In this document: one piece after another, positions 1 to 64,000 of the stretch
Position numbering within the stretch: the first letter of the stretch is position 1
Layout of the letters: each line of letters starts with the position of its first letter
Assembly: GCA_937920635.1 (NCBI GenBank)
Contig: CAKZUE010000070.1
Coordinates: 1-64,000, forward strand
DNA: 64,000 nt
Source of the DNA: an uncultured Bryobacteraceae bacterium
Lineage (GTDB): Bacteria > Acidobacteriota > Terriglobia > Bryobacterales > Bryobacteraceae
Reading direction: 5' to 3'
Program-made: the position numbers and the translations under genes
The notes under the pieces: model-generated
Told to the model about the DNA's origin: nothing
Databases searched by the model: none
Seen by the model: the letters and a program-made list of their open reading frames with translations, nothing else

Positions 1-1
1 G

Positions 2-154
2 CGGGTGGCGTTGCTGCAAACCATCCCGGGGGTGGGCGAGGTGATGGCGCTGACGTGGGCGCTGGAGATTGGCGATCCGCACCGGTTTGCCTCGGCGAGG
101 CGGGTGCTGAGCTATTGCGGGCTGACGGCGGCGCTGCAGGAAGACGGCCGGTGA
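2..154 (+). pseudogene. IS110/IS116/IS902-family transposase, C-terminal fragment
   Basis: The frame is open from the window edge and ends at TGA 152-154. It reads LLQTIPGVGEVMAL, then GDPHRFASARRVLSYCGL. This is the conserved helix-hairpin-helix-like core of the IS116/IS110/IS902 C-terminal domain (TIPGVG, G-D-x-x-R-F, Y-x-GL). In intact IS110 transposases the 'CGLT' segment is followed by a Gly/Arg-rich 'GPISK' segment and about 60 more residues. Here the protein stops about nine residues after it, so the 3' part is missing or replaced. The 5' part lies outside the window, so a programmed variant cannot be excluded, but a broken element is more likely. Confidence 0.75.
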
Positions 155-461
155 GGAAGCCAGGCGTCACATGGGAGCACGGAAGCGCGGGGCTCGGCCC
201 CGCCGCTGGTCTATGCTCCGCGCGAAGGGCGCGCGAGCGCGCTCCGCACAGAGGCGGGAATCGACCGGAGTCAGCCGCCATGACCCTGCGGGACATCCGC
301 ATGGATGAAAATCGGCGCGAGCATCGGCAGCCGTGGATGCGATGTGGCAGCGGCAAGGCCGAGACCGCTCTGGAGCTGTCGAGTCCGTGAGGGAGCCTGG
401 TCTGCAACGCGCCAGCGAATCAGCGATTGTGCGCCACCGCCATTCCGGCGGGCAGTCCGGC

Positions 462-497
462 TGTCCCGGTTTGTGTCCCGGTTTGTGTCCCGGATTG
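462..497. repeat. Three tandem 12-bp units (TGTCCCGGTTTG)
   Basis: Positions 462-473 and 474-485 are identical units TGTCCCGGTTTG; 486-497 differs by one base (TGTCCCGGATTG). The TGTCCC core resembles the 'CCTGTCCCCGGTTTCG' units near 20.7-20.9 kb and the palindrome at 13147-13188, so it may be a diverged member of the same dispersed family. Confidence 0.6.
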
Positions 498-582
498 TGG
501 CCGAATCGTCATCGAACTGCACCCCACACGGCGAATCCATGCAGTTGGCGGACGATTCTTCGAGGAAGTGGGGCAGCGCGGC

Positions 583-627
583 TCACGCGCCCGGCTCTCG
601 CCAGTACAGCTCTGCGTCCGAGCGGCG
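583..627 (-). pseudogene. Remnant duplicate of the tsaB 3' end
   Basis: On the minus strand this reads RRSDAELYWREPGA followed by a stop. The functional tsaB at 1434-1478 ends RRSDAELHWREPGA-stop. Over the 45 nt, 41 positions are identical, and one of the changes is a Tyr/His replacement. A stop codon lies shortly upstream in the same frame, so only this tail is preserved. It is a partial duplication or recombination scar, not a gene. Confidence 0.7.
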
Positions 628-712
628 CCGGATTCACTGCCGTTTCAGCGGGCGTCCCGTGATAGACTGAGCGCCTCCAGCAATTTGAAGCTGAAATTGG
701 AGCGTGCCGCAA

Positions 713-1411
713 ATGCATCAGCCGATATCTCGCGCCGCGCGGACCTTGGGGATTGTGTCGGCTGCTGCCGCATGCAGCCTGAGCCTGATCTACGTTGTCC
801 TGCAACTTGCTGAGTGGGCAGGGTGGCTTGGCTCATCGGGTGGTCCGAGAAGCGCGAGCACTCCGTTGGGGCTCTTTCTGCTTTTAACGCCCTCGCTTCT
901 TCTGGGGCCTGCCTTCCTGCTGACAATGGTCTGCCTGCATGAGGCCGTCCCGCCCGCCCGGAGGGCTTGGAGCCTTGCTGCGGCGGCCTTTGCCGCGTCC
1001 TACCTGCCGCTGATTGGGATGAACTACTTCGTGCAACTGACCTGGGTGGCGCCCCGTCTCGCCTCAGGCAGGACGGCGGGGATCGAACCCTTCATCTTTG
1101 TCCCTTTCGATTCGTTCCTGTACGCCGTCGATATCCTCGGGTACGGCCTGATGAGCGTGTCCACATTGATGGCGGGCTTCGCGCTGGGGCGGGAGGGAGC
1201 GGAAGGGCGCGCCCGCCGCTGGCTCCTCCTGAACGGCATGCTGCTCCCATTCATCACTCTTCAGATGTATTGGCATCTCCTCATCTGGCCCGCTGCACTT
1301 TGGGCCGTGACATTCCCGGCCGCGATGCTCTCGCTGGCGGTTCTTTTCCGGAACGCTCATGCCGCGGAAGACTCAGACGCCGGCGGACCGGCGTCCTTCA
1401 GCACGCCTTGA
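713..1411 (+). CDS. Hypothetical polytopic membrane protein
   Basis: A 232-residue protein with about six hydrophobic segments: an N-terminal helix after a short basic lead (residues 10-30), two near residues 48-75, and later helices around the SYLPLIGMNYFVQL, ILGYGLMSVSTLMAGF and LLLNGMLLPFITLQMYWHLL stretches. The tail is short and polar. I use ATG 713 because GGAG at 699-702 sits 10 nt upstream; the in-frame GTG at 704 would lie on top of that site. I do not recognise the family. It lies between the tsaB remnant and intact tsaB and may have arrived with the rearrangement that made the remnant. It converges on tsaB. Confidence 0.6.
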   Translation: MHQPISRAARTLGIVSAAAACSLSLIYVVLQLAEWAGWLGSSGGPRSASTPLGLFLLLTPSLLLGPAFLLTMVCLHEAVPPARRAWSLAAAAFAASYLPLIGMNYFVQLTWVAPRLASGRTAGIEPFIFVPFDSFLYAVDILGYGLMSVSTLMAGFALGREGAEGRARRWLLLNGMLLPFITLQMYWHLLIWPAALWAVTFPAAMLSLAVLFRNAHAAEDSDAGGPASFSTP

Positions 1412-1433
1412 GGGCTGCCAAGAGCGGGAGGGG

Positions 1434-2063
1434 TCACGCGCCCGGCTCGCGCCAGTGCAACTCCGCGTCCGAGCGGCGCACGTAGTTCGCGTCGAGCCTG
1501 GCGGGATCTTCGAGGCGGTCAAAAGCCAACAGGGCGATCGCTCCGGCCAGAGCGCGCGGCGTGACCGTGGCTCGCACGCCGAACGGCGCCGGGTCAGGCG
1601 TCAGCAGTTCTGCTCCAGCGGGCAGAGATGCCTGCCAAACGGAGAACTTCGCCACCACCTCCGGTCCAAGGGGTTCGAGGTGATCGTCATAGAGCGCTCC
1701 GTAGATCTCGCCGCGGCGGGCGTCGAAAAACGGCGCGCGCAGGGCGGCAGCGCCGAAGCTGGCCATGGCCTGCAAGTTCGAGATTGCGGCCGCCAGAGCC
1801 CCGCTGGCTTCCGCCAGGCCTTTCGCCGCCGCCAGCCCCACGCGCACTCCCGTGAACGAGCCTGGCCCTGCCCCTGCGGCGAAACCCGTCACCTGCTCCC
1901 ACCGCCATTGATGCCTCTTCAGCAGCCTCTCCAGATGCGGGAACAGCAGATGGGCAAAGCCGTCGGGGCTGTGCAGCAGAACCTCTTCCAGAACGCGCCC
2001 CTCCTCGGCCAGCGCGATGCTGCCGAATTCGGAGGCCGTGTCGATGGCGACAATCCGCGTCAT
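1434..2063 (-). CDS. tsaB: tRNA threonylcarbamoyladenosine biosynthesis protein TsaB
   Basis: TsaB is the inactive Kae1-like (ASKHA-fold) partner of TsaD. With TsaE they transfer the threonylcarbamoyl group made by TsaC to A37 of ANN-decoding tRNAs in the cytoplasm. The 209-residue length is normal. The start MTRIVAIDTASEFGS carries the IDTA phosphate-loop-like motif, and GPGSFTGVRVG at 66-76 is the family hallmark. The C-terminal half is less conserved, as usual. GAGG lies 6 nt before the ATG. The last 14 codons are duplicated at 583-627. No other tsa gene is in the window. Confidence 0.93.
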   Translation of the reverse strand: MTRIVAIDTASEFGSIALAEEGRVLEEVLLHSPDGFAHLLFPHLERLLKRHQWRWEQVTGFAAGAGPGSFTGVRVGLAAAKGLAEASGALAAAISNLQAMASFGAAALRAPFFDARRGEIYGALYDDHLEPLGPEVVAKFSVWQASLPAGAELLTPDPAPFGVRATVTPRALAGAIALLAFDRLEDPARLDANYVRRSDAELHWREPGA

Positions 2064-2151
2064 GCTGCGCCTCTATGGCGTTGCATGACGCTGCCGCCAC
2101 GGGGAAAGGCGGTATTTGGATTCCTGTAAGCAAAGTGCATTCTGGCTGAAA

Positions 2152-3933
2152 TCACTGCGATTTTCCGGTTCTTTTCACGGTGAATACGTAATCCAGAAGA
2201 TACAGTTTGCCGGCCGCATTCAGGACCGCCAGCCGAACTGCCAGCGCACCGGATTCGGATTTCATCAGCGCGGGATCGACGGTAAATACGCCCGCAGAAC
2301 CCGAAGCCAGATAGCGCGCCCCTTCGCCATCCTGCACGATCTCGCCTGTGAGCACGTATGTCATCCGCCTTGTCCCGCCTGTCTGCCTCTTCAACGTAAT
2401 TTCGAACTGCGTGGGAACTCCTGCGGATACGGCTTCTCCCATCGCAGGTTTGGATAATTCGAACGGCGCTTTCTGCGGGCTGCGCTCGGGCTCCTGCACC
2501 GGCACAGGCCAGGACTCGAACTTGTAGCTGCGCAACATCCCCTCCTTGCGCCCGTCGCGGGAGAGGTGCAGCACCCAGTCCCGTGACGAGTCCGGCGGCG
2601 ATGCTTCGTACAGCTCTCCCTTCCAGTCTTTTTTCTCCTTGCGCGCCTCGCCTGTCGAAGGGTTCACCCAATAGATGTCGTAGGTGTGTTTGCGCGTGGT
2701 CACCTTGACCGGGCCGGGCTTTTCAATGTAGACGATATACTCGGTCGCTGGCAGATCATAGTCTTCCGTTCGCAGGCCCGGAAGCGCGATGGCCCGCCCG
2801 CCTTCGACGTCGAAGTAGGGCTGCGTGTCCCAATAACGGACCCGTCCGCTCATGAATTGGAACCAGGCCTCCATCGTCCGCGCGTTCGGCGAGCCGGGGC
2901 CCGCCGAACCCTTCATCGAGGGATAGGCGCCGCTCATCACGGCGTTCCAGAGGCGCTTGCGGAACTCGTCCGGAGGGAGCGTGCCGTCGATCAGCGCCAC
3001 CTGCGGCACGGTGTTGCTCTGATGTTCGACGGCGATGAGATCGTCACGGTCCGGCCCGTAGATCACATGGTCCATCCAGCCGTCCCGCCCCAGGAACGAC
3101 GCAGAGTCGCGGGCACGTGTCGAAATCGGATGTCCGTAGGGATCCATATTCTTGATGGCCGAGCCGAATTCCTTGAGCAGTTCCCGCGCGCCGGGATGGG
3201 ACTCCCACTCTTCAACAAGCTGCCAGGTGCTGTTGAATGCCGCATAGCGCGCAGTCAAATAGCGCGCCAGCCTCTCCCGTTGCGCGGGCGAGGGCGCAGC
3301 CGCAGCCAGTTCCGCCGGCGTGCGGGCCAGCAGGAGATCCACCGTGATGCCCGCCGAATGGATCTCGTACGCACGGGCGTCGAGCTTTTCAAACCACTCG
3401 GGATCCGGCCGGCCAGGTTCGGAGAAGGCTCCTTCGGGCAGAACCCTTACTGCCAGGTGGGTGAACTTTCGCGCGGACCATGCGCTCACCGGCGTGCCCG
3501 GCTGGTCGTCGGCGCCCATGTAGAGATGCGGCTTCCGGGCTTCGGTGTACTGCCAGTGGTGGACGTTCGCGCGCCGGATGAAAGCCGCCGGCGGTGGCGC
3601 TCCGGAGGCGCTGAAGTTGCCCTGCTGTCCGTCAAAGGCCGGCAGGTTGCTGGTGATGCGGTACGTCCATTGCCCCGCCTCGGTGGGCGTGAAGCGGATC
3701 GTCAGTCTCCGTCCGCCGCGCCAGAAGGCATGCACCAGATACGTCTTGAACTCCGGCGACCGGAATTCCGCGTGCAGATTCACCGACTCATAGGGGTTTG
3801 AGTGTTTGGTTGCGTCCTCTCCGGAAAGATCGAAGTCAATCTCGCAGGGCATGTACACCGACGCCTGGCTGCACGGCTTCTGCGCCGCCGCAGTCAGACA
3901 GACCAATGCGCCTGCCAGGAACCAGACCCTCAT
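2152..3933 (-). CDS. Secreted DUF5060-domain putative glycoside hydrolase
   Basis: A 593-residue secreted protein. Residues 1-17 (MRVWFLAGALVCLTAAA) form a signal peptide. Residues ~20-110 match the DUF5060 immunoglobulin-like domain that precedes many DUF4038-type glycosidases: a 'NPY' segment, an 'FWRGGRRLTIRFTPTEAGQW' core and a 'GNFSA' end. The middle (~130-400) has a barrel-like character with an AYPSMKGSAG segment. The C-terminal part looks like beta-sandwich domains, including a putative collagen-binding-type segment (GRAIALPGL..DYDLPATEYIVY). Substrate is unknown; plant or microbial polysaccharide is a guess. I chose ATG 3933, just after GGAGGG and at the signal peptide, over a start 11 codons upstream. 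Confidence 0.75.
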   Translation of the reverse strand: MRVWFLAGALVCLTAAAQKPCSQASVYMPCEIDFDLSGEDATKHSNPYESVNLHAEFRSPEFKTYLVHAFWRGGRRLTIRFTPTEAGQWTYRITSNLPAFDGQQGNFSASGAPPPAAFIRRANVHHWQYTEARKPHLYMGADDQPGTPVSAWSARKFTHLAVRVLPEGAFSEPGRPDPEWFEKLDARAYEIHSAGITVDLLLARTPAELAAAAPSPAQRERLARYLTARYAAFNSTWQLVEEWESHPGARELLKEFGSAIKNMDPYGHPISTRARDSASFLGRDGWMDHVIYGPDRDDLIAVEHQSNTVPQVALIDGTLPPDEFRKRLWNAVMSGAYPSMKGSAGPGSPNARTMEAWFQFMSGRVRYWDTQPYFDVEGGRAIALPGLRTEDYDLPATEYIVYIEKPGPVKVTTRKHTYDIYWVNPSTGEARKEKKDWKGELYEASPPDSSRDWVLHLSRDGRKEGMLRSYKFESWPVPVQEPERSPQKAPFELSKPAMGEAVSAGVPTQFEITLKRQTGGTRRMTYVLTGEIVQDGEGARYLASGSAGVFTVDPALMKSESGALAVRLAVLNAAGKLYLLDYVFTVKRTGKSQ

Positions 3934-3944
3934 CCCTCCAGTGT

Positions 3945-3965
3945 GAAAAAAAGGGGACAGGAACA
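3945..3965. repeat. Short copy of the GGGGACAGG repeat family
   Basis: An A-run followed by GGGGACAGGAACAC at 3945-3965, in the gap between the divergent genes starting at 3933 and 4222. It matches the left arm of the 42-bp palindrome at 13147-13188 over AAAAGGGG-GACAGG, apart from one G. The rest of this 288-bp gap shows no clear promoter or gene. Confidence 0.45.
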
Positions 3966-4221
3966 CAATTGCCCTTTTTCAAGCGTTAGCTCCGCCAGCG
4001 GCCAGTTGCGCTCCGGCGGAGGCTTGTGAACCCGCGGGCCGGCAGCACACCGGCGCAAGCACGGACCACGGCCGGGCTCAGCCTCCCTGCCCGGTCTTCT
4101 CAGGCACGCCCGTGCCTGCCTGCCAAACCTCATCCTCGCACCCCAAGTGGGGCTTGCCTTCCGAATCCGAATACCGTACCATTGTGTGCGGAAAGGTCGA
4201 TTGGCGTCAGAGGAGGCTCGA

Positions 4222-4524
4222 ATGAAGAAGCTGGCTCTCTTCATGGCATTTCTTACCCTGCCCCTGGTGGCAGGCGAGTGGACTGGTTACGTCAGCGATG
4301 ACAAGTGCGGAGCCAAGCACCAGTCCGGCTCCGCCGATGACGTGAACTGTGTCAAGGCCTGCATCAAGGGCGGCGCCCAGCCCGTCCTGGTGGTCAATGG
4401 CGAGGTTGTCAAGATCGGCAATCCAGACAAAGTTCCCGCCTCCCTGTACGGGCTCAAGGCGAAAGTCACTGGCGAGATGAAGGACGGCTCGCTGATTATC
4501 GACTCCATCGCCAAAGCAGAGTGA
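4222..4524 (+). CDS. Small secreted protein of unknown function
   Basis: A 100-residue protein. It begins with a short signal peptide (MKKLALFMAFLTLPLVAGEW, cleavage likely after Ala17). The mature part has three cysteines, in the arrangement C-GAKH..., NCVKAC, followed by a compact beta-rich segment (PVLVVNGEVVKIGN, LKAKVTGEMKDGSLIIDSI). The last part resembles the short OB-like 'YGLKAKVTGE...' fold seen in small periplasmic acidobacterial proteins, but I cannot name the family. The start is well supported: AGGAGG at 4211-4216 lies 5 nt before ATG 4222. It converges on the M14 peptidase gene with 18 bp between stop codons. Confidence 0.8.
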   Translation: MKKLALFMAFLTLPLVAGEWTGYVSDDKCGAKHQSGSADDVNCVKACIKGGAQPVLVVNGEVVKIGNPDKVPASLYGLKAKVTGEMKDGSLIIDSIAKAE

Positions 4525-4542
4525 TCTCAGGCCCTTGGGCGG

Positions 4543-7035
4543 TCAGTGGCCGCCTCGGTCTGGCTCGCCCAGCGGCGACGCCGCGCTCTGGTAGATCGCG
4601 TTCAGCACCAGGCGGAACGTGCCGAAAGTCTGCCCGCGGAACTGCGGGCGGAAGCCGAACAGAACCACTTTCCCCTCACCGAGCGGCGCTTCCACAGCCG
4701 CCGCCTTGCCCGCCACGACGCGCTCGCCCGAAATCCATCCGCTCGCCAGCAGGTTCTTCTGGGCGTAACGGACGAAAACCCGCGGGCTGCGCCCGGATGG
4801 CGGCTCTTCGATCTCGAAAAACTGGCCGCCGGTGGAAGTCGCGTAGTGCTCGGCGGGCATGCCGAAGGCCAGCGGGTGTTTCGAATCGGCGGTCATGCGC
4901 AGCACGGAGCCGGGGCAGGACCAGCCGCCCTGCTCGGGTTGGGCGCCGGCGCGCAGTCCGGGGCGGACATCGAGGGGAAACAGCGCCAGCGGAAGCTCCG
5001 TGGCGGAGTCGAACGCAATCAACGTCCCGCCGCGGCGCACGAACTCCTCCAGTTCCCGCGCGCCCTCCAGTCCGATGCCGCCGGTGTATTCCGGCCTCTG
5101 GCGGGCCGTCTCGCCAGTGCGCAGCTTCGTCAGCTCCGGGGTTCCATGCAGAATGGACTGCATCGATTGCTGCGCCAGAATGATGACGTCGAACCGCTCC
5201 CGCAGCCTGCCCGAGCGGATATCGGCGTTGCGCACCAGTTCATAGGGGACGGAGAAGGTGTCCAGCAGCCACTGCGTCCAGCCGGCATCCATGTTCGCCG
5301 TGTGGGGCTGATAGAGCCCTGTTCGGGGCTGCTTGAGCTGCCAGCCTGCCGCGGGTTTCTCCTGCGCCAGCATCCCGTCGGATGAAACAAAGACGCTGCG
5401 GCCGTCGCGCAGCGCGGCGGCAATGGCGAGGAAGGCGGAATTCTGCTTCAGGTCCCAGGCAGGCGCGGGAATCTCAATGGTCTCCACAGGCGATGCCTGC
5501 GCCTCGAAAGGCGCGTCCACGCGCACCGCGGTGACGCCCATCTGGTACGGCAGCGTCCAACCGGCCAGATCGTACGGCCGCCGCACAGGTCCGCCCGGCG
5601 CCGTGCGAAGCTCCGGGAACTTCTGCGGCTCCATCAGATCGGCCAGATAGCCGCGGAAGGCTTGCGCCGCATAGAGAATGTGCGTGCCTGCCGGATACTC
5701 AGCGGCGCCTGCCTGGAAAGGCGCCGTGGCGCGATGGATCTCCACACCGGCCAGATGGAGCCGTTCGAGCATCTGCGCCGCGCTCCAGGCGTCGTGCTGC
5801 GCAGGCGGCACAATCCAGGCGAAGGGCGCGCCCTTGCGGCCTGCCTCGATGTTGGAGCGGGCCATCTCCCAGGCCTTCAGCAGGTAATGGGACGGATTCG
5901 CAGCGGCTTCGTTCAGGATGGCGAAGTCCGCCGTCAGCATGTAGTCCACGGCATCGCGCAACGCCCACCGGCCGCCCAGCCACGGCTTCGGATAGAAAAT
6001 GGTGGGCTCGCGCGCCGGCACGCCGTTCTGGAAGCGGTCCGGCAGATCGGCGGGCTTGTATTCCTTCGGCGTGGCGTAATAAAACAGCGCCGTTTCCGTC
6101 AAAATGCCGTGCATATTGTGAAAAGCAGGCGCGGAACGGAGGCCGCCATTCCACCAGCCGTCAAAGCTCAGGTATGAAATCACCCCGGCCTTGTCCTCCC
6201 GCAGGAACCGCTCGCGCATCACGCTGCCGATGCGGTTGATGCCCTCCATGACCGCCGCCGGGATGTTGGAATTCAGGGGTTCGGCATAAGGGGGGATAAA
6301 AATCCGCGCAGGGAATGGAGCAATTTGATGTTGATTATAGACAATATGTGGGAACCATTCCCGGAATAACAACCTGCCGACATGACGGGTTTCCACCAGA
6401 TTGTACATGAAATAGTCCCGGTTATTGTCATGTCCTGCGTATTTCTGGTAGAGCCAGGGCAGGGGTGCGAGCTCGAACGGCGTTCCCACGTTGCGGCCGT
6501 ACCAGGAGGCGACCATGTCCAGCCCGTCGGGATTGATGACGGGAACCTGGATGAGGATCACATTGGCGCGGATCCGGCGCGCCTCTTCGCTTTCGTCCGT
6601 CACCATCCGCCAGGCGAGGTGGGGCGCGTGCTGCACCGGCGCGACTTCGGTGGCGTGGAGGCCGGAATCGATCCAGACAATGGCCTTGCCTTCCCTGGCG
6701 AGCCGCTGCGCTTCTTCAGCCGTTGCCTGTCCAAGCGCCAGCCGGCGATTGACGTCTTTCCAGCGGTCGACCTGCCGCAGATTGGCGGCGTCGCTGATGA
6801 AGGCGGCGATCATCGGGCGTCCTTCGCTGCTCTTGCCGAACTCCGCCAGACGGATGCGGTCGCTTTCGGCGGCGAGCCTGCGGAAATAAGAGATCACCTG
6901 TTCGTAGTTGGCCAGCTTGTAGTCGTCGCCCGGGTCGAAGCCGAAGTGATCCCTGGGCGGCGGCGGCGCCGCCAGCAGCCGCAAGGCGCACAAAACGAGC
7001 AGGGCGCGTCTGGAAACGGCGAATCCGGAAGCCAT
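4543..7035 (-). CDS. Secreted M14-family zinc carboxypeptidase
   Basis: An 830-residue exported metallopeptidase with a signal peptide (hydrophobic ALLVLCALRLLAA at residues 11-23). The M14 domain is in the first ~350 residues. H127 and E130 in DSGLHATE are the paired zinc ligands, INPDG at ~168-172 is the usual loop, and the His in NQHQ (about 235) is the likely third ligand. The remaining ~450 residues hold a long C-terminal region with a class I amidotransferase-like segment (FDVIILAQQSM...GGIGLEGARELEEFVRRGGTLIAFDSAT), a combination common in acidobacterial and Bacteroidetes M14 proteins. It probably trims peptides in the periplasm. Its ATG faces the amidase ATG across only 16 bp. Confidence 0.88.
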   Translation of the reverse strand: MASGFAVSRRALLVLCALRLLAAPPPPRDHFGFDPGDDYKLANYEQVISYFRRLAAESDRIRLAEFGKSSEGRPMIAAFISDAANLRQVDRWKDVNRRLALGQATAEEAQRLAREGKAIVWIDSGLHATEVAPVQHAPHLAWRMVTDESEEARRIRANVILIQVPVINPDGLDMVASWYGRNVGTPFELAPLPWLYQKYAGHDNNRDYFMYNLVETRHVGRLLFREWFPHIVYNQHQIAPFPARIFIPPYAEPLNSNIPAAVMEGINRIGSVMRERFLREDKAGVISYLSFDGWWNGGLRSAPAFHNMHGILTETALFYYATPKEYKPADLPDRFQNGVPAREPTIFYPKPWLGGRWALRDAVDYMLTADFAILNEAAANPSHYLLKAWEMARSNIEAGRKGAPFAWIVPPAQHDAWSAAQMLERLHLAGVEIHRATAPFQAGAAEYPAGTHILYAAQAFRGYLADLMEPQKFPELRTAPGGPVRRPYDLAGWTLPYQMGVTAVRVDAPFEAQASPVETIEIPAPAWDLKQNSAFLAIAAALRDGRSVFVSSDGMLAQEKPAAGWQLKQPRTGLYQPHTANMDAGWTQWLLDTFSVPYELVRNADIRSGRLRERFDVIILAQQSMQSILHGTPELTKLRTGETARQRPEYTGGIGLEGARELEEFVRRGGTLIAFDSATELPLALFPLDVRPGLRAGAQPEQGGWSCPGSVLRMTADSKHPLAFGMPAEHYATSTGGQFFEIEEPPSGRSPRVFVRYAQKNLLASGWISGERVVAGKAAAVEAPLGEGKVVLFGFRPQFRGQTFGTFRLVLNAIYQSAASPLGEPDRGGH

Positions 7036-7051
7036 ATGGAACAATCGTAGT

Positions 7052-7951
7052 ATGGCAGCCAGGGCTGATTCAGCAAGCTTCCGTGTAGGTCTCGTCCAGA
7101 TGCGGGCGTCGGCCGATCCGGCGGAGAACCTCGCCAGGGCGGAAGAGCGGATCTCGGAAGCCGCGCTTGGAGGCGCGCAGATCATCTGTCTTCAGGAGCT
7201 GTTCCGCAGCGAATACTTTTGCCGCGAGGAACGGGCCGATCTGTTCGACCTGGCCGAGCCGGTGCCCGGGCCGACGACAGAGCGGCTCTCGCGGCTGGCC
7301 CGCGAGCTGCGGGTGTCCATTGTGGCGAGCCTGTTCGAGCGCCGCGCCGCCGGCGTCTACCACAACACGGCCGCCGTGCTGAATCCGGACGGCGGGCTGG
7401 CCGGCGTGTACCGCAAGATGCATATCCCGGAGGATCCGCTCTATTTCGAGAAGTTTTATTTCACGCCTGGCGATCTCGGCTACCGCGCCTTCGACACGCC
7501 GTTTGCGCGCATCGGCGTGCTCGTCTGCTGGGACCAGTGGTATCCGGAGGCGGCCCGGCTGACCGCGATGGAGGGCGCGGAGATCCTGTTTTACCCGACA
7601 GCGATCGGCTGGCATCCGAAGGAAAAGCAGCAGCACGGCGCGGCGCAGGCCGATGCCTGGCGGACCATCCAGCGCGGCCATGCCATCGCCAACGGCGTGT
7701 ATGTGGCCGCGGTCAACCGCGTGGGCTTTGAAGGAACGCCCGAAAGCGGCCTGGAGTTCTGGGGGGGCAGCTTTGTTGCCGATCCCTTCGGCGTGGTGCT
7801 GGCCGAGGCTTCCAGGGAAAACGAGGAGGTGTTGGTCGTCGAGTGCGCCCGGGGGCGGGTCGAGGACGTGCGGCGCAACTGGCCGTTTTTCCGCGACCGG
7901 CGCATCGATTCGTACGCAGGCATCATGCAACGCTGGTCGGGCGGGAAATAA
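7052..7951 (+). CDS. aguB: N-carbamoylputrescine amidase (nitrilase superfamily)
   Basis: A 299-residue carbon-nitrogen hydrolase. The catalytic triad is visible: E49 in CLQELF, K122 in YRKMHIPEDP and C159 in VCWDQWYPEAAR. The 'RKMHIPEDP' and 'VCWDQWYPEAARL' blocks, together with the FFRDRRID-SY tail, are characteristic of N-carbamoylputrescine amidase, which releases putrescine, CO2 and ammonia in the agmatine route of polyamine synthesis. No agmatine deiminase gene is next to it, so the assignment rests on the family signature. A related carbamoyl-amine amidase is the alternative. Start ATG 7052 has no strong ribosome site. Confidence 0.9.
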   Translation: MAARADSASFRVGLVQMRASADPAENLARAEERISEAALGGAQIICLQELFRSEYFCREERADLFDLAEPVPGPTTERLSRLARELRVSIVASLFERRAAGVYHNTAAVLNPDGGLAGVYRKMHIPEDPLYFEKFYFTPGDLGYRAFDTPFARIGVLVCWDQWYPEAARLTAMEGAEILFYPTAIGWHPKEKQQHGAAQADAWRTIQRGHAIANGVYVAAVNRVGFEGTPESGLEFWGGSFVADPFGVVLAEASRENEEVLVVECARGRVEDVRRNWPFFRDRRIDSYAGIMQRWSGGK

Positions 7952-7980
7952 AAAAAGGCGGGCCGGAAATCCGGCCCGCC
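7951..7980 (-). terminator. Rho-independent terminator acting on the minus strand
   Basis: GGCGGGCCGG (7957-7966) and CCGGCCCGCC (7971-7980) form a perfect 10-bp stem with an AAAT loop. The A-run 7950-7956 becomes a U-run right after the stem for minus-strand transcripts. On the plus strand no U-run follows. It therefore ends the minus operon 9661-8036, and may also protect the 3' end of the amidase mRNA. Confidence 0.8.
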
Positions 7981-8035
7981 ATCGCCAGCCCTCATCGCGG
8001 CTGGTAGAGGGAAGAAGAAACGGAGAAAATGGATT

Positions 8036-8503
8036 CTACGGCGGATCGCTCAGCCCGCCATGCGGAAAACGAAAAGGAAGGGAGCGAGTTTCCGCCCGCA
8101 CGGCGCGTCCCCGCCCGCTTCGCATCCGGCGGCTGCGGAGGTCGGTCAGCTCTCCACAACACCGGGCACGGGATGATGCGGACGGGGAGCGCCCCGTAGC
8201 GGGAAGAAACCGGGAGGAGGATTTTCCCGGTGCTCCGCACCTGGCGCGGCCTCGGAATCGCGCCGGGTGAAGCCTGTTTCGGTCAACGGCAGACCGGATT
8301 TCGAAAAGCCCCGCGCCGGCCGTGCCTTCACCAGCCGGTGACGGCGCGGCCAGCCAGAGCGGTGCAAGCCGGGCCCGCGCGCCCAAGTCCGCTGCGCGGG
8401 CCCCTTGCATTTGCAGGCTGCCGCGAGAGGGCCCCGACTCTGCCCCACTCGCGGCAACCCAGGCCAGACAGAGTGACAGTGCCTGGCAAAAGCGGAATCT
8501 CAT
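8036..8503 (-). CDS. Possible small secreted protein, uncertain
   Basis: A 155-codon frame starting MRFRFCQALSLCLAWVAASGAES, which looks like a signal peptide. Its ATG overlaps the stop of the upstream gene as ATGA (8500-8503), and a minus-strand terminator lies 56 bp beyond its stop. Those context signs favour a real, translationally coupled gene. Against it, the mature part is Arg/Ala/Ser-rich, low in complexity and matches no family I know. A second long frame overlaps it. Confidence 0.35.
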   Translation of the reverse strand: MRFRFCQALSLCLAWVAASGAESGPSRGSLQMQGARAADLGARARLAPLWLAAPSPAGEGTAGAGLFEIRSAVDRNRLHPARFRGRARCGAPGKSSSRFLPATGRSPSASSRARCCGELTDLRSRRMRSGRGRAVRAETRSLPFRFPHGGLSDPP

Positions 8504-8712
8504 GCGCGGCAGCCCTCCCGCAGAGGGTCGGGCGGCGGACCGGGCTTCCTGGCCTCATCGACACGATCAGCGGCGGAGGCAGCCGCCACCGGACGGGCGC
8601 CGAGAGGGTCCGGAGGCGGCCCTGGCCGGATGCCGGCAGGCGCCGCATTCAGGGACGGCAGCAGCAGGAACAGCATTATCGCAACGGCTGCGAACTGGGA
8701 TCTGGTTTTCAT
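8500..8712 (-). CDS. Small secreted proline-rich protein
   Basis: A 70-residue protein. The start is firm: AGGAGG lies 7 nt before ATG 8712. A signal peptide spans residues ~1-24 (MKTRSQFAAVAIMLFLLLPSLNAAP). The mature peptide of about 46 residues contains the octapeptide PGPPPDPL twice, at about 31-38 and 57-64, separated by an Ala-rich linker. I recognise no family; it could be an envelope spacer or a small extracytoplasmic factor. It follows the coiled-coil membrane protein gene by 52 bp and probably shares its transcript. Confidence 0.65.
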   Translation of the reverse strand: MKTRSQFAAVAIMLFLLLPSLNAAPAGIRPGPPPDPLGARPVAAASAADRVDEARKPGPPPDPLREGCRA

Positions 8713-8764
8713 GGCTCTGCCTCCTTTCGTTCGAATCTCGCGCCGCCAGGCCGCCAGGAGCGGG

Positions 8765-9661
8765 CTACAACCGCTGCGCCGTGGTCTTCACTTTCGGCGC
8801 AGCCAGGTAACCGACGACGTTGTCTTTCTTCACTTCGTTGACGACCAGCTCATACGGGATACGGGCTTTGCTCGGGACGTAGAACTGCACGGGCTCGTTC
8901 ACCGTGCGGTCCTTCTTTTCCACTCTCTTGTCGTCGGCGACGATCTCCACGGTGAAGCGGTTGCGCCTGGTGTCGGCCTTCTTCAACTGGACGACGACAT
9001 CGCCGACCTTCTGCGGGCCGCTCTTTTTCGTCAGGTTGAACTCGTAGTAATCGCGGTCGCCGAGCTGTTTCAGCGCCGCCAGTTCCCTGCTGTTGGTGGC
9101 GATCAGGCCGCTGAGCACCCCGAGGTCTCCGGTGACGCGGCGCAGCTCCGCGATCGTCTTGTCGATCTCACTGCGGCTGGCCGCCACTTCGTTCTTCACC
9201 GTTCCCACTTCGCTGGTGATGTCGGTGAGCCGCGCGGTGGCCTGCTCCGTGCGGGACTTGATCTCGTCCAGTTGCTGGGCGATCTGCTGCTTTTCGGCCT
9301 GTTGCTGTTCGGCGAGGCTCTTCTGGACCTTTGCCGCCGCCGCTTCCGCCTGCCTGCGGGCCACGCGCCGGGCTTCCTCGGTGGTCGTGGCGTTCTCCTT
9401 GCGGACATTTTCCAGCTCGGAGCGCAGAGCGGCGATCGTCTGCACGGCGTTTACATCGGCCGTGCTCATCGTCTGGCGAACCGCGGAAAGCTCCTGCTTC
9501 AGCGCCGCCGTCTCCAGGCGCAGGTTCACCTGCTGGTTGTGCAGATAGAAAATTCCGGCGAGGGTGGCGAGCAAGCCTGCGCCGAGGAGAGTTACGGCCC
9601 AGGGGAACCGGGCGCCGGTGTTCTCGCCAGGATGGTTGATGCTGGAATTGGATTCGGTCAT
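8765..9661 (-). CDS. Membrane-anchored coiled-coil protein of unknown function
   Basis: A 298-residue protein. After a polar cytoplasmic lead there is one membrane segment at about 21-41 (WAVTLLGAGLLATLAGIFYL). A long Glu/Gln/Ala-rich coiled coil follows at about 45-190 (for example ARRVARRQAEAAAAKVQKSL and QQQAEKQQIAQQLDEIKSR). The C-terminal ~90 residues form a separate beta-rich domain (DYYEFNLTKKSG...VVVQLKKADTRRNRFTVEI). Topology suggests the coiled coil and terminal domain lie in the periplasm. I chose ATG 9661 rather than a start 28 codons upstream because the extra residues are not membrane-protein-like. It heads the small minus operon that ends at the 7957 terminator. Confidence 0.75.
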   Translation of the reverse strand: MTESNSSINHPGENTGARFPWAVTLLGAGLLATLAGIFYLHNQQVNLRLETAALKQELSAVRQTMSTADVNAVQTIAALRSELENVRKENATTTEEARRVARRQAEAAAAKVQKSLAEQQQAEKQQIAQQLDEIKSRTEQATARLTDITSEVGTVKNEVAASRSEIDKTIAELRRVTGDLGVLSGLIATNSRELAALKQLGDRDYYEFNLTKKSGPQKVGDVVVQLKKADTRRNRFTVEIVADDKRVEKKDRTVNEPVQFYVPSKARIPYELVVNEVKKDNVVGYLAAPKVKTTAQRL

Positions 9662-9968
9662 GGCGGTTCTCGCTCTCTCCGAAGCATTCACCTTGCCAAA
9701 TCCCAAGGCCTGTTTTTTCAGTTGGTCATGGGTGCGGTCGGGCATCCGGCCGGTAAGAATTACCGGAGAATTCGGCAGCTGGGTCCGTATACTGAAACAT
9801 TTACTACCCCCTAGCCATCCGGGAAGAATTGTCCTAGACTGATGGCGCGAGAGATTCGCCGTCAGCCGGCTCCGGTTAGGACAAAAGGCGGGTGCTCGCG
9901 AGCTGGCGCCGGATCAGCGGATCCGGGCAGGGCGGCGCCCGCGCAGCAGCAGCGCAAGGAGGCATGCC

Positions 9969-11108
9969 ATGCCTGTTGACCGGTACGAGCTGAGATTTCC
10001 ATTGCGGCGCCTGTTGACCGGACTGTTGCTCACGGTCATTCCGATCTGCGCCATCGGATTGATTGTCGTGAGCCGGGCAGGGCAGGCGCTGGACCGTCAG
10101 TGGGGCCGGTATTTCCGGACGATCGCAGAGTTCACGGCGAGCGAGATCGGCATGTTCTTCCACGAGCGGATTCTGGCCGTAGGGACGCTGGCGGCCGATC
10201 CGCTGATCGTGGAGACCGTCAAGCAGTCCAACGCGCGCTATGCGGTCATGTCCGAACAGACGATCACGGATCGGATCAACCAGGTCGAAAGAGACTGGAA
10301 CAGCCCGAGAGGCGAGCCGCAGGTGCGGGCGGTTCTCAGCAATCCGGCGGCGCGGCTGATGGTGAAGTGGCGCGACCGTGACCGCAGGTTTCTGCGGCTG
10401 ACGCTGACCGACAAATACGGCGCGGTGGTGGCGGCCACGCACAAGACGCTCGACTACTACCAGGCGGACGAGGATTTCTGGCAGGCGATATTCGCGCAGG
10501 GCCGCGGAGCGGTGCACATCACCGACGTGCTCTATGACGATGTGACCAAATCCTACTATGTCGGCCTGGGCGTGCCGGTGATGGACGAGGAATCGAACAC
10601 GTTCATTGGAGCGCTGGACGCTCTGATTGAAGTGTCCAGCCTGTTCCCGCTGCTGCACCGGCTGGACCTGGGGCCGACGTCGCGCATGATGCTGGTGAAG
10701 AACGACGGCACGGTGATCCATGCGCCGGGGGTAAGCCTGGCGATGAACGTGAAGTCGGCGGAATTCCACGCGGCGCAGGAGTCGATGGCGACGGGCCCGT
10801 CGCGGTGGCCGGGCTATGTGATTGCGCCGCTTCCCGGGGGCGAGCCGGTGATCATCGGTTACGGCAGCCCGGGTTTGGAGGAATCGTTCCCGAACCTGAA
10901 CTGGCGCGTGCTGGTGGCGCAGAACACGCGCGACGCGTTCGCGCCCACGCGGGGGGTGTTGCGGCTGCTGTATCTGATGATCCTGGCCGGGCTGGCGGCG
11001 GTGACGGTGCTGGCGATGTATTTCGCGCTGCACCGCAGGCAGGAGATGGCCCGGGTGGCGCTGCGCCAGGAGCGGGCCGAGGAGCCGAAGGAAGAGACGC
11101 TGACATAA
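9969..11108 (+). CDS. Cache-domain membrane sensor without an output domain
   Basis: A 379-residue protein with an N-terminal membrane helix (~14-35), a large extracytoplasmic region (~36-330) and a second helix (~333-355) followed by a short charged tail. The extracytoplasmic region has double-Cache character: FTASEIGMFFHERILAVGTLA, a middle LTLTDKYGAVVAAT, VGLGVPVMDEESNTFIGALDALI and the distal MMLVKNDGTVIHA. Such domains bind small ligands. There is no HAMP, kinase, GGDEF or MCP module, only about 25 residues after the last helix, so signal output must need a partner. AAGGAGG at 9956-9962 lies 6 nt before the start. Confidence 0.8.
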   Translation: MPVDRYELRFPLRRLLTGLLLTVIPICAIGLIVVSRAGQALDRQWGRYFRTIAEFTASEIGMFFHERILAVGTLAADPLIVETVKQSNARYAVMSEQTITDRINQVERDWNSPRGEPQVRAVLSNPAARLMVKWRDRDRRFLRLTLTDKYGAVVAATHKTLDYYQADEDFWQAIFAQGRGAVHITDVLYDDVTKSYYVGLGVPVMDEESNTFIGALDALIEVSSLFPLLHRLDLGPTSRMMLVKNDGTVIHAPGVSLAMNVKSAEFHAAQESMATGPSRWPGYVIAPLPGGEPVIIGYGSPGLEESFPNLNWRVLVAQNTRDAFAPTRGVLRLLYLMILAGLAAVTVLAMYFALHRRQEMARVALRQERAEEPKEETLT

Positions 11109-11231
11109 GGGCGGCAGGGCGGCTGGCGGCGCAGCACGACATGGGACCGCCGCTGAGGAAGGCCTGAAGGAGCGGTTCTCGGCACTGAATCTGTTGCCCC
11201 GCAAACCTTCGGCGGCGGTTTTGCGGAAAGC

Positions 11232-11262
11232 AAAGGCCGCCGCTGCCGGAGCAACGGCGGCC
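11232..11262 (-). terminator. Rho-independent terminator after the Gfo/Idh/MocA gene
   Basis: GGCCGCCGCTGC (11235-11246) pairs with GCAACGGCGGCC (11251-11262), with one G-U pair and a 4-nt loop. In the minus direction it is followed by TTTGCTTTCC, a short U-rich tract. It lies 25 bp past the stop at 11287, so it should end that transcript. Confidence 0.65.
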
Positions 11263-11286
11263 CGGGAGAGGAGAAAGCGATTCCCG

Positions 11287-12453
11287 CTACTTGCGGCCCG
11301 AGCGTGCGGGCGCGCACTTCACCCATGCATGCTTCCTGTTCGACTCCATCACCGCCTCCAGCAATTGCATGCCGCGCAGGCCGTCGGCGAACGTCGGATA
11401 CTGAACGGGCAATGAAGGATCGAGCACGCGCGACCAGAAGCGCTTGAACAACTGCTTGTGGCAGTCGTCGTAGCCCTCGCTGTGGCCGCCGGGGTAATCG
11501 GCGTAGGCGGCGGCTTCGGGATAGAACAGGCTGCCGTCCTTGATGATGATCTGATTGGGCTCGTTGCGGCGGCCGATCCAGAGCTCATCCGGCCGCTCCT
11601 GGTTCCAGGCGACGCTTCCCTTTGTGCCGCAGATCATCCATTCGAAGCGGTTCTTGCAGCCTGCCGAAACCTGGCTGACAGTGAACGCGCCCCGGCAGGT
11701 GTCGCCAAGGTGCAGCAGCGCCATGCCGAAGTCTTCGGTGTCGATCTTCACTTCGTCATAGTCGGAAGGTTTCAGCGTCTTGCCGGCGAAGGTCTCGATG
11801 GCCACCTTGGGCTGCTTGCGCGTCTTGTGGATGATTTTCAGGTCGGCGCAGAGAGCGGTGATGGGCATGCCCGTGACGTGCTGGATCATGTCCATCCAAT
11901 GAGAGCCGATGTCGCCCATCACGCGCAGCGGGCCATTGTGCTTGCGGAGGATGCGCCAGTTGAAGTCAGTGTCGTAGAGCAGCCAGTCCTGGGAATAGGT
12001 GCCCTGCACGACCAGGATTTCACCGAGGTCTCCGCGGGCCACCATGGCGCGGGCCTGCTGTACGGCCGGATAATAGCGGAGATTGTGGTTGGTGGCGTGG
12101 TGGAGCTTTTTCTTCTCCGCCAGGTCGAGCATCTCCTCCGCCTCTTTCGCGCTGAGGGCGAGGGGCTTCTCGCAAAGCACATGTTTGCCGGCGTTGAGCG
12201 CGGCCTTGGCTACGGGGGCGTGCAGGGCGTTCGGCGTGCAGACGTGAACGCCGGCGATCTCCGGATCGGCCAGAATTTCCTTGTAATTTCCTGTCGCCTT
12301 CGGGATGTGGTGCGCTTTGGCGAACCGGTCGGCCTCGTCCTGCGAAATGCCGGCGACGGCGGCTACTTCCACGAATCCGAGCCGGCGGAGGTTCTCCACA
12401 TGGGTCTTGCCCATGAAGCCGGCGCCAATGACTGCCACTTTCAGCTTGCTCAT
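11287..12453 (-). CDS. Gfo/Idh/MocA family NAD(P)-dependent oxidoreductase
   Basis: A 388-residue sugar-type dehydrogenase. The Rossmann motif GAGFMG is at 10-15, right after the start, and the family signature E95-K96-P97 is in LCEKPLALS. A helical C-terminal half carries a GDIGSHWMDMIQHVTG segment with the conserved His of the active site. The substrate cannot be read; polyols, sugar acids and deoxysugars are usual. AGGAA lies about 9 nt before the ATG. No signal peptide is present, unlike many relatives in this group, so it should be cytoplasmic. It appears monocistronic and is followed by its own terminator. Confidence 0.9.
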   Translation of the reverse strand: MSKLKVAVIGAGFMGKTHVENLRRLGFVEVAAVAGISQDEADRFAKAHHIPKATGNYKEILADPEIAGVHVCTPNALHAPVAKAALNAGKHVLCEKPLALSAKEAEEMLDLAEKKKLHHATNHNLRYYPAVQQARAMVARGDLGEILVVQGTYSQDWLLYDTDFNWRILRKHNGPLRVMGDIGSHWMDMIQHVTGMPITALCADLKIIHKTRKQPKVAIETFAGKTLKPSDYDEVKIDTEDFGMALLHLGDTCRGAFTVSQVSAGCKNRFEWMICGTKGSVAWNQERPDELWIGRRNEPNQIIIKDGSLFYPEAAAYADYPGGHSEGYDDCHKQLFKRFWSRVLDPSLPVQYPTFADGLRGMQLLEAVMESNRKHAWVKCAPARSGRK

Positions 12454-12538
12454 AAAGAATCGTTCCTTTCGAGCCGATAATCGTACAGATGGGAGTAGAC
12501 CCCATCCACTCTATAACAACTGGGCGCGGCAAGGCACC

Positions 12539-12868
12539 ATGGTGGTGAGACTTCGATGGAGACGGGACAGGGGCCCGCAACGGGCCAGGAAGATGCGGGC
12601 TGCGGTTGAGCCGCCTGCTCCGTTGACCTTGCAGGAGATCGAGGGCGGGCTGGCGGCCATTCTCTCGCCTCTGGCCGCAGCGTTATTCAGTGTTTCACTG
12701 TGGCGGCTCGGTCAGGATCTCGGCTTCACGCGCAACTTCTTCATCGAAGAGGGGCCGTTGGCGCACTGGCAGCCGTGGTTCGCCCTGGCGGCGGGTTTGG
12801 CGGTGACAAGGGCGCGCCTGAACCGGCGCTCGCAGAGTGGCGGCGACGACACGGCCGCAGCAGGCTGA
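12539..12868 (+). CDS. Small membrane protein of unknown function
   Basis: A 109-residue protein, strongly basic at the N terminus (VVRLRWRRDRGPQRARK), with two hydrophobic segments (LAAILSPLAAALFSVSLWRL and HWQPWFALAAGLAVT) joined by a charged loop. Start ATG 12539 has AAGG 4 nt upstream. The in-frame ATG 12593, preceded by AGGA, would give a 91-residue protein and remains possible. No known family. It converges on the gene at 13263-14432, with the perfect palindrome at 13147-13188 between them. Confidence 0.5.
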   Translation: MVVRLRWRRDRGPQRARKMRAAVEPPAPLTLQEIEGGLAAILSPLAAALFSVSLWRLGQDLGFTRNFFIEEGPLAHWQPWFALAAGLAVTRARLNRRSQSGGDDTAAAG

Positions 12869-13146
12869 GGCAAAGCCCGCTCCGCCGGTTTGGCCTTGCC
12901 AGCTATACTTGTGCCGCCGAATCCCATCCGGCTGAATCGCGGCTGGCGGCCGAGAGCTGTGCCCCCATCCAGGATTTCCCTGTCTTGGGAAAGGTGCGCC
13001 CGGAAGCGCGAGACGCCCCTCGCAGGCACAGGAATCGACTGCCGCACCGCCCTGGCTAGACAACTTCCCGAGAGTTGTCAGCCCCCCTCTCCCGCCGACG
13101 CAAAAGGGGATACTCTCGAAAATCGAGAAACGAAAACGAAAATGGG

Positions 13147-13188
13147 AAAAGGGGGACAGGCCCGCCCGGGCGGGCCTGTCCCCCTTTT
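13147..13188. repeat. Perfect 42-bp palindrome (REP/MITE-like, possible bidirectional terminator)
   Basis: Twenty-one-bp arms with no spacer: AAAAGGGGGACAGGC..., centred on CCC|GGG at 13167/13168. The ends are A4 and T5, so it can act as a terminator for both convergent neighbours. Flanks extend the symmetry imperfectly (AAACGAAAA left, CGTTTCGCCCC right). The GGGACAGGC core recurs at 3951 and, as GCCTGTCCCC, at 20.7-20.8 kb. The rest of the 394-bp gap 12869-13262 contains no convincing gene. Confidence 0.8.
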
Positions 13189-13262
13189 TCTCCTTGCCGT
13201 TTCGCCCCTTTTTCGTGTTTCATTTGCCCTTTTGTCGTAGGGTGGAGCGGTATCACCGCCGG

Positions 13263-14432
13263 TCACTGCCCAGGCCAATCGCCCGGCTGAGGCTGGAGGG
13301 CGCCTGTGGCCGGACCAGACGGCGGCGTGCGCAGGAACATGATGATCCAGTCGGAAATGCCGTGTACGTACAGCCGTGCCTGCTGGCCGGCGAGCGTGTC
13401 GGTCTCTCCATACTGGATTCCGATGACCTGAGGGTAGTAGCCGGGAAGGAAGCCGATCTCTTCGCGGTCCAGAAGCTTGACGGGAGCGGTCCACCGGCTG
13501 GACTCGAGCGGACCATTGCTGAAAGAGATGTAGATGCCCTCCTGCGGCCAGCCAGGGGAACAGCAGGAGCGGTTCAGGAGCATGACATAGCGGCGAAGAT
13601 AGGTGTTGTAATGCACAGCAGGCCCCCAGAAGGAATCCGCGTCCGCTTTCTGCCATTCCACGCGCGCGGAAAAGATCGGCGTGCATCGGCCGCCCACACC
13701 GGGCTCCTCCCATTTGCCCTCGAAATACTTCCAGACTTTTCCGGCTGGGCTGAAACGGTCCGCCCACGCGAGGCGGGCGGCGCAAATGCCCTGCTCTTCG
13801 CGGGGGCCGGAGTAATTGGTGAAAAAGAAATAAAAATACTCACGCTGCCTGTCCGCAACAACAGAAAAATCTCCGTGTCCCCCGGCGAAAAATCCATTTT
13901 TCGCGGTGCAATCCATGGGATAAGCGGAATCAAGAACAATGCCGAGATCGGTAAAACTCAGGCCGTTATTTCTGGAAAGCGCAGCGCCGATTTTCGGGCT
14001 GGTGAGCGGAACAGATCCGCAAACCCCTTCTGGCTCGTGGTGATACCAGCCGAACAGCGCGCCGCCGGCGCGTTGCGCGGCCTCCATCCAGAGGGGAACG
14101 TGCGCAATGCCCGAAACGTCGACGGGCTCGCTTTCCCATCCGCTGAACTGGTTGCCGCCGGTGCTGATCATCAGCGGCTGCCCGGTGGAAGTGAAGACGT
14201 GAAAGGCGCCGCCCGCCCAAAAACTCGAGCTGTTGCCGTCGGGGCGGACCGGCAGTTCCAGGCGCCCGGCCGGCGCGAGAACCCACGATTGCGCGCAAAC
14301 GAGCGGCGTCAGGAAAAACGCGAAGCCGAGTGCGCGGAGAGGAAAAATCTTCCCGAGCAGAAACCTGTCCCATCCGGGACGCGGGCGCAGCCCGCAGCTT
14401 TGCCGATTGCCCATGTTTATACGACGCGACAT
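13263..14432 (-). CDS. Secreted propeller-like protein of unknown function
   Basis: A 389-residue protein. A signal peptide core (LRALGFAFFLTPLVCAQS, about 32-49) is preceded by an unusually long 30-residue lead, so the true start may be further in, but no good ribosome site marks it. The mature part repeats motifs typical of five-bladed propellers or GH43/DUF4185-type folds: a PVDVSGIAHVPLWM blade, HGDFSVVADRQREYFYFFF, TPIFSARVEWQKADADSFWGPAVHYN and the W-T-A-P-V-K-L strand. A tandem Cys-Cys is in LLNRSCCSPG. The resemblance suggests carbohydrate binding or hydrolysis but shows no catalytic triad I can assign. Confidence 0.65.
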   Translation of the reverse strand: MSRRINMGNRQSCGLRPRPGWDRFLLGKIFPLRALGFAFFLTPLVCAQSWVLAPAGRLELPVRPDGNSSSFWAGGAFHVFTSTGQPLMISTGGNQFSGWESEPVDVSGIAHVPLWMEAAQRAGGALFGWYHHEPEGVCGSVPLTSPKIGAALSRNNGLSFTDLGIVLDSAYPMDCTAKNGFFAGGHGDFSVVADRQREYFYFFFTNYSGPREEQGICAARLAWADRFSPAGKVWKYFEGKWEEPGVGGRCTPIFSARVEWQKADADSFWGPAVHYNTYLRRYVMLLNRSCCSPGWPQEGIYISFSNGPLESSRWTAPVKLLDREEIGFLPGYYPQVIGIQYGETDTLAGQQARLYVHGISDWIIMFLRTPPSGPATGALQPQPGDWPGQ

Positions 14433-14581
14433 GTGGCGACTTGATTACACGCCATCAGTTTCCGGGTTTGCCTCATGGCCTGGCAGGGTTGCGAAGAGGG
14501 CTGCATTCACCCCGGCGCCGTTGCGCAGGCACGCCGCCTGCCAACAGATCTTATCGGGCCGGAGCCGGCTGTCATGAGATA

Positions 14582-16522
14582 ATGCCGGACGATTGCATGC
14601 TCCTGGCAACTGCGATGAGGACGTGGAAGCGCGGGGCGGGCCGCCTGGGCCCCTCTTTCACCCCCTCTGCCGCAAGGCGTATGCTTGCCTGGTTGGGCAT
14701 CGCCTGGCTGCTGGCCGCTTCGGCGCCGAAACTGCCGCTGCCGATTCCTGCCACCGTCGACGGCGCCTGGTACTCGGCGCTGAACCTGATCCACCGGGAC
14801 GGCGGGCGCATCGGGCCGGACATCGCTTTCACAATGGGGCCGCTTGGATACCTGACGGTGCCCGATCCTGCAATCACGCCGTGGTGGCAGCCGCTGCTTC
14901 TCCGGGCCGTGGCCTGGTTCGGACTCCTCTGGGGCATTCTGCGGCTGGCAAGAACCTGGCCGCCGTGGGCGGCCTTTGGGGCCTCGGCGGTGCTCTGTTC
15001 GGCGGGATTGCTCGCCTATCATTATCCCGACACCTGGCAGGCGAGTTATCTCGCCACGCTGGTGGCGTGCGCGGCCGCGCCAACGGCAGGGGCGTACGCC
15101 GTTGCCGGTTTGCTGGTTGGGGTCAGTCTGCTGCTGAAAGCGAATGAAGCCCTGACCGCCTTCAGCCTCTATGGGCTCCTTGTGGTTGCCCAGCGGCGCA
15201 GACTGCCCAAGTGGTGGCTCTGGTTTCTGGCGCTTCCGCCGGCCATCCTGCTTGGAGGCGCCTGGGCCTTCAACGGCGGGCTGTGGACGGTTTTTCCATA
15301 TGTGCGATGGGCTCTGGAAGCGGTGCGCGGATTCACGGAAGCGGCATCGATTCCGGGGCCGCTGTGGCAGTTGGGGCTGTTTCTGCTGCTCTGGGGCAGC
15401 CTGTTCGCCGTGGCGCTGCTGGATTCCGGCCTGGCCTGTTTGCGGCAGCCCGCTTTCTGGTGTGCGCTTCTGCAAGCATTCCAGAGTTTCAAGCACGGTT
15501 TCGTCCGCCAGGACGGGCACGCGGACCTGGCCATTGCGAAGCTGGCCGCCGGCGCGTTCTTCCTGCTGGCAGCCGCCAGACAGGAGGCTTTCCGGAAGAC
15601 TCTCGTGCTGCTGGCCCTGTTCGGTTGCGGCTTCACCTGGTTTTACATGGCTGAGGCCCGCACGCTGCACTTCCAGCGCGCCTATGTTTCCCTCACTCCC
15701 GGCGGGATTGCGGCCTCGGCGCGCAATCTGATCCGGTACGGACAAGGCTATGCCGGAGTGGGCGCGCAGTCCAGAGAGCTTCACGCCGGCCGGGTGATGG
15801 GCGAACCCTACCGCTCTCTGATCGGCGCTGGGAGCATCGATGCGTTTCCCGATCAGATCGATTGGATCCGCGCCAACGGTTGGAACTATCGCGCGCGGCC
15901 CACCATCGACTCGATCACAGCTTTCACCGGGCCAATGAACGAGCGCAATGGCCGTCACTTTGCCGGTCCAGGCGCGCCGGAATTCGTGTTGTTCTTCTTC
16001 GAAGCCATCGACGGGCGCCACCCCATGATGCAGGACACCAGCACCCTCCGGGCTCTGCTGAGCCGCTATGAGGTGGCGCATGAGGGGCCCCAGACCGTTC
16101 TGCTGAAGCAGCGCAAGCAGCCGCGGCGCCTCGAGCTGCGTGAGATGGGGCAAGCGGCGGCCGGCTGGCAGGAGCCGTTCACCCCGCCTCCGGTCAGCGG
16201 GCAGGAGACGCTCTGGGCCAGTTTCGACATCGTCCCTTCGCCCTGGGGCAGGCTGCGCTGGTTCTTCTTCCGCACCGACCCGCCTTTGCTCCAGGTTCAC
16301 TTCCGCGGCGGAGATTCCATCTGGATCCGGCTCCTGCGCGAGATCGCCCGCGAGCCGATGCCGCTCAGTCCGTTGCCCCGCAACCTGGCGGAATCAGCCA
16401 TGTACCTGCGGCATCAGCCGCTGCCCCCAGAGGCGGAACCAGCCCGGCTGGTGCTCCACACCAGCGGCAGAAACCAATACGGTCCACGTATCCGCATACG
16501 CTGGTATGCAGCCACCCGCTGA
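14582..16522 (+). CDS. Polytopic membrane protein, glycosyltransferase-like
   Basis: About 646 residues. The first ~350 contain roughly eight to ten membrane helices with alternating Trp/Arg-rich loops (LLLRAVAWFGLLWGILRLARTW, WWLWFLALPPAILLGGAWAF, FLLLWGSLFAVALLD). The C-terminal ~250 residues are soluble. The first loop carries acidic residues (TVDGAWYSALNLIHRDGG), an arrangement like GT39/GT83-type glycosyltransferases that use lipid-linked donors, but the signature Asp-Asp/Asp-Glu pair is not clear. Start is uncertain: ATG 14582, 14597 and 14615 are all in frame before the first helix and none has a strong ribosome site. The gene appears to stand alone. Confidence 0.65.
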   Translation: MPDDCMLLATAMRTWKRGAGRLGPSFTPSAARRMLAWLGIAWLLAASAPKLPLPIPATVDGAWYSALNLIHRDGGRIGPDIAFTMGPLGYLTVPDPAITPWWQPLLLRAVAWFGLLWGILRLARTWPPWAAFGASAVLCSAGLLAYHYPDTWQASYLATLVACAAAPTAGAYAVAGLLVGVSLLLKANEALTAFSLYGLLVVAQRRRLPKWWLWFLALPPAILLGGAWAFNGGLWTVFPYVRWALEAVRGFTEAASIPGPLWQLGLFLLLWGSLFAVALLDSGLACLRQPAFWCALLQAFQSFKHGFVRQDGHADLAIAKLAAGAFFLLAAARQEAFRKTLVLLALFGCGFTWFYMAEARTLHFQRAYVSLTPGGIAASARNLIRYGQGYAGVGAQSRELHAGRVMGEPYRSLIGAGSIDAFPDQIDWIRANGWNYRARPTIDSITAFTGPMNERNGRHFAGPGAPEFVLFFFEAIDGRHPMMQDTSTLRALLSRYEVAHEGPQTVLLKQRKQPRRLELREMGQAAAGWQEPFTPPPVSGQETLWASFDIVPSPWGRLRWFFFRTDPPLLQVHFRGGDSIWIRLLREIAREPMPLSPLPRNLAESAMYLRHQPLPPEAEPARLVLHTSGRNQYGPRIRIRWYAATR

Positions 16523-16646
16523 GCAGATCGAATTCGCGCCCCTGGACGATGCCGGGTCCGCTCCGAATGGCGCACCCGCGTACGGGGCAGGCGCCTGTGG
16601 TGGCGGCGCCTGCCCCACGCGGTCTGTACCGCGCCCGCGATCCGCG

Positions 16647-19600
16647 TCAGAAGTCGGCGCGGATGCCGAACTGGATCTGCCGGCGGTCGTCGCTGACGCC
16701 GGAGATCTGGCCGAACAGCGGGTTGGCCGGGTTGGTGTTGATGCCCGTAAAACGGTGCCGGTTGAAGAGATTGAGAAACTCGGCACGGAACTGCACGCGC
16801 GTGCCTTCGCGCGGCGTCCAGTTTTTCTGAAGGCTTGTGTCCTCGCTATAGAAGGCGAAGCCGCGGAGCTGATTGACGAGCCGCGATGCGTTGCCCCGGG
16901 CGTAGCGGTCGACCTTGACGGGATCCACCACCATTGAGGTGTTGATGTAGGTCTTGTCCGGGCGCGGCGTGTTGATGTCGGTCATGTCAAATTTCTTTGG
17001 GTCGAAGCCGGAGTTGTAGAGCGGCTTGCCGCCGGTGATGAGGAACGGCCGGTTGGTGGCGAAGTTCGAGTTGGGCGTGCCCGTGGCGCCGAGGCCCATC
17101 GGCATGCCGGATGCGTAGTTGCCGATGTACTGCAAGGTCCAGCCGCCGGCGAAGAAGTCGAGCCACATGGGGATGTCCTTGCCGCGCGCACGCGAGCGGC
17201 CGAAGGGCAGGTCGTAGGAGGCGCCGACTTTGACCACGTGGCGCTGATCGTACTCCATCACGCTCTTCTCCAGGCTCAGGTTGTAGTAGTCGAGCGGGCG
17301 TCCCCAGTTCATGCCCCAGGTGTCGCCGAAGGTGGAGCTGACGTTGCCCATGGTCTTGGAGAAGGTGTAATTCGAGCTGAACTGGAGGCCGTGGGAGTAA
17401 CGCTTGTTCCACTGTAGTTGCAACGCCTGATAGTTGGAGAAGCCCAGCGGCACGTTCCAGCTATAGAGCGCGCTCCAGTAGATGACCGTTGGGTACGGCG
17501 ACAGCGTCTGCCACAGCGGGATCCACTCGCCGTCGTTGCCGTACGGGTAACGGCCGCCGAGCTGCTTGATGGACGCCGGAACGGAGGCATCGTTGTTCAC
17601 CCAGCCACCCAGCGTGTCGCCGAGGCCCAGCACCGAGTAAGGGATCTGGAACGGGCGGCGGATTTCGTTGGCCAGCAGGCCGACGCTCTGCGTGCCGACG
17701 TAGCCGATGTCGACCACCATCTGGCCGGGCAGCTCGCGCTGGAGGTTGAAGTTCCACTGCATGGTGTAGCCGACGCGGCCGCCATTGGGATCCCAGCTCA
17801 CCGGGCCCCAGATGTATTTGGCGAGAGACGGATCGAGCTCGGCCTTGCGGATGACGCCGTTGTAGCCGTCATCCCAGTTGAAGGCGGGCAGGTTCGGCGC
17901 GGGGCGCTGCACCTGGTTGGTCATGGTGAAGCCGGCCTTGTTGCCCCAGGGCACGCCCGACCAGCCGTTGGGGATGCGCGGCGAATAGAAAATGCCGAAG
18001 CCCGAGCGGACGGTCATCTTCGTGGCCTCCGGCAGCTGGTAAGCGAAGCCGACGCGCGGCCCCCAGGTGGTCCACAGGTTGTTGTCGTAGAACATGCGGC
18101 GGCCGTTGCGGCCGGGCCCTGTTCCGGCGAACTCCACGGCGCCCTTGATGCCATACTTCGGGTCGGTCAGATCGAGATTGAAGTTGTGCAGGCGGTCGTA
18201 TTTCTCCGTGCCCTGGGGCTGGTAGTCCCAACGCAGGCCGATGTTGACGGTGAGCCGGCGGCTGACTTTCCAGTCGTCCTGGACGAACCAGCTATACATG
18301 GGGAACTGGCTGCCCACGGGGACGTCAATGTTGACGCTGGCGCTGGTGACCTGGCCCAGCAGCATGGACGCAAAGCCGTGGCCGGTCTGATTGAAGCCGG
18401 GCAGCCCGGTGACGTCGGCGCCGAAGTTGAACTGGCCCGGGCCGGCGCCGTTGCGCCAGTTCAGGCCGTTCCAGCGGTAATCGAAGCCAAACTTGAAGGC
18501 GTGCTTGCCGCGCAGCCAGCTCAGGGTGTTCACGAACTGGTAAGCCGTGCCCGCGCCCACGTCATTGGCCTGGTACCCAAGCACGGGGAAGCTGACGCGG
18601 TCGCCCGACAGGCCGGTGATCTCGGGATAATTCATATCCTGCCGGATGCCCTTGATGCCGAGGATCTGGGCGCCGGGCTCCTTGACGTGTTTCGAGGTCG
18701 ACGGGTTGAGCTGGCGGTTGTAAGCCACCAGCATATGGTTCAGGATCGAGGGTGTGACGGTCCAGTCATGGGCGAGGCGCACGTAATGCGAGGCCACCCA
18801 CTGGAGACGGGCGCGGCTGAGCGGACCGCCGTTGGGATCATTGAAGTCCCAGACACCCCCCTGGTCGAGCAGCGTGCGCGGGCGGTCGACGAAGACGAAG
18901 GAGCCCGATAGCCGCTGGTTGGAATTGATCTGGAAATCGGACTTGGTGGAGAACTGGGTCTGCTCGAAGCCGGCCTGGTTGGAGACGGGGAAGAACGAGT
19001 TGTTCAACAGGGTGGGCAGCGCCGGCTTGTAGTGCTTCAGCATGATGTCGCGCAGGTTCATGGACACTTTCGAGAAGCGCGCCTGCGGGATGCGGTTGCC
19101 GGGGAACAAGTCGCGCACCACCTGGCCGCCGACGAGGCGGTAGCTGGCCGGATCGTAAATGGCGCCGCGCGGCACGTCGCGGCCGAGCGCGTCCTTGCCG
19201 AGGATTTCTCCGGTCAGGTAGTTGCTGAAGTCGCCGTTCCACCAGGCTTCCGTGGGCACGGTGACGGTGGGAGAACCGCCGCCGGCGAATTGCTCCTTGT
19301 ATTTCTCGTAGGCGGTGTAGAAAAACCACCGGTCTTTCCCGGAAAACAGCTTGGGAATTCCGACGGGACCGCCGAGCGAGGCCGCCCAGTTGTGGCGGCG
19401 GTCGAAGCGGCGCGGCCGCCCGTAGAAATTGTTGGCGAACGTATTGGCGTCGAAGCTTTCGTTATGGAGCTGGAACATTCCGCTGCCGTGGTACTGGTTG
19501 GTGCCCGACTTCATGACGAAGTTGAACACGCCGCCGGCGGTGCGGGTGAATTCGGCGCTCATGCCGCTGGTCTGGATCTTGAATTCCTCGAGCGCCTCCA

Positions 19601-20213
19601 TCGACGGGCTGGACTCGCCCATGTGGCCGCTGATGTAGATGGTGGCCGAGGCGCCTTCGAGAACCACTTCCTTGGAGAAAGAGGGAGCTCCGTTGATGTG
19701 GCTGGTCCAGTTGTTGCCGCTGACGCCCGGAGTGAGCTTGAAGGCGAAGTTCTCGGCGTAGCGGCCGCCGCTGAAGCCAAGCGGCAGGTCGATGACCTGG
19801 CGCGTGCCGAGCACCTGGCCGACCTCTGGCGTCTCGGTTTGCAGCAGCGGGACCTCGGCGGTGACAGTGAGAGATTCGCTCGTGGCGCCCACTTCCAGCC
19901 GTGCGTCGACCCGGACGACATCCTGAATGCTGAGACGGATGCCGTCACGGACTACTTTCTTGAAGCCCGGGGCCTCAAATTCCACGCGGTATTCTCCGAT
20001 GGGGAGGTTGGGGGCGCGGAACTGACCGGATTCGTTCGTACGCGTTTCCACGGCGAGGTTCGTCGTGGTTTGAATAATCGAGACCTTGACCTGTGGGACA
20101 ACGGCGCCCGTCGGGTCAGTAACGGTGCCGACCAAAGTGGCGCGGTCCTGCTGCGCCCAGAGAGAGACGGACAGCAGGCCTGCACCCAACAAGAGACTCA
20201 GAATTTGTTTCAT
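16647..20213 (-). CDS. TonB-dependent receptor, Oar-like, with carboxypeptidase-regulatory domain
   Basis: An 1188-residue outer-membrane receptor. Residues 1-20 are a signal peptide ending WAQ. Residues ~22-105 form the CarboxypepD_reg domain (LVGTVTDPTGAVVPQVKVS to ARLEVGAT), followed by a TonB-box-like stretch (SLTVTAEVPLLQ). The plug domain follows (GNNWTSHINGAPSFSKEVVLEG, GGVFNFVMKSGTNQYHG), then a ~900-residue barrel rich in aromatic strands. It ends LQFGIRADF with a C-terminal Phe, the signal for outer-membrane insertion. These proteins are expanded in Acidobacteriota and are thought to import oligosaccharides or other large solutes. GAGG lies 7 nt before the ATG. Upstream is a TTGACA promoter-like element. 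Confidence 0.95.
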   Translation of the reverse strand: MKQILSLLLGAGLLSVSLWAQQDRATLVGTVTDPTGAVVPQVKVSIIQTTTNLAVETRTNESGQFRAPNLPIGEYRVEFEAPGFKKVVRDGIRLSIQDVVRVDARLEVGATSESLTVTAEVPLLQTETPEVGQVLGTRQVIDLPLGFSGGRYAENFAFKLTPGVSGNNWTSHINGAPSFSKEVVLEGASATIYISGHMGESSPSMEALEEFKIQTSGMSAEFTRTAGGVFNFVMKSGTNQYHGSGMFQLHNESFDANTFANNFYGRPRRFDRRHNWAASLGGPVGIPKLFSGKDRWFFYTAYEKYKEQFAGGGSPTVTVPTEAWWNGDFSNYLTGEILGKDALGRDVPRGAIYDPASYRLVGGQVVRDLFPGNRIPQARFSKVSMNLRDIMLKHYKPALPTLLNNSFFPVSNQAGFEQTQFSTKSDFQINSNQRLSGSFVFVDRPRTLLDQGGVWDFNDPNGGPLSRARLQWVASHYVRLAHDWTVTPSILNHMLVAYNRQLNPSTSKHVKEPGAQILGIKGIRQDMNYPEITGLSGDRVSFPVLGYQANDVGAGTAYQFVNTLSWLRGKHAFKFGFDYRWNGLNWRNGAGPGQFNFGADVTGLPGFNQTGHGFASMLLGQVTSASVNIDVPVGSQFPMYSWFVQDDWKVSRRLTVNIGLRWDYQPQGTEKYDRLHNFNLDLTDPKYGIKGAVEFAGTGPGRNGRRMFYDNNLWTTWGPRVGFAYQLPEATKMTVRSGFGIFYSPRIPNGWSGVPWGNKAGFTMTNQVQRPAPNLPAFNWDDGYNGVIRKAELDPSLAKYIWGPVSWDPNGGRVGYTMQWNFNLQRELPGQMVVDIGYVGTQSVGLLANEIRRPFQIPYSVLGLGDTLGGWVNNDASVPASIKQLGGRYPYGNDGEWIPLWQTLSPYPTVIYWSALYSWNVPLGFSNYQALQLQWNKRYSHGLQFSSNYTFSKTMGNVSSTFGDTWGMNWGRPLDYYNLSLEKSVMEYDQRHVVKVGASYDLPFGRSRARGKDIPMWLDFFAGGWTLQYIGNYASGMPMGLGATGTPNSNFATNRPFLITGGKPLYNSGFDPKKFDMTDINTPRPDKTYINTSMVVDPVKVDRYARGNASRLVNQLRGFAFYSEDTSLQKNWTPREGTRVQFRAEFLNLFNRHRFTGINTNPANPLFGQISGVSDDRRQIQFGIRADF

Positions 20214-20323
20214 CGTGGAACCTCATTCCTGGCGATCGTGTACAGGCAACTCCCTGCGAGGCGGATGAGACGGTTCAGCCCCGCTGTGAGCGGCTCGCCA
20301 CGGGGCAAACCGCAATCGCTTAC

Positions 20324-20352
20324 ATCCTGTGACAATTACATTTCGTTGTCAA
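20324..20352 (-). promoter_or_regulatory. Candidate sigma-70 promoter and inverted repeat upstream of the TonB receptor
   Basis: On the minus strand TTGACA (20352-20347) is followed after 17 nt by CAGGAT (20329-20324), a good -35 and a weak -10. The region also contains the inverted repeat TGACAA (20330-20335) / TTGTCA (20346-20351), which overlaps the -35 and could bind a repressor. The leader to ATG 20213 would be about 105 nt. Confidence 0.4.
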
Positions 20353-20706
20353 GGGCCAACCATAACCGCGCAGATTAAGTATTTTCATTTTTTTCTGTTC
20401 GGTGGCGACCCAGCCCTGTCGGTTTGCACGGCTTCGAGCGCGGTTCTGGATGCGCGACGGGGGCAGCAAGATAAAACGAGCAGCTAACTGGTGTTGACGC
20501 GCGTCGGGGCCGCGCCTGAGGGCCGCTCTCTTCGGTCGCTCAATCGCCCTTCCATCGCGGCACAAATCACGCTTCCCGCCGTCCGTTGCCGGCACAGAAC
20601 CGTGCTGGCGCGGGCGTACCGGTGTTCCGAGCCGCGAGCGAAGCGGCCGGAGTCTGCAGGAGCGGGCGGCTCCGGCACGGAACGGCAATCGGGGAAAACT
20701 CCAGCT

Positions 20707-20922
20707 CAGGCGGGTCTGTCCCCGGTTTCGTCCTATTTCCAGGCATGAAATTGGTGCCAGGCGGGCCTGTCCCCGGTTTCGAAAGATTAAACTGGTGCCA
20801 GGCGGGCCTGTCCCCGGTTTCGTCCCCGGTTTCGTCCGACCTCGGGCCACTTCAAAACCTCGGGAGGGTGGATCTCTGTCTCCCCCTTGACGTACCCCTA
20901 TCATGGACGTCCCCGGTTTCGC
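20707..20922. repeat. Cluster of GCCTGTCCCCGGTTTCG units
   Basis: Units occur at 20707-20730 (CAGGCGGGTCTGTCCCCGG...), 20753-20782 and 20794-20822, the last two sharing about 29 nt beginning GGTGCCAGGCGGGCC. Extra half-units (GTCCCCGGTTTCG) follow at 20822-20835 and 20909-20921. The spacing of the full units is 41-46 bp. The core equals the right arm of the palindrome at 13147-13188. REP elements mobilised by a RAYT transposase elsewhere are a plausible origin. Confidence 0.7.
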
Positions 20923-20950
20923 TTTTCGCGGTGCCGTTCCTCTGTGTCCC

Positions 20951-21520
20951 TCAGTCGGCTATGGAAGCCGGCTTCAGCAGGGCGGCGAGCTGTTCCGGCG
21001 CGGGCGGGTTCTGTTCGACGACATCCATGCCTTCGGCGGTGATCATGGGGCAGCTTTTGTCGTCGAGCCCCACCCAGCCACGCTGTTTGAGATACCACAA
21101 GGCGAAGAACATCGGCTCAGCCGGGAAATTGACCATGGCTTCGATGAGCCGGACGGGCATGCCCGGCGAGCCGGGGTTGGCCCGGCGGCGCTCGTAGAGG
21201 ATGGAAAGGATCGCCATGCGCCGGCCGGCCTCCGAGGTGACGGCTTCATGAAAGCGCCGGGGGGAGAGTGTGGGAGCCCCCTCTTCCTCCTTGGGCAGCA
21301 GGGAGTTGAACGCTTCGCGCGTCACCGGATTGGACAGTACCTCATAGGCCTGGGTGACGGCCTCGTATTTTGCCGGATCCGGCGAGGCGCCGTTCCGCGG
21401 GTGGTGTTTGGAAGCCAGCGTCGAATAGGCGCGGTGGATCTCTTCCGCCGTGGCCTTCCGAGTCAAGCCGAGCACGGCGTAGTGGTCCTGGAATTTTGTC
21501 GAGGGCAGAGAGGCGCTCAT
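20951..21520 (-). CDS. J-domain (DnaJ-like) protein with HPR instead of HPD
   Basis: A 189-residue protein. Residues ~12-72 form a J-domain: DHYAVLGLTRKATAEEIHRAYSTLASKHHP, then YEAVTQAYEVLSNPVTREAFN. In helix II-III the invariant His-Pro-Asp, which stimulates the Hsp70 ATPase, reads H40-P41-R42 (codons CAC CCG CGG). The remaining ~115 residues are helical and lack the Gly/Phe, zinc-finger and substrate domains of true DnaJ. They end in a winged-helix-like segment (LWYLKQRGWVGLDDKSCPMITAEGMDVVEQ). AGGAG lies 6 nt before ATG 21520. It is divergent from the M23 peptidase. It may be a J-like protein that no longer works with DnaK in the usual way. Confidence 0.85.
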   Translation of the reverse strand: MSASLPSTKFQDHYAVLGLTRKATAEEIHRAYSTLASKHHPRNGASPDPAKYEAVTQAYEVLSNPVTREAFNSLLPKEEEGAPTLSPRRFHEAVTSEAGRRMAILSILYERRRANPGSPGMPVRLIEAMVNFPAEPMFFALWYLKQRGWVGLDDKSCPMITAEGMDVVEQNPPAPEQLAALLKPASIAD

Positions 21521-21613
21521 CCTGATCTCCTGCTGCATGGATCGTCGGAACCGCCGCGGGACTTGAGGCCCGGAGGACAATCGTCTAAAGCGCGGGGCGC
21601 GGGCGGCCGATGG

Positions 21614-23026
21614 TTGGGTGTGGCCCGCCCGGCCGTCCTGCTCCTGGTGTTTGCCGCAGCCGCCCAAGGTGTGGAGATCAGCCGTCTGGAGACAGGGCCG
21701 GCGGCCGAGCCCGGCGCCTGCCGCCTGTCCCGGCGGGCCGATTCGGTGCAGGCGGGTGATCCCCAGATCCTGGTCCGCTTTACGGGGCGCGCACCGGCAG
21801 GCGAATCCTTTGCTGTGGAGTGGGTCAGCCCGGCGGGGGCGGTGGTGGAGAGCACGGTATACGCGGACCTGCCCCCTGGCAGAACCTTGTGCGTGGTCAA
21901 CGCGCTCCAGATTGGCGGCTTCGCTCCGGCCACACAGCCCGGGCGGTGGCGCGTGCGGGTGGTGGCGGGCGGACGCGTGGCGGGCGAGCGGGAATTCGAG
22001 ATCCTTGGCAGGCCGACGCCGCTGGCCGTGCGGGTCTCCGCCGCAGGGCCAGAGGGTCTTGTGCTCGATACGCTCGGCGCCGAGCCGGACACGACGGTCA
22101 ACATCGCGAGATACAGGGAGAACGCCGGCTGGGAATATGTGGCGGTGGTGCTGGCCTCGCAGCGCGAGGGCGGCCGCATGCGCGCCGATCCCGGCCCGCT
22201 CGAGCCGGGCGAGTATCTGGTGATCCTGCGCAATCCCAACGGCGACGAAAGCCCGCCGGCGCGGTTTGTGGTGGCCTCGGCAGACGCCTACCGCAAGCCG
22301 TTTCCTGACGGCGAGACGTGGCGGGTGACGCAGCGGCCCTATGGCGCCTTTTCCCATTACGGCAGGGCGTTGCACGCCTGGGATTTCGCGCCCGTGGAGG
22401 GCCGTTTCGTCACCGCCATGCGGGGCGGCGTCGTGCTGGCGCGCGACCTGCGGATGGGGCAGACGCCGGACCAGCGCCTTTTCGGCAACTACATCACCAT
22501 CCGCCATGGCGACGGCACCTATGCTCATTACGCCCATCTGAAATCCGGCACGTTCCGCGTGCGCACCGGGCAGCGCGTGGAAGCCGGGCAGGTCCTGGCC
22601 GAAGCCGGCAACAGCGGCTATTCTTTTGGCCGCCACGTCCATGTGCATGTCACCCGCGAGCCGTCAATCGCCGCGCCGAGCATTCCCTTCCGGTTCCAGG
22701 ACGGCGCATCGGGGCCGGTGCTGGCCTCGGCGCCGTCATCCAGCAGGGAATGGGAAGGCGCCGCGGCCTTCGCGCAATGGTGGACGCGTCCGCTCCGCGT
22801 GCCGCGCAACGCCGGACGGCTGGCCGTCCAGCTTCAGTGCAGCGATTCCGGCGCCGAGCTCGATCTCTGGCTGGTGAGCCCCACCGGGGATTGGATCCGG
22901 GCTGAAGGAGCGCGGGCCGAGGTGGCGCGCCCGCAGCCGGGCACGTGGCGGGTGGCCGTGCAGAGCGTCCGCGGGGAGGCTGCCTTCCGGGTGGAACCGG
23001 AAATTACACTCTTGCGTCCATATTGA
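21614..23026 (+). CDS. Secreted M23-family (LytM) metallopeptidase
   Basis: About 470 residues. The N terminus is a signal peptide (ARPAVLLLVFAAAAQGVE). Two beta domains precede the peptidase. The M23 domain (~230-360) shows the zinc ligands: H and D in LHAWDFAP, and the HVHVH motif in GRHVHVHVTRE, with the usual GNYITIRHGDGTYAHYAHL block between them. A C-terminal ~90-residue domain looks like a pre-peptidase C-terminal domain (GAELDLWLVSPTGDWIRAEGA). It likely cleaves peptidoglycan cross-bridges or acts on other peptides in the envelope. The start is uncertain: no ATG fits, so TTG 21614, GTG 21620 or TTG 21563 must be used. It is divergent from the J-domain gene. Confidence 0.85.
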   Translation: MGVARPAVLLLVFAAAAQGVEISRLETGPAAEPGACRLSRRADSVQAGDPQILVRFTGRAPAGESFAVEWVSPAGAVVESTVYADLPPGRTLCVVNALQIGGFAPATQPGRWRVRVVAGGRVAGEREFEILGRPTPLAVRVSAAGPEGLVLDTLGAEPDTTVNIARYRENAGWEYVAVVLASQREGGRMRADPGPLEPGEYLVILRNPNGDESPPARFVVASADAYRKPFPDGETWRVTQRPYGAFSHYGRALHAWDFAPVEGRFVTAMRGGVVLARDLRMGQTPDQRLFGNYITIRHGDGTYAHYAHLKSGTFRVRTGQRVEAGQVLAEAGNSGYSFGRHVHVHVTREPSIAAPSIPFRFQDGASGPVLASAPSSSREWEGAAAFAQWWTRPLRVPRNAGRLAVQLQCSDSGAELDLWLVSPTGDWIRAEGARAEVARPQPGTWRVAVQSVRGEAAFRVEPEITLLRPY

Positions 23027-23060
23027 AGCCGTGGGGCTATACTGGAGGCGAGGGCCAAAC

Positions 23061-23507
23061 ATGAAGACCTACCTGCGATTCGGCATTCTCGTGGCGGCGG
23101 TTCTCGGCACGCTGGCATGGCTGGCCGCGAGCGGCATCCGCGAATCGAAGACGTACTACAAGACGATCTCCGAACTGAAATCCATGCCGCAATCGGAGGC
23201 CAGCAAACGGGTCCGCGTGACCGGCGACGTGGTGGCGGGCTCCATCCGGCGCGAGGGCACGGCGGTCCATTTCCAGATCTGCGAGAAAGAGCGCGGCGCC
23301 ACGCTGAACGTGGTCTACACGGGCAAAGACCCGCTGCCGGACACGTTCCGCGACGAGGCGCAGGCGATGGCGGACGGCAAGATGGCCCCGGACGGGACGT
23401 TCCACGCCAGCTCAATCGCCGCCAAATGTCCGTCGAAGTATGAGGCTGCACCGGGGAAGGCCGCTCCCCAGCCGCTGAACCCCGGTCCGTCGCGGTCCTC
23501 GCTGTAG
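23061..23507 (+). CDS. ccmE: Cytochrome c maturation heme chaperone CcmE, CxxxY type
   Basis: A 148-residue membrane-anchored OB-fold protein. It has an N-terminal anchor (~5-23), then the beta core (VRVTGDVVAGSIRREGTAVHFQICE) and a flexible tail. CcmE receives heme from CcmC with CcmAB and passes it to CcmF outside the membrane. Most bacterial CcmE bind heme covalently through a His in HxxxY. Here the motif is C123-P-S-K-Y127, the CxxxY form reported from archaea, Desulfovibrio and some others. It is the first gene of the ccm cluster, 34 bp before ccmF. A GAGG-rich stretch precedes the ATG. Confidence 0.92.
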   Translation: MKTYLRFGILVAAVLGTLAWLAASGIRESKTYYKTISELKSMPQSEASKRVRVTGDVVAGSIRREGTAVHFQICEKERGATLNVVYTGKDPLPDTFRDEAQAMADGKMAPDGTFHASSIAAKCPSKYEAAPGKAAPQPLNPGPSRSSL

Positions 23508-23541
23508 AGCTGTTTCAATTCCACGCTCGGAGCGATATCTC

Positions 23542-25557
23542 ATGGAGACTCTCGGCGCATTCAGTCTGCTGCTGGCGCTTTGCCTGGCAGCTTATGCCCT
23601 GCTGGCTTCGGTAATCGGCGGCTGGAAGCAGAAGCCCTTTCTGGTGGAGAGCGCGCGGCGCGCCACCTATGGCGTTTTTCTCATGCTCACGGCGGCGTCC
23701 GCCATCCTAGTCTACGCCCTGATCACGAGCGATTTCCGGTTCTCGTACGTCGCCGAACGCTCCAACCGGGCCATGCCGATGGTGTACAAGTTCGCGGCGT
23801 GGTGGGGCGGGCAGGAGGGATCGCTCCTGCTGTGGAGCTGGATGCTGTCGCTGTACTCGGCCATTGTCGTCTGGACCAACCGCGCCAGGCACCGCAATCT
23901 GATGCCGTGGGTGATGGCGGTGCTCGCTTTCACGCAGACGTTTTTCTGCCTGCTGAACGTGTTTGTCGAGCCGCCGTTCCAGATGCTGGCGGTGGGGCGC
24001 GGGGTGACGTCGGTGGTGGACGGCAACGGGTTGAACCCGCTGCTGCAATACTGGCTGATGGCGATCCACCCGCCGGCGCTGTATCTCGGCTTTGTGGGCT
24101 TCGTGGTGCCGTTCGCCTTCGCCTTTGCGTCGCTGCTGAAGCGCGAGCCGGGAGAAGCCTGGATCGCCACCACGCGGCGCTGGTCGCTGGTCACCTGGGG
24201 CTTCCTCTCCGTCGGCATCATGCTCGGGCAGGGGTGGGCCTACGCGGTGCTCGGCTGGGGCGGCTACTGGGGCTGGGACCCGGTGGAGAACGCTTCGCTG
24301 CTGCCGTGGATCACGGGCACGGCTTTCCTGCATTCTGTCATGATGCAGGAGAAAAAAGGGATGATGAAAGTCTGGAATATGGTGCTGATTTCAGCCACAT
24401 ATTTCCTCTGTATTTTCGGCACTTTCCTCACCCGCAGCGGCATTGTTTCCAGCGTTCACGCGTTCGCCCAGTCGTCGCTGGGCTCCTGGTTCGTCGGTTT
24501 TCTGGCCATCAGTATTTCCATAACGACCTTTCTGATCCTGCGGCGGCTGGACTATCTCAAGAGCGAGTCGCACCTGGAAAGCGTTCTGAGCCGGGAGTCG
24601 AGCTTCCTGTTCAACAACCTGCTGCTGCTGGCGTCGTGCTTCGCGGTGCTGTGGGGCACGCTGTTTCCGGTGCTGACGGAGGCGCTGATGGGGGAGAAGA
24701 TCACCGTCGGCGCGCCGTTCTTCAACAAGGTGAACATCCCCATCGGGCTGGCGCTGCTGCTGCTGACCGGGGTGGGGCCGCTGATTGCGTGGCGGCGCAG
24801 CTCGTGGGAGAGCCTGAAGCGCGCCTTCCGGTGGCCGGTGCTGGCGATGGGGCTGACCATCGCGCTGCTGCTGGCTTTCGGCGTGCGGCATTTCTACGCG
24901 CTGGTGAGCCTGGGGCTGTGCGCTTTCGTCGCCGCCACGGTGGTCATGGAATTTTACAAGGGCGCGCGCTCGATCGCCGTGAAGAACCAGATGAACTTCC
25001 TCCGCGCCACCGTCGAGCTGACGCACCGCAACACGCGGCGCTACGGCGGCTATCTGGTCCACATGGGCATCGTGCTGATGTTCATCGGCTACACGGGGTC
25101 GGCGTTCAACAAGGACACGACCGAGGAAGTCAAGATCGGCTCGCACTTCACCGTCGGGAGTTACCAACTGCATGTCAAGGAGGTCACCGACGGCTCCAAC
25201 CCGAACTACTCCTGGCAGCGCGCCGTCATCGCCGTGCATCGCAACGGCCAGTATCTGGGCGATCTCAAGCCCGAGCGGCGCGTCTACGCCGCCTCGCAGC
25301 AGCCCACGTCGGAGGTGGCCATCCGCCGGCGGCTCAACGAGGACCTGTACCTGAACTTCGCCAGCATGAGCCAGACGGATCCGGAGGCGGCCATCATCCA
25401 GGCCTACGTGTTTCCGCTGGTGAGCTGGATCTGGATCGGCTTCTACGTGCTGCTGTTCGGCACCATCGTGTGCCTGATCCCGAGCAAAGTGAAATATGCT
25501 TATCCGAGGACCCAGGTGGTGGGCGTCTATGAACGCCAGCCTGAGCCGGCGCAGTGA
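23542..25557 (+). CDS. ccmF: Cytochrome c heme lyase CcmF
   Basis: A 671-residue integral membrane protein with about 14-15 helices, the normal size. The WWD domain, which presents heme, is clear: WGGYWGWDPVENASLLPW at about 236-253. Conserved heme-ligand histidines lie in the neighbouring loops, for example LMAIHPPALYLGF. The large periplasmic loop near the C terminus (TEEVKIGSHFTVGSYQLHVKEV) precedes the last helix. CcmF ligates heme to the CxxCH motif of apocytochromes in the periplasm, taking it from CcmE. CcmH and the thioredoxin CcmG normally assist; neither is in the window. Confidence 0.96.
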   Translation: METLGAFSLLLALCLAAYALLASVIGGWKQKPFLVESARRATYGVFLMLTAASAILVYALITSDFRFSYVAERSNRAMPMVYKFAAWWGGQEGSLLLWSWMLSLYSAIVVWTNRARHRNLMPWVMAVLAFTQTFFCLLNVFVEPPFQMLAVGRGVTSVVDGNGLNPLLQYWLMAIHPPALYLGFVGFVVPFAFAFASLLKREPGEAWIATTRRWSLVTWGFLSVGIMLGQGWAYAVLGWGGYWGWDPVENASLLPWITGTAFLHSVMMQEKKGMMKVWNMVLISATYFLCIFGTFLTRSGIVSSVHAFAQSSLGSWFVGFLAISISITTFLILRRLDYLKSESHLESVLSRESSFLFNNLLLLASCFAVLWGTLFPVLTEALMGEKITVGAPFFNKVNIPIGLALLLLTGVGPLIAWRRSSWESLKRAFRWPVLAMGLTIALLLAFGVRHFYALVSLGLCAFVAATVVMEFYKGARSIAVKNQMNFLRATVELTHRNTRRYGGYLVHMGIVLMFIGYTGSAFNKDTTEEVKIGSHFTVGSYQLHVKEVTDGSNPNYSWQRAVIAVHRNGQYLGDLKPERRVYAASQQPTSEVAIRRRLNEDLYLNFASMSQTDPEAAIIQAYVFPLVSWIWIGFYVLLFGTIVCLIPSKVKYAYPRTQVVGVYERQPEPAQ

Positions 25558-25608
25558 CGCCGCGGGCGCCCGCGAGGCGCCTGCGGCTGGAAAGATGGAT
25601 CAACCGAG

Positions 25609-26025
25609 ATGATTCTTGCAGTGGCTGTGGCGCTGACCGCGGGCGTGCTGGCCTTCGTGTTTCTGGTGCGGCCGGAAGACCTTCCGCCCGAAGAGGCGCC
25701 GCCGCCGTGGGCGCACCTGGAAGAGCGGCGGGACGTGCTCTATGACAATCTCCGCGATCTAAACTTCGAGTACGGGCTGGGCAAGCTCTCCGACGGGGAC
25801 TACGCCAAGGCCAAGGCCACGCTGCAAGCCGAGCTCAACAAAGTGAACGCGGAACTGGAGCGCATGCAGGCGCAGGCGCCGTCGAAGCCGGCGAAAGCCG
25901 CCGCGCCGAAGCAGCCGCCGCCGCCCGCCGCGGGCACGGTGTGCCCGCACTGCGGCGCGAAGTTCGACAAGCCCCTGAAGTTCTGCGGCGAGTGCGGCAA
26001 GCCGATGGCGGGAGGCGCAGCATGA
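25609..26025 (+). CDS. CcmI-like membrane protein with a C-terminal zinc ribbon
   Basis: A 138-residue protein between ccmF and the next ccm gene. It has one N-terminal helix (~3-20), a helical segment (EERRDVLYDNLRDLNFEYGLGKLSDGDYAKAK) closely resembling the start of CcmI, a Pro/Ala-rich linker, and a zinc ribbon: CPHCGAKF...FCGECGKP (four Cys in two CxxC pairs). CcmI delivers apocytochromes to CcmF/H in proteobacteria; here its TPR domain is replaced by the ribbon. It could help present or keep reduced the haem-binding cysteines, but that is inference. Its stop overlaps the next start as ATGA. Confidence 0.75.
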   Translation: MILAVAVALTAGVLAFVFLVRPEDLPPEEAPPPWAHLEERRDVLYDNLRDLNFEYGLGKLSDGDYAKAKATLQAELNKVNAELERMQAQAPSKPAKAAAPKQPPPPAAGTVCPHCGAKFDKPLKFCGECGKPMAGGAA

Positions 26026-27002
26026 GAGGCGCGTGGATGCTTGTCCTGGCCGCCCTTCCGGCGCTGGCCGATATCAGCGGCACTGTGGTCAACAGAACGA
26101 CCGGCAAGCCGCAGGCGGGCGTGATGGTGCACCTGACGCAGATGGGGCAGGGCGGCATGGCGCCGGCGGGCAGCGCCCGGACGGGCGAGGACGGCCGTTT
26201 CACCATCCAGACCAAGGGTGGGGGAGCGATGCTGCTGCAAGCCGTGTACAAAGGCGTCAGCTATTCGCGCCCCGTGGAGGCGGGCGCGGCGAACGTTCAG
26301 GTGGACGTTTACGATGCCGCGCCGCGCGTGCCTGACGCGCGCGTCACGCAGCACATGATCCTGGTGGAAAGCGACGGCAAGGAGTGGGTGGTCAACGAGA
26401 CCATTCTGTTTGAGAACACGGCCAACGTTACCTGGAACGATCCCGAGCAGGGGACTCTCCAGTTCACCGCACCCACGGCTGCCGGAGACAACGTGCGCGT
26501 GCGCGCCACTTCGCCCGGCAGCGTGCCTGTGGAGCGGGAGCCGCGCCGCGTGCGTCCGGGCGTGTTCGCGCTGGATTTTCCGGTGAAGCCGGGCGGCGAA
26601 ACGCGCTTCGACATCAGCTACAAGTTTCCGGCGCAGGAAAAGACCGTTTTGCAGGGCCGCATCCTTCATCCGCCCGGTCCGGTGCGGCTGGTGGTTCCGG
26701 AGGGCATTCAGGCCGAGGGGGAGGCGTTGAAAGAACTCGGCCAGGAGCCCTCGACCCGCGCCGCAATCTTCGACATCACTGGCAACTCTTACGAGATCCT
26801 TCTCAGCGGAACGGGCGCGCTGCCGCAGACGCCTCCGGCGGGCGAGAGCGAAGAAGACGGGCCGCGGATCGAACGCATTCTGCCGCCCGGATACGAGCGC
26901 TGGTGGAAGATCGCGCTGGTTCTGGTGGCGGCGTTTCTTGCGCTCAGTTTCTGGGCGCAGTGGATCAAGTCCGGAGAAACGGGCCAACGCAGCGCGCGAT
27001 GA
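26022..27002 (+). CDS. Periplasmic carboxypeptidase-regulatory-domain protein in the ccm operon
   Basis: A 326-residue exported protein: a short signal peptide (MRGAWMLVLAALPALA), then an immunoglobulin-like regulatory domain (ISGTVVNRTTGKPQAGVMVHL to VQVDVYDAA). A second beta domain covers ~105-225 (ILVESDGKEWVVNETILFENTA). A C-terminal membrane helix (WWKIALVLVAAFLALSFWAQW) leaves a short cytoplasmic tail. GGAGG at 26011-26015 lies 6 nt before the ATG, and the start overlaps the previous stop. Its stop overlaps ccmA in the same way, so it is co-translated with the maturation genes. It may be a scaffold at the CcmF-CcmABC site; the role is not known. Confidence 0.75.
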   Translation: MRGAWMLVLAALPALADISGTVVNRTTGKPQAGVMVHLTQMGQGGMAPAGSARTGEDGRFTIQTKGGGAMLLQAVYKGVSYSRPVEAGAANVQVDVYDAAPRVPDARVTQHMILVESDGKEWVVNETILFENTANVTWNDPEQGTLQFTAPTAAGDNVRVRATSPGSVPVEREPRRVRPGVFALDFPVKPGGETRFDISYKFPAQEKTVLQGRILHPPGPVRLVVPEGIQAEGEALKELGQEPSTRAAIFDITGNSYEILLSGTGALPQTPPAGESEEDGPRIERILPPGYERWWKIALVLVAAFLALSFWAQWIKSGETGQRSAR

Positions 27003-27697
27003 CCGCCCTCGCCGTTGAGCAGGTATGGAAATACTACGGCGATTTTCCCGCCCTGCGCGGCATCTCTTTTGAAGCGGAGCAAGGGGCGTGCGTCGCGCTG
27101 CTGGGCCGCAACGGCGCGGGCAAGACGACGCTGTTGCGCATCCTTGCCGGGCTGTCGAAGCCAAGCAAAGGCGCGGTGCGCGTGCTCGGGCGGGACTGTC
27201 TTTCCGCCGAAGTGCGCCGCGCGACCGGCATGCTCGGCCACGGCATCGGCATCTACGACGAACTCTCCGCTTACGAGAATCTGCGCCTGTTCGCCGCCCT
27301 CTATGGGCACAAGGACGCCCACCGCGCGGCGATGGAGTGGCTCGAGCGGACGGGGCTCGAGCGCGTGCGGGACGGGCTGGTGCGCGAGTTTTCGCGCGGC
27401 ATGAGGCAGCGGCTGGCGGTGGCGCGCGCGTTTCTGCACAAGCCGTCGCTGCTGCTGCTGGACGAGCCCTTCACGGCGCTCGACGACCGCGCCATCGCGC
27501 TGTTGCAGGGGCTGCTGCGGGAGTCGCTCGCTTCCGGAGCGACGATCGTCATGTCCACGCACCAGTTGCGCGAGGCGCTGGAGCTGGCTACGCATGTCGC
27601 GCTGATCGTGAAAGGCAGGCTCGCGCACTCGGGCGAGCGCACGGCGGAGATGCTCGACGATCCGGGCTATCTGTACCGGACTTACGGAGAAGCGTGA
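26999..27697 (+). CDS. ccmA: Heme exporter ATP-binding protein CcmA
   Basis: A 232-residue ABC ATPase of usual CcmA size. Walker A GRNGAGKTT is at 36-44, the signature SRGMRQR at 132-138 (degenerate LSGGQ, as in CcmA) and Walker B LLLLDEP at 151-157, followed by the switch His in STHQL. CcmA with CcmB uses ATP to release holo-CcmE from the CcmC complex. Start and stop are fixed by overlaps: its ATG overlaps the upstream TGA (ATGA at 26999-27002), and its TGA shares one base with the ccmB ATG. Confidence 0.94.
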   Translation: MTALAVEQVWKYYGDFPALRGISFEAEQGACVALLGRNGAGKTTLLRILAGLSKPSKGAVRVLGRDCLSAEVRRATGMLGHGIGIYDELSAYENLRLFAALYGHKDAHRAAMEWLERTGLERVRDGLVREFSRGMRQRLAVARAFLHKPSLLLLDEPFTALDDRAIALLQGLLRESLASGATIVMSTHQLREALELATHVALIVKGRLAHSGERTAEMLDDPGYLYRTYGEA

Positions 27698-28377
27698 TGC
27701 AATATCTCCGCCAGGCGTGGACCATTGCAGCCAAGGATCTCCGCAGCGAGCTGCGCACGAAAGAAGCCCTGAACGCCTCGCTGTCGTTCGCGCTGGTGAT
27801 CCTGCTGCTGTTCAGCTTCGCCTTCGACCCGACGGCGGAGATGACGCGCGAGATCAGCGGCGGGCTGCTGTGGCTGGTGTTCGCATTCGCCGGCGCGCTG
27901 CTGCTGAACCGCAGTTTCGCGCGGGAACTCGAAAACGACTGCCTGGACGTGCTGGTGACGAGCCCCGTGCCCGCCTCGGCGCTCTTTCTGGGGAAGACCC
28001 TGGCCAACTGGGTGCTGTTGCTCGGCATCGAAATGGTGTGCCTGCCGGTGTTCGGAGTGTTTTACAACGTGGACTGGGCGCGGCAGCCTCTGTGGCTGGC
28101 TCTGGTGCTGCTGTTGGCCACGTGGGGCATCACGGTGATCGGGACGATGTTTTCCGCGCTCACCGTGAACCTGCGGCTGCGGGAGCTGATGCTGCCGATG
28201 CTCGTCTATCCGATGCTGATTCCGTGCCTGATGGCGGCGATGCAACTGACTACGGCGCTGGTGGCGGGGCAGGCGCCGGCGGGGGACCAACTGGCGTGGC
28301 TGCGGATGCTGGTGGGATTCGATATCATCTTCACGGCGCTGTCGGTGGCGCTGGTGGAGACTGTGCTGATCGGGTGA
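27697..28377 (+). CDS. ccmB: Heme exporter membrane protein CcmB
   Basis: A 226-residue membrane protein with about six helices, the normal size. It opens QYLRQAWTIAAKDLRSELRTKEAL, the conserved cytoplasmic lead of CcmB. Helices follow at ~27-45 and 55-75, and the conserved LENDCLDVLVTSPVPASALFLGKTLANW cytoplasmic segment lies between them and the next helices. It pairs with CcmA. ATG 27697 overlaps the ccmA stop by one base (TGATG). Downstream ccmC begins 4 bp after the stop. Confidence 0.93.
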   Translation: MQYLRQAWTIAAKDLRSELRTKEALNASLSFALVILLLFSFAFDPTAEMTREISGGLLWLVFAFAGALLLNRSFARELENDCLDVLVTSPVPASALFLGKTLANWVLLLGIEMVCLPVFGVFYNVDWARQPLWLALVLLLATWGITVIGTMFSALTVNLRLRELMLPMLVYPMLIPCLMAAMQLTTALVAGQAPAGDQLAWLRMLVGFDIIFTALSVALVETVLIG

Positions 28378-28381
28378 AGAG

Positions 28382-29059
28382 ATGAGAGAAAAAATCCTGT
28401 ACGGACTGGGCGCCATTGCAGCGCTGCTGCTGGCGCGCAACATCTGGGTGATGCTCACGGGGCTGCCCGATGAAGCGTTCCAGGGCGCCATTTTCCGCAT
28501 CATTTTCTTCCATGTGCCAGCGGCATTTACCTGCTTTTTGTGCTTTTTTGTGTCGCTGATTGCGTCGATCAGCTATCTGAAAACGGGCCGCATGCAGTGG
28601 GACTCGCTGGCCGTCTCGGCCACCGAGGTGGGGCTGGCTTTCGGCGCGGCCAATCTGATCAGCGGCATGATCTGGGCCCGCATCATCTGGGGCATCTGGT
28701 GGACGTGGGACTGGCGGCTGACGTCGATGCTGGTCTGCTGGCTGCTGTATGCGGGCTACCTGGTGCTGCGCCGCGCGGTGGAGGAGCCGGCGCAGCGGGC
28801 GCGCCTCTCCGCCGTGCTCTCGATCCTGAGCTTCACCGTGGTGCCGTTCGTGTTCTTCTCGATCAAGTGGTTCCGCACGCAGCACCCGCAGCCGGTGTTG
28901 TACGGGGAAGGGAGAATGGAGGCCGGCTACCGCGCCATGCTGTACGGAAACTGGCTGCCGCTGCTGCTGATCGCCGTCATTCTGGTGGCGGTGCGGATGC
29001 AGCAGGAGAAGCGCCTGCGGGAGCTGGACGCCCTGCGGCGCGAAGCGCACGCTTTTTAG
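28382..29059 (+). CDS. ccmC: Heme exporter protein CcmC
   Basis: A 225-residue protein with six membrane helices. The tryptophan-rich WWD domain ('RIIWGIWWTWDWRLTSM' around 100-117) binds haem, and the conserved His residues are in the flanking loops (FFHVPAAF near 40 and the later HPQPVLYG). CcmC attaches haem to CcmE outside the membrane. It follows ccmB by 4 bp. In gene order the cluster is E-F-(I-like)-(reg)-A-B-C-D, with E and F placed before A-B-C, unlike the ABCDEFGH order of Escherichia coli. Confidence 0.95.
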   Translation: MREKILYGLGAIAALLLARNIWVMLTGLPDEAFQGAIFRIIFFHVPAAFTCFLCFFVSLIASISYLKTGRMQWDSLAVSATEVGLAFGAANLISGMIWARIIWGIWWTWDWRLTSMLVCWLLYAGYLVLRRAVEEPAQRARLSAVLSILSFTVVPFVFFSIKWFRTQHPQPVLYGEGRMEAGYRAMLYGNWLPLLLIAVILVAVRMQQEKRLRELDALRREAHAF

Positions 29060-29077
29060 ACGGAAAGGACTCTGCTG

Positions 29078-29242
29078 ATGGGTGACGCCGCTGCGCGCAA
29101 TTTTCAATATCTGGCCTACGGGCTGATCGCCGTGTGGGCCATTCTTGCCGTGTACGTGCTGACGCTCGTGAGCCGGGAACGCCGGATCGAGCGGGAGATC
29201 GAGGGTCTGAAAAGAATGGTCGAAGACCGGGAAGGGAAGTGA
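29078..29242 (+). CDS. ccmD: CcmD-like small membrane protein
   Basis: A 54-residue protein: MGDAAARNFQ, one membrane helix (YLAYGLIAVWAILAVYVLTL, about 11-30) and a charged coiled tail (SRERRIEREIEGLKR). CcmD proteins have exactly this plan and help release CcmE from CcmABC. It lies 18 bp after ccmC and 4 bp before the next gene. A GGAAAGGA stretch is about 8 nt before the ATG. It is easy to miss because of its length. Confidence 0.85.
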   Translation: MGDAAARNFQYLAYGLIAVWAILAVYVLTLVSRERRIEREIEGLKRMVEDREGK

Positions 29243-29246
29243 CGCC

Positions 29247-30581
29247 ATGAAGCGCCGGAGCCTGTTGGGAGCCCTGGCCGCCGCGCCGCTGGCGGCGCGC
29301 GAGCCCCAGGCGCAGCAAACCGCGGCGCGCGCCGCGCGAGGCGTGCCCGCGCCGCGCATCCGCGACGTGCAGGTGATCGCCACCGCGCCGCAGGGCCTGC
29401 GGCTCACGGTGGTCAAGATCGTCACCGATCAGGACGGGCTGTACGGCTATGGCTGCGGCACTTACACGCAGCGCGCCGAGCTGGTGGTGGCGGCGGTGGA
29501 GCGCTATCTTCGCCCGTTCCTGATCGGCAAGCCGGCCGACCGCATCGACGACCTGTGGCAGGCCATGTACAACTCGTCTTACTGGCGCAACGGGCCGGTG
29601 CTGAACAACGCCATCAGCGGCGTCGACCAGGCGCTGTGGGACATCAAAGGGCGCATGGCGGGCATGCCGGTGTATCAACTGTTGGGGGGCAAGTGCCGCG
29701 AGGCGGCCGACTGTTACGCGCACGCAAGCGGACGCGAGATCGCGGAAGTGATCGACAACGCGCGCAAGCTGATGGCGCAGGGCTTCCGGCACATCCGCGT
29801 GCAGGTAGGCGTGCCAGGGCAGGCGGGCTATGGCGCGGGCGGCGGGGCGGGGCAGGTGGAAAAGCTCCATGATGCGCCGGTGTTCGAGCCGGAAGATTAC
29901 CTGCGGCGGGCGCTGAAGCTGCTGGAGACGGCGCGCAAGGAACTGGGCGAGGCGGTCGAACTGCTGCACGATGTGCATGAGCGGGTTTCGCCGATCCAGG
30001 CGGTGCGGTTCTGCAAGGAATGCGAGCGGTTCCGGCTATTCTTCCTGGAGGACCCGCTGTCGCCGGAGGACATTGAATGGTTCCGCATCATCCGGCAGCA
30101 GTGCTCGACCCCGATTGCGATGGGCGAGCTGTTCAACAGCCCGCACGAATGGACGCCGCTGATCAGGGACCGGCTGATCGACTTCATCCGCATCCATGTC
30201 TCGCAGGCAGGCGGGCTGACGCCTTGCCGCAAGATCGCGGCGATGGCCGAGTTGATGGGCGTGAAGACGGCGTGGCACGGTCCGGGCGATGTTTCGCCCG
30301 TGGGCCACATGGCCAACATCACGCTCGATGTGGCCTGCCACAACTTCGGCATCCAGGAGAGCGTGTTCTTCCCCGACGCGGTGCGCGAGGTGTTTGAGGG
30401 CTGCCCGGTGCTGAAGAACGGCTACTTTTATGTGAACGAATCGCCCGGCTGGGGCATTGAAGTGAACGAAGCGGCGGCGAAGAAATACCCGTACGGGTAC
30501 GGCGAGAAGGGCGAGCGGCAGCGGCTGAACGGCGGCTGGGGCGAAGTGCGCCGCCGCGACGGGACGATCATCAAACAGTAG
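29247..30581 (+). CDS. Tat-exported enolase-superfamily enzyme, D-mannonate dehydratase (ManD) type
   Basis: A 444-residue enzyme of the mandelate racemase/muconate lactonising family. Blocks typical of the ManD subgroup are present: NGPVLNNAISGVDQALWDIKGR, LLHDVHERVSP (metal-binding D), FFLEDPLSPED (E), GELFNSPHEW (third ligand E) and the WHGPGDVSPVGHMAN loop. The chemistry is expected to be dehydration of a sugar acid such as D-mannonate or D-gluconate; several relatives are very slow and of unclear role. The N terminus, MKRRSLLGALAAAPLAA, is a twin-arginine signal, so it acts in the periplasm. It starts 4 bp after ccmD, but a functional link is not implied. Confidence 0.88.
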   Translation: MKRRSLLGALAAAPLAAREPQAQQTAARAARGVPAPRIRDVQVIATAPQGLRLTVVKIVTDQDGLYGYGCGTYTQRAELVVAAVERYLRPFLIGKPADRIDDLWQAMYNSSYWRNGPVLNNAISGVDQALWDIKGRMAGMPVYQLLGGKCREAADCYAHASGREIAEVIDNARKLMAQGFRHIRVQVGVPGQAGYGAGGGAGQVEKLHDAPVFEPEDYLRRALKLLETARKELGEAVELLHDVHERVSPIQAVRFCKECERFRLFFLEDPLSPEDIEWFRIIRQQCSTPIAMGELFNSPHEWTPLIRDRLIDFIRIHVSQAGGLTPCRKIAAMAELMGVKTAWHGPGDVSPVGHMANITLDVACHNFGIQESVFFPDAVREVFEGCPVLKNGYFYVNESPGWGIEVNEAAAKKYPYGYGEKGERQRLNGGWGEVRRRDGTIIKQ

Positions 30582-30658
30582 GTGGGGCGGGGCGCGCATC
30601 GCCTGGCGCCGGGCTGGTTATCTGCGGTTGCAGGTCTTCGATGCGGCGGCCCAGCCGG

Positions 30659-32104
30659 TCAGTGCCGCTCTCTCACCTGCGGCGCGCGTGACTGGCGGGC
30701 ATCATCCGGGCGCTTCATTTTTTGCAGGGACTCCGGGCGGCGGAATCCCCGGGCGGCGAGGTCATCCCAGTTGAGCGGCGCCGAGCCGGGCAGGTGCGGA
30801 TGGAGGATTCTTTTGTATTCGCTGCACGCCGGGGCGGCTTCCGGGATGCTGCACACGAGCTGAAGCATTTCATACACCTCGCTGATGCGGGTGTTGAACG
30901 ACTTGTGCGCATCGGAACTCAACTGCTGCTCGAACTGCGTGGACAGTCCCGCCGTGCCGGTAGCCATGGCGAGTTTTGACAATGCGCCCGCCGCGGAGTA
31001 GACGTCGTAGCCGGAGATCAGGGCAAGCAGCGTGCCCCAGACGTCGGCATCGAATTCCGGGTTCTCGTGGAACTCCAGCATGCCGGACCTCTGCTGATAG
31101 ATGTGGCCCAGCTCGTGCCCCGCTACAAAGGCGAGCTCGCTGTCGCTGTCGCCCAACAGCTCGGACAGGCCCATATAGATGCCGACCTCGCGCCCGCCGA
31201 GCGCGTAGGCGTTGACGGTCTGGTCGTAGAGGATTTCCAGATCCGGCTCGGACTGGAGCATGCCCAGGTCCTTCGCCGCTTTCAGAACGCGCAGATAGAC
31301 GTTCCAGATGCGGTCCCAGTGGGAGATCGGCGGAGTGATGCCGCCGGGCGGGATGCTCGAGAAGGTGCCGCTGGGGTCGGCGTTCATGGTCCAGGCGAGG
31401 AACTCGTCATCAGGGCGGTCGACGCCCTCCAGCGCCAGGACAGCATCGTTGAGGTCGGCTGCGGCAAACCGTTCGCTCACGTTGAACGCTCTGTGGCCGA
31501 ACGGGGGAACGGTGATTCGCGAGGGACCGAGCAGGGTGCCGTCCTTGCGCTTCAGGTAGGCATCCACCTGGAGCGTCCGATTGTTGGGATTGGCCACCGC
31601 GACACCCAGGTCCCGGTTGGCATAAGAGACATAGTCGATCACTGGTAAAGTCGGCGGAGCGGTCACCTCCTGTTTGGCGTTCGGGCCCACCCAGAGCCGG
31701 AAGGACGCGCTGCCCACCAGCGGAACATCTGAAAAGACCCGCGCCCATCCCGAGCGGACCGGCAGCATCGTGGGGCGCGTCGAGAGAGTGAGCGAACCCA
31801 GGGCGGGCACCACGACGGAGAATCGCGAAGCGAGTCCGGTGCCGAAATCCACCGGAAGCTCTCCGCCGTCGCCGCCGAACAAACGAATTTCAGCCCTGGC
31901 GTCGGTATCGTTTGTGTTGACGAACGTGAAGGCGGTCTGCCAGCGCCCTCCGCCGAACTGGCCGTCAGCGACCTGGGCGAAGTACAGGTTGACATGAGCC
32001 GACACTGCCTGCCGCTGCGCCTGCGCCGTCCATGGCGGCAGGCACAGAAGCCAAACAACAAAGATCAAAAGCAGGACTCGGGAAGAGAGGGTTAAGAGTC
32101 GCAT
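30659..32104 (-). CDS. Secreted zinc metallopeptidase with HELGH motif (M48-like)
   Basis: A 481-residue exported protein. The signal peptide covers ~1-30 (RVLLLIFVVWLLCLPPWTAQA). The first ~230 residues are beta-sandwich-like (LYFAQVADG, FTFVNTNDTDARAEIRLFGG, FRLWVGPNAKQ). The peptidase is C-terminal: VAGHELGHIYQQ (zinc ligands H, H; catalytic E) followed by an acidic ENPEFDADVWG segment that supplies the third ligand, as in M48 enzymes. Start ATG 32104, with GGAAT-AGG just upstream, fits the signal peptide better than a start 13 codons earlier. Partners and substrates are not visible. The beta part recurs in cell-surface proteins of Acidobacteria. Confidence 0.8.
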   Translation of the reverse strand: MRLLTLSSRVLLLIFVVWLLCLPPWTAQAQRQAVSAHVNLYFAQVADGQFGGGRWQTAFTFVNTNDTDARAEIRLFGGDGGELPVDFGTGLASRFSVVVPALGSLTLSTRPTMLPVRSGWARVFSDVPLVGSASFRLWVGPNAKQEVTAPPTLPVIDYVSYANRDLGVAVANPNNRTLQVDAYLKRKDGTLLGPSRITVPPFGHRAFNVSERFAAADLNDAVLALEGVDRPDDEFLAWTMNADPSGTFSSIPPGGITPPISHWDRIWNVYLRVLKAAKDLGMLQSEPDLEILYDQTVNAYALGGREVGIYMGLSELLGDSDSELAFVAGHELGHIYQQRSGMLEFHENPEFDADVWGTLLALISGYDVYSAAGALSKLAMATGTAGLSTQFEQQLSSDAHKSFNTRISEVYEMLQLVCSIPEAAPACSEYKRILHPHLPGSAPLNWDDLAARGFRRPESLQKMKRPDDARQSRAPQVRERH

Positions 32105-32221
32105 CCTATTCCAATAATCGGCAAATCGGCCCGCCATGATCACACTGCGGGCGAAAAAACGGAAGGTTTCTGCGCATGCGCCCAGGATGGGCGCCGTTGG
32201 GCCGCGCGGGTGCGGGAGCGC

Positions 32222-34807
32222 CTACAGCCGGAACGGGCGGCCCGGGGCTACCGATGCAGGGGCAGGCAGGGCGATCCCGCGTCCTTCCACCATCAGGGAG
32301 GCAAACTCCAGCCGCCCCTCAATGGCTTCGATCCGCAGCGCCGGAGGGGCGCCTTTGCGGGCGGCGCCCAGTTCGAACACGCCCCACCCCGAAGCCGTGC
32401 TCCAGAAGCCACGCAATGGACGCGCCTTCAGCGCGGGAGCGATCTCCAGCGACCGATCCACTGCGTTGTAGAAGAAGCCGCAGCAGACCACGACGGCGCT
32501 CCAGGCCGAGAGCGCCCGCGCGTAGTGGTGGCCGCACTCCGGTTCGTTGAACGGATTCCGGCGCACGCCGTCATGGCGCAGGCGCGCCGATTCGATGAGC
32601 GCGAGGCCCTCTTCCACCAGCCCCCAGGCGATCATCTGCGCCGCGGCCGGGTACTCGATGCCCGTCCAGGCTTCGGCGAAGTAGGGGAAGGGGATGCGCG
32701 GCCGCGGCGCCTTGCCGTAATCGCAGACCAGCAGTCCGGACTCTTCGTTCAGCGCATAGGTGCGCTGCATGTTCTCGTGGTCCTCGAGCGAAGCGCGGCG
32801 GTTGTAGCGGTAAATGGATGCCAGCGCACGCCGGATATTTTCATCCTTCAACAATGGACCGAGCCGGCTTAAATCGGCCTGATATTGTCCGATGAGCTGG
32901 TCGGCCAGACATCCCTCGCCCAACTGGTAATCCGGTTTCTCCGTGTCATCGGACCCCATGGTGGACACCAGCGTTTCGGCGATGGCATTCCGCGGAATCC
33001 CCTGCACTTTCTGGATGTAATACTCGCCGTTAAAGAGGTTTTCGTCGATCCAGGCCGACCCGCGCCGGAACAGCTCCATGCAGGCGCCGGCGAAGGCGGA
33101 GTCGCCGGCGGCGCGCGCCAGTTCGGCGGCGGCCCGCAGCCCGCCCAGGTAATAGATGCCGCATTGCGGGTTCGGCCCGTAGAACTCGATGTCGTAGGTG
33201 TTGTGCTGCGCGCCTTCCATCACGCCGTCGCGGTCGGCGTCCCAGCCGCCTGGAATCCAGCAGAATTCGATGGCTCTTTTTATGGAAGGCCAAATGTCGG
33301 CCAACCATTTCCGGTCGCCCGAAAGCCGGAAATCGAGCCATGCTTTCATCACCTGGCCCATCTGTCCATCCGCGGCTGCCAGGCCGGAACGGCCGGTGCC
33401 TTTCGGCAGAATTTCCCGGAAATGGATGGCGCCGCGCTCGTCCATCATGTGCCCGAACGAGGCGTTGCGCAGGCTTCGCGCCAGGGAAGGGAAGAGGTGG
33501 CTTGTCGTGGATTCGTAGTTCCATACGTGCGTGCAGGAGCCGTAGCAGCAGCCGCTTTTGTCGTTTGCCCCTTCGAACCCGTGGAACTCGCCGTCGGCCG
33601 TGCGGAAGCAGACCTGCGTGGCGAGCGTCGACAGGTTGCTCATCGCGGCGTCCTTGACGCAGCCGGGCAGGGACGCGGACTTCATCGCATCCACAAAGGC
33701 GCGCGTGCGCTTCTCGAGATCGGCGAGATTCGCGGCCAGATGCCGGGCCGCATCCCAGGCGCTCGAGAACCGCGTGGCGTACCAGTTGCCGACGACGGTG
33801 TTCTCGTTGTCTTTCGAGGCGCGCCAGCCGCAGTGCGCCGGCGTGCGGTTTGGACAGCGCCAGGCGAGGACAAACTCGAAGCGCGCCTCGCCGCCGGCGG
33901 GGATCTCGCGCATCAGATGCACCACCCCGACGATGCCCGGCTGCTCCGGCTCCGGACCGAGTTTCGCATCCGCCTTGAAGGCGTCCCAGAACAGCATCGG
34001 GCTGTTGAACCAGCGCGAGCGCGGCCAGCCGCGCCACACAGTAGCAGCGGCGGGACCGAGCGCGGCGAGCACGAATTCTCCAGCCGCGGGGCTGTCCGCG
34101 CCGAGGCCGGGATTGGTCATGACGAGCCCGGCCAGCAGGTCGTCGCGGCGGGGTTCGTTGCGGCGGGCGTCCTGGGCGGGGCGCGCGGCGCCGGTGTCCG
34201 CCACGGTGCGGAACGGATTTTCGATGGAGAAGCACAGGCTCACCTTCGCCGGCGAGGGCCCGGGATTGCGCACGATGTAGCGCAGCAGCACGGCAGGCAG
34301 GCCGCTGGCATCCGCGTCCAGCGGGAAGACCGGCGTGAACGCCTCCAGCGCGAGATGCACCGGCAGGCGGCGGTCTTCGAAATCGATGCGCGCGATCGGA
34401 TAGGAGGCCGTGAACACCGCCGAGGCCAGCCGCGGCATGCCGGGAACGTTGTTCGAACCGAGCCCGGTAGCGCCCTCAAACGGCGGCAGGATGCGCGCCT
34501 CCGCCACGCGCGCCACGGGCTTGCGGCCCGCCGGCTCCACGCGGATCGAGGCGAACGCAAAGCCCGGCTGGTTGCCCTTGTCAGGGCGGTTGAAGATCTC
34601 CCAGTCGCGCAACTGCCCGCGCCCGCCCAGGGAAATGGATCCGGCGGCGACGCCCCCCAGCGGCATGGCGATGGTGGCCAGCGCGGGGCCGCGGAACAGG
34701 CGCGGCCATTCGATCTCAAGCGCCGCCGCGCGCGGCTGCGGTTGCGCGCCCGCCGCGGCGGGCAGCGCGGCGGTGGTCTTCAGAAACGTGCGCCGGTCGG
34801 TGGGCAT
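32222..34807 (-). CDS. Tat-exported GH116-type beta-glucosidase / glucosylceramidase
   Basis: An 861-residue enzyme. The Tat signal DRRTFLKTTAALPAA at about 4-18 is followed by an N-terminal beta domain (LPLGGVAAGSISLGGRGQLRDWEIFNRP) and an (alpha/alpha)6 catalytic domain. The GH116 blocks are clear: THVWNYESTTSHLFPSLARS (E as likely nucleophile), NTYDIEFYGPN (D as likely acid/base), GEYYIQKVQ, and the C-terminal ECGHHYARALSAWSAV. The family cleaves beta-glucosides and beta-xylosides and includes human GBA2. Start ATG 34807 opens right at the Tat motif; a longer version reaching 35014 has no support. It is divergent from the radical SAM gene across 64 bp. Confidence 0.9.
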   Translation of the reverse strand: MPTDRRTFLKTTAALPAAAGAQPQPRAAALEIEWPRLFRGPALATIAMPLGGVAAGSISLGGRGQLRDWEIFNRPDKGNQPGFAFASIRVEPAGRKPVARVAEARILPPFEGATGLGSNNVPGMPRLASAVFTASYPIARIDFEDRRLPVHLALEAFTPVFPLDADASGLPAVLLRYIVRNPGPSPAKVSLCFSIENPFRTVADTGAARPAQDARRNEPRRDDLLAGLVMTNPGLGADSPAAGEFVLAALGPAAATVWRGWPRSRWFNSPMLFWDAFKADAKLGPEPEQPGIVGVVHLMREIPAGGEARFEFVLAWRCPNRTPAHCGWRASKDNENTVVGNWYATRFSSAWDAARHLAANLADLEKRTRAFVDAMKSASLPGCVKDAAMSNLSTLATQVCFRTADGEFHGFEGANDKSGCCYGSCTHVWNYESTTSHLFPSLARSLRNASFGHMMDERGAIHFREILPKGTGRSGLAAADGQMGQVMKAWLDFRLSGDRKWLADIWPSIKRAIEFCWIPGGWDADRDGVMEGAQHNTYDIEFYGPNPQCGIYYLGGLRAAAELARAAGDSAFAGACMELFRRGSAWIDENLFNGEYYIQKVQGIPRNAIAETLVSTMGSDDTEKPDYQLGEGCLADQLIGQYQADLSRLGPLLKDENIRRALASIYRYNRRASLEDHENMQRTYALNEESGLLVCDYGKAPRPRIPFPYFAEAWTGIEYPAAAQMIAWGLVEEGLALIESARLRHDGVRRNPFNEPECGHHYARALSAWSAVVVCCGFFYNAVDRSLEIAPALKARPLRGFWSTASGWGVFELGAARKGAPPALRIEAIEGRLEFASLMVEGRGIALPAPASVAPGRPFRL

Positions 34808-34871
34808 GACACGGACTCTATCACCGAACAGGACCCTTGACAAATGGCGAAGAAAAAGCGAATATGGAGTC

Positions 34872-35903
34872 ATGGGCGCGGCATTGGCGGAGCGGGCAAA
34901 GCAGTCAGGTGCGCTGCTGGGGAAGGCGCGGTGCGAATACCGCCTGCTGCCTGCCGGGCGGATGCTGAACCGCTGCGAGGCGGGCTCGCTGATGCCCTTC
35001 CAATGGACCATCAATCCCTACCGCGGCTGCGAGCTGGGCTGCCATTACTGTTACGCCCGCTACACGCACGAATATCTCGAGCTGGACGGGCGCGACTTCG
35101 AGCGGCTGATCTTCGTGAAACAATTCCGCAAAGATTTGTTTGAACGCGAACTGCGCGCCGTCCAGCCCGGCGAGTGGATCGCCATCGGCACGGCGACGGA
35201 CCCGTATCAGCCCGCCGAGCGCCGCTACGGGGTGACGCGAGCCGTGCTGGAGGTGCTGGCGCGGCAGGCGGGGCTGCGCGTGGCGCTCACGACCAAGTCC
35301 GATCTGGCGGCGCGGGACGCGGAGCTGCTCAGGCGGCTGGCGCAGCGCAACGACGTGCGCGTGAACTTCACCCTGACCACGCTGGATGCCGAGCTGGCGC
35401 GGAGGCTCGAGCCTGCCGCGCCGCGCCCGGACCTGCGCCTGCGGGCGCTGCGGCGGCTGGCGGAGGCGGGCGTGGAAACGGCCGTGTTCGCGAGTCCCGT
35501 GCTGCCGGGGATCAACGACGGCGGCGGAGAGCTGGAGGCGGTGGCGCGGGCGGCGAGGGAGGCGGGCGCGAAACATTTCGGAGCGCAAATGTTGTTTTTG
35601 CGGGACCCGGCCCGGCGCGTCTTCTTCGAGGCGCTCGAGAAAGACTTTCCGCGCCTGGCGGCCCGCTACCGGCGCCTGTTTGCGCGCGGCGCGCGCGTGG
35701 ATGCAGCGCTGAGAGAGGCGCTGGAGGCGCGCGTGGCGCTCATTCGGGAAGAGATGGGGTTCTCCCGCCGCCCTGCGTCGTGCGCCGCCGGCTGGGGCCA
35801 ACTCGCCCTGTTCGAGGACGCGGCGCCCGCGCCGGCAGGCGGGAGCGCGCTGATCCGGCTGCGGGCGGCGGTGGCGGAGGCGGCGGCGGCGGCCAGAGTG
35901 TAA
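34872..35903 (+). CDS. Radical SAM protein (SplB-like / Rv2578c family)
   Basis: A 343-residue radical SAM protein. The cluster-binding motif is C53-x3-C57-x2-C60 in YRGCELGCHYCYARYTHEY, preceded by the family's WTINPYRGC. Motifs AIGTATDPYQPAERRYGVTR and ASPVLPGINDG match the 'SPL family radical SAM' proteins, which are widespread; their function is mostly unknown, though some relatives repair photoproducts in DNA. The last ~60 residues are Ala/Arg-rich and variable. Start ATG 34872 is the first in this frame that fits. It is divergent from GH116. Confidence 0.85.
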   Translation: MGAALAERAKQSGALLGKARCEYRLLPAGRMLNRCEAGSLMPFQWTINPYRGCELGCHYCYARYTHEYLELDGRDFERLIFVKQFRKDLFERELRAVQPGEWIAIGTATDPYQPAERRYGVTRAVLEVLARQAGLRVALTTKSDLAARDAELLRRLAQRNDVRVNFTLTTLDAELARRLEPAAPRPDLRLRALRRLAEAGVETAVFASPVLPGINDGGGELEAVARAAREAGAKHFGAQMLFLRDPARRVFFEALEKDFPRLAARYRRLFARGARVDAALREALEARVALIREEMGFSRRPASCAAGWGQLALFEDAAPAPAGGSALIRLRAAVAEAAAAARV

Positions 35904-35963
35904 GCGGCGGCAGCCCGCAGGCTGGTCTGCCACCTTGGCTCCGCCTGTGTCAGACTGCTACGC

Positions 35964-37706
35964 ATGCAACGCCTGATTCTTCTTCTGGGAATAGCGTCCG
36001 CCTGCCTGCTGGCCTGGCAGGCGCCCGATCCAACGCCAAGGCAGGCAGCGCCTCCGCCGCCCTATGAGCAGGCGCGGCCGCTGATCGTGTCCGCGCACGG
36101 CATCGTCGCCGCGTCGAACTTTCTGGCTTCACAGGCGGCAGCCAAGATTCTGGAGCAGGGCGGCAACGCCGTGGACGCGGCCATCGCCGCCAACGCCATG
36201 ACGGGGCTGGTGCAGCCGTTCGTCAACGGCGTGGGCGGCGACCTGTTCGCCATCGTCTACGAAGCGAAGACGGGCAAGGTGTACGGGCTGAATTCGAGCG
36301 GCTGGGCGCCAAAGGCGCTGACGCTCGACTGGGTCCGCGAGCGGAAGGTGCGGTTCAACGAGCGCACGAAGAAATTCGAAGACCTGAGCGTGCAGACGGT
36401 GACGGTGCCCGGCTGCGTGGCCGGCTGGCACGCGCTGCGGGAGCGGTTCGGCTCCAAAACATTTTCCGAGATTCTTGCTCCGGCGATCTTTTACGCCGAA
36501 AACGGCTTCGCGCTCTCGGCGGTGAGCGCGCGCTCGCTGGTGCAGCGGCGGTATCTGGAACAGCCGGGGTTCCGGGAAACTTATCTGGCGGCGGGCGAAC
36601 GGCCGCAGCCGGGAGACCTGTTCCGCAACCCGGCCCTGGCGGCCACGCTCCGGCGCATCGCCGCGCAGGGCCGCGACGGCTTCTACAAAGGCGAGCTGGC
36701 CGAGCGGATGGTGGGCTTCCTGCGCGAGCAGGGCGGGGCGCACGAACTGGACGACTTCGCCGAGTTCCAGCCCGAATGGGTGGAGCCGATCTCCACCACC
36801 TACCGTGGCTGGACGGTGTACGAGCTGCCGCCCAACGGGCAGGGCATCGCCGCGCTATCGATGCTGAACATCATGGAGCGCTTCCCGCTGGCCGATTACG
36901 GGCAAAACTCGGCCGCCGCGCTGCATGTGATGATCGAGGCCAAGAAGCTCGCCTACGCCGACATGGAGCGCTATGTGGGCGATCCGCGTTTTACGCCCGT
37001 GCCCGTCCAGCAGATGCTGTCGAAAGAGCTGGCGGCGGAGCGGGCGAAGCGGATCGACATGCGCCAGGCGGCCTGCCGCGTGCTGCCAAGCGAGCTGAAG
37101 GAGTCGCTCGCCGCCAAGGGCAGCGACACGATCTATCTGTCCGTGGTGGACCGCGAGGGCAACATCGTCAGCCTGATCCAGTCCAACTACGGCGGCTACG
37201 GCACCGGACTGGTGGCGCCCGGCGCCGGTTTCACCTTCCACAACCGCGGGGCGAGCTTCGATATCGAGCCGGGCAAGCCGAACTCGCTGGCAGGGCGCAA
37301 GCGCCCGCTGCACACGATCATTCCAGCCCTGATGCGGAAGGACGACACCGTGATCGGCTTCGGCATCATGGGCGGATGGAACCAGAGCCAGGCGCACGCG
37401 CAGTTCGTCTCCAATGTCGCCGACTTCGGGATGAACGTGCAGCAGGCGCTGGAGGCGCCGCGCTTCACCAAAACGACGTTCGATGGCTGCGACGTGCAGA
37501 TCGAGAGCCGGATCCCGGAAAACATCCGCGTCGAGCTGCAGCGGCGCGGGCACGCCGTGCAGCCGGCGGCGCCCTACTCGAGCGTGTTCGGCTTCGGCAG
37601 CGCGGTGGTGCGCGATCTGAAACGCAGCGTTCACATGGCGGGAACGGATCCGCGGGTGGATGGCGCCGCCGTGCTCGAGATGCCGCAGTTCAGCCCGGCG
37701 AAGTAA
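35964..37706 (+). CDS. ggt: Gamma-glutamyltranspeptidase
   Basis: A 580-residue secreted enzyme that hydrolyses or transfers the gamma-glutamyl group of glutathione and related peptides in the periplasm. The N terminus is a signal peptide (LILLLGIASACLLAWQA). The precursor self-cleaves before a Thr, which becomes the N-terminal nucleophile of the small subunit. That Thr is T389 in KGSDTIYLSVVD. The large subunit carries ANNFLASQ-like and NAVDAAIAANAM blocks (residues 68-79). The GGYGTG and MGGWNQ segments of the small subunit are present. It stands alone; two hairpins lie downstream at 37743-37818. Confidence 0.93.
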   Translation: MQRLILLLGIASACLLAWQAPDPTPRQAAPPPPYEQARPLIVSAHGIVAASNFLASQAAAKILEQGGNAVDAAIAANAMTGLVQPFVNGVGGDLFAIVYEAKTGKVYGLNSSGWAPKALTLDWVRERKVRFNERTKKFEDLSVQTVTVPGCVAGWHALRERFGSKTFSEILAPAIFYAENGFALSAVSARSLVQRRYLEQPGFRETYLAAGERPQPGDLFRNPALAATLRRIAAQGRDGFYKGELAERMVGFLREQGGAHELDDFAEFQPEWVEPISTTYRGWTVYELPPNGQGIAALSMLNIMERFPLADYGQNSAAALHVMIEAKKLAYADMERYVGDPRFTPVPVQQMLSKELAAERAKRIDMRQAACRVLPSELKESLAAKGSDTIYLSVVDREGNIVSLIQSNYGGYGTGLVAPGAGFTFHNRGASFDIEPGKPNSLAGRKRPLHTIIPALMRKDDTVIGFGIMGGWNQSQAHAQFVSNVADFGMNVQQALEAPRFTKTTFDGCDVQIESRIPENIRVELQRRGHAVQPAAPYSSVFGFGSAVVRDLKRSVHMAGTDPRVDGAAVLEMPQFSPAK

Positions 37707-38208
37707 ACGCCAGCGTGAATGCGCTGCCGGCAACCGGGAGGTGGCTGGGGGGCGGAGGAGTGTCCCCCCAGCCGCGGCATCGCCGCCGGCGGCTGTCATG
37801 GAAGCCCGATGGGCTTCCCCAGCCGGGCGGGAAACCAAGTTGCTTCCATTCTAGCGAAAACGGATTCAATTTGCTCGGGTATTGATCGTGGCAACAGGCA
37901 AGCCGCCCATCGCCGCCCGTGCCGCGGCGCCTGAAATCCGACCGTATCCTGCCTGTAATGTTCACTTTGCAGAGGGCGGCAACCGGTCCATGGCCAGGCT
38001 TCCGGCTGCCGCCCACACCTGCGTGACAGAAAGCGGGCTAAGGATACAGGGACGCTGCAGAAGTGGAGCTAATAGATGACAAGCCGCCTACAGGATCTAA
38101 TAATCTCAAGCGTTTCAAAGGATTTCGGCTTCCAATTCATGTAACTAATCCTGTAGTACTGTTGGCAGGCGGGCTGGGCTATGAGATACTGAAATTGAAA
38201 CGAGGGCC
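37707..38208. other. Gene-less gap with two hairpins after ggt
   Basis: The first hairpin pairs GGCTGGGGGG (37743-37752) with CCCCCCAGCC (37764-37773). The second is GGAAGCCC-GAT-GGGCTTCC (37800-37818). Neither is followed by a T-run, so they may protect the ggt mRNA end rather than terminate by the intrinsic route. From 37860 to 38208 the base composition falls (AT-rich around 38090-38200), which would suit a promoter, but I see no clear -35/-10 pair. Confidence 0.5.
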
Positions 38209-39558
38209 ATGACACTGCTGAGCGAGGCGGTTGCCCGCTACCATCGCATTCTGGAAGAGCTGGCTGCCAGCGGCACGCCGTGGACGGAAGAGCTGCGCGA
38301 GCAGTTGCGGCGCCGCGGGCTGGAAGGCAACGGCGGCGTGTCCCCGGTGTTGCGTCCGCACTTTCTGACGCGGCGGCAGTATGACAATCTGGTTTCCTCG
38401 GCGGAAGCGCTTTCGCGGGCCATCCTCCGGGTGAGGGAGATGGCGTTGGCCGATCCGCAGATCCTGGCGCGGCTGGCGCTGCTGCCCGGGGAGCGGATGC
38501 TGGTCTCGATCGACCCGGGGTATTCGACGCCGGCAGTGGCGTCGGTGCTGGAAGCGGTGGTCGCCAACGGACACCTGCACCTGTCGTCGCCGCGGGCAGA
38601 CCTGCCGCGGGGCGCTGTGTTGAGCGACGTGCTGGCGGAGGTGTTTCTGGAATCGGCACCGATGAAGCAGTTCCGCAAGCGCTACAAGGTGGCTCGTCCT
38701 CCGGGGGCCAAGCCGCTGGTGGCGAGCCTGTTGAAGGCGTGGAAGGATTTCGGCGGCAAGGGCAAGCCTTCGGTGGGGATTCTCGACTTTCCCGCGCCGC
38801 AGGGTTCGGGCGAGACGCCGGAGGATGCTCTGCTGGTGCAATTGTTGCGGTCACAGGGCCTCGAGGCGCAGCGGCTGTGGCCGGATGAGCTGGAGTATTC
38901 CGGCGGCGTGCTCCGGCGCGGGGATTTCCGGATTGATCTGATCCTGCGCGGGGTGAAGGCGCAGGATCTGCTCATGCGGTATGACCTGTCGCACCCGCTG
39001 TTGCGGGCCTGCCAGCAGCGGCGGGTCTGCCTGGTGAACAGCTTCCGCGCCGAGGTTCTGAGAAAGCGGGCATTGCTGGCGCTGCTGACCGACGAGTCGG
39101 TGACGGGTTCCTTCCCCGCCGACGAGCGCAAGGCCATCCGGAACACGATTCCGGAGACGCGCGTGGTGGCGCAGGGCAAGACCACGTGGCAGGGCGAGAC
39201 GGTCGACCTGGTGGAGTTCATCCTGAAGAACCGGGCGCGGCTGGTGCTGCGGCCGAACGAGGACACGAGCGAATTGCATTCCACCGACGGGGCGAGCGTG
39301 GACGACGCAACCTGGGAGCGCGCTCTGCGGACGGCGCTGCGGTTTCCTTACGTCGTGCAGGAGCGCGTCGAGGCGCCGCCGTCCTCGTTCCCGCTGGATT
39401 ATTTCGGCGAGCTCACGTATCGCGACATGACGGCGGATGTCTCACCGCACTTCTTCCTCGGCAAGGTGCACGGCTTTTCGGTGCGGTTGTCGCCTCCGGG
39501 CGGGGGCTTCTCTTCGGCAGCCGGGCTGGCGCCCGCTCTGATCCTGGAAGCGCGGTGA
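38209..39558 (+). CDS. ATP-grasp-like protein of unknown function
   Basis: A 449-residue cytoplasmic protein. Around residues 225-290 the sequence RRGDFRIDLILRGVKAQDLLMRYDLSHPLLRAC, then CLVNSFRAEVLRKRALLALLTDE, resembles the circularly permuted ATP-grasp / glutathionylspermidine synthase-like families. These often read 'DVIYRRVD..' followed by 'NPF...L.DKKALLALL'. A later LVLRPNEDTSELHS could be an ATP-binding strand. The N-terminal ~150 residues are helical and acidic-basic mixed. Relatives make peptide bonds or unusual ligations, but no partner gene is present. It precedes the histidine kinase gene by about 200 bp. Confidence 0.6.
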   Translation: MTLLSEAVARYHRILEELAASGTPWTEELREQLRRRGLEGNGGVSPVLRPHFLTRRQYDNLVSSAEALSRAILRVREMALADPQILARLALLPGERMLVSIDPGYSTPAVASVLEAVVANGHLHLSSPRADLPRGAVLSDVLAEVFLESAPMKQFRKRYKVARPPGAKPLVASLLKAWKDFGGKGKPSVGILDFPAPQGSGETPEDALLVQLLRSQGLEAQRLWPDELEYSGGVLRRGDFRIDLILRGVKAQDLLMRYDLSHPLLRACQQRRVCLVNSFRAEVLRKRALLALLTDESVTGSFPADERKAIRNTIPETRVVAQGKTTWQGETVDLVEFILKNRARLVLRPNEDTSELHSTDGASVDDATWERALRTALRFPYVVQERVEAPPSSFPLDYFGELTYRDMTADVSPHFFLGKVHGFSVRLSPPGGGFSSAAGLAPALILEAR

Positions 39559-39756
39559 GTCTGCCGGCCACGGCCGGGTACCGATTCTGGAACGGCGGCT
39601 CCGGTTTTTGGAATCTCTCAGCCGGCGCAGAAACCCGTTTTTCTCTTTCCATGCATTGGCTTCCGGTGTAGGCTGGTAGTAGCAGGCGGTCTTGCAGCAT
39701 GGCATGCGAGTTGCTTAACTGTAGGGAGGCGAAGTGTACGCCCGCCATGACGGCCT

Positions 39757-42708
39757 GTGGAGCCTGAGGTGGAGCAGGGACTGAAAAGCCAGTTCCTTGG
39801 CGCGCTGCTCGTCGTGCTGACGCTGACGGCCATCATCTGCGCGGGCGTCAATTACCAGCAGCAGCGGCGGTTCCACCTGCCCGAAGATGGCGCCACCTGG
39901 ATGGACGCCGGCGGCGCGGAGGGCGCGCCGAAAGTGGTGGCCGTCTATGTCCAGCCGGGCGGACCGGCGGACCGGGCGGGCATCCAGCCGGGCGACGTCC
40001 TGTTGCGCATCGCACCGATCGAGAACGCGCCGGCGGTGGAGGTGCGGCAGGCCACCGACGTGGTGCAGTTGCTGTTCCGCACGGGCGTGTGGGGCAAGGC
40101 CAACTACACGCTGCAACGGGGCGGGGTGGAGATTCCTGCCAGGGTCATCGTCGCCGACGCCAACCGGGACCGCGCGTTGTACGCGCAGTACGCGGTGGGC
40201 GCGGCTTACCTGATCATCGGCCTGTTCGTGTTCTTCCGCCGCAACCGGGCGCCGAAGGCGCTGCACTTCTACCTGCTCTGCCTGGCCAGCTTCGTGCTGC
40301 ACACGTTCCACTACACGGGAAAGCTGAACGCCTTTGACACGGCCATCTATATCGGCAACGTAGTGGCCGGGCTGCTGGCGCCGGCGCTGTTCCTGCACTT
40401 CTGCCTGACCTTCCCCGAAAGCCGCCGGGCGTTTCCCTTGCGCCATGCCGTGTCGATCTATCTGCCGGCGGTATCCCTGATGGCGCTTCAGATCGGGTTC
40501 GCCGCCGGCGTGGTCCGGAGCTCGGTGCCGCTGGTGGAGCTGAACTGGCTGCTGGACCGCATCTGGCTGGCCCTGTATGCGGCCTGTTATCTGGCGGGCG
40601 CGGCGGTGCTGCACTTCAGTTTCCGCCGGGCTGAAGATCCGATCCAGAGGCAGCAGTTGAAGTGGCTGCGCAATGGCGCGCTGGCGGGCATGGTTCCGTT
40701 CACGCTGCTGTACGCGGCGCCGTTCGCCGCCGGGTTCGTGCCGACGGAAACGATGCGGCTGAGCGTGCTGTTTCTGGCGTTTCTGCCGCTGGCGTGGGCG
40801 TACGCGATCCTGCGCTACCGGCTGATGGACGTCGACATCATCTTCCAGCAGGGCTACGTCTATCTGCTGGCGACGCTGGCGGTGCTCGGCATCGTGTCCC
40901 TGCTCGTGTACGCGCTGGGGCGGCGCGACGAGCTGAGCCCGACGGCGGTGATGCTGCTGGTGCTGATCGCCGCGCTCGTCTTCGAGCCGCTGCGCCACTG
41001 GATCCAGGAGGTGCTGGACCGCCATGTCTTTTACAAAGACCGATTCGACCACCGGCGCACGCTGCTGAGCTTCGCCCGCGAGCTGACCTCGGAGATGGAT
41101 CTGGACCGCACGCTGCGCAGCGTGGGCGAGCGGCTGCTGACGACCCTTTCGGTGGACCATGTGGCGTTCTTCCTCTCGCGGGAAGACGGCGGCGGCTTCC
41201 GGCTGCACTCGGCCCTGGACCGCGACGGCGCGCTGCTGCACCTGGAGAAAGAGCCGCTGGATCTGTCCTTCCTGCCCGAGCCGCCGCAGGAGCCATACCT
41301 GTTCTTCGAACGCACGCAGCACGCGCTCGACATCGTTTCGCGCCGCCTGCCGCCGCCGGTGCGGGAGACGCTGGCGCTGCTGGATCTCACTTACTACCTG
41401 CCGTGCCGTTTCCGCGGCCGCACGCTGGCGTGGCTGGGCGTGAGCCGCACGGTGAAGGGCGACTTTCTCTCGTCGGAGGACATCGACCTGCTCACCTCGC
41501 TGGCCGGCTACATCGCCATGGCGGTGGAAAACGCCCGGCTGTACCGGTCGCTGGCCGACAAGGTGGAGCAGTACGAGAGGCTCAAGGAGTTCAGCGAGAA
41601 CATCGTCGAATCGATCAACGTCGGCATCCTCGCCGCCGACCTGGAAGACCGCGTGGAAAGCTGGAACTCGCAACTGGAGCGGCTCACGGGAGTGCCGCGG
41701 TCGGCGGCGCTCGGGCGGCGGCTGGGCGAGCTGTTTCCGCCGGAGCTGGCCGTGCATTTCGACGCCCTGCGGGCGGAGACCGAGGTTCACCAGCTTTACA
41801 GGATCCCGCTGCGCCGCTGGTCGCTCCTCCAGCAGGGCTCGGGCGGCAATGGAGACGGCGCCGCCGAGGGCGGCCAGCGCGACACCATCGTGAACCTGGC
41901 CATCGCGCCGCTGGTCACCAAAGACGGCCAGCGGATCGGGCGGCTGATCATCTTCGACGACGTCACCGAACGCGAGGAGCTGGAGCGGCGGCTCATCCAG
42001 GCCGACAAGCTCAGCTCGATCGGCCTGCTGGCGGCGGGCGTGGCGCACGAGGTGAACACGCCGCTGGCGGTGATCTCGACTTACGCCCAGATGCTGGCCA
42101 AGCAACTGATGGGCGACGAGCAGAAGACGCGGCTGCTGGACAAGATCGCGCGGCAGACCTTCCGCGCCTCCGAGATCGTGAACTCGCTGCTGAATTTCTC
42201 GCGCACCTCCAGCTCCGAGTTCGAGCCGCTGGATCTGAACCGCGTGATCCGCGACACGGTGTCGCTGCTCGAGCATCAACTCGAAAAGCACGGCATCGAG
42301 GTCGTCTACGAGCTGGCGCCGGATGCGCCTCCGATCCGCGGCAACACCGGCAAGCTGCAACAGGTGTTCCTCAACCTGCTGCTGAACGCGCGCGACGCGA
42401 TGGCGGAGCTGCCGCCGGGCGCGCCGCGGCGGCTGGTGCTGCGCACCCTCTCCGACGGCGCCACGGTGCGGGCTGAAGTGCGCGACTCCGGGCCGGGCAT
42501 CCCGCCCGAGCATCTGCCGCGGATCTTCGATCCTTTCTTCACCACCAAGGGCGCGCGCAAGGGAACGGGCCTCGGCCTCAGCGTCACTTATGGCATTGTG
42601 GAAGAGCATGGCGGCCTGATCGAAGCCGGGTCGCTGCCTTCCGGCGGCGCGGTGTTCCGGCTCGAATTTCCCGCCGTGAACCGGAAGACTGCGGATGCCT
42701 CAGCCTGA
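39757..42708 (+). CDS. Hybrid-architecture sensor histidine kinase: PDZ, 7TM, GAF, PAS, HisKA, HATPase
   Basis: A 983-residue kinase. A first helix (~11-33) is followed by a periplasmic PDZ domain (~55-130, with PGGPADRAGIQPGDVLLRI). About seven helices span ~140-390. A GAF domain (~430-590) and a PAS domain (~610-745) lie before the kinase core. HisKA has the phosphoacceptor in AGVAHEVNTPLAVIS, and the HATPase N box is NLLLNARDAM with G boxes DSGPGIPPE and GTGLGLS. This is a large envelope sensor whose PDZ domain could detect misfolded protein termini. Start GTG 39757 is the first possible in frame; GTG 39769, behind GGAG, is an alternative. The stop overlaps the response regulator by 14 nt. 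Confidence 0.9.
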   Translation: MEPEVEQGLKSQFLGALLVVLTLTAIICAGVNYQQQRRFHLPEDGATWMDAGGAEGAPKVVAVYVQPGGPADRAGIQPGDVLLRIAPIENAPAVEVRQATDVVQLLFRTGVWGKANYTLQRGGVEIPARVIVADANRDRALYAQYAVGAAYLIIGLFVFFRRNRAPKALHFYLLCLASFVLHTFHYTGKLNAFDTAIYIGNVVAGLLAPALFLHFCLTFPESRRAFPLRHAVSIYLPAVSLMALQIGFAAGVVRSSVPLVELNWLLDRIWLALYAACYLAGAAVLHFSFRRAEDPIQRQQLKWLRNGALAGMVPFTLLYAAPFAAGFVPTETMRLSVLFLAFLPLAWAYAILRYRLMDVDIIFQQGYVYLLATLAVLGIVSLLVYALGRRDELSPTAVMLLVLIAALVFEPLRHWIQEVLDRHVFYKDRFDHRRTLLSFARELTSEMDLDRTLRSVGERLLTTLSVDHVAFFLSREDGGGFRLHSALDRDGALLHLEKEPLDLSFLPEPPQEPYLFFERTQHALDIVSRRLPPPVRETLALLDLTYYLPCRFRGRTLAWLGVSRTVKGDFLSSEDIDLLTSLAGYIAMAVENARLYRSLADKVEQYERLKEFSENIVESINVGILAADLEDRVESWNSQLERLTGVPRSAALGRRLGELFPPELAVHFDALRAETEVHQLYRIPLRRWSLLQQGSGGNGDGAAEGGQRDTIVNLAIAPLVTKDGQRIGRLIIFDDVTEREELERRLIQADKLSSIGLLAAGVAHEVNTPLAVISTYAQMLAKQLMGDEQKTRLLDKIARQTFRASEIVNSLLNFSRTSSSEFEPLDLNRVIRDTVSLLEHQLEKHGIEVVYELAPDAPPIRGNTGKLQQVFLNLLLNARDAMAELPPGAPRRLVLRTLSDGATVRAEVRDSGPGIPPEHLPRIFDPFFTTKGARKGTGLGLSVTYGIVEEHGGLIEAGSLPSGGAVFRLEFPAVNRKTADASA

Positions 42709-44152
42709 ACAGGAAATCCTCGACACAGCAGCCGCCGGCCAGCCGCGCGGACGCATCCTCGTGGTGGACGACGAAGCCGACATACGCGAATCGCTCCAGA
42801 TTCTGCTGGAGGGCGAGGGCTACGCGGTGGCGGCGGCCGAAAACGCAGCCGAGGGCCTGCGCCGCTTTGAATCCGGCGTCTTCGACCTCGTCCTGCTCGA
42901 CCTGATGATGCCGGACCGCTCCGGCTTCGAGGTGCTGGACGAGATCCGCAAGCGCGACCACGAAACGCCCGTGTTCCTCATCACCGCCTACGGGTCGGTG
43001 GAGGTGGCCGTGGAGGCGCTGAAGTCGGGCGCCAACGACTACTTCTCCAAGCCGTGGGACAACGAGAAGCTGCTGATCGAGATCGACCGCCAGATCGCGC
43101 GGACGCGGCTGGAGCGCGAGAACCGCGAGCTGCGCCGCGCGCTGAAGCAGCGCTACGCGTTTCCCAACATCGTCGGCAAGAGCGAGCGCATGCTGCGCGT
43201 GCTCGACCTGGTGGCGCAGGTGGCGCCATCGAAGAGCAACATCCTCATCACCGGCGAGACAGGCACCGGCAAGGAGCTCATCGCCAAGGCCATCCACGCC
43301 AACTCGCCGCGCGCCGACAAGCCGTTCGTCGGCGTGAACTCGGGGTCGCTGCCTCCGGACCTGCTCGAATCCACGCTGTTCGGCCACGTCAAGGGCGCCT
43401 TCACCGGCGCGGTGGCCAACCGCCGCGGCTACTTCGAGACGGCCAACCACGGCACCATCTTCTTCGACGAGATCGGCACGCTTACGCCGGACATGCAGGT
43501 GAAGCTGCTGCGCGTGATCCAGGAGCGTGAATTCATTCCGGTGGGATCCACGGAGACCATCCGCGTCGACGTGCGCATCGTGGCCGCCACCAATGCGGAT
43601 CTGGCCAGGCTGGTGGAAGAGGGCCGCTTCCGCCAGGATCTGTATTACCGTCTCAACGTCATCAACCTCCACCTGCCGCCGCTGCGGGAGCGCAAGGAGG
43701 ACATCCCGCTGCTGGTGGACCATTTCTTCCAGGTCTACTGCCGGGAGAACAACAAGTTCCTCGACGCCGAAGGCCGCTCCCTGCTGCGCTTCGAGCCCGA
43801 GGCGATGCACCTGCTGATGGACTACAACTGGCCGGGCAACGTGCGCGAGCTGGAAAACGCCATCGAGCGCGCCGTCGTGCTGGCCACCAGCGAAGTGGTG
43901 CCGGTGAGCGTGCTGCCCGAGCAGTTGCTGCAATCGACGGGCGTGCGCACGGCCGAGGCCGCCGGCGGGCTGCCGCCCGATGCGTCTCTGTTTGAGAAGG
44001 TCGCCGACTTCGAAGCGCGCACCATCACCGAGGCGCTGGAAGAGACCAACTATTCGCAGACGGAGGCCGCGGCGCTGCTGCGCATTCCGCTCTCGACTCT
44101 CAACCAGAAGATCAAGCGGCTCGGCATTCCGATCCGCAAGCGGAGTTCGTGA
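42695..44152 (+). CDS. NtrC-family sigma-54-dependent response regulator
   Basis: A 485-residue regulator: receiver domain (~20-135, phosphoacceptor D69, K119 in FSKPW), AAA+ domain with Walker A GETGTGKE at 187-194 and the sigma-54 contact loop GAFTGA at 234-239, and a C-terminal Fis-type DNA-binding helix-turn-helix (TEALEETNYSQTEAAALLRIPLSTLNQKIKR). It activates promoters that need RpoN after phosphorylation by the overlapping kinase. Genes under its control are not evident here; no obvious -24/-12 element stands out in the neighbouring gaps by eye. Confidence 0.95.
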   Translation: MPQPEQEILDTAAAGQPRGRILVVDDEADIRESLQILLEGEGYAVAAAENAAEGLRRFESGVFDLVLLDLMMPDRSGFEVLDEIRKRDHETPVFLITAYGSVEVAVEALKSGANDYFSKPWDNEKLLIEIDRQIARTRLERENRELRRALKQRYAFPNIVGKSERMLRVLDLVAQVAPSKSNILITGETGTGKELIAKAIHANSPRADKPFVGVNSGSLPPDLLESTLFGHVKGAFTGAVANRRGYFETANHGTIFFDEIGTLTPDMQVKLLRVIQEREFIPVGSTETIRVDVRIVAATNADLARLVEEGRFRQDLYYRLNVINLHLPPLRERKEDIPLLVDHFFQVYCRENNKFLDAEGRSLLRFEPEAMHLLMDYNWPGNVRELENAIERAVVLATSEVVPVSVLPEQLLQSTGVRTAEAAGGLPPDASLFEKVADFEARTITEALEETNYSQTEAAALLRIPLSTLNQKIKRLGIPIRKRSS

Positions 44153-44172
44153 TCGAAACCAGGAGATCCCCC

Positions 44173-44460
44173 ATGCTGACCGTCGTGGCCGAGATCATCG
44201 CCAAACCGGGCTGCGAACAGCGCCTGCGCGAAGAGCTGCTGCGTTGCGTCGAGCCGACGCGCGCCGAAGAGGGCTGCCTGCAATACGACCTTCATGTATC
44301 GACGGACAGGCCCGGACATTTTCTGTTCTACGAGAACTGGACCTCGCGCGAGGCGCTCGACCGCCACCTGGCCACGCCGCATCTGGAGCGGCTTTCCAGC
44401 CTGTTGCCGGAACTGGCCGAGGGCGAGCCGCGCATCGCGACTTTCGAACGGATCGCCTGA
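44173..44460 (+). CDS. ABM-domain (antibiotic biosynthesis monooxygenase-like) protein
   Basis: A 95-residue protein of the YgiN/ABM dimeric ferredoxin-like fold: MLTVVAEIIAKPGCEQRLREELLRCVEPTR, EEGCLQYDLHV, FLFYENWTSREALDRHL. Such proteins are quinol monooxygenases or small-molecule-binding proteins; the substrate is not readable. AGGAG at 44161-44165 lies 7 nt before ATG 44173. The gene starts 20 bp after the NtrC-type regulator, so it may be cotranscribed. Confidence 0.85.
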   Translation: MLTVVAEIIAKPGCEQRLREELLRCVEPTRAEEGCLQYDLHVSTDRPGHFLFYENWTSREALDRHLATPHLERLSSLLPELAEGEPRIATFERIA

Positions 44461-44544
44461 GGCTGGAGCGGCGCGATATCCTGCAACGGCGGAGCGGCCG
44501 GCCTCGTCAAAGAATCAGGCTGAGAGCAGGGAAGGGAGAGCCTC

Positions 44545-45600
44545 ATGCGTGAATGGCAGCATTTGAGCGCCGGCGCAGCCGCGCTGCTTCTGCTGGCGGG
44601 TTCCGCCGCGGCGCAGCACGCCGTGTCCGCCCGCGCGGGCATGATCAACGTGGCCGAGGGGGACGTCTTTTTCGTCGATGACCGTGGCGCGGCGCCGCAG
44701 CGCGTCGAGCCGCGGCCCAACGAGCTGGTTTCGATGAAGGATGGCCAGACGCTGCGCACCGAAGAGGGGCGCGCTGAAGTCCTGCTCACGCCCGGCGCCT
44801 TTCTGCGTCTGGGCGAGGCGAGCGCGGTGCGGCTCGACTCGAGCCGGTTGTCCTCGGTGAAACTGGAGCTGCTCGAAGGCGTCGCCCTGATCGACGTCGT
44901 CGAACTGCTGCGGGAGAATTCGATCCTGGTGCGCCTGGCGGGCGCGGAGGTCGAACTGGAAAAAGCGGGGCTGTACCGCTTCGACGCCGCGCCGCCGCGC
45001 GTGCGCGTTTTCAGCGGACAGGCCGAAGTGCGCGCCGCCGGGCAGGCCCAGACGCTGAAAGGCGGACGCGAACTGCGGCTGGAGGGCGCGCAGTGGGCCG
45101 TGCGGAAATTCGATGCGGACAAGGAGACGGACTCGCTCTACCGGTGGTCGAAGCGCCGTTCGGGCTACATCGCCATGGCCAACGTGTCGGCGGCGCGGCA
45201 GGCGGGCGCGTTCTGGGGGGCGAGCGGTTTCCAGGGCGGCACATGGCTCTGGAATCCGTATTTCGGCTTCGCCACCTACGTGCCGTGGAGCGACACGGTG
45301 ATGAGCCCGTTCGGGTATTCCTACTACACGCCGCGGACGGTGTATCAGGTCTACTACCCGCCGCGGAGCGCGCCGTCTTTTGGCGGAGGCTTTGACCGGG
45401 GCGGGCCGTCTTTTGCAGGATCCATGCCGGCGCGGAGCGCTGCTCCCAGCTACCGGCCAGCCGCGCCGGTTTCGGCCTCAGCGCCTGCAGCGCCTGCGGC
45501 GGGGGCGGGCAGCGTGGGCAGCCGCGGCGGCGGAGCGGCTGGCGGCAGCGTAGGCGGCACGGGAGGCGTCCGCGCCGGCTCGGGCGGGCGCGGAAACTGA
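44545..45600 (+). CDS. Secreted FecR-domain protein with Gly-rich tail
   Basis: A 351-residue exported protein (signal peptide ~1-23, ending AAA-QHAVSA). Residues ~28-190 match the FecR/PFAM04773 domain: a GDVFFVDD start, NELVSMKDGQTLRTEEGRAEVLLTPGAFLRLGE, and a second strand pair with VRVFSGQAEVRAAG. FecR domains in Acidobacteria often lack the anti-sigma part and are periplasmic. The C-terminal ~150 residues are low in complexity: Tyr/Pro-rich (YYTPRTVYQVYYPPR), then Gly/Ser/Ala-rich. AAGGGAG lies just before the ATG. Function is unknown; a structural envelope role is plausible. Confidence 0.8.
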   Translation: MREWQHLSAGAAALLLLAGSAAAQHAVSARAGMINVAEGDVFFVDDRGAAPQRVEPRPNELVSMKDGQTLRTEEGRAEVLLTPGAFLRLGEASAVRLDSSRLSSVKLELLEGVALIDVVELLRENSILVRLAGAEVELEKAGLYRFDAAPPRVRVFSGQAEVRAAGQAQTLKGGRELRLEGAQWAVRKFDADKETDSLYRWSKRRSGYIAMANVSAARQAGAFWGASGFQGGTWLWNPYFGFATYVPWSDTVMSPFGYSYYTPRTVYQVYYPPRSAPSFGGGFDRGGPSFAGSMPARSAAPSYRPAAPVSASAPAAPAAGAGSVGSRGGGAAGGSVGGTGGVRAGSGGRGN

Positions 45601-45763
45601 ATCCTCGCGGCAGGAGCACGGCTGGATCGCCCCGGCTTCAGCCGTGGCTCCGTCCGTCAGGCGCGGCTGCGCCCGTAGGCTGCGCTCGCGCTGGCGGGGC
45701 CGCACCCTGCGCGCCCTGGCGCGCTTTCGCCGCGGCTCTCCTGGAGCGCTGGCGGGGGCGGGG

Positions 45764-46834
45764 TCAGACAGCGGCGGGCGCCGGGGCTCGCTTCATCAAT
45801 GCGCCGGCGATCTCGTCGAGCGGCAGCACCTGCCCGGCGGCGCCGAGGCGGACCGCCTCGCGCGGCATGCCGTAGACCACGCAGGTCTCCTCATCCTGCG
45901 CGAGGGTTTCCGCGCCGGCGCGCCGCATCTCGAGCAGCCCGGCGGCGCCGTCGGCGCCCATGCCGGTGAGCAGGACGCCGGTCGAATGCGCGCCGGCTTC
46001 GCGGGCGACGCTGCGGAACAGGACGTCGACCGAGGGCCGCTGATAGCAGACCTTGGGCCCGTCGTGCAGGCGTGTGCGCCAGCCGCCGCCGGGGATGCGC
46101 TCGACCTCCAGGTGGCGGTTGCCCGGCGCGACCACGGCCATGCCGTTCGACAGCGTCTCTCCGCCCTCCGCCTCCTTCACCTCGAACGGGCAGACCTTGT
46201 TCAGCCGCTGGGCGAAAGTGGCGGAGAAGCCCGGCGGGATGTGCTGGGCGATGACGATGGGCGGCATCGACGCCGGCAGCGCGGTGAGCACGCGCTCGAT
46301 GGCCACGGTGCCGCCGGTGGAAGCGCCCATGGCGATGAGGTGTTGCGCGGGGGCGCCGTTTCTCGGGGCCATTGCCGGGCGCGGCGCGGGAAGCCGCGGC
46401 GCCACGGGCGGCGCGGGCGCCGCGCGCAGCTTGGCGGCGGCCGCCGCCCGCACCCGCTGCGGCAGGTCGTCTTTCAGATCCGCGACCGAATAGGGTCCGC
46501 CGGGTTTGGCCAGCACATCCACCGCGCCGCGGTTCACCGCCTCCAGCGCGGCGCGGGTCGAGTTCTGGGTGAGCGAGCTGACCACGATCACCGGCAGCGG
46601 ATAGTGCTTCATCAGCTTCTCGAGGAACGTCAGCCCGTCCATGCGCGGCATCTCGACGTCGAGCGTGATCACATCGGGCCGCAGCGCGACGATCTTGTCC
46701 CGCGCCACGAAGGCGTCCGGCGCCGTTCCGGCCACTTCAATGTCGGGCTGCTGGTTCAGCACGTCTGCCAGCACTTTTCGGACAATGGCCGAATCGTCCA
46801 CCACCAGCACGCGGATCTTTCGCGGATTCGTCAT
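45764..46834 (-). CDS. cheB: Chemotaxis protein-glutamate methylesterase CheB
   Basis: A 356-residue response regulator-esterase. The receiver (~6-125) has D59 in VITLDVEMPRMDG. A Pro/Ala linker leads to the esterase domain with the catalytic Ser in GASTGGT, His in AQHIPPGFS and Asp in GMGADGAAG. It demethylates or deamidates MCP glutamates in response to CheA phosphorylation. The start is fixed by an ATGA overlap with cheX (46831-46834). It is the last gene of the operon and converges on the FecR gene. Confidence 0.95.
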   Translation of the reverse strand: MTNPRKIRVLVVDDSAIVRKVLADVLNQQPDIEVAGTAPDAFVARDKIVALRPDVITLDVEMPRMDGLTFLEKLMKHYPLPVIVVSSLTQNSTRAALEAVNRGAVDVLAKPGGPYSVADLKDDLPQRVRAAAAAKLRAAPAPPVAPRLPAPRPAMAPRNGAPAQHLIAMGASTGGTVAIERVLTALPASMPPIVIAQHIPPGFSATFAQRLNKVCPFEVKEAEGGETLSNGMAVVAPGNRHLEVERIPGGGWRTRLHDGPKVCYQRPSVDVLFRSVAREAGAHSTGVLLTGMGADGAAGLLEMRRAGAETLAQDEETCVVYGMPREAVRLGAAGQVLPLDEIAGALMKRAPAPAAV

Positions 46835-47292
46835 GACTCCTCCTCCCAGTTCAGGGTCACCGCCACCTCGCCCTGCTCCAGCGGAAAGCGCAGCCAGCAT
46901 CCGCCCCCGCACGGCTCGCCTCCCCAGTCGGCCTCGGGCGGTGCGATCCGCAGCCGCCCGTGCGGCTCCAGCCGGCTCAGCGTGGCGCCGCAGAGCATGT
47001 TGGCCAGTTCCGAGGCCATTTGCAGCACCTCCTGCTCGCCGACACCGGCTTCCTCCAGCCCCAGAAACGCCGCTGCCAGCCGCCGCGGCGCCTCCCCCGC
47101 CAGCGCCACCCGCAGCGCGCCGCGGGCGCTGCCTTCAAACCGCGCCACGGCCTGCACCGCGCCTTCCCCGCTGAACCCGCCCGCCGACGGCTCGTCGATG
47201 GGGAATTCGAAACACATCGTCTCAAGCACTTCCAGCACGGCTTCCTCGAGCGCCTGCCGCACCTCCGCCCGCTCCGGTTTCGCCTCCTGCAT
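46831..47292 (-). CDS. cheX: CheX/CheC-type CheY-P phosphatase
   Basis: A 153-residue protein with the CheX fold: VLEVLETMCFEF..., SGEGAVQAVARFEGSARGALRVALAGEAP and the catalytic E95-x2-N98 in ASELANML. These enzymes remove the phosphate from CheY. Only one such E-x-x-N site is present, as in CheX. It stands between cheY and cheB and overlaps cheB by 4 nt. It probably takes the place of CheZ, which is absent. Confidence 0.85.
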   Translation of the reverse strand: MQEAKPERAEVRQALEEAVLEVLETMCFEFPIDEPSAGGFSGEGAVQAVARFEGSARGALRVALAGEAPRRLAAAFLGLEEAGVGEQEVLQMASELANMLCGATLSRLEPHGRLRIAPPEADWGGEPCGGGCWLRFPLEQGEVAVTLNWEEES

Positions 47293-47294
47293 GG

Positions 47295-47708
47295 CTAGAA
47301 CTCCTCCCGCCCCGCGCCCGCCCGGCCCAGCAGCCCGCCGAGCACCTCGCTCAGCCGCTCCGGAGGGAACGGCTTGCGCACATAGTCGCTCGCCCCCAGC
47401 CGCAGCAGCGCCCCCACGCGGTTCTCCGTGGAATCGGTCGAAACCACGACCACCGGAATTGAACGCAAGCCCGGATCGGATTTCAGCTCGCCGATCAACT
47501 GCTCGCCGTCCATCACCGGCATGTTGATGTCGGTCAGGATCAGATCCACCGCCGGCGAGGCTGTCGAGGCGCGCAGCCTGTCCAGCGCCTCGCGCCCGTT
47601 GGAGGCTTCCAGGATCTCCGACGTTTCGAACCCCGCCAGCGCGACGGTCCGCTTCACAAAGGCCCGCATCACGGGCGAATCATCGACGATCATCAGGCGA
47701 CTCGGCAT
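47295..47708 (-). CDS. cheY: Chemotaxis response regulator CheY
   Basis: A 137-residue single-domain receiver. Phosphoacceptor D60 is in DLILTDINMPVMDG, the acidic pair is D9-D10 in IVDDS, T/S and K are in VVSTDS and VRKPFPP. Phospho-CheY would act on a motor or on pili. AGGAGG lies 6 nt before ATG 47708. The first codons overlap the end of cheD by 16 nt. cheX begins two bases after its stop codon, so the two are tightly packed. Confidence 0.93.
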   Translation of the reverse strand: MPSRLMIVDDSPVMRAFVKRTVALAGFETSEILEASNGREALDRLRASTASPAVDLILTDINMPVMDGEQLIGELKSDPGLRSIPVVVVSTDSTENRVGALLRLGASDYVRKPFPPERLSEVLGGLLGRAGAGREEF

Positions 47709-48229
47709 TCGGCACCTCCTGCCGCGGACGCCACAGGCGCCCCGGCCCTCAATTCCCGCACCACGCCCGAAGGCTCGCTCACCGTGCAGCGGCCTGTCGC
47801 CACATTCAGCCGCACCGTGCGCGACACCGAGCCCCCCACGTCTTCTCCATGCACCAGCACGCCCGCCCTCCACAGAATCTTCCGCACGGCGGCATGGTTG
47901 CGCCGGCCGATGTTGAACACGCCGCCCTGGTCCACCACGTTGGCCCCTCCCGCCAGCCGCACCTGGAGGCGCCGCTTCTCGGCGCCCTTCTCATACGCCT
48001 GGCGGAACAGCAGCGGCGTGCCCGTGTCGGCATAGCGGTAGGGGTTGGCCCGGCCCTGCGTCTCGCGGTCCACCGCGCTGTCCGGCAGCATGAAGTGCAG
48101 CAGCCCGCCCACCTTCGCCACCGGATCCCAGATCACCACGGCGATGCAGGAGCCCAGCGCAAACGTCACGATCTCGGCCGGCTCGCCGGTCACCTTGCAG
48201 TCTCCCACGCCCACGACCATCGTCTTCAA
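47693..48229 (-). CDS. cheD: Chemoreceptor glutamine deamidase CheD
   Basis: A 178-residue protein. The catalytic Cys is in ALGSCIAVVIWDP, His in LLHFMLPDS and Thr in FNIGRRN-type segments near ANVVDQGGVFNIGRRNH. CheD deamidates receptor glutamines and stimulates the phosphatase CheC. I place the start at TTG 48229 (reading MKTMVVGVGD): AGGAGG lies 5 nt upstream of it but 14 nt from the in-frame ATG 48220. The TTG overlaps the cheR stop as TTGA. The end overlaps cheY by 16 nt. Confidence 0.85.
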   Translation of the reverse strand: MKTMVVGVGDCKVTGEPAEIVTFALGSCIAVVIWDPVAKVGGLLHFMLPDSAVDRETQGRANPYRYADTGTPLLFRQAYEKGAEKRRLQVRLAGGANVVDQGGVFNIGRRNHAAVRKILWRAGVLVHGEDVGGSVSRTVRLNVATGRCTVSEPSGVVRELRAGAPVASAAGGAECRVA

Positions 48230-49074
48230 GCGCCCCTCCTGCCAGCGGCGCCAGCCCCGGCGGGCTTCCGGTACACCGCCGGCCTGACGTAATCCAATCC
48301 GTGCCGGATGCCCATCAGCCCTTCGCTGTGCCCGATCAGAAACCAGCCGCCCGCCTCCAGCCGGTCGGTGAAGCGCCCCACCAGCCGCTCCTGCGTCGGC
48401 TTGTCGAAATAGATCATCACATTGCGGCAGAAAATCACCTGGAAGCGCGGCAGGAAGCTGAAGTCCTCCATCAGGTTCAGCCGCCGGAACTCGACGCGCG
48501 CCCGCCACTCCGGCTTCACCCGCACGCTGCCCTCCCAGCGGCCCTCGCCGCGCTGGAAATACCGCTGCGCCCAGCCCGGCGGCAGCCCTTCGAGCCGCTC
48601 TTTCGCATAGATGCCCGCCTGCGCCTTCTCGAGCACCCGCGTCGAGATGTCGGTCGCCAACAACTGGAGCGTCCCGATCCGCTCCGCGCCCAGCACGTCA
48701 GCCGCCGTGAACAGGATCGTGTAGGGCTCCTCGCCCGTCGAGCAGCCGGCGCTCCAGATCCGGATCGTCCCGCGCCGGGCCAGCGGCGGCAGCACCGCCT
48801 CGCGCAGCAGCGCGAAGTGCTGCGGCTCCCGCAGGAAGCCCGTGTGGTTTGTCGTCAGCGCGTTGATCAGCCGCTCGAGCTCTTCGCCCGTGCGGTCGGC
48901 CTTCACCGCTTCCACATACTCCGACAGGCTGCCCAGCCCCAGCTCCTGCATCCGGCGCGCCAGCCGCGCGTTGACCAGCGCCTCCTTGCCCGGCCGCAGG
49001 TCGAGCCCGAAGCTGCGGTAGGCCAGCTCGCGGATTTCGCGGAATTCCCTCTCCGTCAACCCCTGCATCGGCAT
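48226..49074 (-). CDS. cheR: Chemotaxis protein methyltransferase CheR
   Basis: A 282-residue methyltransferase. The N-terminal helical domain (MPMQGLTEREFREIREL) and the SAM-binding core are present, with SAGCSTGEEPYT, LLATDISTRVLEKA and the later FQVIFCRNVMIYFDKPTQ blocks. It methylates receptor glutamates using SAM. The ATG (49074) or an alternative two codons on (49068) is preceded by GGGGACGGG. Its stop overlaps cheD. Confidence 0.94.
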   Translation of the reverse strand: MPMQGLTEREFREIRELAYRSFGLDLRPGKEALVNARLARRMQELGLGSLSEYVEAVKADRTGEELERLINALTTNHTGFLREPQHFALLREAVLPPLARRGTIRIWSAGCSTGEEPYTILFTAADVLGAERIGTLQLLATDISTRVLEKAQAGIYAKERLEGLPPGWAQRYFQRGEGRWEGSVRVKPEWRARVEFRRLNLMEDFSFLPRFQVIFCRNVMIYFDKPTQERLVGRFTDRLEAGGWFLIGHSEGLMGIRHGLDYVRPAVYRKPAGAGAAGRRGA

Positions 49075-49095
49075 CCCGTCCCCTGTCCGGTCTCC

Positions 49096-50925
49096 TCAGT
49101 TGCGCAACACCGCTCCGGCTTCGCCCGCCACCGCCGCCAGGTCCAGGATCAGCCCCACGCGCCCGTCGCCCAGAATCGCTCCGCCGGCGAAGCCGCGCAC
49201 CTCGCGGAAGGCCGGCCCCAGGCTCTTGATCACCACCTCCTGCTTGCCTGCCAGCTCGTCCACCAGCAGGCAGAACACCCGGCTGCCGCTTTCGCCCACG
49301 ATCACCAGCCCGTCGCACGGATCCTCGCTGCGCGGCGCCACGCCCAGCTTCGCCGCCAGCCGCACCAGCGGCAGGAGCCGCCCGCGCACCATCACCATCT
49401 CGCCCCTGCCTTCCACGGTGAAGACCTGTTCGGGCGAGGCCTTGAACATCTCCCGCACGGCGAAGATCGGCACGATGAACCGCTCGCCCCCCACCGACAC
49501 GATCAGCCCGTCGATGATGGCCAGCGTCAGCGGCACCTTCAGCAGGAACGTCGTGCCCGACCCGCCCGACGAGACGATCTCGATCCGGCCGCGCAGCTTG
49601 TTGATGTGCTTGCGCACCACGTCCATGCCCACGCCGCGGCCGCTGACGTCGGTCACCTGCTCGGCCGTCGAAAAGCCCGGCTCGAAGATCAGGTGGAACA
49701 CCTCCGCGTCGCTCAGCTTGGCGTCGGCCGCAACCAGGCCCCGCTCCACCGCCTTGCGGAAGATCCTGTCGCGGTCGAGGCCCCGCCCGTCGTCGCTGAT
49801 CTCGATCACGATCATGCCCGCCTGATGCGACGCCGCCAGCCGGATGCGGCCCGCCGCCGGCTTGCCCGCCGCCTCGCGCTCGGCCGGCGCCTCCAGCCCG
49901 TGGTCCATGCTGTTGCGCAGCATGTGCACCAGGGGGTCGTGCAGCTCCTCGACGATCGTGCGGTCCAGCTCGACGTCCTCGCCGTGCAGCTCCAGCTCGG
50001 CCTGCTTGCCCGACTTGCGCGCCAGATCGCGCACCAGCCGCGTCATCCGCCGGAACAGGTGCCCCACCGGCACCATGCGCATCGCCATCGCCGTCTTCTG
50101 CACCTCGCCGGTGACGCGCGTCAAGTGCGCGATGTCGCGTTGCAGCTTCGGCGACTTCACCTGCGCGAAGTCCGGATTGTGCCTCAGCATCGTCTGCGCG
50201 ATCACCAGCTCGCCCACCATGTCCACCAGATACTCGAGCTTGGCCGTGTCCACCTTGACGAGCGACGCGTCGCCGCCCGCGCGGCCCGCGCCCGCCGCCG
50301 GAGCCTCCGCCGGACCGGCCGCCGCCTCGCGCTGCAGCGCCGGCTCGTCCGCCGGCGGCGCCGCAACGGCCTCTTCCGGCCCGCCAGCGGCCGCCGCTTC
50401 AATGCGCGCGATCAGCGCGTCCGGCTCCGGCGGCGCCGCCGCCGCGCGGCCTGCCGCGGCCGCCTCGATCGCATCGAGCCACGACCGCAGATAGTCGCCC
50501 GCCGCCAGCACCACATCCACCGCCGCCGGCCGCATCACCAGCTTGCCGTTGCGCGCCAGATCGAGCAGCGTCTCGGTCTCGTGCGCCACCCGCTGCATGA
50601 CCGAGTAGTCGAGGAACCCGGCCAGCCCCTTGATCGTGTGAAAGCTGCGGAAGGCCGCGTGCAGCGTCTCCTGCGTGTGCACGCCCTGCTCGATCTCGAG
50701 CAGGCACGCTTCGATCCTGGCCAGGTGCTCGCGCGCCTCGACCAGGAAGTCCTGCACCAGCTCCGGATCCTGGGCCAAAGGATTGGCCGCCCCTGCGGCC
50801 GACTCCATGCTCTCGGCCAGCGCCCGCAGCCCTTCGGCCGCGTCCGGCCGCTCCGGCGCGGCCTCCGCCGGGCGGTCCGGCCCAGCCGCCGGACCGCCCT
50901 CGATCCTCTCCCTGTCCTGCGCCAT
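49096..50925 (-). CDS. cheA: Chemotaxis histidine kinase CheA
   Basis: A 609-residue kinase. The Hpt domain (~52-150) has the phosphoacceptor H96 in SFHTIKGLAGF. A Pro/Ala-rich linker follows, with no clear P2 domain. Then come the dimerisation domain (VDTAKLEYLVDMVGELVIAQTML), the ATPase domain with ISDDGRGLDRD and GVGMDVVRKHI, and the CheW-like P5 domain (GLIVSVGGERFIVPIFAVREM). Absence of a separate P2 means CheY must dock otherwise. It follows mcp in the same operon. Confidence 0.95.
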   Translation of the reverse strand: MAQDRERIEGGPAAGPDRPAEAAPERPDAAEGLRALAESMESAAGAANPLAQDPELVQDFLVEAREHLARIEACLLEIEQGVHTQETLHAAFRSFHTIKGLAGFLDYSVMQRVAHETETLLDLARNGKLVMRPAAVDVVLAAGDYLRSWLDAIEAAAAGRAAAAPPEPDALIARIEAAAAGGPEEAVAAPPADEPALQREAAAGPAEAPAAGAGRAGGDASLVKVDTAKLEYLVDMVGELVIAQTMLRHNPDFAQVKSPKLQRDIAHLTRVTGEVQKTAMAMRMVPVGHLFRRMTRLVRDLARKSGKQAELELHGEDVELDRTIVEELHDPLVHMLRNSMDHGLEAPAEREAAGKPAAGRIRLAASHQAGMIVIEISDDGRGLDRDRIFRKAVERGLVAADAKLSDAEVFHLIFEPGFSTAEQVTDVSGRGVGMDVVRKHINKLRGRIEIVSSGGSGTTFLLKVPLTLAIIDGLIVSVGGERFIVPIFAVREMFKASPEQVFTVEGRGEMVMVRGRLLPLVRLAAKLGVAPRSEDPCDGLVIVGESGSRVFCLLVDELAGKQEVVIKSLGPAFREVRGFAGGAILGDGRVGLILDLAAVAGEAGAVLRN

Positions 50926-50979
50926 GGCTGTGGGTCACTCCCCGGATGCGCTTTCGTCCTTCAGGAGCCGCCGCGCGGC

Positions 50980-52554
50980 TCAGAAATCGCGGAACCCGTC
51001 CTCGAGAGGAATCTCCATGCGCGCCGCCGTCTTGACGCCCAACGCGCGCGGAGCCTTCGCCGCATGCAGAAGCGGGGAGGCCGCCCGCGCCGGCGACGCG
51101 GCCGCGTGCTCCTCTTCGCCCGCGCCCACCAGCTCGCGCAGCCGGTCCACGGCCGCCTGCAGGTGCTGGGCCTGCGCCGACATCTCCTCGCCCGCCGACG
51201 CGCTCTCCTCGGCGCTGGCCGCCGTCGATTGCGTCACCTGCTGCATCTGCGCCACGGCGCGCGCGATCTGCTCGATGCCCCGGGCCTGCTCCTGGCTGCC
51301 CATGTGCACCTCGCTGGCCAGCACCCGGATCCGCGACGCGTTCTCGAACACCCGGGTGACGCAGGCCGCCACCTCGTCCAGCCGCAGCTTGCCCTCGTTG
51401 GAGCGCACGATCGACTCCTCGATCAGATCCGAGGTGTCCTTGGCCGCCTGGGCGCAGCGCTGCGCCAGGTTGCGGACTTCATCGGCCACCACCGCAAAGC
51501 CCATGCCCGCCTCGCCCGCCCGCGCCGCCTCCACCGCCGCGTTCAGCGCCAGGATGTTGGTCTGGAAGGCGATCTCGTCGATGACGCGGATGATGCGGCT
51601 GATCTTCTCGCTCGAGGCGTTGATCTCCTTCATCGACTCGATCATCTGGCCGAGCTTCTCATTGGTCTCCTTCAGCAGCTGATCGGCCTTCTCGGTTTCG
51701 CCCGCCGCCAGCGAGGCGTTTTCAGCGTTCTTCTGCGTCATCGAGTTCAGCTCTTCGGTCGAAGCCGACGTCTGCTCGAGCGACGCCGCCTGTTCGCTGG
51801 ATCCCTGCGCCAGCGCCTGCGACGAGCTCGACACCTGCTGCGCCGCCCCGGCCACCTGCCGCGCGCCGTCGGCGATCTCCGCCGCGATCCGCTTCAGCGT
51901 CCGGTCCGCCCCGCGCATCACCCACATCGCCGCGCCCGACACCGCCGCCGCCACCAGCACGCCCACGATCAGCAGCAGCATCGCCAGCCGCGATTGCGAG
52001 GTGGCGTCCGAGGCTGCCTGCTCCAGCAGCCGCCGCTGGAGCGCCGCCATCGCCGCCGAGTTCTTCCGCGTCCGCTCGAGCAGCGGCGCCAAGACCGACG
52101 CCTGCATCCTCGTGGCTTCGTCGAACCGCTGCGCGTCCACGTGGCCGAGGAACACCGCCGTCTGCTGCGTCCACTCCTCCAGGTCCCGGCGCAGATCCGC
52201 GTTCAACCGCTTGCCCTCGTCCGACCACAGCAGCGGCTGGATGGCGTTGACCGCCTCGCCCGCCTCGCCCAGGGCCCTTTGCAGATTCGCCCGCGACTGC
52301 CGCGTCAGCTCCGCATCGCCCGTCATCGCGCCCAGCAGCACGCCGCGCTGCGACGCCTCGCCCTGGGCCACGCTCCGCTCCACCGCCATCGCGTACTGGA
52401 GCTTCTTCCCTTCGCTGTTGACCGTGTTCTGCACCAGCCCGCTCAGCATCGACGCGCTGAAGACCCCGCCGGCGCCCACCAGCAGCAGCAGCGCGCCGGT
52501 CAGCCCCAGGCTCAGGTACATCTTGCTGCCCAAGTTCCGTTTCGCAAACGACAT
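50980..52554 (-). CDS. Methyl-accepting chemotaxis protein
   Basis: A 524-residue receptor. The first helix (~15-35) and the second (~193-215) flank a four-helix-bundle-like ligand domain (~40-190). A short HAMP-like segment follows ([21 protein letters not shown]). The signalling domain has the conserved tip [39 protein letters not shown]. The C terminus lacks the NWETF-type pentapeptide that binds CheR/CheB in enterobacteria. It lies between cheW and cheA, so it is likely the dedicated receptor of this array. Confidence 0.95.
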
Positions 52555-52615
52555 CGCTTCTTCCCTTCCTTTTCCTGGTAAAACTCCCGTGATCCTTCCG
52601 CCCGCGTTCCGCCGC

Positions 52616-53164
52616 TCAGGCTTCGGCCGGCACGGCTTCCTCGTCCAGCGGCAGCAGTTCCAGCCCGCCGAGCTCCTGCGCCGTCATCACCTCGTCGATG
52701 TCGAGCAGGATCTTCACCCGCCCCTTCACCTTCGCCAGCCCCAGAATGTAGGGCAGGCGCACGTCCTCGCCGAACGACGGCGTGTCCTCGATCTCCTGCT
52801 CCTGGATGGTGAGCACCTCGCTGACGCCGTCGACAACGACGCCCATCAGCAGCGGATCGCCCGAGCCGCTCCTGCGCCGCACGTGCAGCACGATGATGCA
52901 GGTGCGCGAGGTGGCCTCCGCGTCCGGCATGCCGAACTTGCGCCGCAGATCCACCACCGGAATCACCTTGCCCCGCAGGTTGATCACGCCCCGGACGTAG
53001 GGCGGCGTCTGCGGCACCTCGGTGATCTCCTGAAGCCCCATGATCTCGCGCACCTTCAGCACGGCCACGGCGAACTCCTCGCGGCCGAGGTGGAAAACGA
53101 GATACTTGCCCTGGCGGCCCTGCGCCGCCCTGGCCTGTTTGCTCGGAACAGTCTGCTTGTCCAT
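52616..53164 (-). CDS. cheW: Chemotaxis coupling protein CheW
   Basis: A 182-residue scaffold linking receptors and CheA. SH3-like subdomains are seen in [47 protein letters not shown] and IIVLHV. A C-terminal extension ([28 protein letters not shown]) follows. ATG 53164 has AAGGA 12 nt upstream, and 34 extra codons on the 5' side are unlikely to be translated. It is the first gene of the eight-gene cluster. Confidence 0.92.
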
Positions 53165-53337
53165 GATGTCCGGCGGTCCTTGCCTGCTTCGGCCGCGCCC
53201 GGCGGATTGCGGGATCCGCGGGGCGCGGCTCTCACCGCTCATATCGGATAGTCGTGGGGGAATCACAGGAAAAGTGGAGGCGGTGATATGCTGGAGCCAA
53301 GTCCGCCCGCCCTGGCGAACGCGGGCAAGGAGGCTTG

Positions 53338-53865
53338 ATGCGTTCTGGGATACTGACCGCGATCCTGGCCGCGCTGGCTCTGGCCCAGCCGGCCGCGCCG
53401 CCGAAAACCCATCTCAAACCCGGCGATGAAGCGCCCGACTTCCGCCTGCGCACCACCGCCGGGCAGGAGTTCCACCTGGCCGCGCACCGCGGCAAGACCG
53501 TCGTGGTCGCCTTTTTCCCGGCCGCCTTCACCGGCGGTTGAACGAAGGAAATGACCGCGTACCAGGCTGGTATCGCAGAATTTGAAAAGGCCGGCGCCAC
53601 GGTGATCGGCGTCAGCACAGACAACCTGCCGTCGCTCGGCCACTGGGCGCGCGAGGTGCTCAAGCTCAGCTTCCCGCTGGCCAGCGACTTCGCCCGCCGC
53701 GAGGTGGCGCGCGCTTACGGGGTTCTCAACGAGACGAGCGGCATCGCCAACCGCGCGACCTTCGTCATCGGGCCCGACGGCCGCATCCTGCACGTCGAGG
53801 AAGGCTCGTCGGCGATCGACCCGGAAGGCGCGCTCGCGGTGTGCCGCCGGACGAAGCGGCAGTAA
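53338..53865 (+). CDS. Peroxiredoxin with in-frame TGA at the peroxidatic Cys, probable selenoprotein (PrxU-like)
   Basis: Read through TGA 53539-53541 this gives one 175-residue exported peroxiredoxin. The signal peptide is ~1-19, then GDEAPDFRLRTTAGQEFHLA, VVVAFFPAAFTGG-TGA-TKEMTAYQ, ATVIGVSTDNLPS and ATFVIGPDGRI, all typical of AhpC/TSA (Prx) enzymes. In the family the motif is FTxxC(T/S)KE, so codon 68 is the peroxidatic cysteine. The only lesion is that TGA; both halves are in the same frame and otherwise intact. Only one Cys remains, near the C terminus. AAGGAGG at 53327-53333 lies 4 nt before ATG 53338. The alternatives are a recent nonsense mutation or a sequencing error. Confidence 0.8.
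53542..53583 (+). promoter_or_regulatory. Candidate bacterial SECIS hairpin in the peroxiredoxin mRNA
   Basis: Starting just after the TGA: GCGTACC (53557-53563) pairs with GGTA-T-CGC (53569-53576) with one bulged U. The 5-nt apical loop is AGGCU, with G at positions 2 and 3. AAAT (53549-53552) and ATTT (53580-53583) can add a lower stem across an internal loop. The loop begins about 22 nt after the TGA, within the distance seen for bacterial SECIS elements. Confidence 0.6.
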
Positions 53866-53884
53866 CGCCGCCCGGGCGCGCGGC

Positions 53885-54523
53885 TCAGGGCAGCTCGCGG
53901 ACCCAGATGTCGCGGAACTGCATGTGCCCCTCGCCGCCCGAGTGGAGCTGGAGCGCGATGGTGCCGGTCAGGAACGGCGCGCGCGGATCGGTGAAGTCGA
54001 TCATCGGCACTCCGTTCAGGCGCGAGACGTAGCGGTTGCCGTTGACCGTGACCAGCATCTCGTTCCACTCGTTCTGGCGCACGACGGTCTCGTTTTCCGG
54101 CGCGGGCCAGACGATCCAGGCGCGGCCGAAGCCGTAGACGCCGCCCGTGTGGCGGCCGATGGTGCAGTCGATTTCGAACTGCGCGCCCTGGCTGACGTCG
54201 GCCGTGCCCGGTTTGAAGCGCGTGTGGAAATAAACGCCGGAATTCCCCGTGCCAATGCACTTGAATTTCAGCGAGAGCTGGAAATTCCGGTAATCCTTGG
54301 CTGTTTCCAGATAGCCGTATTCTTTTGTGACGGCGCGGCCGATGAGCACGCCATCGGCCACCGTCCATTCCTCCTTGCCGACCGGGTTCCAGCCGGCGAG
54401 GTCCTTCCCGTTGAACAGTTGCACCCAATCCTCGCCGGGCGGGCGAGCGCCCTTGGGCAACTGGGCCAGCAGAACGGCGGCTGCCGCCGCGCACAGGACA
54501 GCGATGAGCAGGGAACGCTTCAT
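53885..54523 (-). CDS. Secreted 3-keto-disaccharide hydrolase domain (DUF1080) protein
   Basis: A 212-residue protein. The signal peptide is ~1-21. The rest is one DUF1080 beta-jelly-roll domain: WVQLFNGKDLAGWNPVG, EEWTVADGVLIGRAVTKEYGYL, FQLSLKFKCIGTGNSGVYFHT, EFEIDC-like strands, and a GHMQFRDIWVREL end. The family includes 3-keto-beta-glucan hydrolases and many lectin-like proteins of uncertain activity. It converges on the peroxiredoxin and is 10 bp downstream of the aminotransferase gene's stop codon on the same strand. Confidence 0.88.
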   Translation of the reverse strand: MKRSLLIAVLCAAAAAVLLAQLPKGARPPGEDWVQLFNGKDLAGWNPVGKEEWTVADGVLIGRAVTKEYGYLETAKDYRNFQLSLKFKCIGTGNSGVYFHTRFKPGTADVSQGAQFEIDCTIGRHTGGVYGFGRAWIVWPAPENETVVRQNEWNEMLVTVNGNRYVSRLNGVPMIDFTDPRAPFLTGTIALQLHSGGEGHMQFRDIWVRELP

Positions 54524-54533
54524 GCGTTTCAGC

Positions 54534-55670
54534 TTATCCCTTCGCGCGCGCCGCCTGCTGCGCGCCCGCCCAGCGGTTGGCGGCTTCGATCACGGCTTGC
54601 ACCTCGTCATCGGCGAGGTAGGGATGGATGGGCAGGCTGACCTCGCGGCGGCAGAAGCGGCGCGCCGGCTCCGGATCCCCGGCCAGCTCGTGGCGGGCTT
54701 CGCGCATGGCCGGCTGATCAAACAAAGGCAGGGGATAATGTTCCGCCGTCTGCACGCCGCACTGCTCCATGTGGCGGCGGAAATGCTCTTTGGCCCCGTC
54801 CGGGACGAGCACCGGGAACAGGTGCCAGACGGAGTCCGACCCCGGCGCAGCAGCAGGGATTTCGACCTCAGGATGCCGGATGCCCTCGATGTAGGCGCGG
54901 GCGATCGCGCGCCGGCGCGCGGTCCATTTTTCCAGTCTTGGCAGCCCGGCTTCGGCGAGAAACGCCGCCTGCAATTCGTCGAGCCGGCTGTTGAGCCCCG
55001 CCACAATGTGATGGTATTTGCCCTGCTGGCCGTAATCGCGCCAGCAGCGGGCCTGCGCGGCGAGGTCTTCATCCCGCGTCAGCAGCGCGCCGCCGTCGCC
55101 CAGCGCGCCCAGGTTCTTGGTCGGGTAGAAGCTCGCCGCGGCCGCCTCGCCCGCCGTGCCGCAGGGGCGTCCGTTCCAGCGGGCGAGGATGGACTGGGCG
55201 CAGTCCTCCACCATGCGCACGCCGCGGGCGGCGATGGCGGCGAGCCGGTCCAGATCAAGACAGTGGCCATACAGGTGCACCGGCACGAAGAAGCGGATGG
55301 AGGGATCGCGCTCCAGAATTTCGGCGCAGGCGTCGAGGTCGGCCAGGCCGTTGGGCGAGCACGGCGCAAATACGGGCACGCCGCCGGCGCGGAGCACGGC
55401 CAGCGCGGTGGCGAAGGCCGAAACGGGAGCGGTGAGCACGCGGTCGCCGGCGCGGCAGCCCAGGATGCGCAGGCCGATCTCGATCGCGTCCAGACCGCTG
55501 GCAACGCCCACGGCGTGCGGGAGGCCCCAGGCGGCGGCGAGGCTCCGTTCGAACCGCTCCACCTCGCGGCCGAGAATGTACCAGCCGGACGCGCCGGTGC
55601 GGTCCAGCGCGCGGCGGAAATCCGGCGCGGCATCCGCCCATTGCCGCCGGAAATCGTTCATCAAAATCAT
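54534..55670 (-). CDS. DegT/DnrJ/EryC1-family aminotransferase
   Basis: A 378-residue PLP enzyme that aminates keto-sugars for surface polysaccharides or modified metabolites. The lysine that binds PLP is K185 in SFYPTKNLGALGDGG. Other family blocks are VASGLDAIEIGLRILG, PVSAFATALAVL, PVHLYGH, EDCAQS and GLNSRLDELQAAFL. Start ATG 55670 or 55661 is possible; both are far closer to the conserved core than an open frame starting at 55973. No nucleotide-sugar genes are next to it, so the substrate is open. Confidence 0.9.
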   Translation of the reverse strand: MILMNDFRRQWADAAPDFRRALDRTGASGWYILGREVERFERSLAAAWGLPHAVGVASGLDAIEIGLRILGCRAGDRVLTAPVSAFATALAVLRAGGVPVFAPCSPNGLADLDACAEILERDPSIRFFVPVHLYGHCLDLDRLAAIAARGVRMVEDCAQSILARWNGRPCGTAGEAAAASFYPTKNLGALGDGGALLTRDEDLAAQARCWRDYGQQGKYHHIVAGLNSRLDELQAAFLAEAGLPRLEKWTARRRAIARAYIEGIRHPEVEIPAAAPGSDSVWHLFPVLVPDGAKEHFRRHMEQCGVQTAEHYPLPLFDQPAMREARHELAGDPEPARRFCRREVSLPIHPYLADDEVQAVIEAANRWAGAQQAARAKG

Positions 55671-55833
55671 CGAATTTCCGTCCAATTCATCCAGGGCCGC
55701 AGAATTTCGCCCCGGCCGCCGGGCGCCCGCGCGCCGGCCCGCGGGCCATGGATGCCAGTATAGCGGCGGGGGCTGGATTCCGGCGCGCGGGGATGCTAGC
55801 TTGTGGCCAAGGGCTTCTGAGTGGAGGTGATGC

Positions 55834-57066
55834 ATGCTGGAACACCGATGGCTTGGCGCAGCAGCCCAGATTGCGGGCGCACGGATCCTCAAGGCCGCCG
55901 GCAATCCGCCCGTGCGCATCCTTCTGCCGGACGGAACGGCCGTGGAGGCGCGCGAGGCGGCGGTCGCGTTCACGCTGCGGATCCGGAGCTGGGGCGCGCT
56001 GGCGGCGATGCTGGCGGACCCGGAGACGGGCTTCGCCGAAAATTACGCTTCCGGCGCCGTGGAGCTGGAGGGGCCGCTGGCGGAATTCTGCGAGACGATC
56101 TACCGGCACTACCCGCGCCAGGGCGACAGCCGCGGCGCCTGGAGTTGGCTGTCGCGCTACCTGGACTGGACGCAGCGGCGCTCGGTGCGCGCGGCGAAGA
56201 AACACATCCGCCGCCACTACGGCCTCGGCAACGAGTTCTACCGGCTGTGGCTGGACGAAGAGATGCTGTACACCTGCGCCTTCTTCCCGCGCGAGGATGC
56301 GTCTCTGGAAGAGGCGCAGATCGCGAAAATGGAGCGCGTAGCGCGAAAGCTGGCGCTGGAGCCGGGCGAGCGCGTGGTGGACGCGGGCTGCGGCTGGGGC
56401 GCCTTCGCGCTGTACATCGCGCGGGTACACGGCTGCCGCGTGCGCGCGTTCAACATCAGCGAAGAGCAGATCGCCTGGGCGCGGCGGCGCTGCCGCGAAC
56501 TGGGATTGGAGGGCCGCGTCGAATTTGTGCTCGACGACTACCGCAACATTACCGGCGCCTACGACGTCTTCGCCTCGATCGGCATGCTGGAGCATGTCGG
56601 CGTGGAGCACTACGGCGAGCTCGGCGAGGTGATCCGGCGCACGATCGGCGAAACGGGCCGCGGGCTGCTGCACTTCATCGGGCGTTCCTGCCCGGCGCCG
56701 CTGAGCCCTTGGATCCGCAAGCGGATCTTCCCCGGCGCCTATGCGCCCGCGCTCAGCGAGATGCTGCCGTTGCTCGAGGCCGGCGCCTATCATGTGGCCG
56801 ACGTGGAGAACCTGCGCTCCCACTACGCTCGGACGCTGCGCTGCTGGCGCGAGCGCTTCGAGGCGGCCGAGCCGCAGGTGGCGGCGATGTTCGATGAAGA
56901 GTTCGCCCGCGCCTGGAAGCTGTATCTGGCGGGGTCGGAGGCGTCGTTCCGGAGCGGCACGCTGGAGCTGTACCAGGTGCTGTTCGCCGGGCCGCGCTGC
57001 ACAAGAAGGCTGTGGACCCGCGAGAGCGGGCAGGAGCAAGCCGCGCGGGCTGGGGAGCCCGCATGA
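55834..57066 (+). CDS. cfa: Cyclopropane-fatty-acyl-phospholipid synthase family methyltransferase
   Basis: A 410-residue enzyme of the normal Cfa size. The N-terminal lipid-binding part (LRIRSWGALAAMLADPETGFAENYASGAVEL) leads to the SAM-binding core (VVDAGCGWGAFALYIA). The family residues YDVFASIGMLEHVG and the conserved YCRFFP-type TCAFFPREDASLEEAQ follow. It adds a methylene group from SAM to unsaturated acyl chains in the membrane. GGAGG lies 6 nt before ATG 55834. Its stop overlaps the next gene's start as ATGA, so the two are coupled. Confidence 0.9.
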   Translation: MLEHRWLGAAAQIAGARILKAAGNPPVRILLPDGTAVEAREAAVAFTLRIRSWGALAAMLADPETGFAENYASGAVELEGPLAEFCETIYRHYPRQGDSRGAWSWLSRYLDWTQRRSVRAAKKHIRRHYGLGNEFYRLWLDEEMLYTCAFFPREDASLEEAQIAKMERVARKLALEPGERVVDAGCGWGAFALYIARVHGCRVRAFNISEEQIAWARRRCRELGLEGRVEFVLDDYRNITGAYDVFASIGMLEHVGVEHYGELGEVIRRTIGETGRGLLHFIGRSCPAPLSPWIRKRIFPGAYAPALSEMLPLLEAGAYHVADVENLRSHYARTLRCWRERFEAAEPQVAAMFDEEFARAWKLYLAGSEASFRSGTLELYQVLFAGPRCTRRLWTRESGQEQAARAGEPA

Positions 57067-58163
57067 GCGCCTACGATGCGATCCTCATCGGCGGAGGGCC
57101 GGCCGGATCGGCGTGCGCGGCGCGGCTCAAGCGCGGCGGGATGGAAGTGCTGGTGGTGGACCGGGCGCACTTCCCGCGGGACAAGCCGTGCGCCGGATGG
57201 ATCACCCCCGAGACTGTGGCGCGCCTGGGCCTGAAGCCGGAGGAATACGCGCGGCATGGACGCATGACGCCCATCACGTCTTTCCTGGTGTCGCTGCTGG
57301 GCGGCCGGCCCGTGCCCGTGGACTTTGGCGCGCCGGTCAGCTACGCCATCCGGCGCTGCGAGTTCGATACGTTCCTGCTGAAGCGGTCAGGCGCCGCCGT
57401 CCGCACCGGAACCGAAGTGACTTCGATCGAACGCCGAGACGGCAGGTGGATCATCAACGGCGCGTGGGAGGCGCCGGTGCTGGTGGGGGCAGGCGGCCAC
57501 TTCTGCCCGGCGGCGCGCCATCTGGGCGCGAAGCCGTCCGATGAACCGGCGGTGGCCGCGCAGGAAGCCGAGTTCGAGATGACGGAGGAAGAGGCCGCCC
57601 GTTGCGCCCTGCCCGAGGGCTGGGTGGATCTGAGCTTCGCCCGGGACCTGGACGGCTACGGGTGGTGCGTGCGCAAAGGGCGGTGGCTCAACGTGGGGTT
57701 CGGCACGTTGCGCCACCACAGCCTGAAGCCCCTGCTCGAGCGATACGCGGACGGCCTGCGCCGGCGCGGCATTCTGCCGCAGGGGCGCGAAACGCCGATG
57801 CGGGGGCACGCCTATCTGCTGCGCAGCCTGGCGCGGCGGCCGGTGTTCGGAGAAGGCGTGCTGCTGGCGGGCGACGCCGCCGGGCTCGCCTATGACTCGA
57901 GCGGCGAGGGCATTCTGCCTGCCATCGTCAGCGGAACTCTGGCGGCCGAGGCGATCCTGGCCGCCGGACTGCGGCCTGAGCGGCTTGACGGCGCGGCCTA
58001 TGCCGCGGCGCTCGAGAAGGAACTGGGGCCCCGGGGGACAGGGAGGCGAGGCGCCTCCTGGCTGGAGTGGCTGGCGGCGCCGCTGGCCTTCCGCTCGGCG
58101 GACTTTGTACGGCGCGAAATCATCGGGAAGCGCTTTCTGCGGCGGAACGGCGCGGAATCATAG
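57063..58163 (+). CDS. FAD-dependent oxidoreductase, geranylgeranyl reductase-like
   Basis: A 366-residue flavoprotein. The FAD-binding motif GGGPAGSACAARL is at about 10-22, and RDKPCAGWITPE at about 39-51 is characteristic of the geranylgeranyl reductase family. The C-terminal part has GEGVLLAGDAAGLAYDSSGEGILPAI, the FAD-ribityl motif. Members reduce isoprenoid or other carbon-carbon double bonds, and some act as halogenases or epoxidases. Start coupled by ATGA to cfa suggests a lipid substrate, but this is inference. It converges on the HAD gene with 3 bp between them. Confidence 0.85.
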   Translation: MSAYDAILIGGGPAGSACAARLKRGGMEVLVVDRAHFPRDKPCAGWITPETVARLGLKPEEYARHGRMTPITSFLVSLLGGRPVPVDFGAPVSYAIRRCEFDTFLLKRSGAAVRTGTEVTSIERRDGRWIINGAWEAPVLVGAGGHFCPAARHLGAKPSDEPAVAAQEAEFEMTEEEAARCALPEGWVDLSFARDLDGYGWCVRKGRWLNVGFGTLRHHSLKPLLERYADGLRRRGILPQGRETPMRGHAYLLRSLARRPVFGEGVLLAGDAAGLAYDSSGEGILPAIVSGTLAAEAILAAGLRPERLDGAAYAAALEKELGPRGTGRRGASWLEWLAAPLAFRSADFVRREIIGKRFLRRNGAES

Positions 58164-58166
58164 AGC

Positions 58167-58973
58167 TTAATCCGGGAAAAGACAGCGCTCCAATTCATCC
58201 AGACAGAGATAATTCGGGATGATATAGTCCGCGCCGACTGACAGCAGCCGGTTCCGCTTCCAGGCGTCCACCCGCCGGCATTCCGGCTCGTCGGTGGCCA
58301 CTCCGACGGCCACGCCGCCCACGGCCTTGACGTTTTCGATCTCCACGTACCCGTCGCCGAACCCGAGCAGCTCGCCGCCCGACGCCTCCGACCGGCTGAT
58401 GATTCTTTCAATGAGGATTTTCTTCGAAAATTTCTTGTAATCGTCCAGCGCGCCGAAAACTCCGCCGTCGAAATACTCCGTCAGGCGCAGCAGCTCCGCC
58501 TCGCGGCGCATGAACTCCTCGTCGGTGCCGGAGGCGAGATAGAGCTTCAGCCCGCGCCGGCGCAACATCTCCAGCAGCGCCCGCGAGCCCGGCACGAGGT
58601 ATTTCTGCGGCGGCGCCGCGCCCGTTTCCAGCTCCTCCAGGCGGTGCCGGATGCGGGCGTGCAGGAGATCGAGGTAACGGCGCTTGTACACGAGCGGATC
58701 TTCCGGCTTGCCGCCGCGCAGTTCCACCTGCCGGGCGAGTTCGATCATCTGGTAAATGGTCTGCTTGCCGGTGAGCCGGTAGACGAACTCGCGGACCGTG
58801 CGCTCGATCTCCTCTTCCGGCTCGCCCGTGCCGAGCGAGGCGAGCACCTCCACCATCATCGGCACCATCACGTCGAACCAGCCGGCGCGGATCAGCGACA
58901 GCGTGCCGTCGAAATCGAACAGCGCCACGCGCGCGCCCGTGGCGGCGGCGCCGGTGACAATCTCCACTCCCAT
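58167..58973 (-). CDS. HAD-family hydrolase
   Basis: A 268-residue hydrolase. Motif I DFDGT (D20, D22), motif II YLASGTDEEF (S/T), motif III KKFSKK region and motif IV GFGDGYVEIEN. The long helical cap (~35-135) puts it near phosphoglycolate phosphatase-like HADs. Substrate is unknown. It shares one base with the stop of the upstream iclR gene (TGATG), so they form an operon. Confidence 0.9.
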   Translation of the reverse strand: MGVEIVTGAAATGARVALFDFDGTLSLIRAGWFDVMVPMMVEVLASLGTGEPEEEIERTVREFVYRLTGKQTIYQMIELARQVELRGGKPEDPLVYKRRYLDLLHARIRHRLEELETGAAPPQKYLVPGSRALLEMLRRRGLKLYLASGTDEEFMRREAELLRLTEYFDGGVFGALDDYKKFSKKILIERIISRSEASGGELLGFGDGYVEIENVKAVGGVAVGVATDEPECRRVDAWKRNRLLSVGADYIIPNYLCLDELERCLFPD

Positions 58974-59797
58974 CAGCCGAGCGCCTTCTTCAGCCCTTTG
59001 GCCACTTCAGCCGCGTAGTCCATCATCATCCTGGGCAACACCTCTTCAATCTGTTTCGTGAACCGCGCCTTGGGCATGGACATGCTGACCGCCGCGAACA
59101 CCTCCCCGCCGGGCGCATGAATGGGCGCTCCGCAGCAGATGCCGCCCAGAACGGTCTCCTCGTTGTCCCACGCATAGCCCCGTTCCTGCACCATCGCGAA
59201 CTCGTTCTGAATGGCGCGGAAATCGGTGAGCGTGTTCGGCGTGAGTGCGAAGATGCCGTAGGTGTACAGCAGGCGCTGCATCAGCTCGGGCGTCTGGTAG
59301 GCGGTGATCGACTTTCCCAGCGAGGAGGCGTACGGTTGCAGGATGCCGCCCCGGTAGTTCGACATGCGGATGTGATGGGTGCTCTCGATCACTTCGACGA
59401 CGCGGATCACGTCGTCGAAGAGAAACGCGAGCGCGACCGTCTCGCCCAATTCCGCATTGAGCCTGCCGAGCACCGGCAGGGCGCACTGCCGCAGGGCGGT
59501 GAGCTGCATCTGCTGCTTCATGGTAGGCCAGACGCGCTCGCAATAATAGCTCTCGTGTTCGTCCCGGTGGATGTAGCCGAGGCCCTGCAACGTGCGCAGC
59601 AGCCGCAGCGTGGACGCCTTGCCCAGGCCGATGAGCGCGGCGATGTCCTTCAGGGGCATCGCCTCTTCGCGCGAGGCGAGCGCCTCGACGATCATGAGTC
59701 CTTTCGCCAGGGAGCGGGACTCAAGACTCACGGAAGCGCCTTTGGTTGCGCTTCTCGTGGAACGCCGTTTCGATTTCTGGTTTGACTGGCTCAACAT
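58973..59797 (-). CDS. IclR-family transcriptional regulator
   Basis: A 274-residue regulator. A winged helix-turn-helix (~26-95, with LKDIAALIGLGKASTLRLLRTLQGLGYI) is followed by the IclR effector-binding domain (ALPVLGRLNAELGETVALAFL, AYASSLGK-type QPYASSLGKSITAYQ, and GGICCGAPIHAPGGE). Ligands of this family are often sugar acids or aromatics. It is divergent from the DapA-family gene and probably binds the palindrome at 59799-59815 to control both. Confidence 0.92.
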   Translation of the reverse strand: MLSQSNQKSKRRSTRSATKGASVSLESRSLAKGLMIVEALASREEAMPLKDIAALIGLGKASTLRLLRTLQGLGYIHRDEHESYYCERVWPTMKQQMQLTALRQCALPVLGRLNAELGETVALAFLFDDVIRVVEVIESTHHIRMSNYRGGILQPYASSLGKSITAYQTPELMQRLLYTYGIFALTPNTLTDFRAIQNEFAMVQERGYAWDNEETVLGGICCGAPIHAPGGEVFAAVSMSMPKARFTKQIEEVLPRMMMDYAAEVAKGLKKALG

Positions 59798-59798
59798 C

Positions 59799-59815
59799 TT
59801 TGTATACCATACAAA
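59799..59815. promoter_or_regulatory. Palindromic operator candidate for IclR
   Basis: TTTGTAT-ACC-ATACAAA: perfect 7-bp arms with a 3-bp spacer, in the 78-bp gap between iclR (starts 59797, minus) and the DapA-family gene (starts 59876, plus). It lies against the iclR start codon, so binding would block iclR and could control the divergent gene too. Confidence 0.6.
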
Positions 59816-59875
59816 CTAGCGTGCTGCCCGTTTAGAAGGCCTCGGCCGCCTATCCGGCAGCAGGAGTACACCATT

Positions 59876-60808
59876 ATGTCTCGAAATTCACCGCTTCGTG
59901 GCGTCATTGCGGCGGTGTTGCTGCCGCGGGATGAGGAGGGGCGCCCCGAGTGGGACGAATTCGAGCGGATGGTGGCTTTCGTGTGCGCGAGCGGGGCGGC
60001 AGGCTTGTGCGTCAACGGCGCGACGGGCGAATACGTCCGCGCGACGCCGGAGGAGAGGCGCACAGCCGTCGCCCTGGCGCGCGGCATTGCCGGCGCCGGC
60101 GCCGCCGTGATCGCGGGCGAAGGAGCGGCGTGCACGCAGTCCACGATCCGGCGTTTGCGCGAGGCGGAAGCGGCGGGCGCTGATGCCCACCTGGTGCCCC
60201 CGCCGTGTTTTTTCCACTACCGGGACGACGACGTCGAGCAGTTCTACCGCGCGGTGGCGGAGGTGGCCGAGCGGCCGGTTCTCATTTACAACCTGCCTGC
60301 GTTCGTCACCGGCGTGAGCTGTCCGGCTGTCGTGGAGCTGCTGCGCTCGGAGCCGCGGATCGCGGGCGTGAAGGACAGCAGCGGGCAGTTGGACATCCTG
60401 GAGCGCCTGACGTCGGACCCGGCGCTGGGGGCGCGCCGGTTCATCGGCAATGACTGGGTGCTGGCCGAAGCCTGCCGGCGCGGGCTTGCCGACGGGGCGA
60501 TTTCCGGCGTGGCGTGCGTGCTGCCGGAACTGATCGTCGCCCTGTGGGAAGCCACCGAGCACGGCGACCCCGCGCTGGCGTCGCGGCTCGAGCGATCCCT
60601 GGCGGAAGCCCTTCAATGGATCGACGCCTGGCCGACGCCGATGGGACTGGAAGTGTTGGCCGAGGCGCGCGGGCTGCGCCGCTGCCTGCCGGCCGTGCCT
60701 CTTTCGCCCGCGCGCCGCGAGCAGGCCGTCGAAATGCGGCGGTGGTTCGAGTCGTGGTGGGAGAGCCAGCAGGATGCGCTGGCTGCTCCTCTTCTGATCG
60801 GCCGCTGA
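59876..60808 (+). CDS. Dihydrodipicolinate synthase family aldolase/dehydratase
   Basis: A 310-residue TIM-barrel enzyme. Schiff-base K166 is in AGVKDSSG, Y138 in IYNLP, and GATGE at 48-52 replaces the GTTGE motif of true DapA. These substitutions suggest a sugar-acid enzyme (for example KDG aldolase, KDGluc dehydratase or an N-acetylneuraminate-lyase-like activity) rather than lysine synthesis. The divergent iclR/HAD genes fit catabolic control. No strong ribosome site is visible, but ATG 59876 opens right at the family start. Confidence 0.88.
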   Translation: MSRNSPLRGVIAAVLLPRDEEGRPEWDEFERMVAFVCASGAAGLCVNGATGEYVRATPEERRTAVALARGIAGAGAAVIAGEGAACTQSTIRRLREAEAAGADAHLVPPPCFFHYRDDDVEQFYRAVAEVAERPVLIYNLPAFVTGVSCPAVVELLRSEPRIAGVKDSSGQLDILERLTSDPALGARRFIGNDWVLAEACRRGLADGAISGVACVLPELIVALWEATEHGDPALASRLERSLAEALQWIDAWPTPMGLEVLAEARGLRRCLPAVPLSPARREQAVEMRRWFESWWESQQDALAAPLLIGR

Positions 60809-61319
60809 TCCCTCCTACGCACTGGCGCAATGCGGCCGCAGCGGCCAGCCAGGGAGGGAAGTCCATCGAATCGCTCCACCCGCGCCGCCAATGAGCCTCC
60901 TGAAGCAGGGGGTTCCGGCGGTGAACCGCGCAGAACCCCCCCGCCACCCGCCGGCGGCTGTGGCTTCCCCCGCCGGCGGCATGCAGGCTCCTCCTCCATG
61001 CATGCGCCGGCCGCCCAAGGTCGCGGACGGGGCCGCGGCAGCCGCAACGGCTGGCATGGCCCCGCGCTCCTCCTCCGTTCGCTCCTTCCCTGGGGGTGGC
61101 CCGTCAGGACTGAGCCGCTCCTCCGCTGGTCAATTCCAATCCAGGCTCAATGGGACTGCGCCTGCTCGGTTCGCTTCGCCTGCGCTGTCCTCAAGTCCCT
61201 CTACTCAGACAACGGATTCAGCCCGCGGTTTTTCTCATCCATCGCGTCAGTTTTGCGAATCCCGCCCCGCACTGCCGCCCTCCAGCGCCAGGCTGTGGAA
61301 AAAAAACCGGGGCGCCGGT
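60809..61319. other. Gene-less gap with a GGGGGTTC/GAACCCCC hairpin
   Basis: No coding frame is credible; the open frames are Pro/Ala/Arg-rich noise. Near the left end GGGGGTTC (60908-60915) can pair with GAACCCCC (60933-60940). The shorter alternative GGTTC (60911-60915) / GAACC (60923-60927) competes with it. No T-run follows, so this is not a classic terminator. The rest of the gap shows nothing. Confidence 0.45.
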
Positions 61320-61667
61320 TCAGGCTGCTTCTCTGGCGCGGCGGATTTCCGCCCGGCATCCGTCCAGCACCTCCCGCAAGGGATGCTCGCCCCAATAGAC
61401 GTGCTGGTAGCCGACGGCCACGCTGTGAAGAAACATCACCGCCAGCCGCACGCGCTCGCCCTCGCGCCGGAACACCCAACGGTACTCGCCGCTGGAAACC
61501 AGCCAGACGCATTCGCCCGCGCCCGAGGTCTCCAGGTCGTCAAGAGCGGCCGACAGGTCCGCCAGGGCGGATTCCGGATCGGCCCCGAACACGGAGTGCT
61601 GTTCCTGCTCGTCGCCGAGCACGCATTCCAGGCGTCCGAAGTCGTCCCGCCCAAGGGAGAAGCGCAT
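61320..61667 (-). CDS. Hypothetical protein, 115 residues
   Basis: A soluble, acidic protein: MRFSLGRDDFGRLECVLGDEQEQHSVFG, a segment ESALADLSAALDDL, then two strands CVWLVSSGEYRWVFRREGERVRLAVMF and an end LREVLDGCRAEIRRAREAA. The composition is that of a normal folded protein with codon use like its neighbours. I recognise no family. No good ribosome site precedes the ATG. Confidence 0.6.
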   Translation of the reverse strand: MRFSLGRDDFGRLECVLGDEQEQHSVFGADPESALADLSAALDDLETSGAGECVWLVSSGEYRWVFRREGERVRLAVMFLHSVAVGYQHVYWGEHPLREVLDGCRAEIRRAREAA

Positions 61668-62061
61668 ACGGCCATCTTACCGAGTTCCGCATGCGCTTCT
61701 CTGGTTCGATGCAGATTGCGGGTTGGGGCCGTTATGGCAGCTCCAGCAGCCAGCCGGCCAGGCCTCCATTCCGGAACGAGAGCATCCCCTTGCGCTGTCG
61801 AAGTTGCGGGGCGCCAGCGCCGGGAGCGCAGGCAGACGCAGCACCCGCGCGGGCGGAATCCCATGATTGATTGCTGCGGGTGATAGGGCCGCAGGATGCG
61901 GGAAGACACACTTGCGCGGCGCGCCCTCTCGCCCGGATCCGCATCTGATCCGGCAGCCGAGAGGCGCGGCGGAGCGCATGAACAAAAAGTCGCGAAACCG
62001 TTTTGGGCCGGGGGCGGTCTCTTTGTTCAAGTAATTCTTATTCTCGTGGGAGATAATTACC
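61668..62061. other. Gene-less gap before 62062
   Basis: About 394 bp with no credible gene on either strand. The last 60 bp fall in GC content (TTTGTTCAAG, AATTCTTATTC, ATAATTACC) and probably hold the promoter of the following gene, though no canonical pair is clear. Confidence 0.4.
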
Positions 62062-63006
62062 ATGGATTTGGAACCGCCTTTCGATCGTTTGGATGCATCC
62101 CGGATCCGCAAAGCCCTCTGTGAAGAACTGTGTGATTTCTACGCTGTGGATGATCGCCGGGGCCTTGTCCGTTTTCCAATGTCACCGGTTTATGCCGGAG
62201 ATCTCTTATGCCGCGGATTGCCCGGTTCCAGCCGGAGGCGGGCGATGCGCCTCATAGAAGAGCATGAGGTTGAGGTTTTCGATGCGTTGCCCGCCTTGTT
62301 TGGTTTGGCCGATGGGTGCCCGCCTGAAGAGGTCCGGTCCAAGGCCGTGGTCTCCTGCCAGGTGGTGAGCGGCTTTGGAGGCGCGTGGAGCCTCACGATT
62401 TACACCACCCGGGAGCATGGCCACGTCATGTATCACGGCACCGGAGACGAGAGCCCGGAATACAGGTTGACTCTTCTCGGCATGTGGCATCCCGTCTGGA
62501 GCGAGGAGGCGCGGCGGGAGTGTGTGACGGCATGCTACGCCAGAAACTGGAGGGATTGCTGTCTGCCTCCTCAACTGGGAGAGTGCGCCAGCGGTGAACA
62601 GCCTCTCTGGATGGAGTGCCTGCTTCGCCTGTTGCACGAAAACCCGGAGCTCTGGCCGGAGATCGTCAACAGGATGCCCCACCCGAAAGTCTTCCCGCTC
62701 GCGTGTGTGGAATATGTCCAGCGCGTCACCGGGTTCAGCCGGGAGCGGGTGTTGGAGCTGTACAAGAAGTGCGGCCTCGAGGTGAGTCGTCTGGAACAGC
62801 GGCTGGCTGCGCGACACGAGATGGCGGATCCTGAGAACCCGGACGACGACGAAGGAGACTACGAGGACGACGAGGAAAGCGTCTCATATAAACTGATCGA
62901 AGTGGCGGCGCCCTTCGACCCGGAATCGGCCCGGTTTATGGTGGCGAATTTCTGTTACATGTTGGAGCACACGACCGCGGCTGACCGCGGAACCGACCCG
63001 ATTTGA
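62062..63006 (+). CDS. Hypothetical protein with acidic linker, 314 residues
   Basis: A cytoplasmic protein with no signal peptide. The first ~170 residues contain ~10 Trp/Cys/His residues (for example RKALCEELCDFYAVDD, RGLPGSSRRRAMRLIEEHEVEVFDALPALFGLADG). A helical middle (WMECLLRLLHENPELWPEIVNRMPHPKVF) leads to an acidic stretch (NPDDDEGDYEDDEESV) near residue 265-280. No known family. A GGGAG site 8-9 nt before ATG 62062 and near-normal codon use argue for a real gene. Confidence 0.65.
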   Translation: MDLEPPFDRLDASRIRKALCEELCDFYAVDDRRGLVRFPMSPVYAGDLLCRGLPGSSRRRAMRLIEEHEVEVFDALPALFGLADGCPPEEVRSKAVVSCQVVSGFGGAWSLTIYTTREHGHVMYHGTGDESPEYRLTLLGMWHPVWSEEARRECVTACYARNWRDCCLPPQLGECASGEQPLWMECLLRLLHENPELWPEIVNRMPHPKVFPLACVEYVQRVTGFSRERVLELYKKCGLEVSRLEQRLAARHEMADPENPDDDEGDYEDDEESVSYKLIEVAAPFDPESARFMVANFCYMLEHTTAADRGTDPI

Positions 63007-63029
63007 GAGCTGTGGCGGTTCCTCCGGCC

Positions 63030-64000
63030 TCACCCCGCCGCGAGAAATCTCCGGACCGTTTCGAGCAGTTCCCCGGCGTGCACCGGCTTGGTGAGGAACG
63101 CCGCCATGCCGCGCTGCCTGCACTCCTGGCGCAGTTGCGGGCTGACCTCCGCGGTCAATGCCAGCACGGGGGTCGATTCGTAACCGGGGACTTGCCGCAG
63201 CCGTTCGAGCGTCTCCAGCCCGTCCATGCCCGGCATGAACAGGTCCATGAGCACCAGCCGGTACCGGCGCCGTGCGGCTGCGGCCAGCGCCGAGGGCCCG
63301 TCGCTATAACACTCCACCTTGTAGTCGCCCTTGGCCAGGATGGCACGAAGCACGCGCTGGCTGACGGGGTTGTCTTCGACGACCAGGATGACGCAGTCGC
63401 CATCGCCCGGGCTGGCGCCTTCGGGGCCGTGCTGCGGGTATTCGGGCAACCCGGCCGGGATCTTCGCCGTCAGCCGCACCTCCCCCTGTGCGTCTTCGAA
63501 CTCCAGAGTGCCGCGCATCAGCCGGGTGATGGATCGCGCCAGCGCCAGATCGAGCGCAAGACCGTGAAAATGGACTGCCGCTCCCTGGCGCTGGGATTCG
63601 AACTCCTCAACCAGATCCCGGACCGATGCCACAGTCAGCCCGTTGCGGCATTGGAGCACGATGGCCAACATCACCATCCCCGCCTCGCCACCGGCATCCA
63701 GCTTGGTGCCCACGATCACGCCGCCGGAGGAGACGGTCCGCATGGCATAGCGCAGCATGAACCGCAGAAGCTGGGTCAGCCGCCCTGCGTCAGCGCGGAC
63801 GATCCGGGGCAGAATCGGGTCGAGCACCCATTGCAGCTCCAGGCGCCGGTCTTCGGCCTGCGCCATGAATTCGGTCATCACCGCTTGCAGGGTGTCGCGC
63901 AAGTCAAATTCGGCTTCGTCGAGCTGGGCGAGGCCGCTCGCCAGGGAGTTGTACTCCAGGGTGTCGTTCAGCAGCTCCAGCAGGCTGCTGGCCGACTCGC
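63030..64000 (-). CDS. Hybrid histidine kinase, 3' part (5' end outside the window)
   Basis: The frame is open to the edge and reads ESASSLLELLNDTLEYNS at its upstream end, a HisKA dimerisation segment. It continues into a HATPase-like region (VRADAGRLTQLLRFMLRYAMR, 'GVIVGTKLD') that is weak in the N and G boxes. A full receiver domain follows, with D in RLVLMDLFMPGMDG and K in LTKPVHAGE. The phosphoacceptor His and the sensor part are not in the window. The ATPase part is divergent, so kinase activity is uncertain. Confidence 0.8.
   Translation of the reverse strand, partial: ESASSLLELLNDTLEYNSLASGLAQLDEAEFDLRDTLQAVMTEFMAQAEDRRLELQWVLDPILPRIVRADAGRLTQLLRFMLRYAMRTVSSGGVIVGTKLDAGGEAGMVMLAIVLQCRNGLTVASVRDLVEEFESQRQGAAVHFHGLALDLALARSITRLMRGTLEFEDAQGEVRLTAKIPAGLPEYPQHGPEGASPGDGDCVILVVEDNPVSQRVLRAILAKGDYKVECYSDGPSALAAAARRRYRLVLMDLFMPGMDGLETLERLRQVPGYESTPVLALTAEVSPQLRQECRQRGMAAFLTKPVHAGELLETVRRFLAAG

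Follow-up and report, generated by a model that had tools for sequence, protein, structure and literature searches.

Peroxiredoxins that carry selenocysteine (Sec) are already known as a kind, represented by PrxU and the TxxU proteins, and the family described here is a widespread member of that kind. Peroxiredoxin TxxU is a listed family of bacterial selenoproteins in the available parts of two papers (PMC13188914, PMC9312934), and the part available of a third gives 91 Sec peroxiredoxins from 78 organisms (PMC5029168). The accessible portions of two others count four selenoproteins in three families for the Acidobacteria (PMC1794560) and three known selenoprotein genes in one Acidobacteriota genome (PMC12013277), and one or more of those selenoproteins could be members of the present family. 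The main texts of the selenoprotein literature, in the parts consulted, name Acidobacteriota at most twice, and among the papers found on selenoproteins or selenocysteine in Acidobacteriota, in Solibacter or in AhpE, or by wider searches, none deals with this family by its title or the start of its abstract. The original prediction, which considered selenoproteins to be rarely described in this group, is right as far as those portions of the literature go; the Sec trait itself is nevertheless common, with a tRNA-Sec found in 192 of 257 genomes of the order (E 1e-11).

The gene studied here lies in the window, the whole stretch of 64,000 nucleotides that was analysed, on the + strand, as do all of its features given below. 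It runs from ATG 53338 to the stop TAA at 53863-53865 (53338..53865) and, according to sequence and relatives, specifies 175 residues including Sec. The start codon is preceded at 4 nt by AAGGAGG (53327..53333), which we take to be a Shine-Dalgarno-like motif. As had been described from the sequence, two open segments in one frame are parted only by the TGA at 53539-53541, the sole internal stop, and the flanks read AFTGG before it and TKEM after it. Gene callers that take TGA as a stop would cut the gene, again as foreseen, and the ORF finder output for the locus holds only the piece that follows the TGA, 53551-53865. In the read-through translation, an AhpC-TSA domain spans the TGA (Pfam PF00578, 122.2 bits against a cut-off of 26, residues 28-152), which places homology on both sides of an in-frame UGA, as is looked for in selenoproteins. 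This gene, seemingly broken by a stop, is very probably a whole one for an exported peroxide-destroying enzyme with Sec at its working site.

The TGA occupies the peroxidatic position and is the presumed codon for Sec (U68). An alignment of homologs, proposed earlier as a check on whether relatives carry Cys or TGA there, gave one or the other in every one of 123 distinct sequences, the window included: TGA in 94, TGC in 27, TGT in 2 and nothing else. This is the pairing of Cys and Sec at a UGA by which selenoproteins are recognised, and the ratio of 94 to 29 is not a frequency, because the genomes to be read were hand-picked from 150 listed rows. The site was covered in 165 places, of which five were dropped by an active-site motif filter (four from L050, with a frameshift, and one distant peroxiredoxin in L048) and 37 were merged as duplicates. 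The matches listed for the 257 genomes of the order make up those 150 rows, 119 of them with one TGA, 30 with no stop and one, L129 (G242:C230), with one TGA and one TAA inside. In the genus of the window all four other genomes (G142-G145) have TGA, and two of these, G144 and G145, are single-contig assemblies. A strict-pattern scan of assembled contigs gave 45 loci, all of whose record titles name Acidobacteria or lineages placed within them.

The same codon was found elsewhere in the phylum. A phylum-wide draw of 396 genomes had matches in 82 at E 1e-38, and by a hand count that includes the window's row, 77 of 91 rows have one TGA and 14 have no stop, the 58 strongest all having one TGA. 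TGA is the peroxidatic codon in 29 phylum loci (L173-L201) and in 20 more places (L206-L225, one being L192); the latter were picked among one-TGA rows and show the position of the TGA but not its frequency. Peroxiredoxin-like genes of other types in the phylum (L206-L211, L218, L221, L223) also have TGA at the peroxidatic site, with the motifs TPV-U, AFTGG-U-TAEC or TLEC, and AFSPG-U and with different predicted hairpins, and Acidobacteriota appear to have several kinds of Sec peroxiredoxin side by side.

Downstream of the TGA, folding and covariation define a SECIS hairpin at 53557..53576, GCGUACCA-GGC-UGGUA(U)CGC, with the layout GCG-UACC-A-GGC-U-GGUA-(U)-CGC and an apical loop at 53565-53567. 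The original prediction had a hairpin starting about 22 nt after the TGA; AGGCU does stand at 53564, 22 nt on, but that point is the start of the loop and the stem already starts at 53557. For bacterial SECIS elements the available part of one paper (PMC13188914, section 5) gives a loop of 3-9 nt, a stem of 4-16 bp, a G in the first two loop positions, a spacing of 16-37 nt and an MFE of -7.5 or below. Applied by hand, these printed limits accommodate the predicted SECIS, which has a 3-nt loop (GGC), a stem of 8 bp with one bulge, a spacing of 23 nt and an MFE of -8.7 to -9.1 kcal/mol. An Rfam search of 53300-53900 gave four weak matches below the gathering score and no SECIS family. In the window sequence alone the hairpin is unremarkable, and it is convincing only through comparison with relatives: its folding is not above chance (z -0.60, with 50 of 200 shuffles folding at least as well), and 30% of synonymous-codon shuffles fold as well.

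This comparison separates Sec from Cys copies. Against synonymous shuffles the mean z was -1.80 in the 94 Sec copies and -0.07 in the 29 Cys copies, and at least three of the four core pairs are kept in 94/94 TGA copies versus 5/29 Cys copies. Across 86 distinct Sec stretches, pairing holds in 88.2% of cells, and both partners vary in six of the eight pairs. The covariation score, 0.134, compares with a mean of 0.049 for shuffles; none of 500 shuffles, which ignore kinship among the sequences, scored as high, and slid versions fall off. Further pair types among these stretches were not above shuffles (72/500). Pairing falls to 46.1% of cells in the 29 Cys stretches, whose covariation score lies within the shuffles (60/500). 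The 29 phylum loci (26 distinct) had been kept out of the drawing of the structure; 89.9% of their cells pair and their covariation score was reached by 0/500 shuffles, their number of pairs changed on both sides by 22/500, and their further pair types were not above shuffles (487/500). Paired changes include C-G to U-A (TAT CAG GCT GAT; L047, L125, L126, L161, L162), A-U to U-A (TTC CAG GCT GGA; L170) and, at the pair that closes the loop, A-U to G-C (L029, L051). Pairing is lost at the three lower pairs in 10 to 30 of the 86 rows, partly as a result of a shifted register in copies that have GGA there, and in one TGA copy (L192, the same place as L216) no comparable hairpin was found in the 30 nt folded. 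The element is a canonical bacterial SECIS with an apical GGC: compensatory changes maintain it in Sec copies, most Cys copies have lost it, and it is found again in other parts of the phylum. Some TGA copies (L192/L216 and L225) have TACCGGGACAA in place of the usual hairpin, with a larger, different stem predicted.

The genome of the host (G000), a draft of 91 contigs that is 98.4% complete, was searched for the Sec machinery, and all four genes named in the original prediction are there: selA (491.9 bits), selB (348.2 bits), selD (361.6 bits) and selC, the tRNA-Sec (75 bits), whose anticodon is given by ARAGORN as tca (UCA). A second tRNA-Sec match over the cut-off (49.6 bits) was rejected, being a tRNA-Ser by ARAGORN. 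The selD gene (L059, contig C17:59976-60881, - strand) has one in-frame TGA of its own, read by eye in AAG-U-ASKLSPK, which we take to be the place where SelD carries Sec or Cys, and SelD of this genome is therefore probably itself a selenoprotein. In five more peroxiredoxin- or thioredoxin-like genes of the genome the aligned codon is TGC, which in one of them (L229) encodes the second Cys in a WCGPC motif. A covariance model of the hairpin (R1) was also run against the genome for other SECIS elements; the query alone had a good score (E 3.6e-17), the three matches that followed standing at E 1.33, 1.74 and 3.15, and the search thus gave no new selenoprotein.

Across the order, 94 of the 118 genomes with a TGA copy in the matches listed have a tRNA-Sec. 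It was not found at E 1e-11 in the other 24, of which 21 have selB over the cut-off and one (G237) has selB in two pieces, while in G053 and G073 (79% and 80% complete), both with TGA copies, neither tRNA-Sec nor selB was found. A looser search of these 24 TGA genomes and of nine Cys-only genomes found two more tRNA-Sec, both in TGA genomes, and tRNA-Sec is therefore missed or missing in many drafts. Two of the nine Cys-only genomes without tRNA-Sec have selB over the cut-off. Some part of the machinery is present in 116/118 TGA genomes versus 19/26 Cys-only genomes (p 8e-5), a comparison that rests on unequal searches because the search for selB covered only the host genome and the 33 genomes in which no tRNA-Sec was found at E 1e-11. 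For tRNA-Sec alone there was no significant difference (94/118 versus 17/26, p 0.13). The class of Cys-only genomes is defined by the 150 rows listed, and a lower-scoring Sec copy could lie outside these.

Readings in which the TGA is not a Sec codon have to meet all of this evidence. A random nonsense change in a pseudogene, or a TGC miscalled in sequencing, would be in keeping with a draft assembly of 91 contigs and with a hairpin that does not exceed chance in the window alone. Neither accounts for TGA at exactly the same codon in 94 of 123 distinct sequences, those of four other genomes of the genus among them, and at the same codon in other parts of the phylum, nor for a frame that stays open for 104-114 codons after the TGA in the TGA copies, and we give this explanation next to no credence. 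The ATG at 53551, which follows the TGA and appears in the ORF finder output, brings to mind two separate products by design, namely a short exported piece and a protein of 104 residues made by reinitiation. Yet its Met is found in just 57 of the 94 TGA copies, Leu, Ile, Val, Ala or Phe standing there in the others, the conserved Pro/Thr before the TGA and the conserved Arg after it are both kept, and in the Cys relatives the protein is a single chain; such a design is scarcely credible. The Cys that some relatives have at the site would suit a UGA for which a suppressor tRNA or a changed code supplies a different amino acid (Cys, Trp). Against this stand the tRNA-Sec, SelA, SelB and SelD and a covarying hairpin, for which suppression should have no need, as well as two relatives (L009 and L036) in which the same gene ends with TGA, and we regard it as extremely improbable. 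The window gene almost certainly encodes a selenoprotein, namely a probably exported peroxiredoxin with Sec as its peroxidatic residue, and its translation as such is strongly supported by comparative genomics. This was the reading of the original prediction, and the sel genes, the restriction of the site to TGA or Cys codons and the covarying hairpin speak for it. With the genes and the covarying hairpin in place, SelB would bring Sec-tRNA(UCA) to the ribosome and recognise the hairpin, whose loop comes 23 nt after the UGA, and the UGA would be read as Sec and not as a stop.

The protein has the features of its family. It carries the AhpC/TSA domain over the gathering score, and an AlphaFold model, made with 24 sequences and with Cys drawn for Sec, has a peroxiredoxin fold (pLDDT 90.2, pTM 0.84; lower, 72, over residues 61-70). 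Foldseek matched this model to peroxiredoxins, with Sulfolobus Bcp4 first and AhpE of M. tuberculosis second. The motif PxxxTxxC/U with a distal Arg is formed in the read-through translation by Pro61 (53518..53520), Thr65 (53530..53532), U68 and Arg139 (53752..53754), the last being presumably the active-site Arg; site 68 and Arg139 are invariant in the 24 aligned sequences, and Pro61 and Thr65 are conserved in at least 90% of them. From its hydrophobic N-terminus, which ends in LAQ, the peroxiredoxin is predicted to be exported, with a putative signal peptide MRSGILTAILAALALA (53338..53385) cut before Q, a position that we assigned by the AxA rule. Q17 and APPK at 20-23 are nearly invariant in the 24 sequences. 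Outside the cytoplasm, to judge from the family, the selenol at position 68 would attack hydroperoxides, helped by Thr65 and Arg139.

The next step of the reaction is where two readings of the enzyme part. A C-terminal Cys, in the window Cys169 (TGC, 53842..53844), is present in 152/152 sequences, and 151 of these have no other Cys, the site aside, within the region compared, whose start lies some 52 residues ahead of the site. Because this Cys occurs in all the sequences compared, a Sec-Cys bond is possible, and on balance we favour Cys169 as the candidate resolving residue: the selenenic acid would most likely be resolved by it with formation of a Se-S bond to U68, which a thiol reductase would then reduce. 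We hold to this step with some reserve, given that the nearest solved relative by sequence, AhpE, has a PDB title that describes a 1-Cys enzyme. This same relative suggests a one-Sec enzyme in which Cys169 would be structural or unrelated and an outside thiol would resolve the selenenic acid directly. Cys169 lies in the C-terminal helix of the model (163-174), which is not known to be among the resolving positions of peroxiredoxins, and some other TGA-bearing peroxiredoxin types of Acidobacteriota, e.g. L206-L209, have no C-terminal Cys. Set against its unbroken conservation in the family, where it is almost always the only other Cys, a one-Sec enzyme with a structural or unrelated Cys169 is the less probable reading, although a real contender.

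A quick tree of 152 sequences requires a minimum of 13 changes at the site. Whichever of four rootings is used, 12 or 13 of them run from Sec to Cys; direction was set by parsimony, support is below 80 for 49 of 149 inner branches, and every phylum locus placed on the tree is a TGA copy (29, taken from the strongest rows), the 14 weaker no-stop rows having been left off. From this we infer about 13 Sec-to-Cys conversions, in which TGA would have become TGC or TGT in several lineages and the hairpin would then have decayed. The residues at +8 to +10, within the SECIS, are more varied in the Cys copies, of which 12/29 form one clade. Gln at +8 is CAG in 92/92 Sec copies versus 16/22 Cys copies and Ala at +9 is GCT in 66/66 versus 4/11; Gly at +10 is GGT in 86/89 Sec copies, and the residue entropy there goes from 0.26 bits in Sec to 2.40 in Cys copies. 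Position +4 shows the opposite (1.59 bits in Sec, 0.69 in Cys). One TGC copy (L148:355-402), from a genome with tRNA-Sec (G083), has the core SECIS stem and loop intact, as after a recent Sec-to-Cys change. Sec and Cys copies also occur in tandem (L025:3941-5171 and L040:4001-5128), the Cys copy being without hairpin.

We are inclined to propose, as a view with an even chance of being right, that Acidobacteriota have long used this exported Sec-Cys peroxiredoxin, present across the phylum, to defend the envelope, with Sec as the ancestral state, and that about a dozen conversions to Cys each freed residues that only the SECIS had imposed (YQAG). If so, the family would be a natural experiment on the cost of keeping a SECIS inside a coding sequence. 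With its Sec copies, Cys copies, tandem pairs and presumed repeated one-way conversions, it makes the constraint of the SECIS on protein sequence directly testable, as well as what Sec buys an exported peroxidase.

The gene neighbourhood was compared in 50 stretches, several of them short and the window included. The upstream gene (52616-53266), which we take to be CheW-like, is common to nine of them and the downstream gene (53885-54523), presumably DUF1080-like, to three, and no wide functional link was seen, since the neighbours are common to so few stretches. Upstream in the window, on the opposite strand, there is by eye a chemotaxis-like cluster (45764-53266, -), whose genes we would label CheB, CheR, CheA, a methyl-accepting protein and CheW.

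At least 118 of the order's 257 genomes have a TGA copy, as do 77/91 rows of the phylum-wide draw. Since these copies are this widespread and callers that read TGA as a stop would cut the gene, a widespread peroxidase may be absent from predicted proteomes. The family also joins the use of selenium to peroxide defence in a phylum little named in the portions of the selenoprotein literature consulted.

PrxU of Eubacterium acidaminophilum, with the TxxU family of PF00578, is like the window protein in having, in the available part of its description, a peroxiredoxin domain whose PxxxTxxU motif places Sec at the peroxidatic position (PMC13188914). The original prediction had drawn this comparison, and it stands for the Sec at that site; as to closeness, the PrxU model (NCBIfam NF040737) gives the window protein 67.5 bits, far below its cut-off of 270, and the nearest solved relative is AhpE. 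No NCBIfam model reached its cut-off with the window's protein. NF040737 matched 24/24 family members at E 1e-10 or better (best 8.8e-24). The window protein further differs from PrxU in its putative export signal, its conserved C-terminal Cys and its best solved match. That match, AhpE (Rv2238c) of Mycobacterium tuberculosis, reaches 78.7 bits (5id2) over residues 22-153, has a similar active-site stretch (FFPLAFTG) and superposes with a TM-score of 0.78-0.80 by the query's length. In contrast to AhpE, whose want of a conserved second Cys rests on its PDB title, the window protein has its site encoded by TGA, starts with a putative signal peptide and carries, beyond the matched 22-153, a helix with the C-terminal Cys of all 152 sequences. 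Its hairpin follows the bacterial SECIS consensus in the GGC loop closed by A-U, the distance from the UGA and the 8-bp stem with one bulge, and departs from it in having its own sequence and, in the window's subtype, a bulged U on the 3' side.
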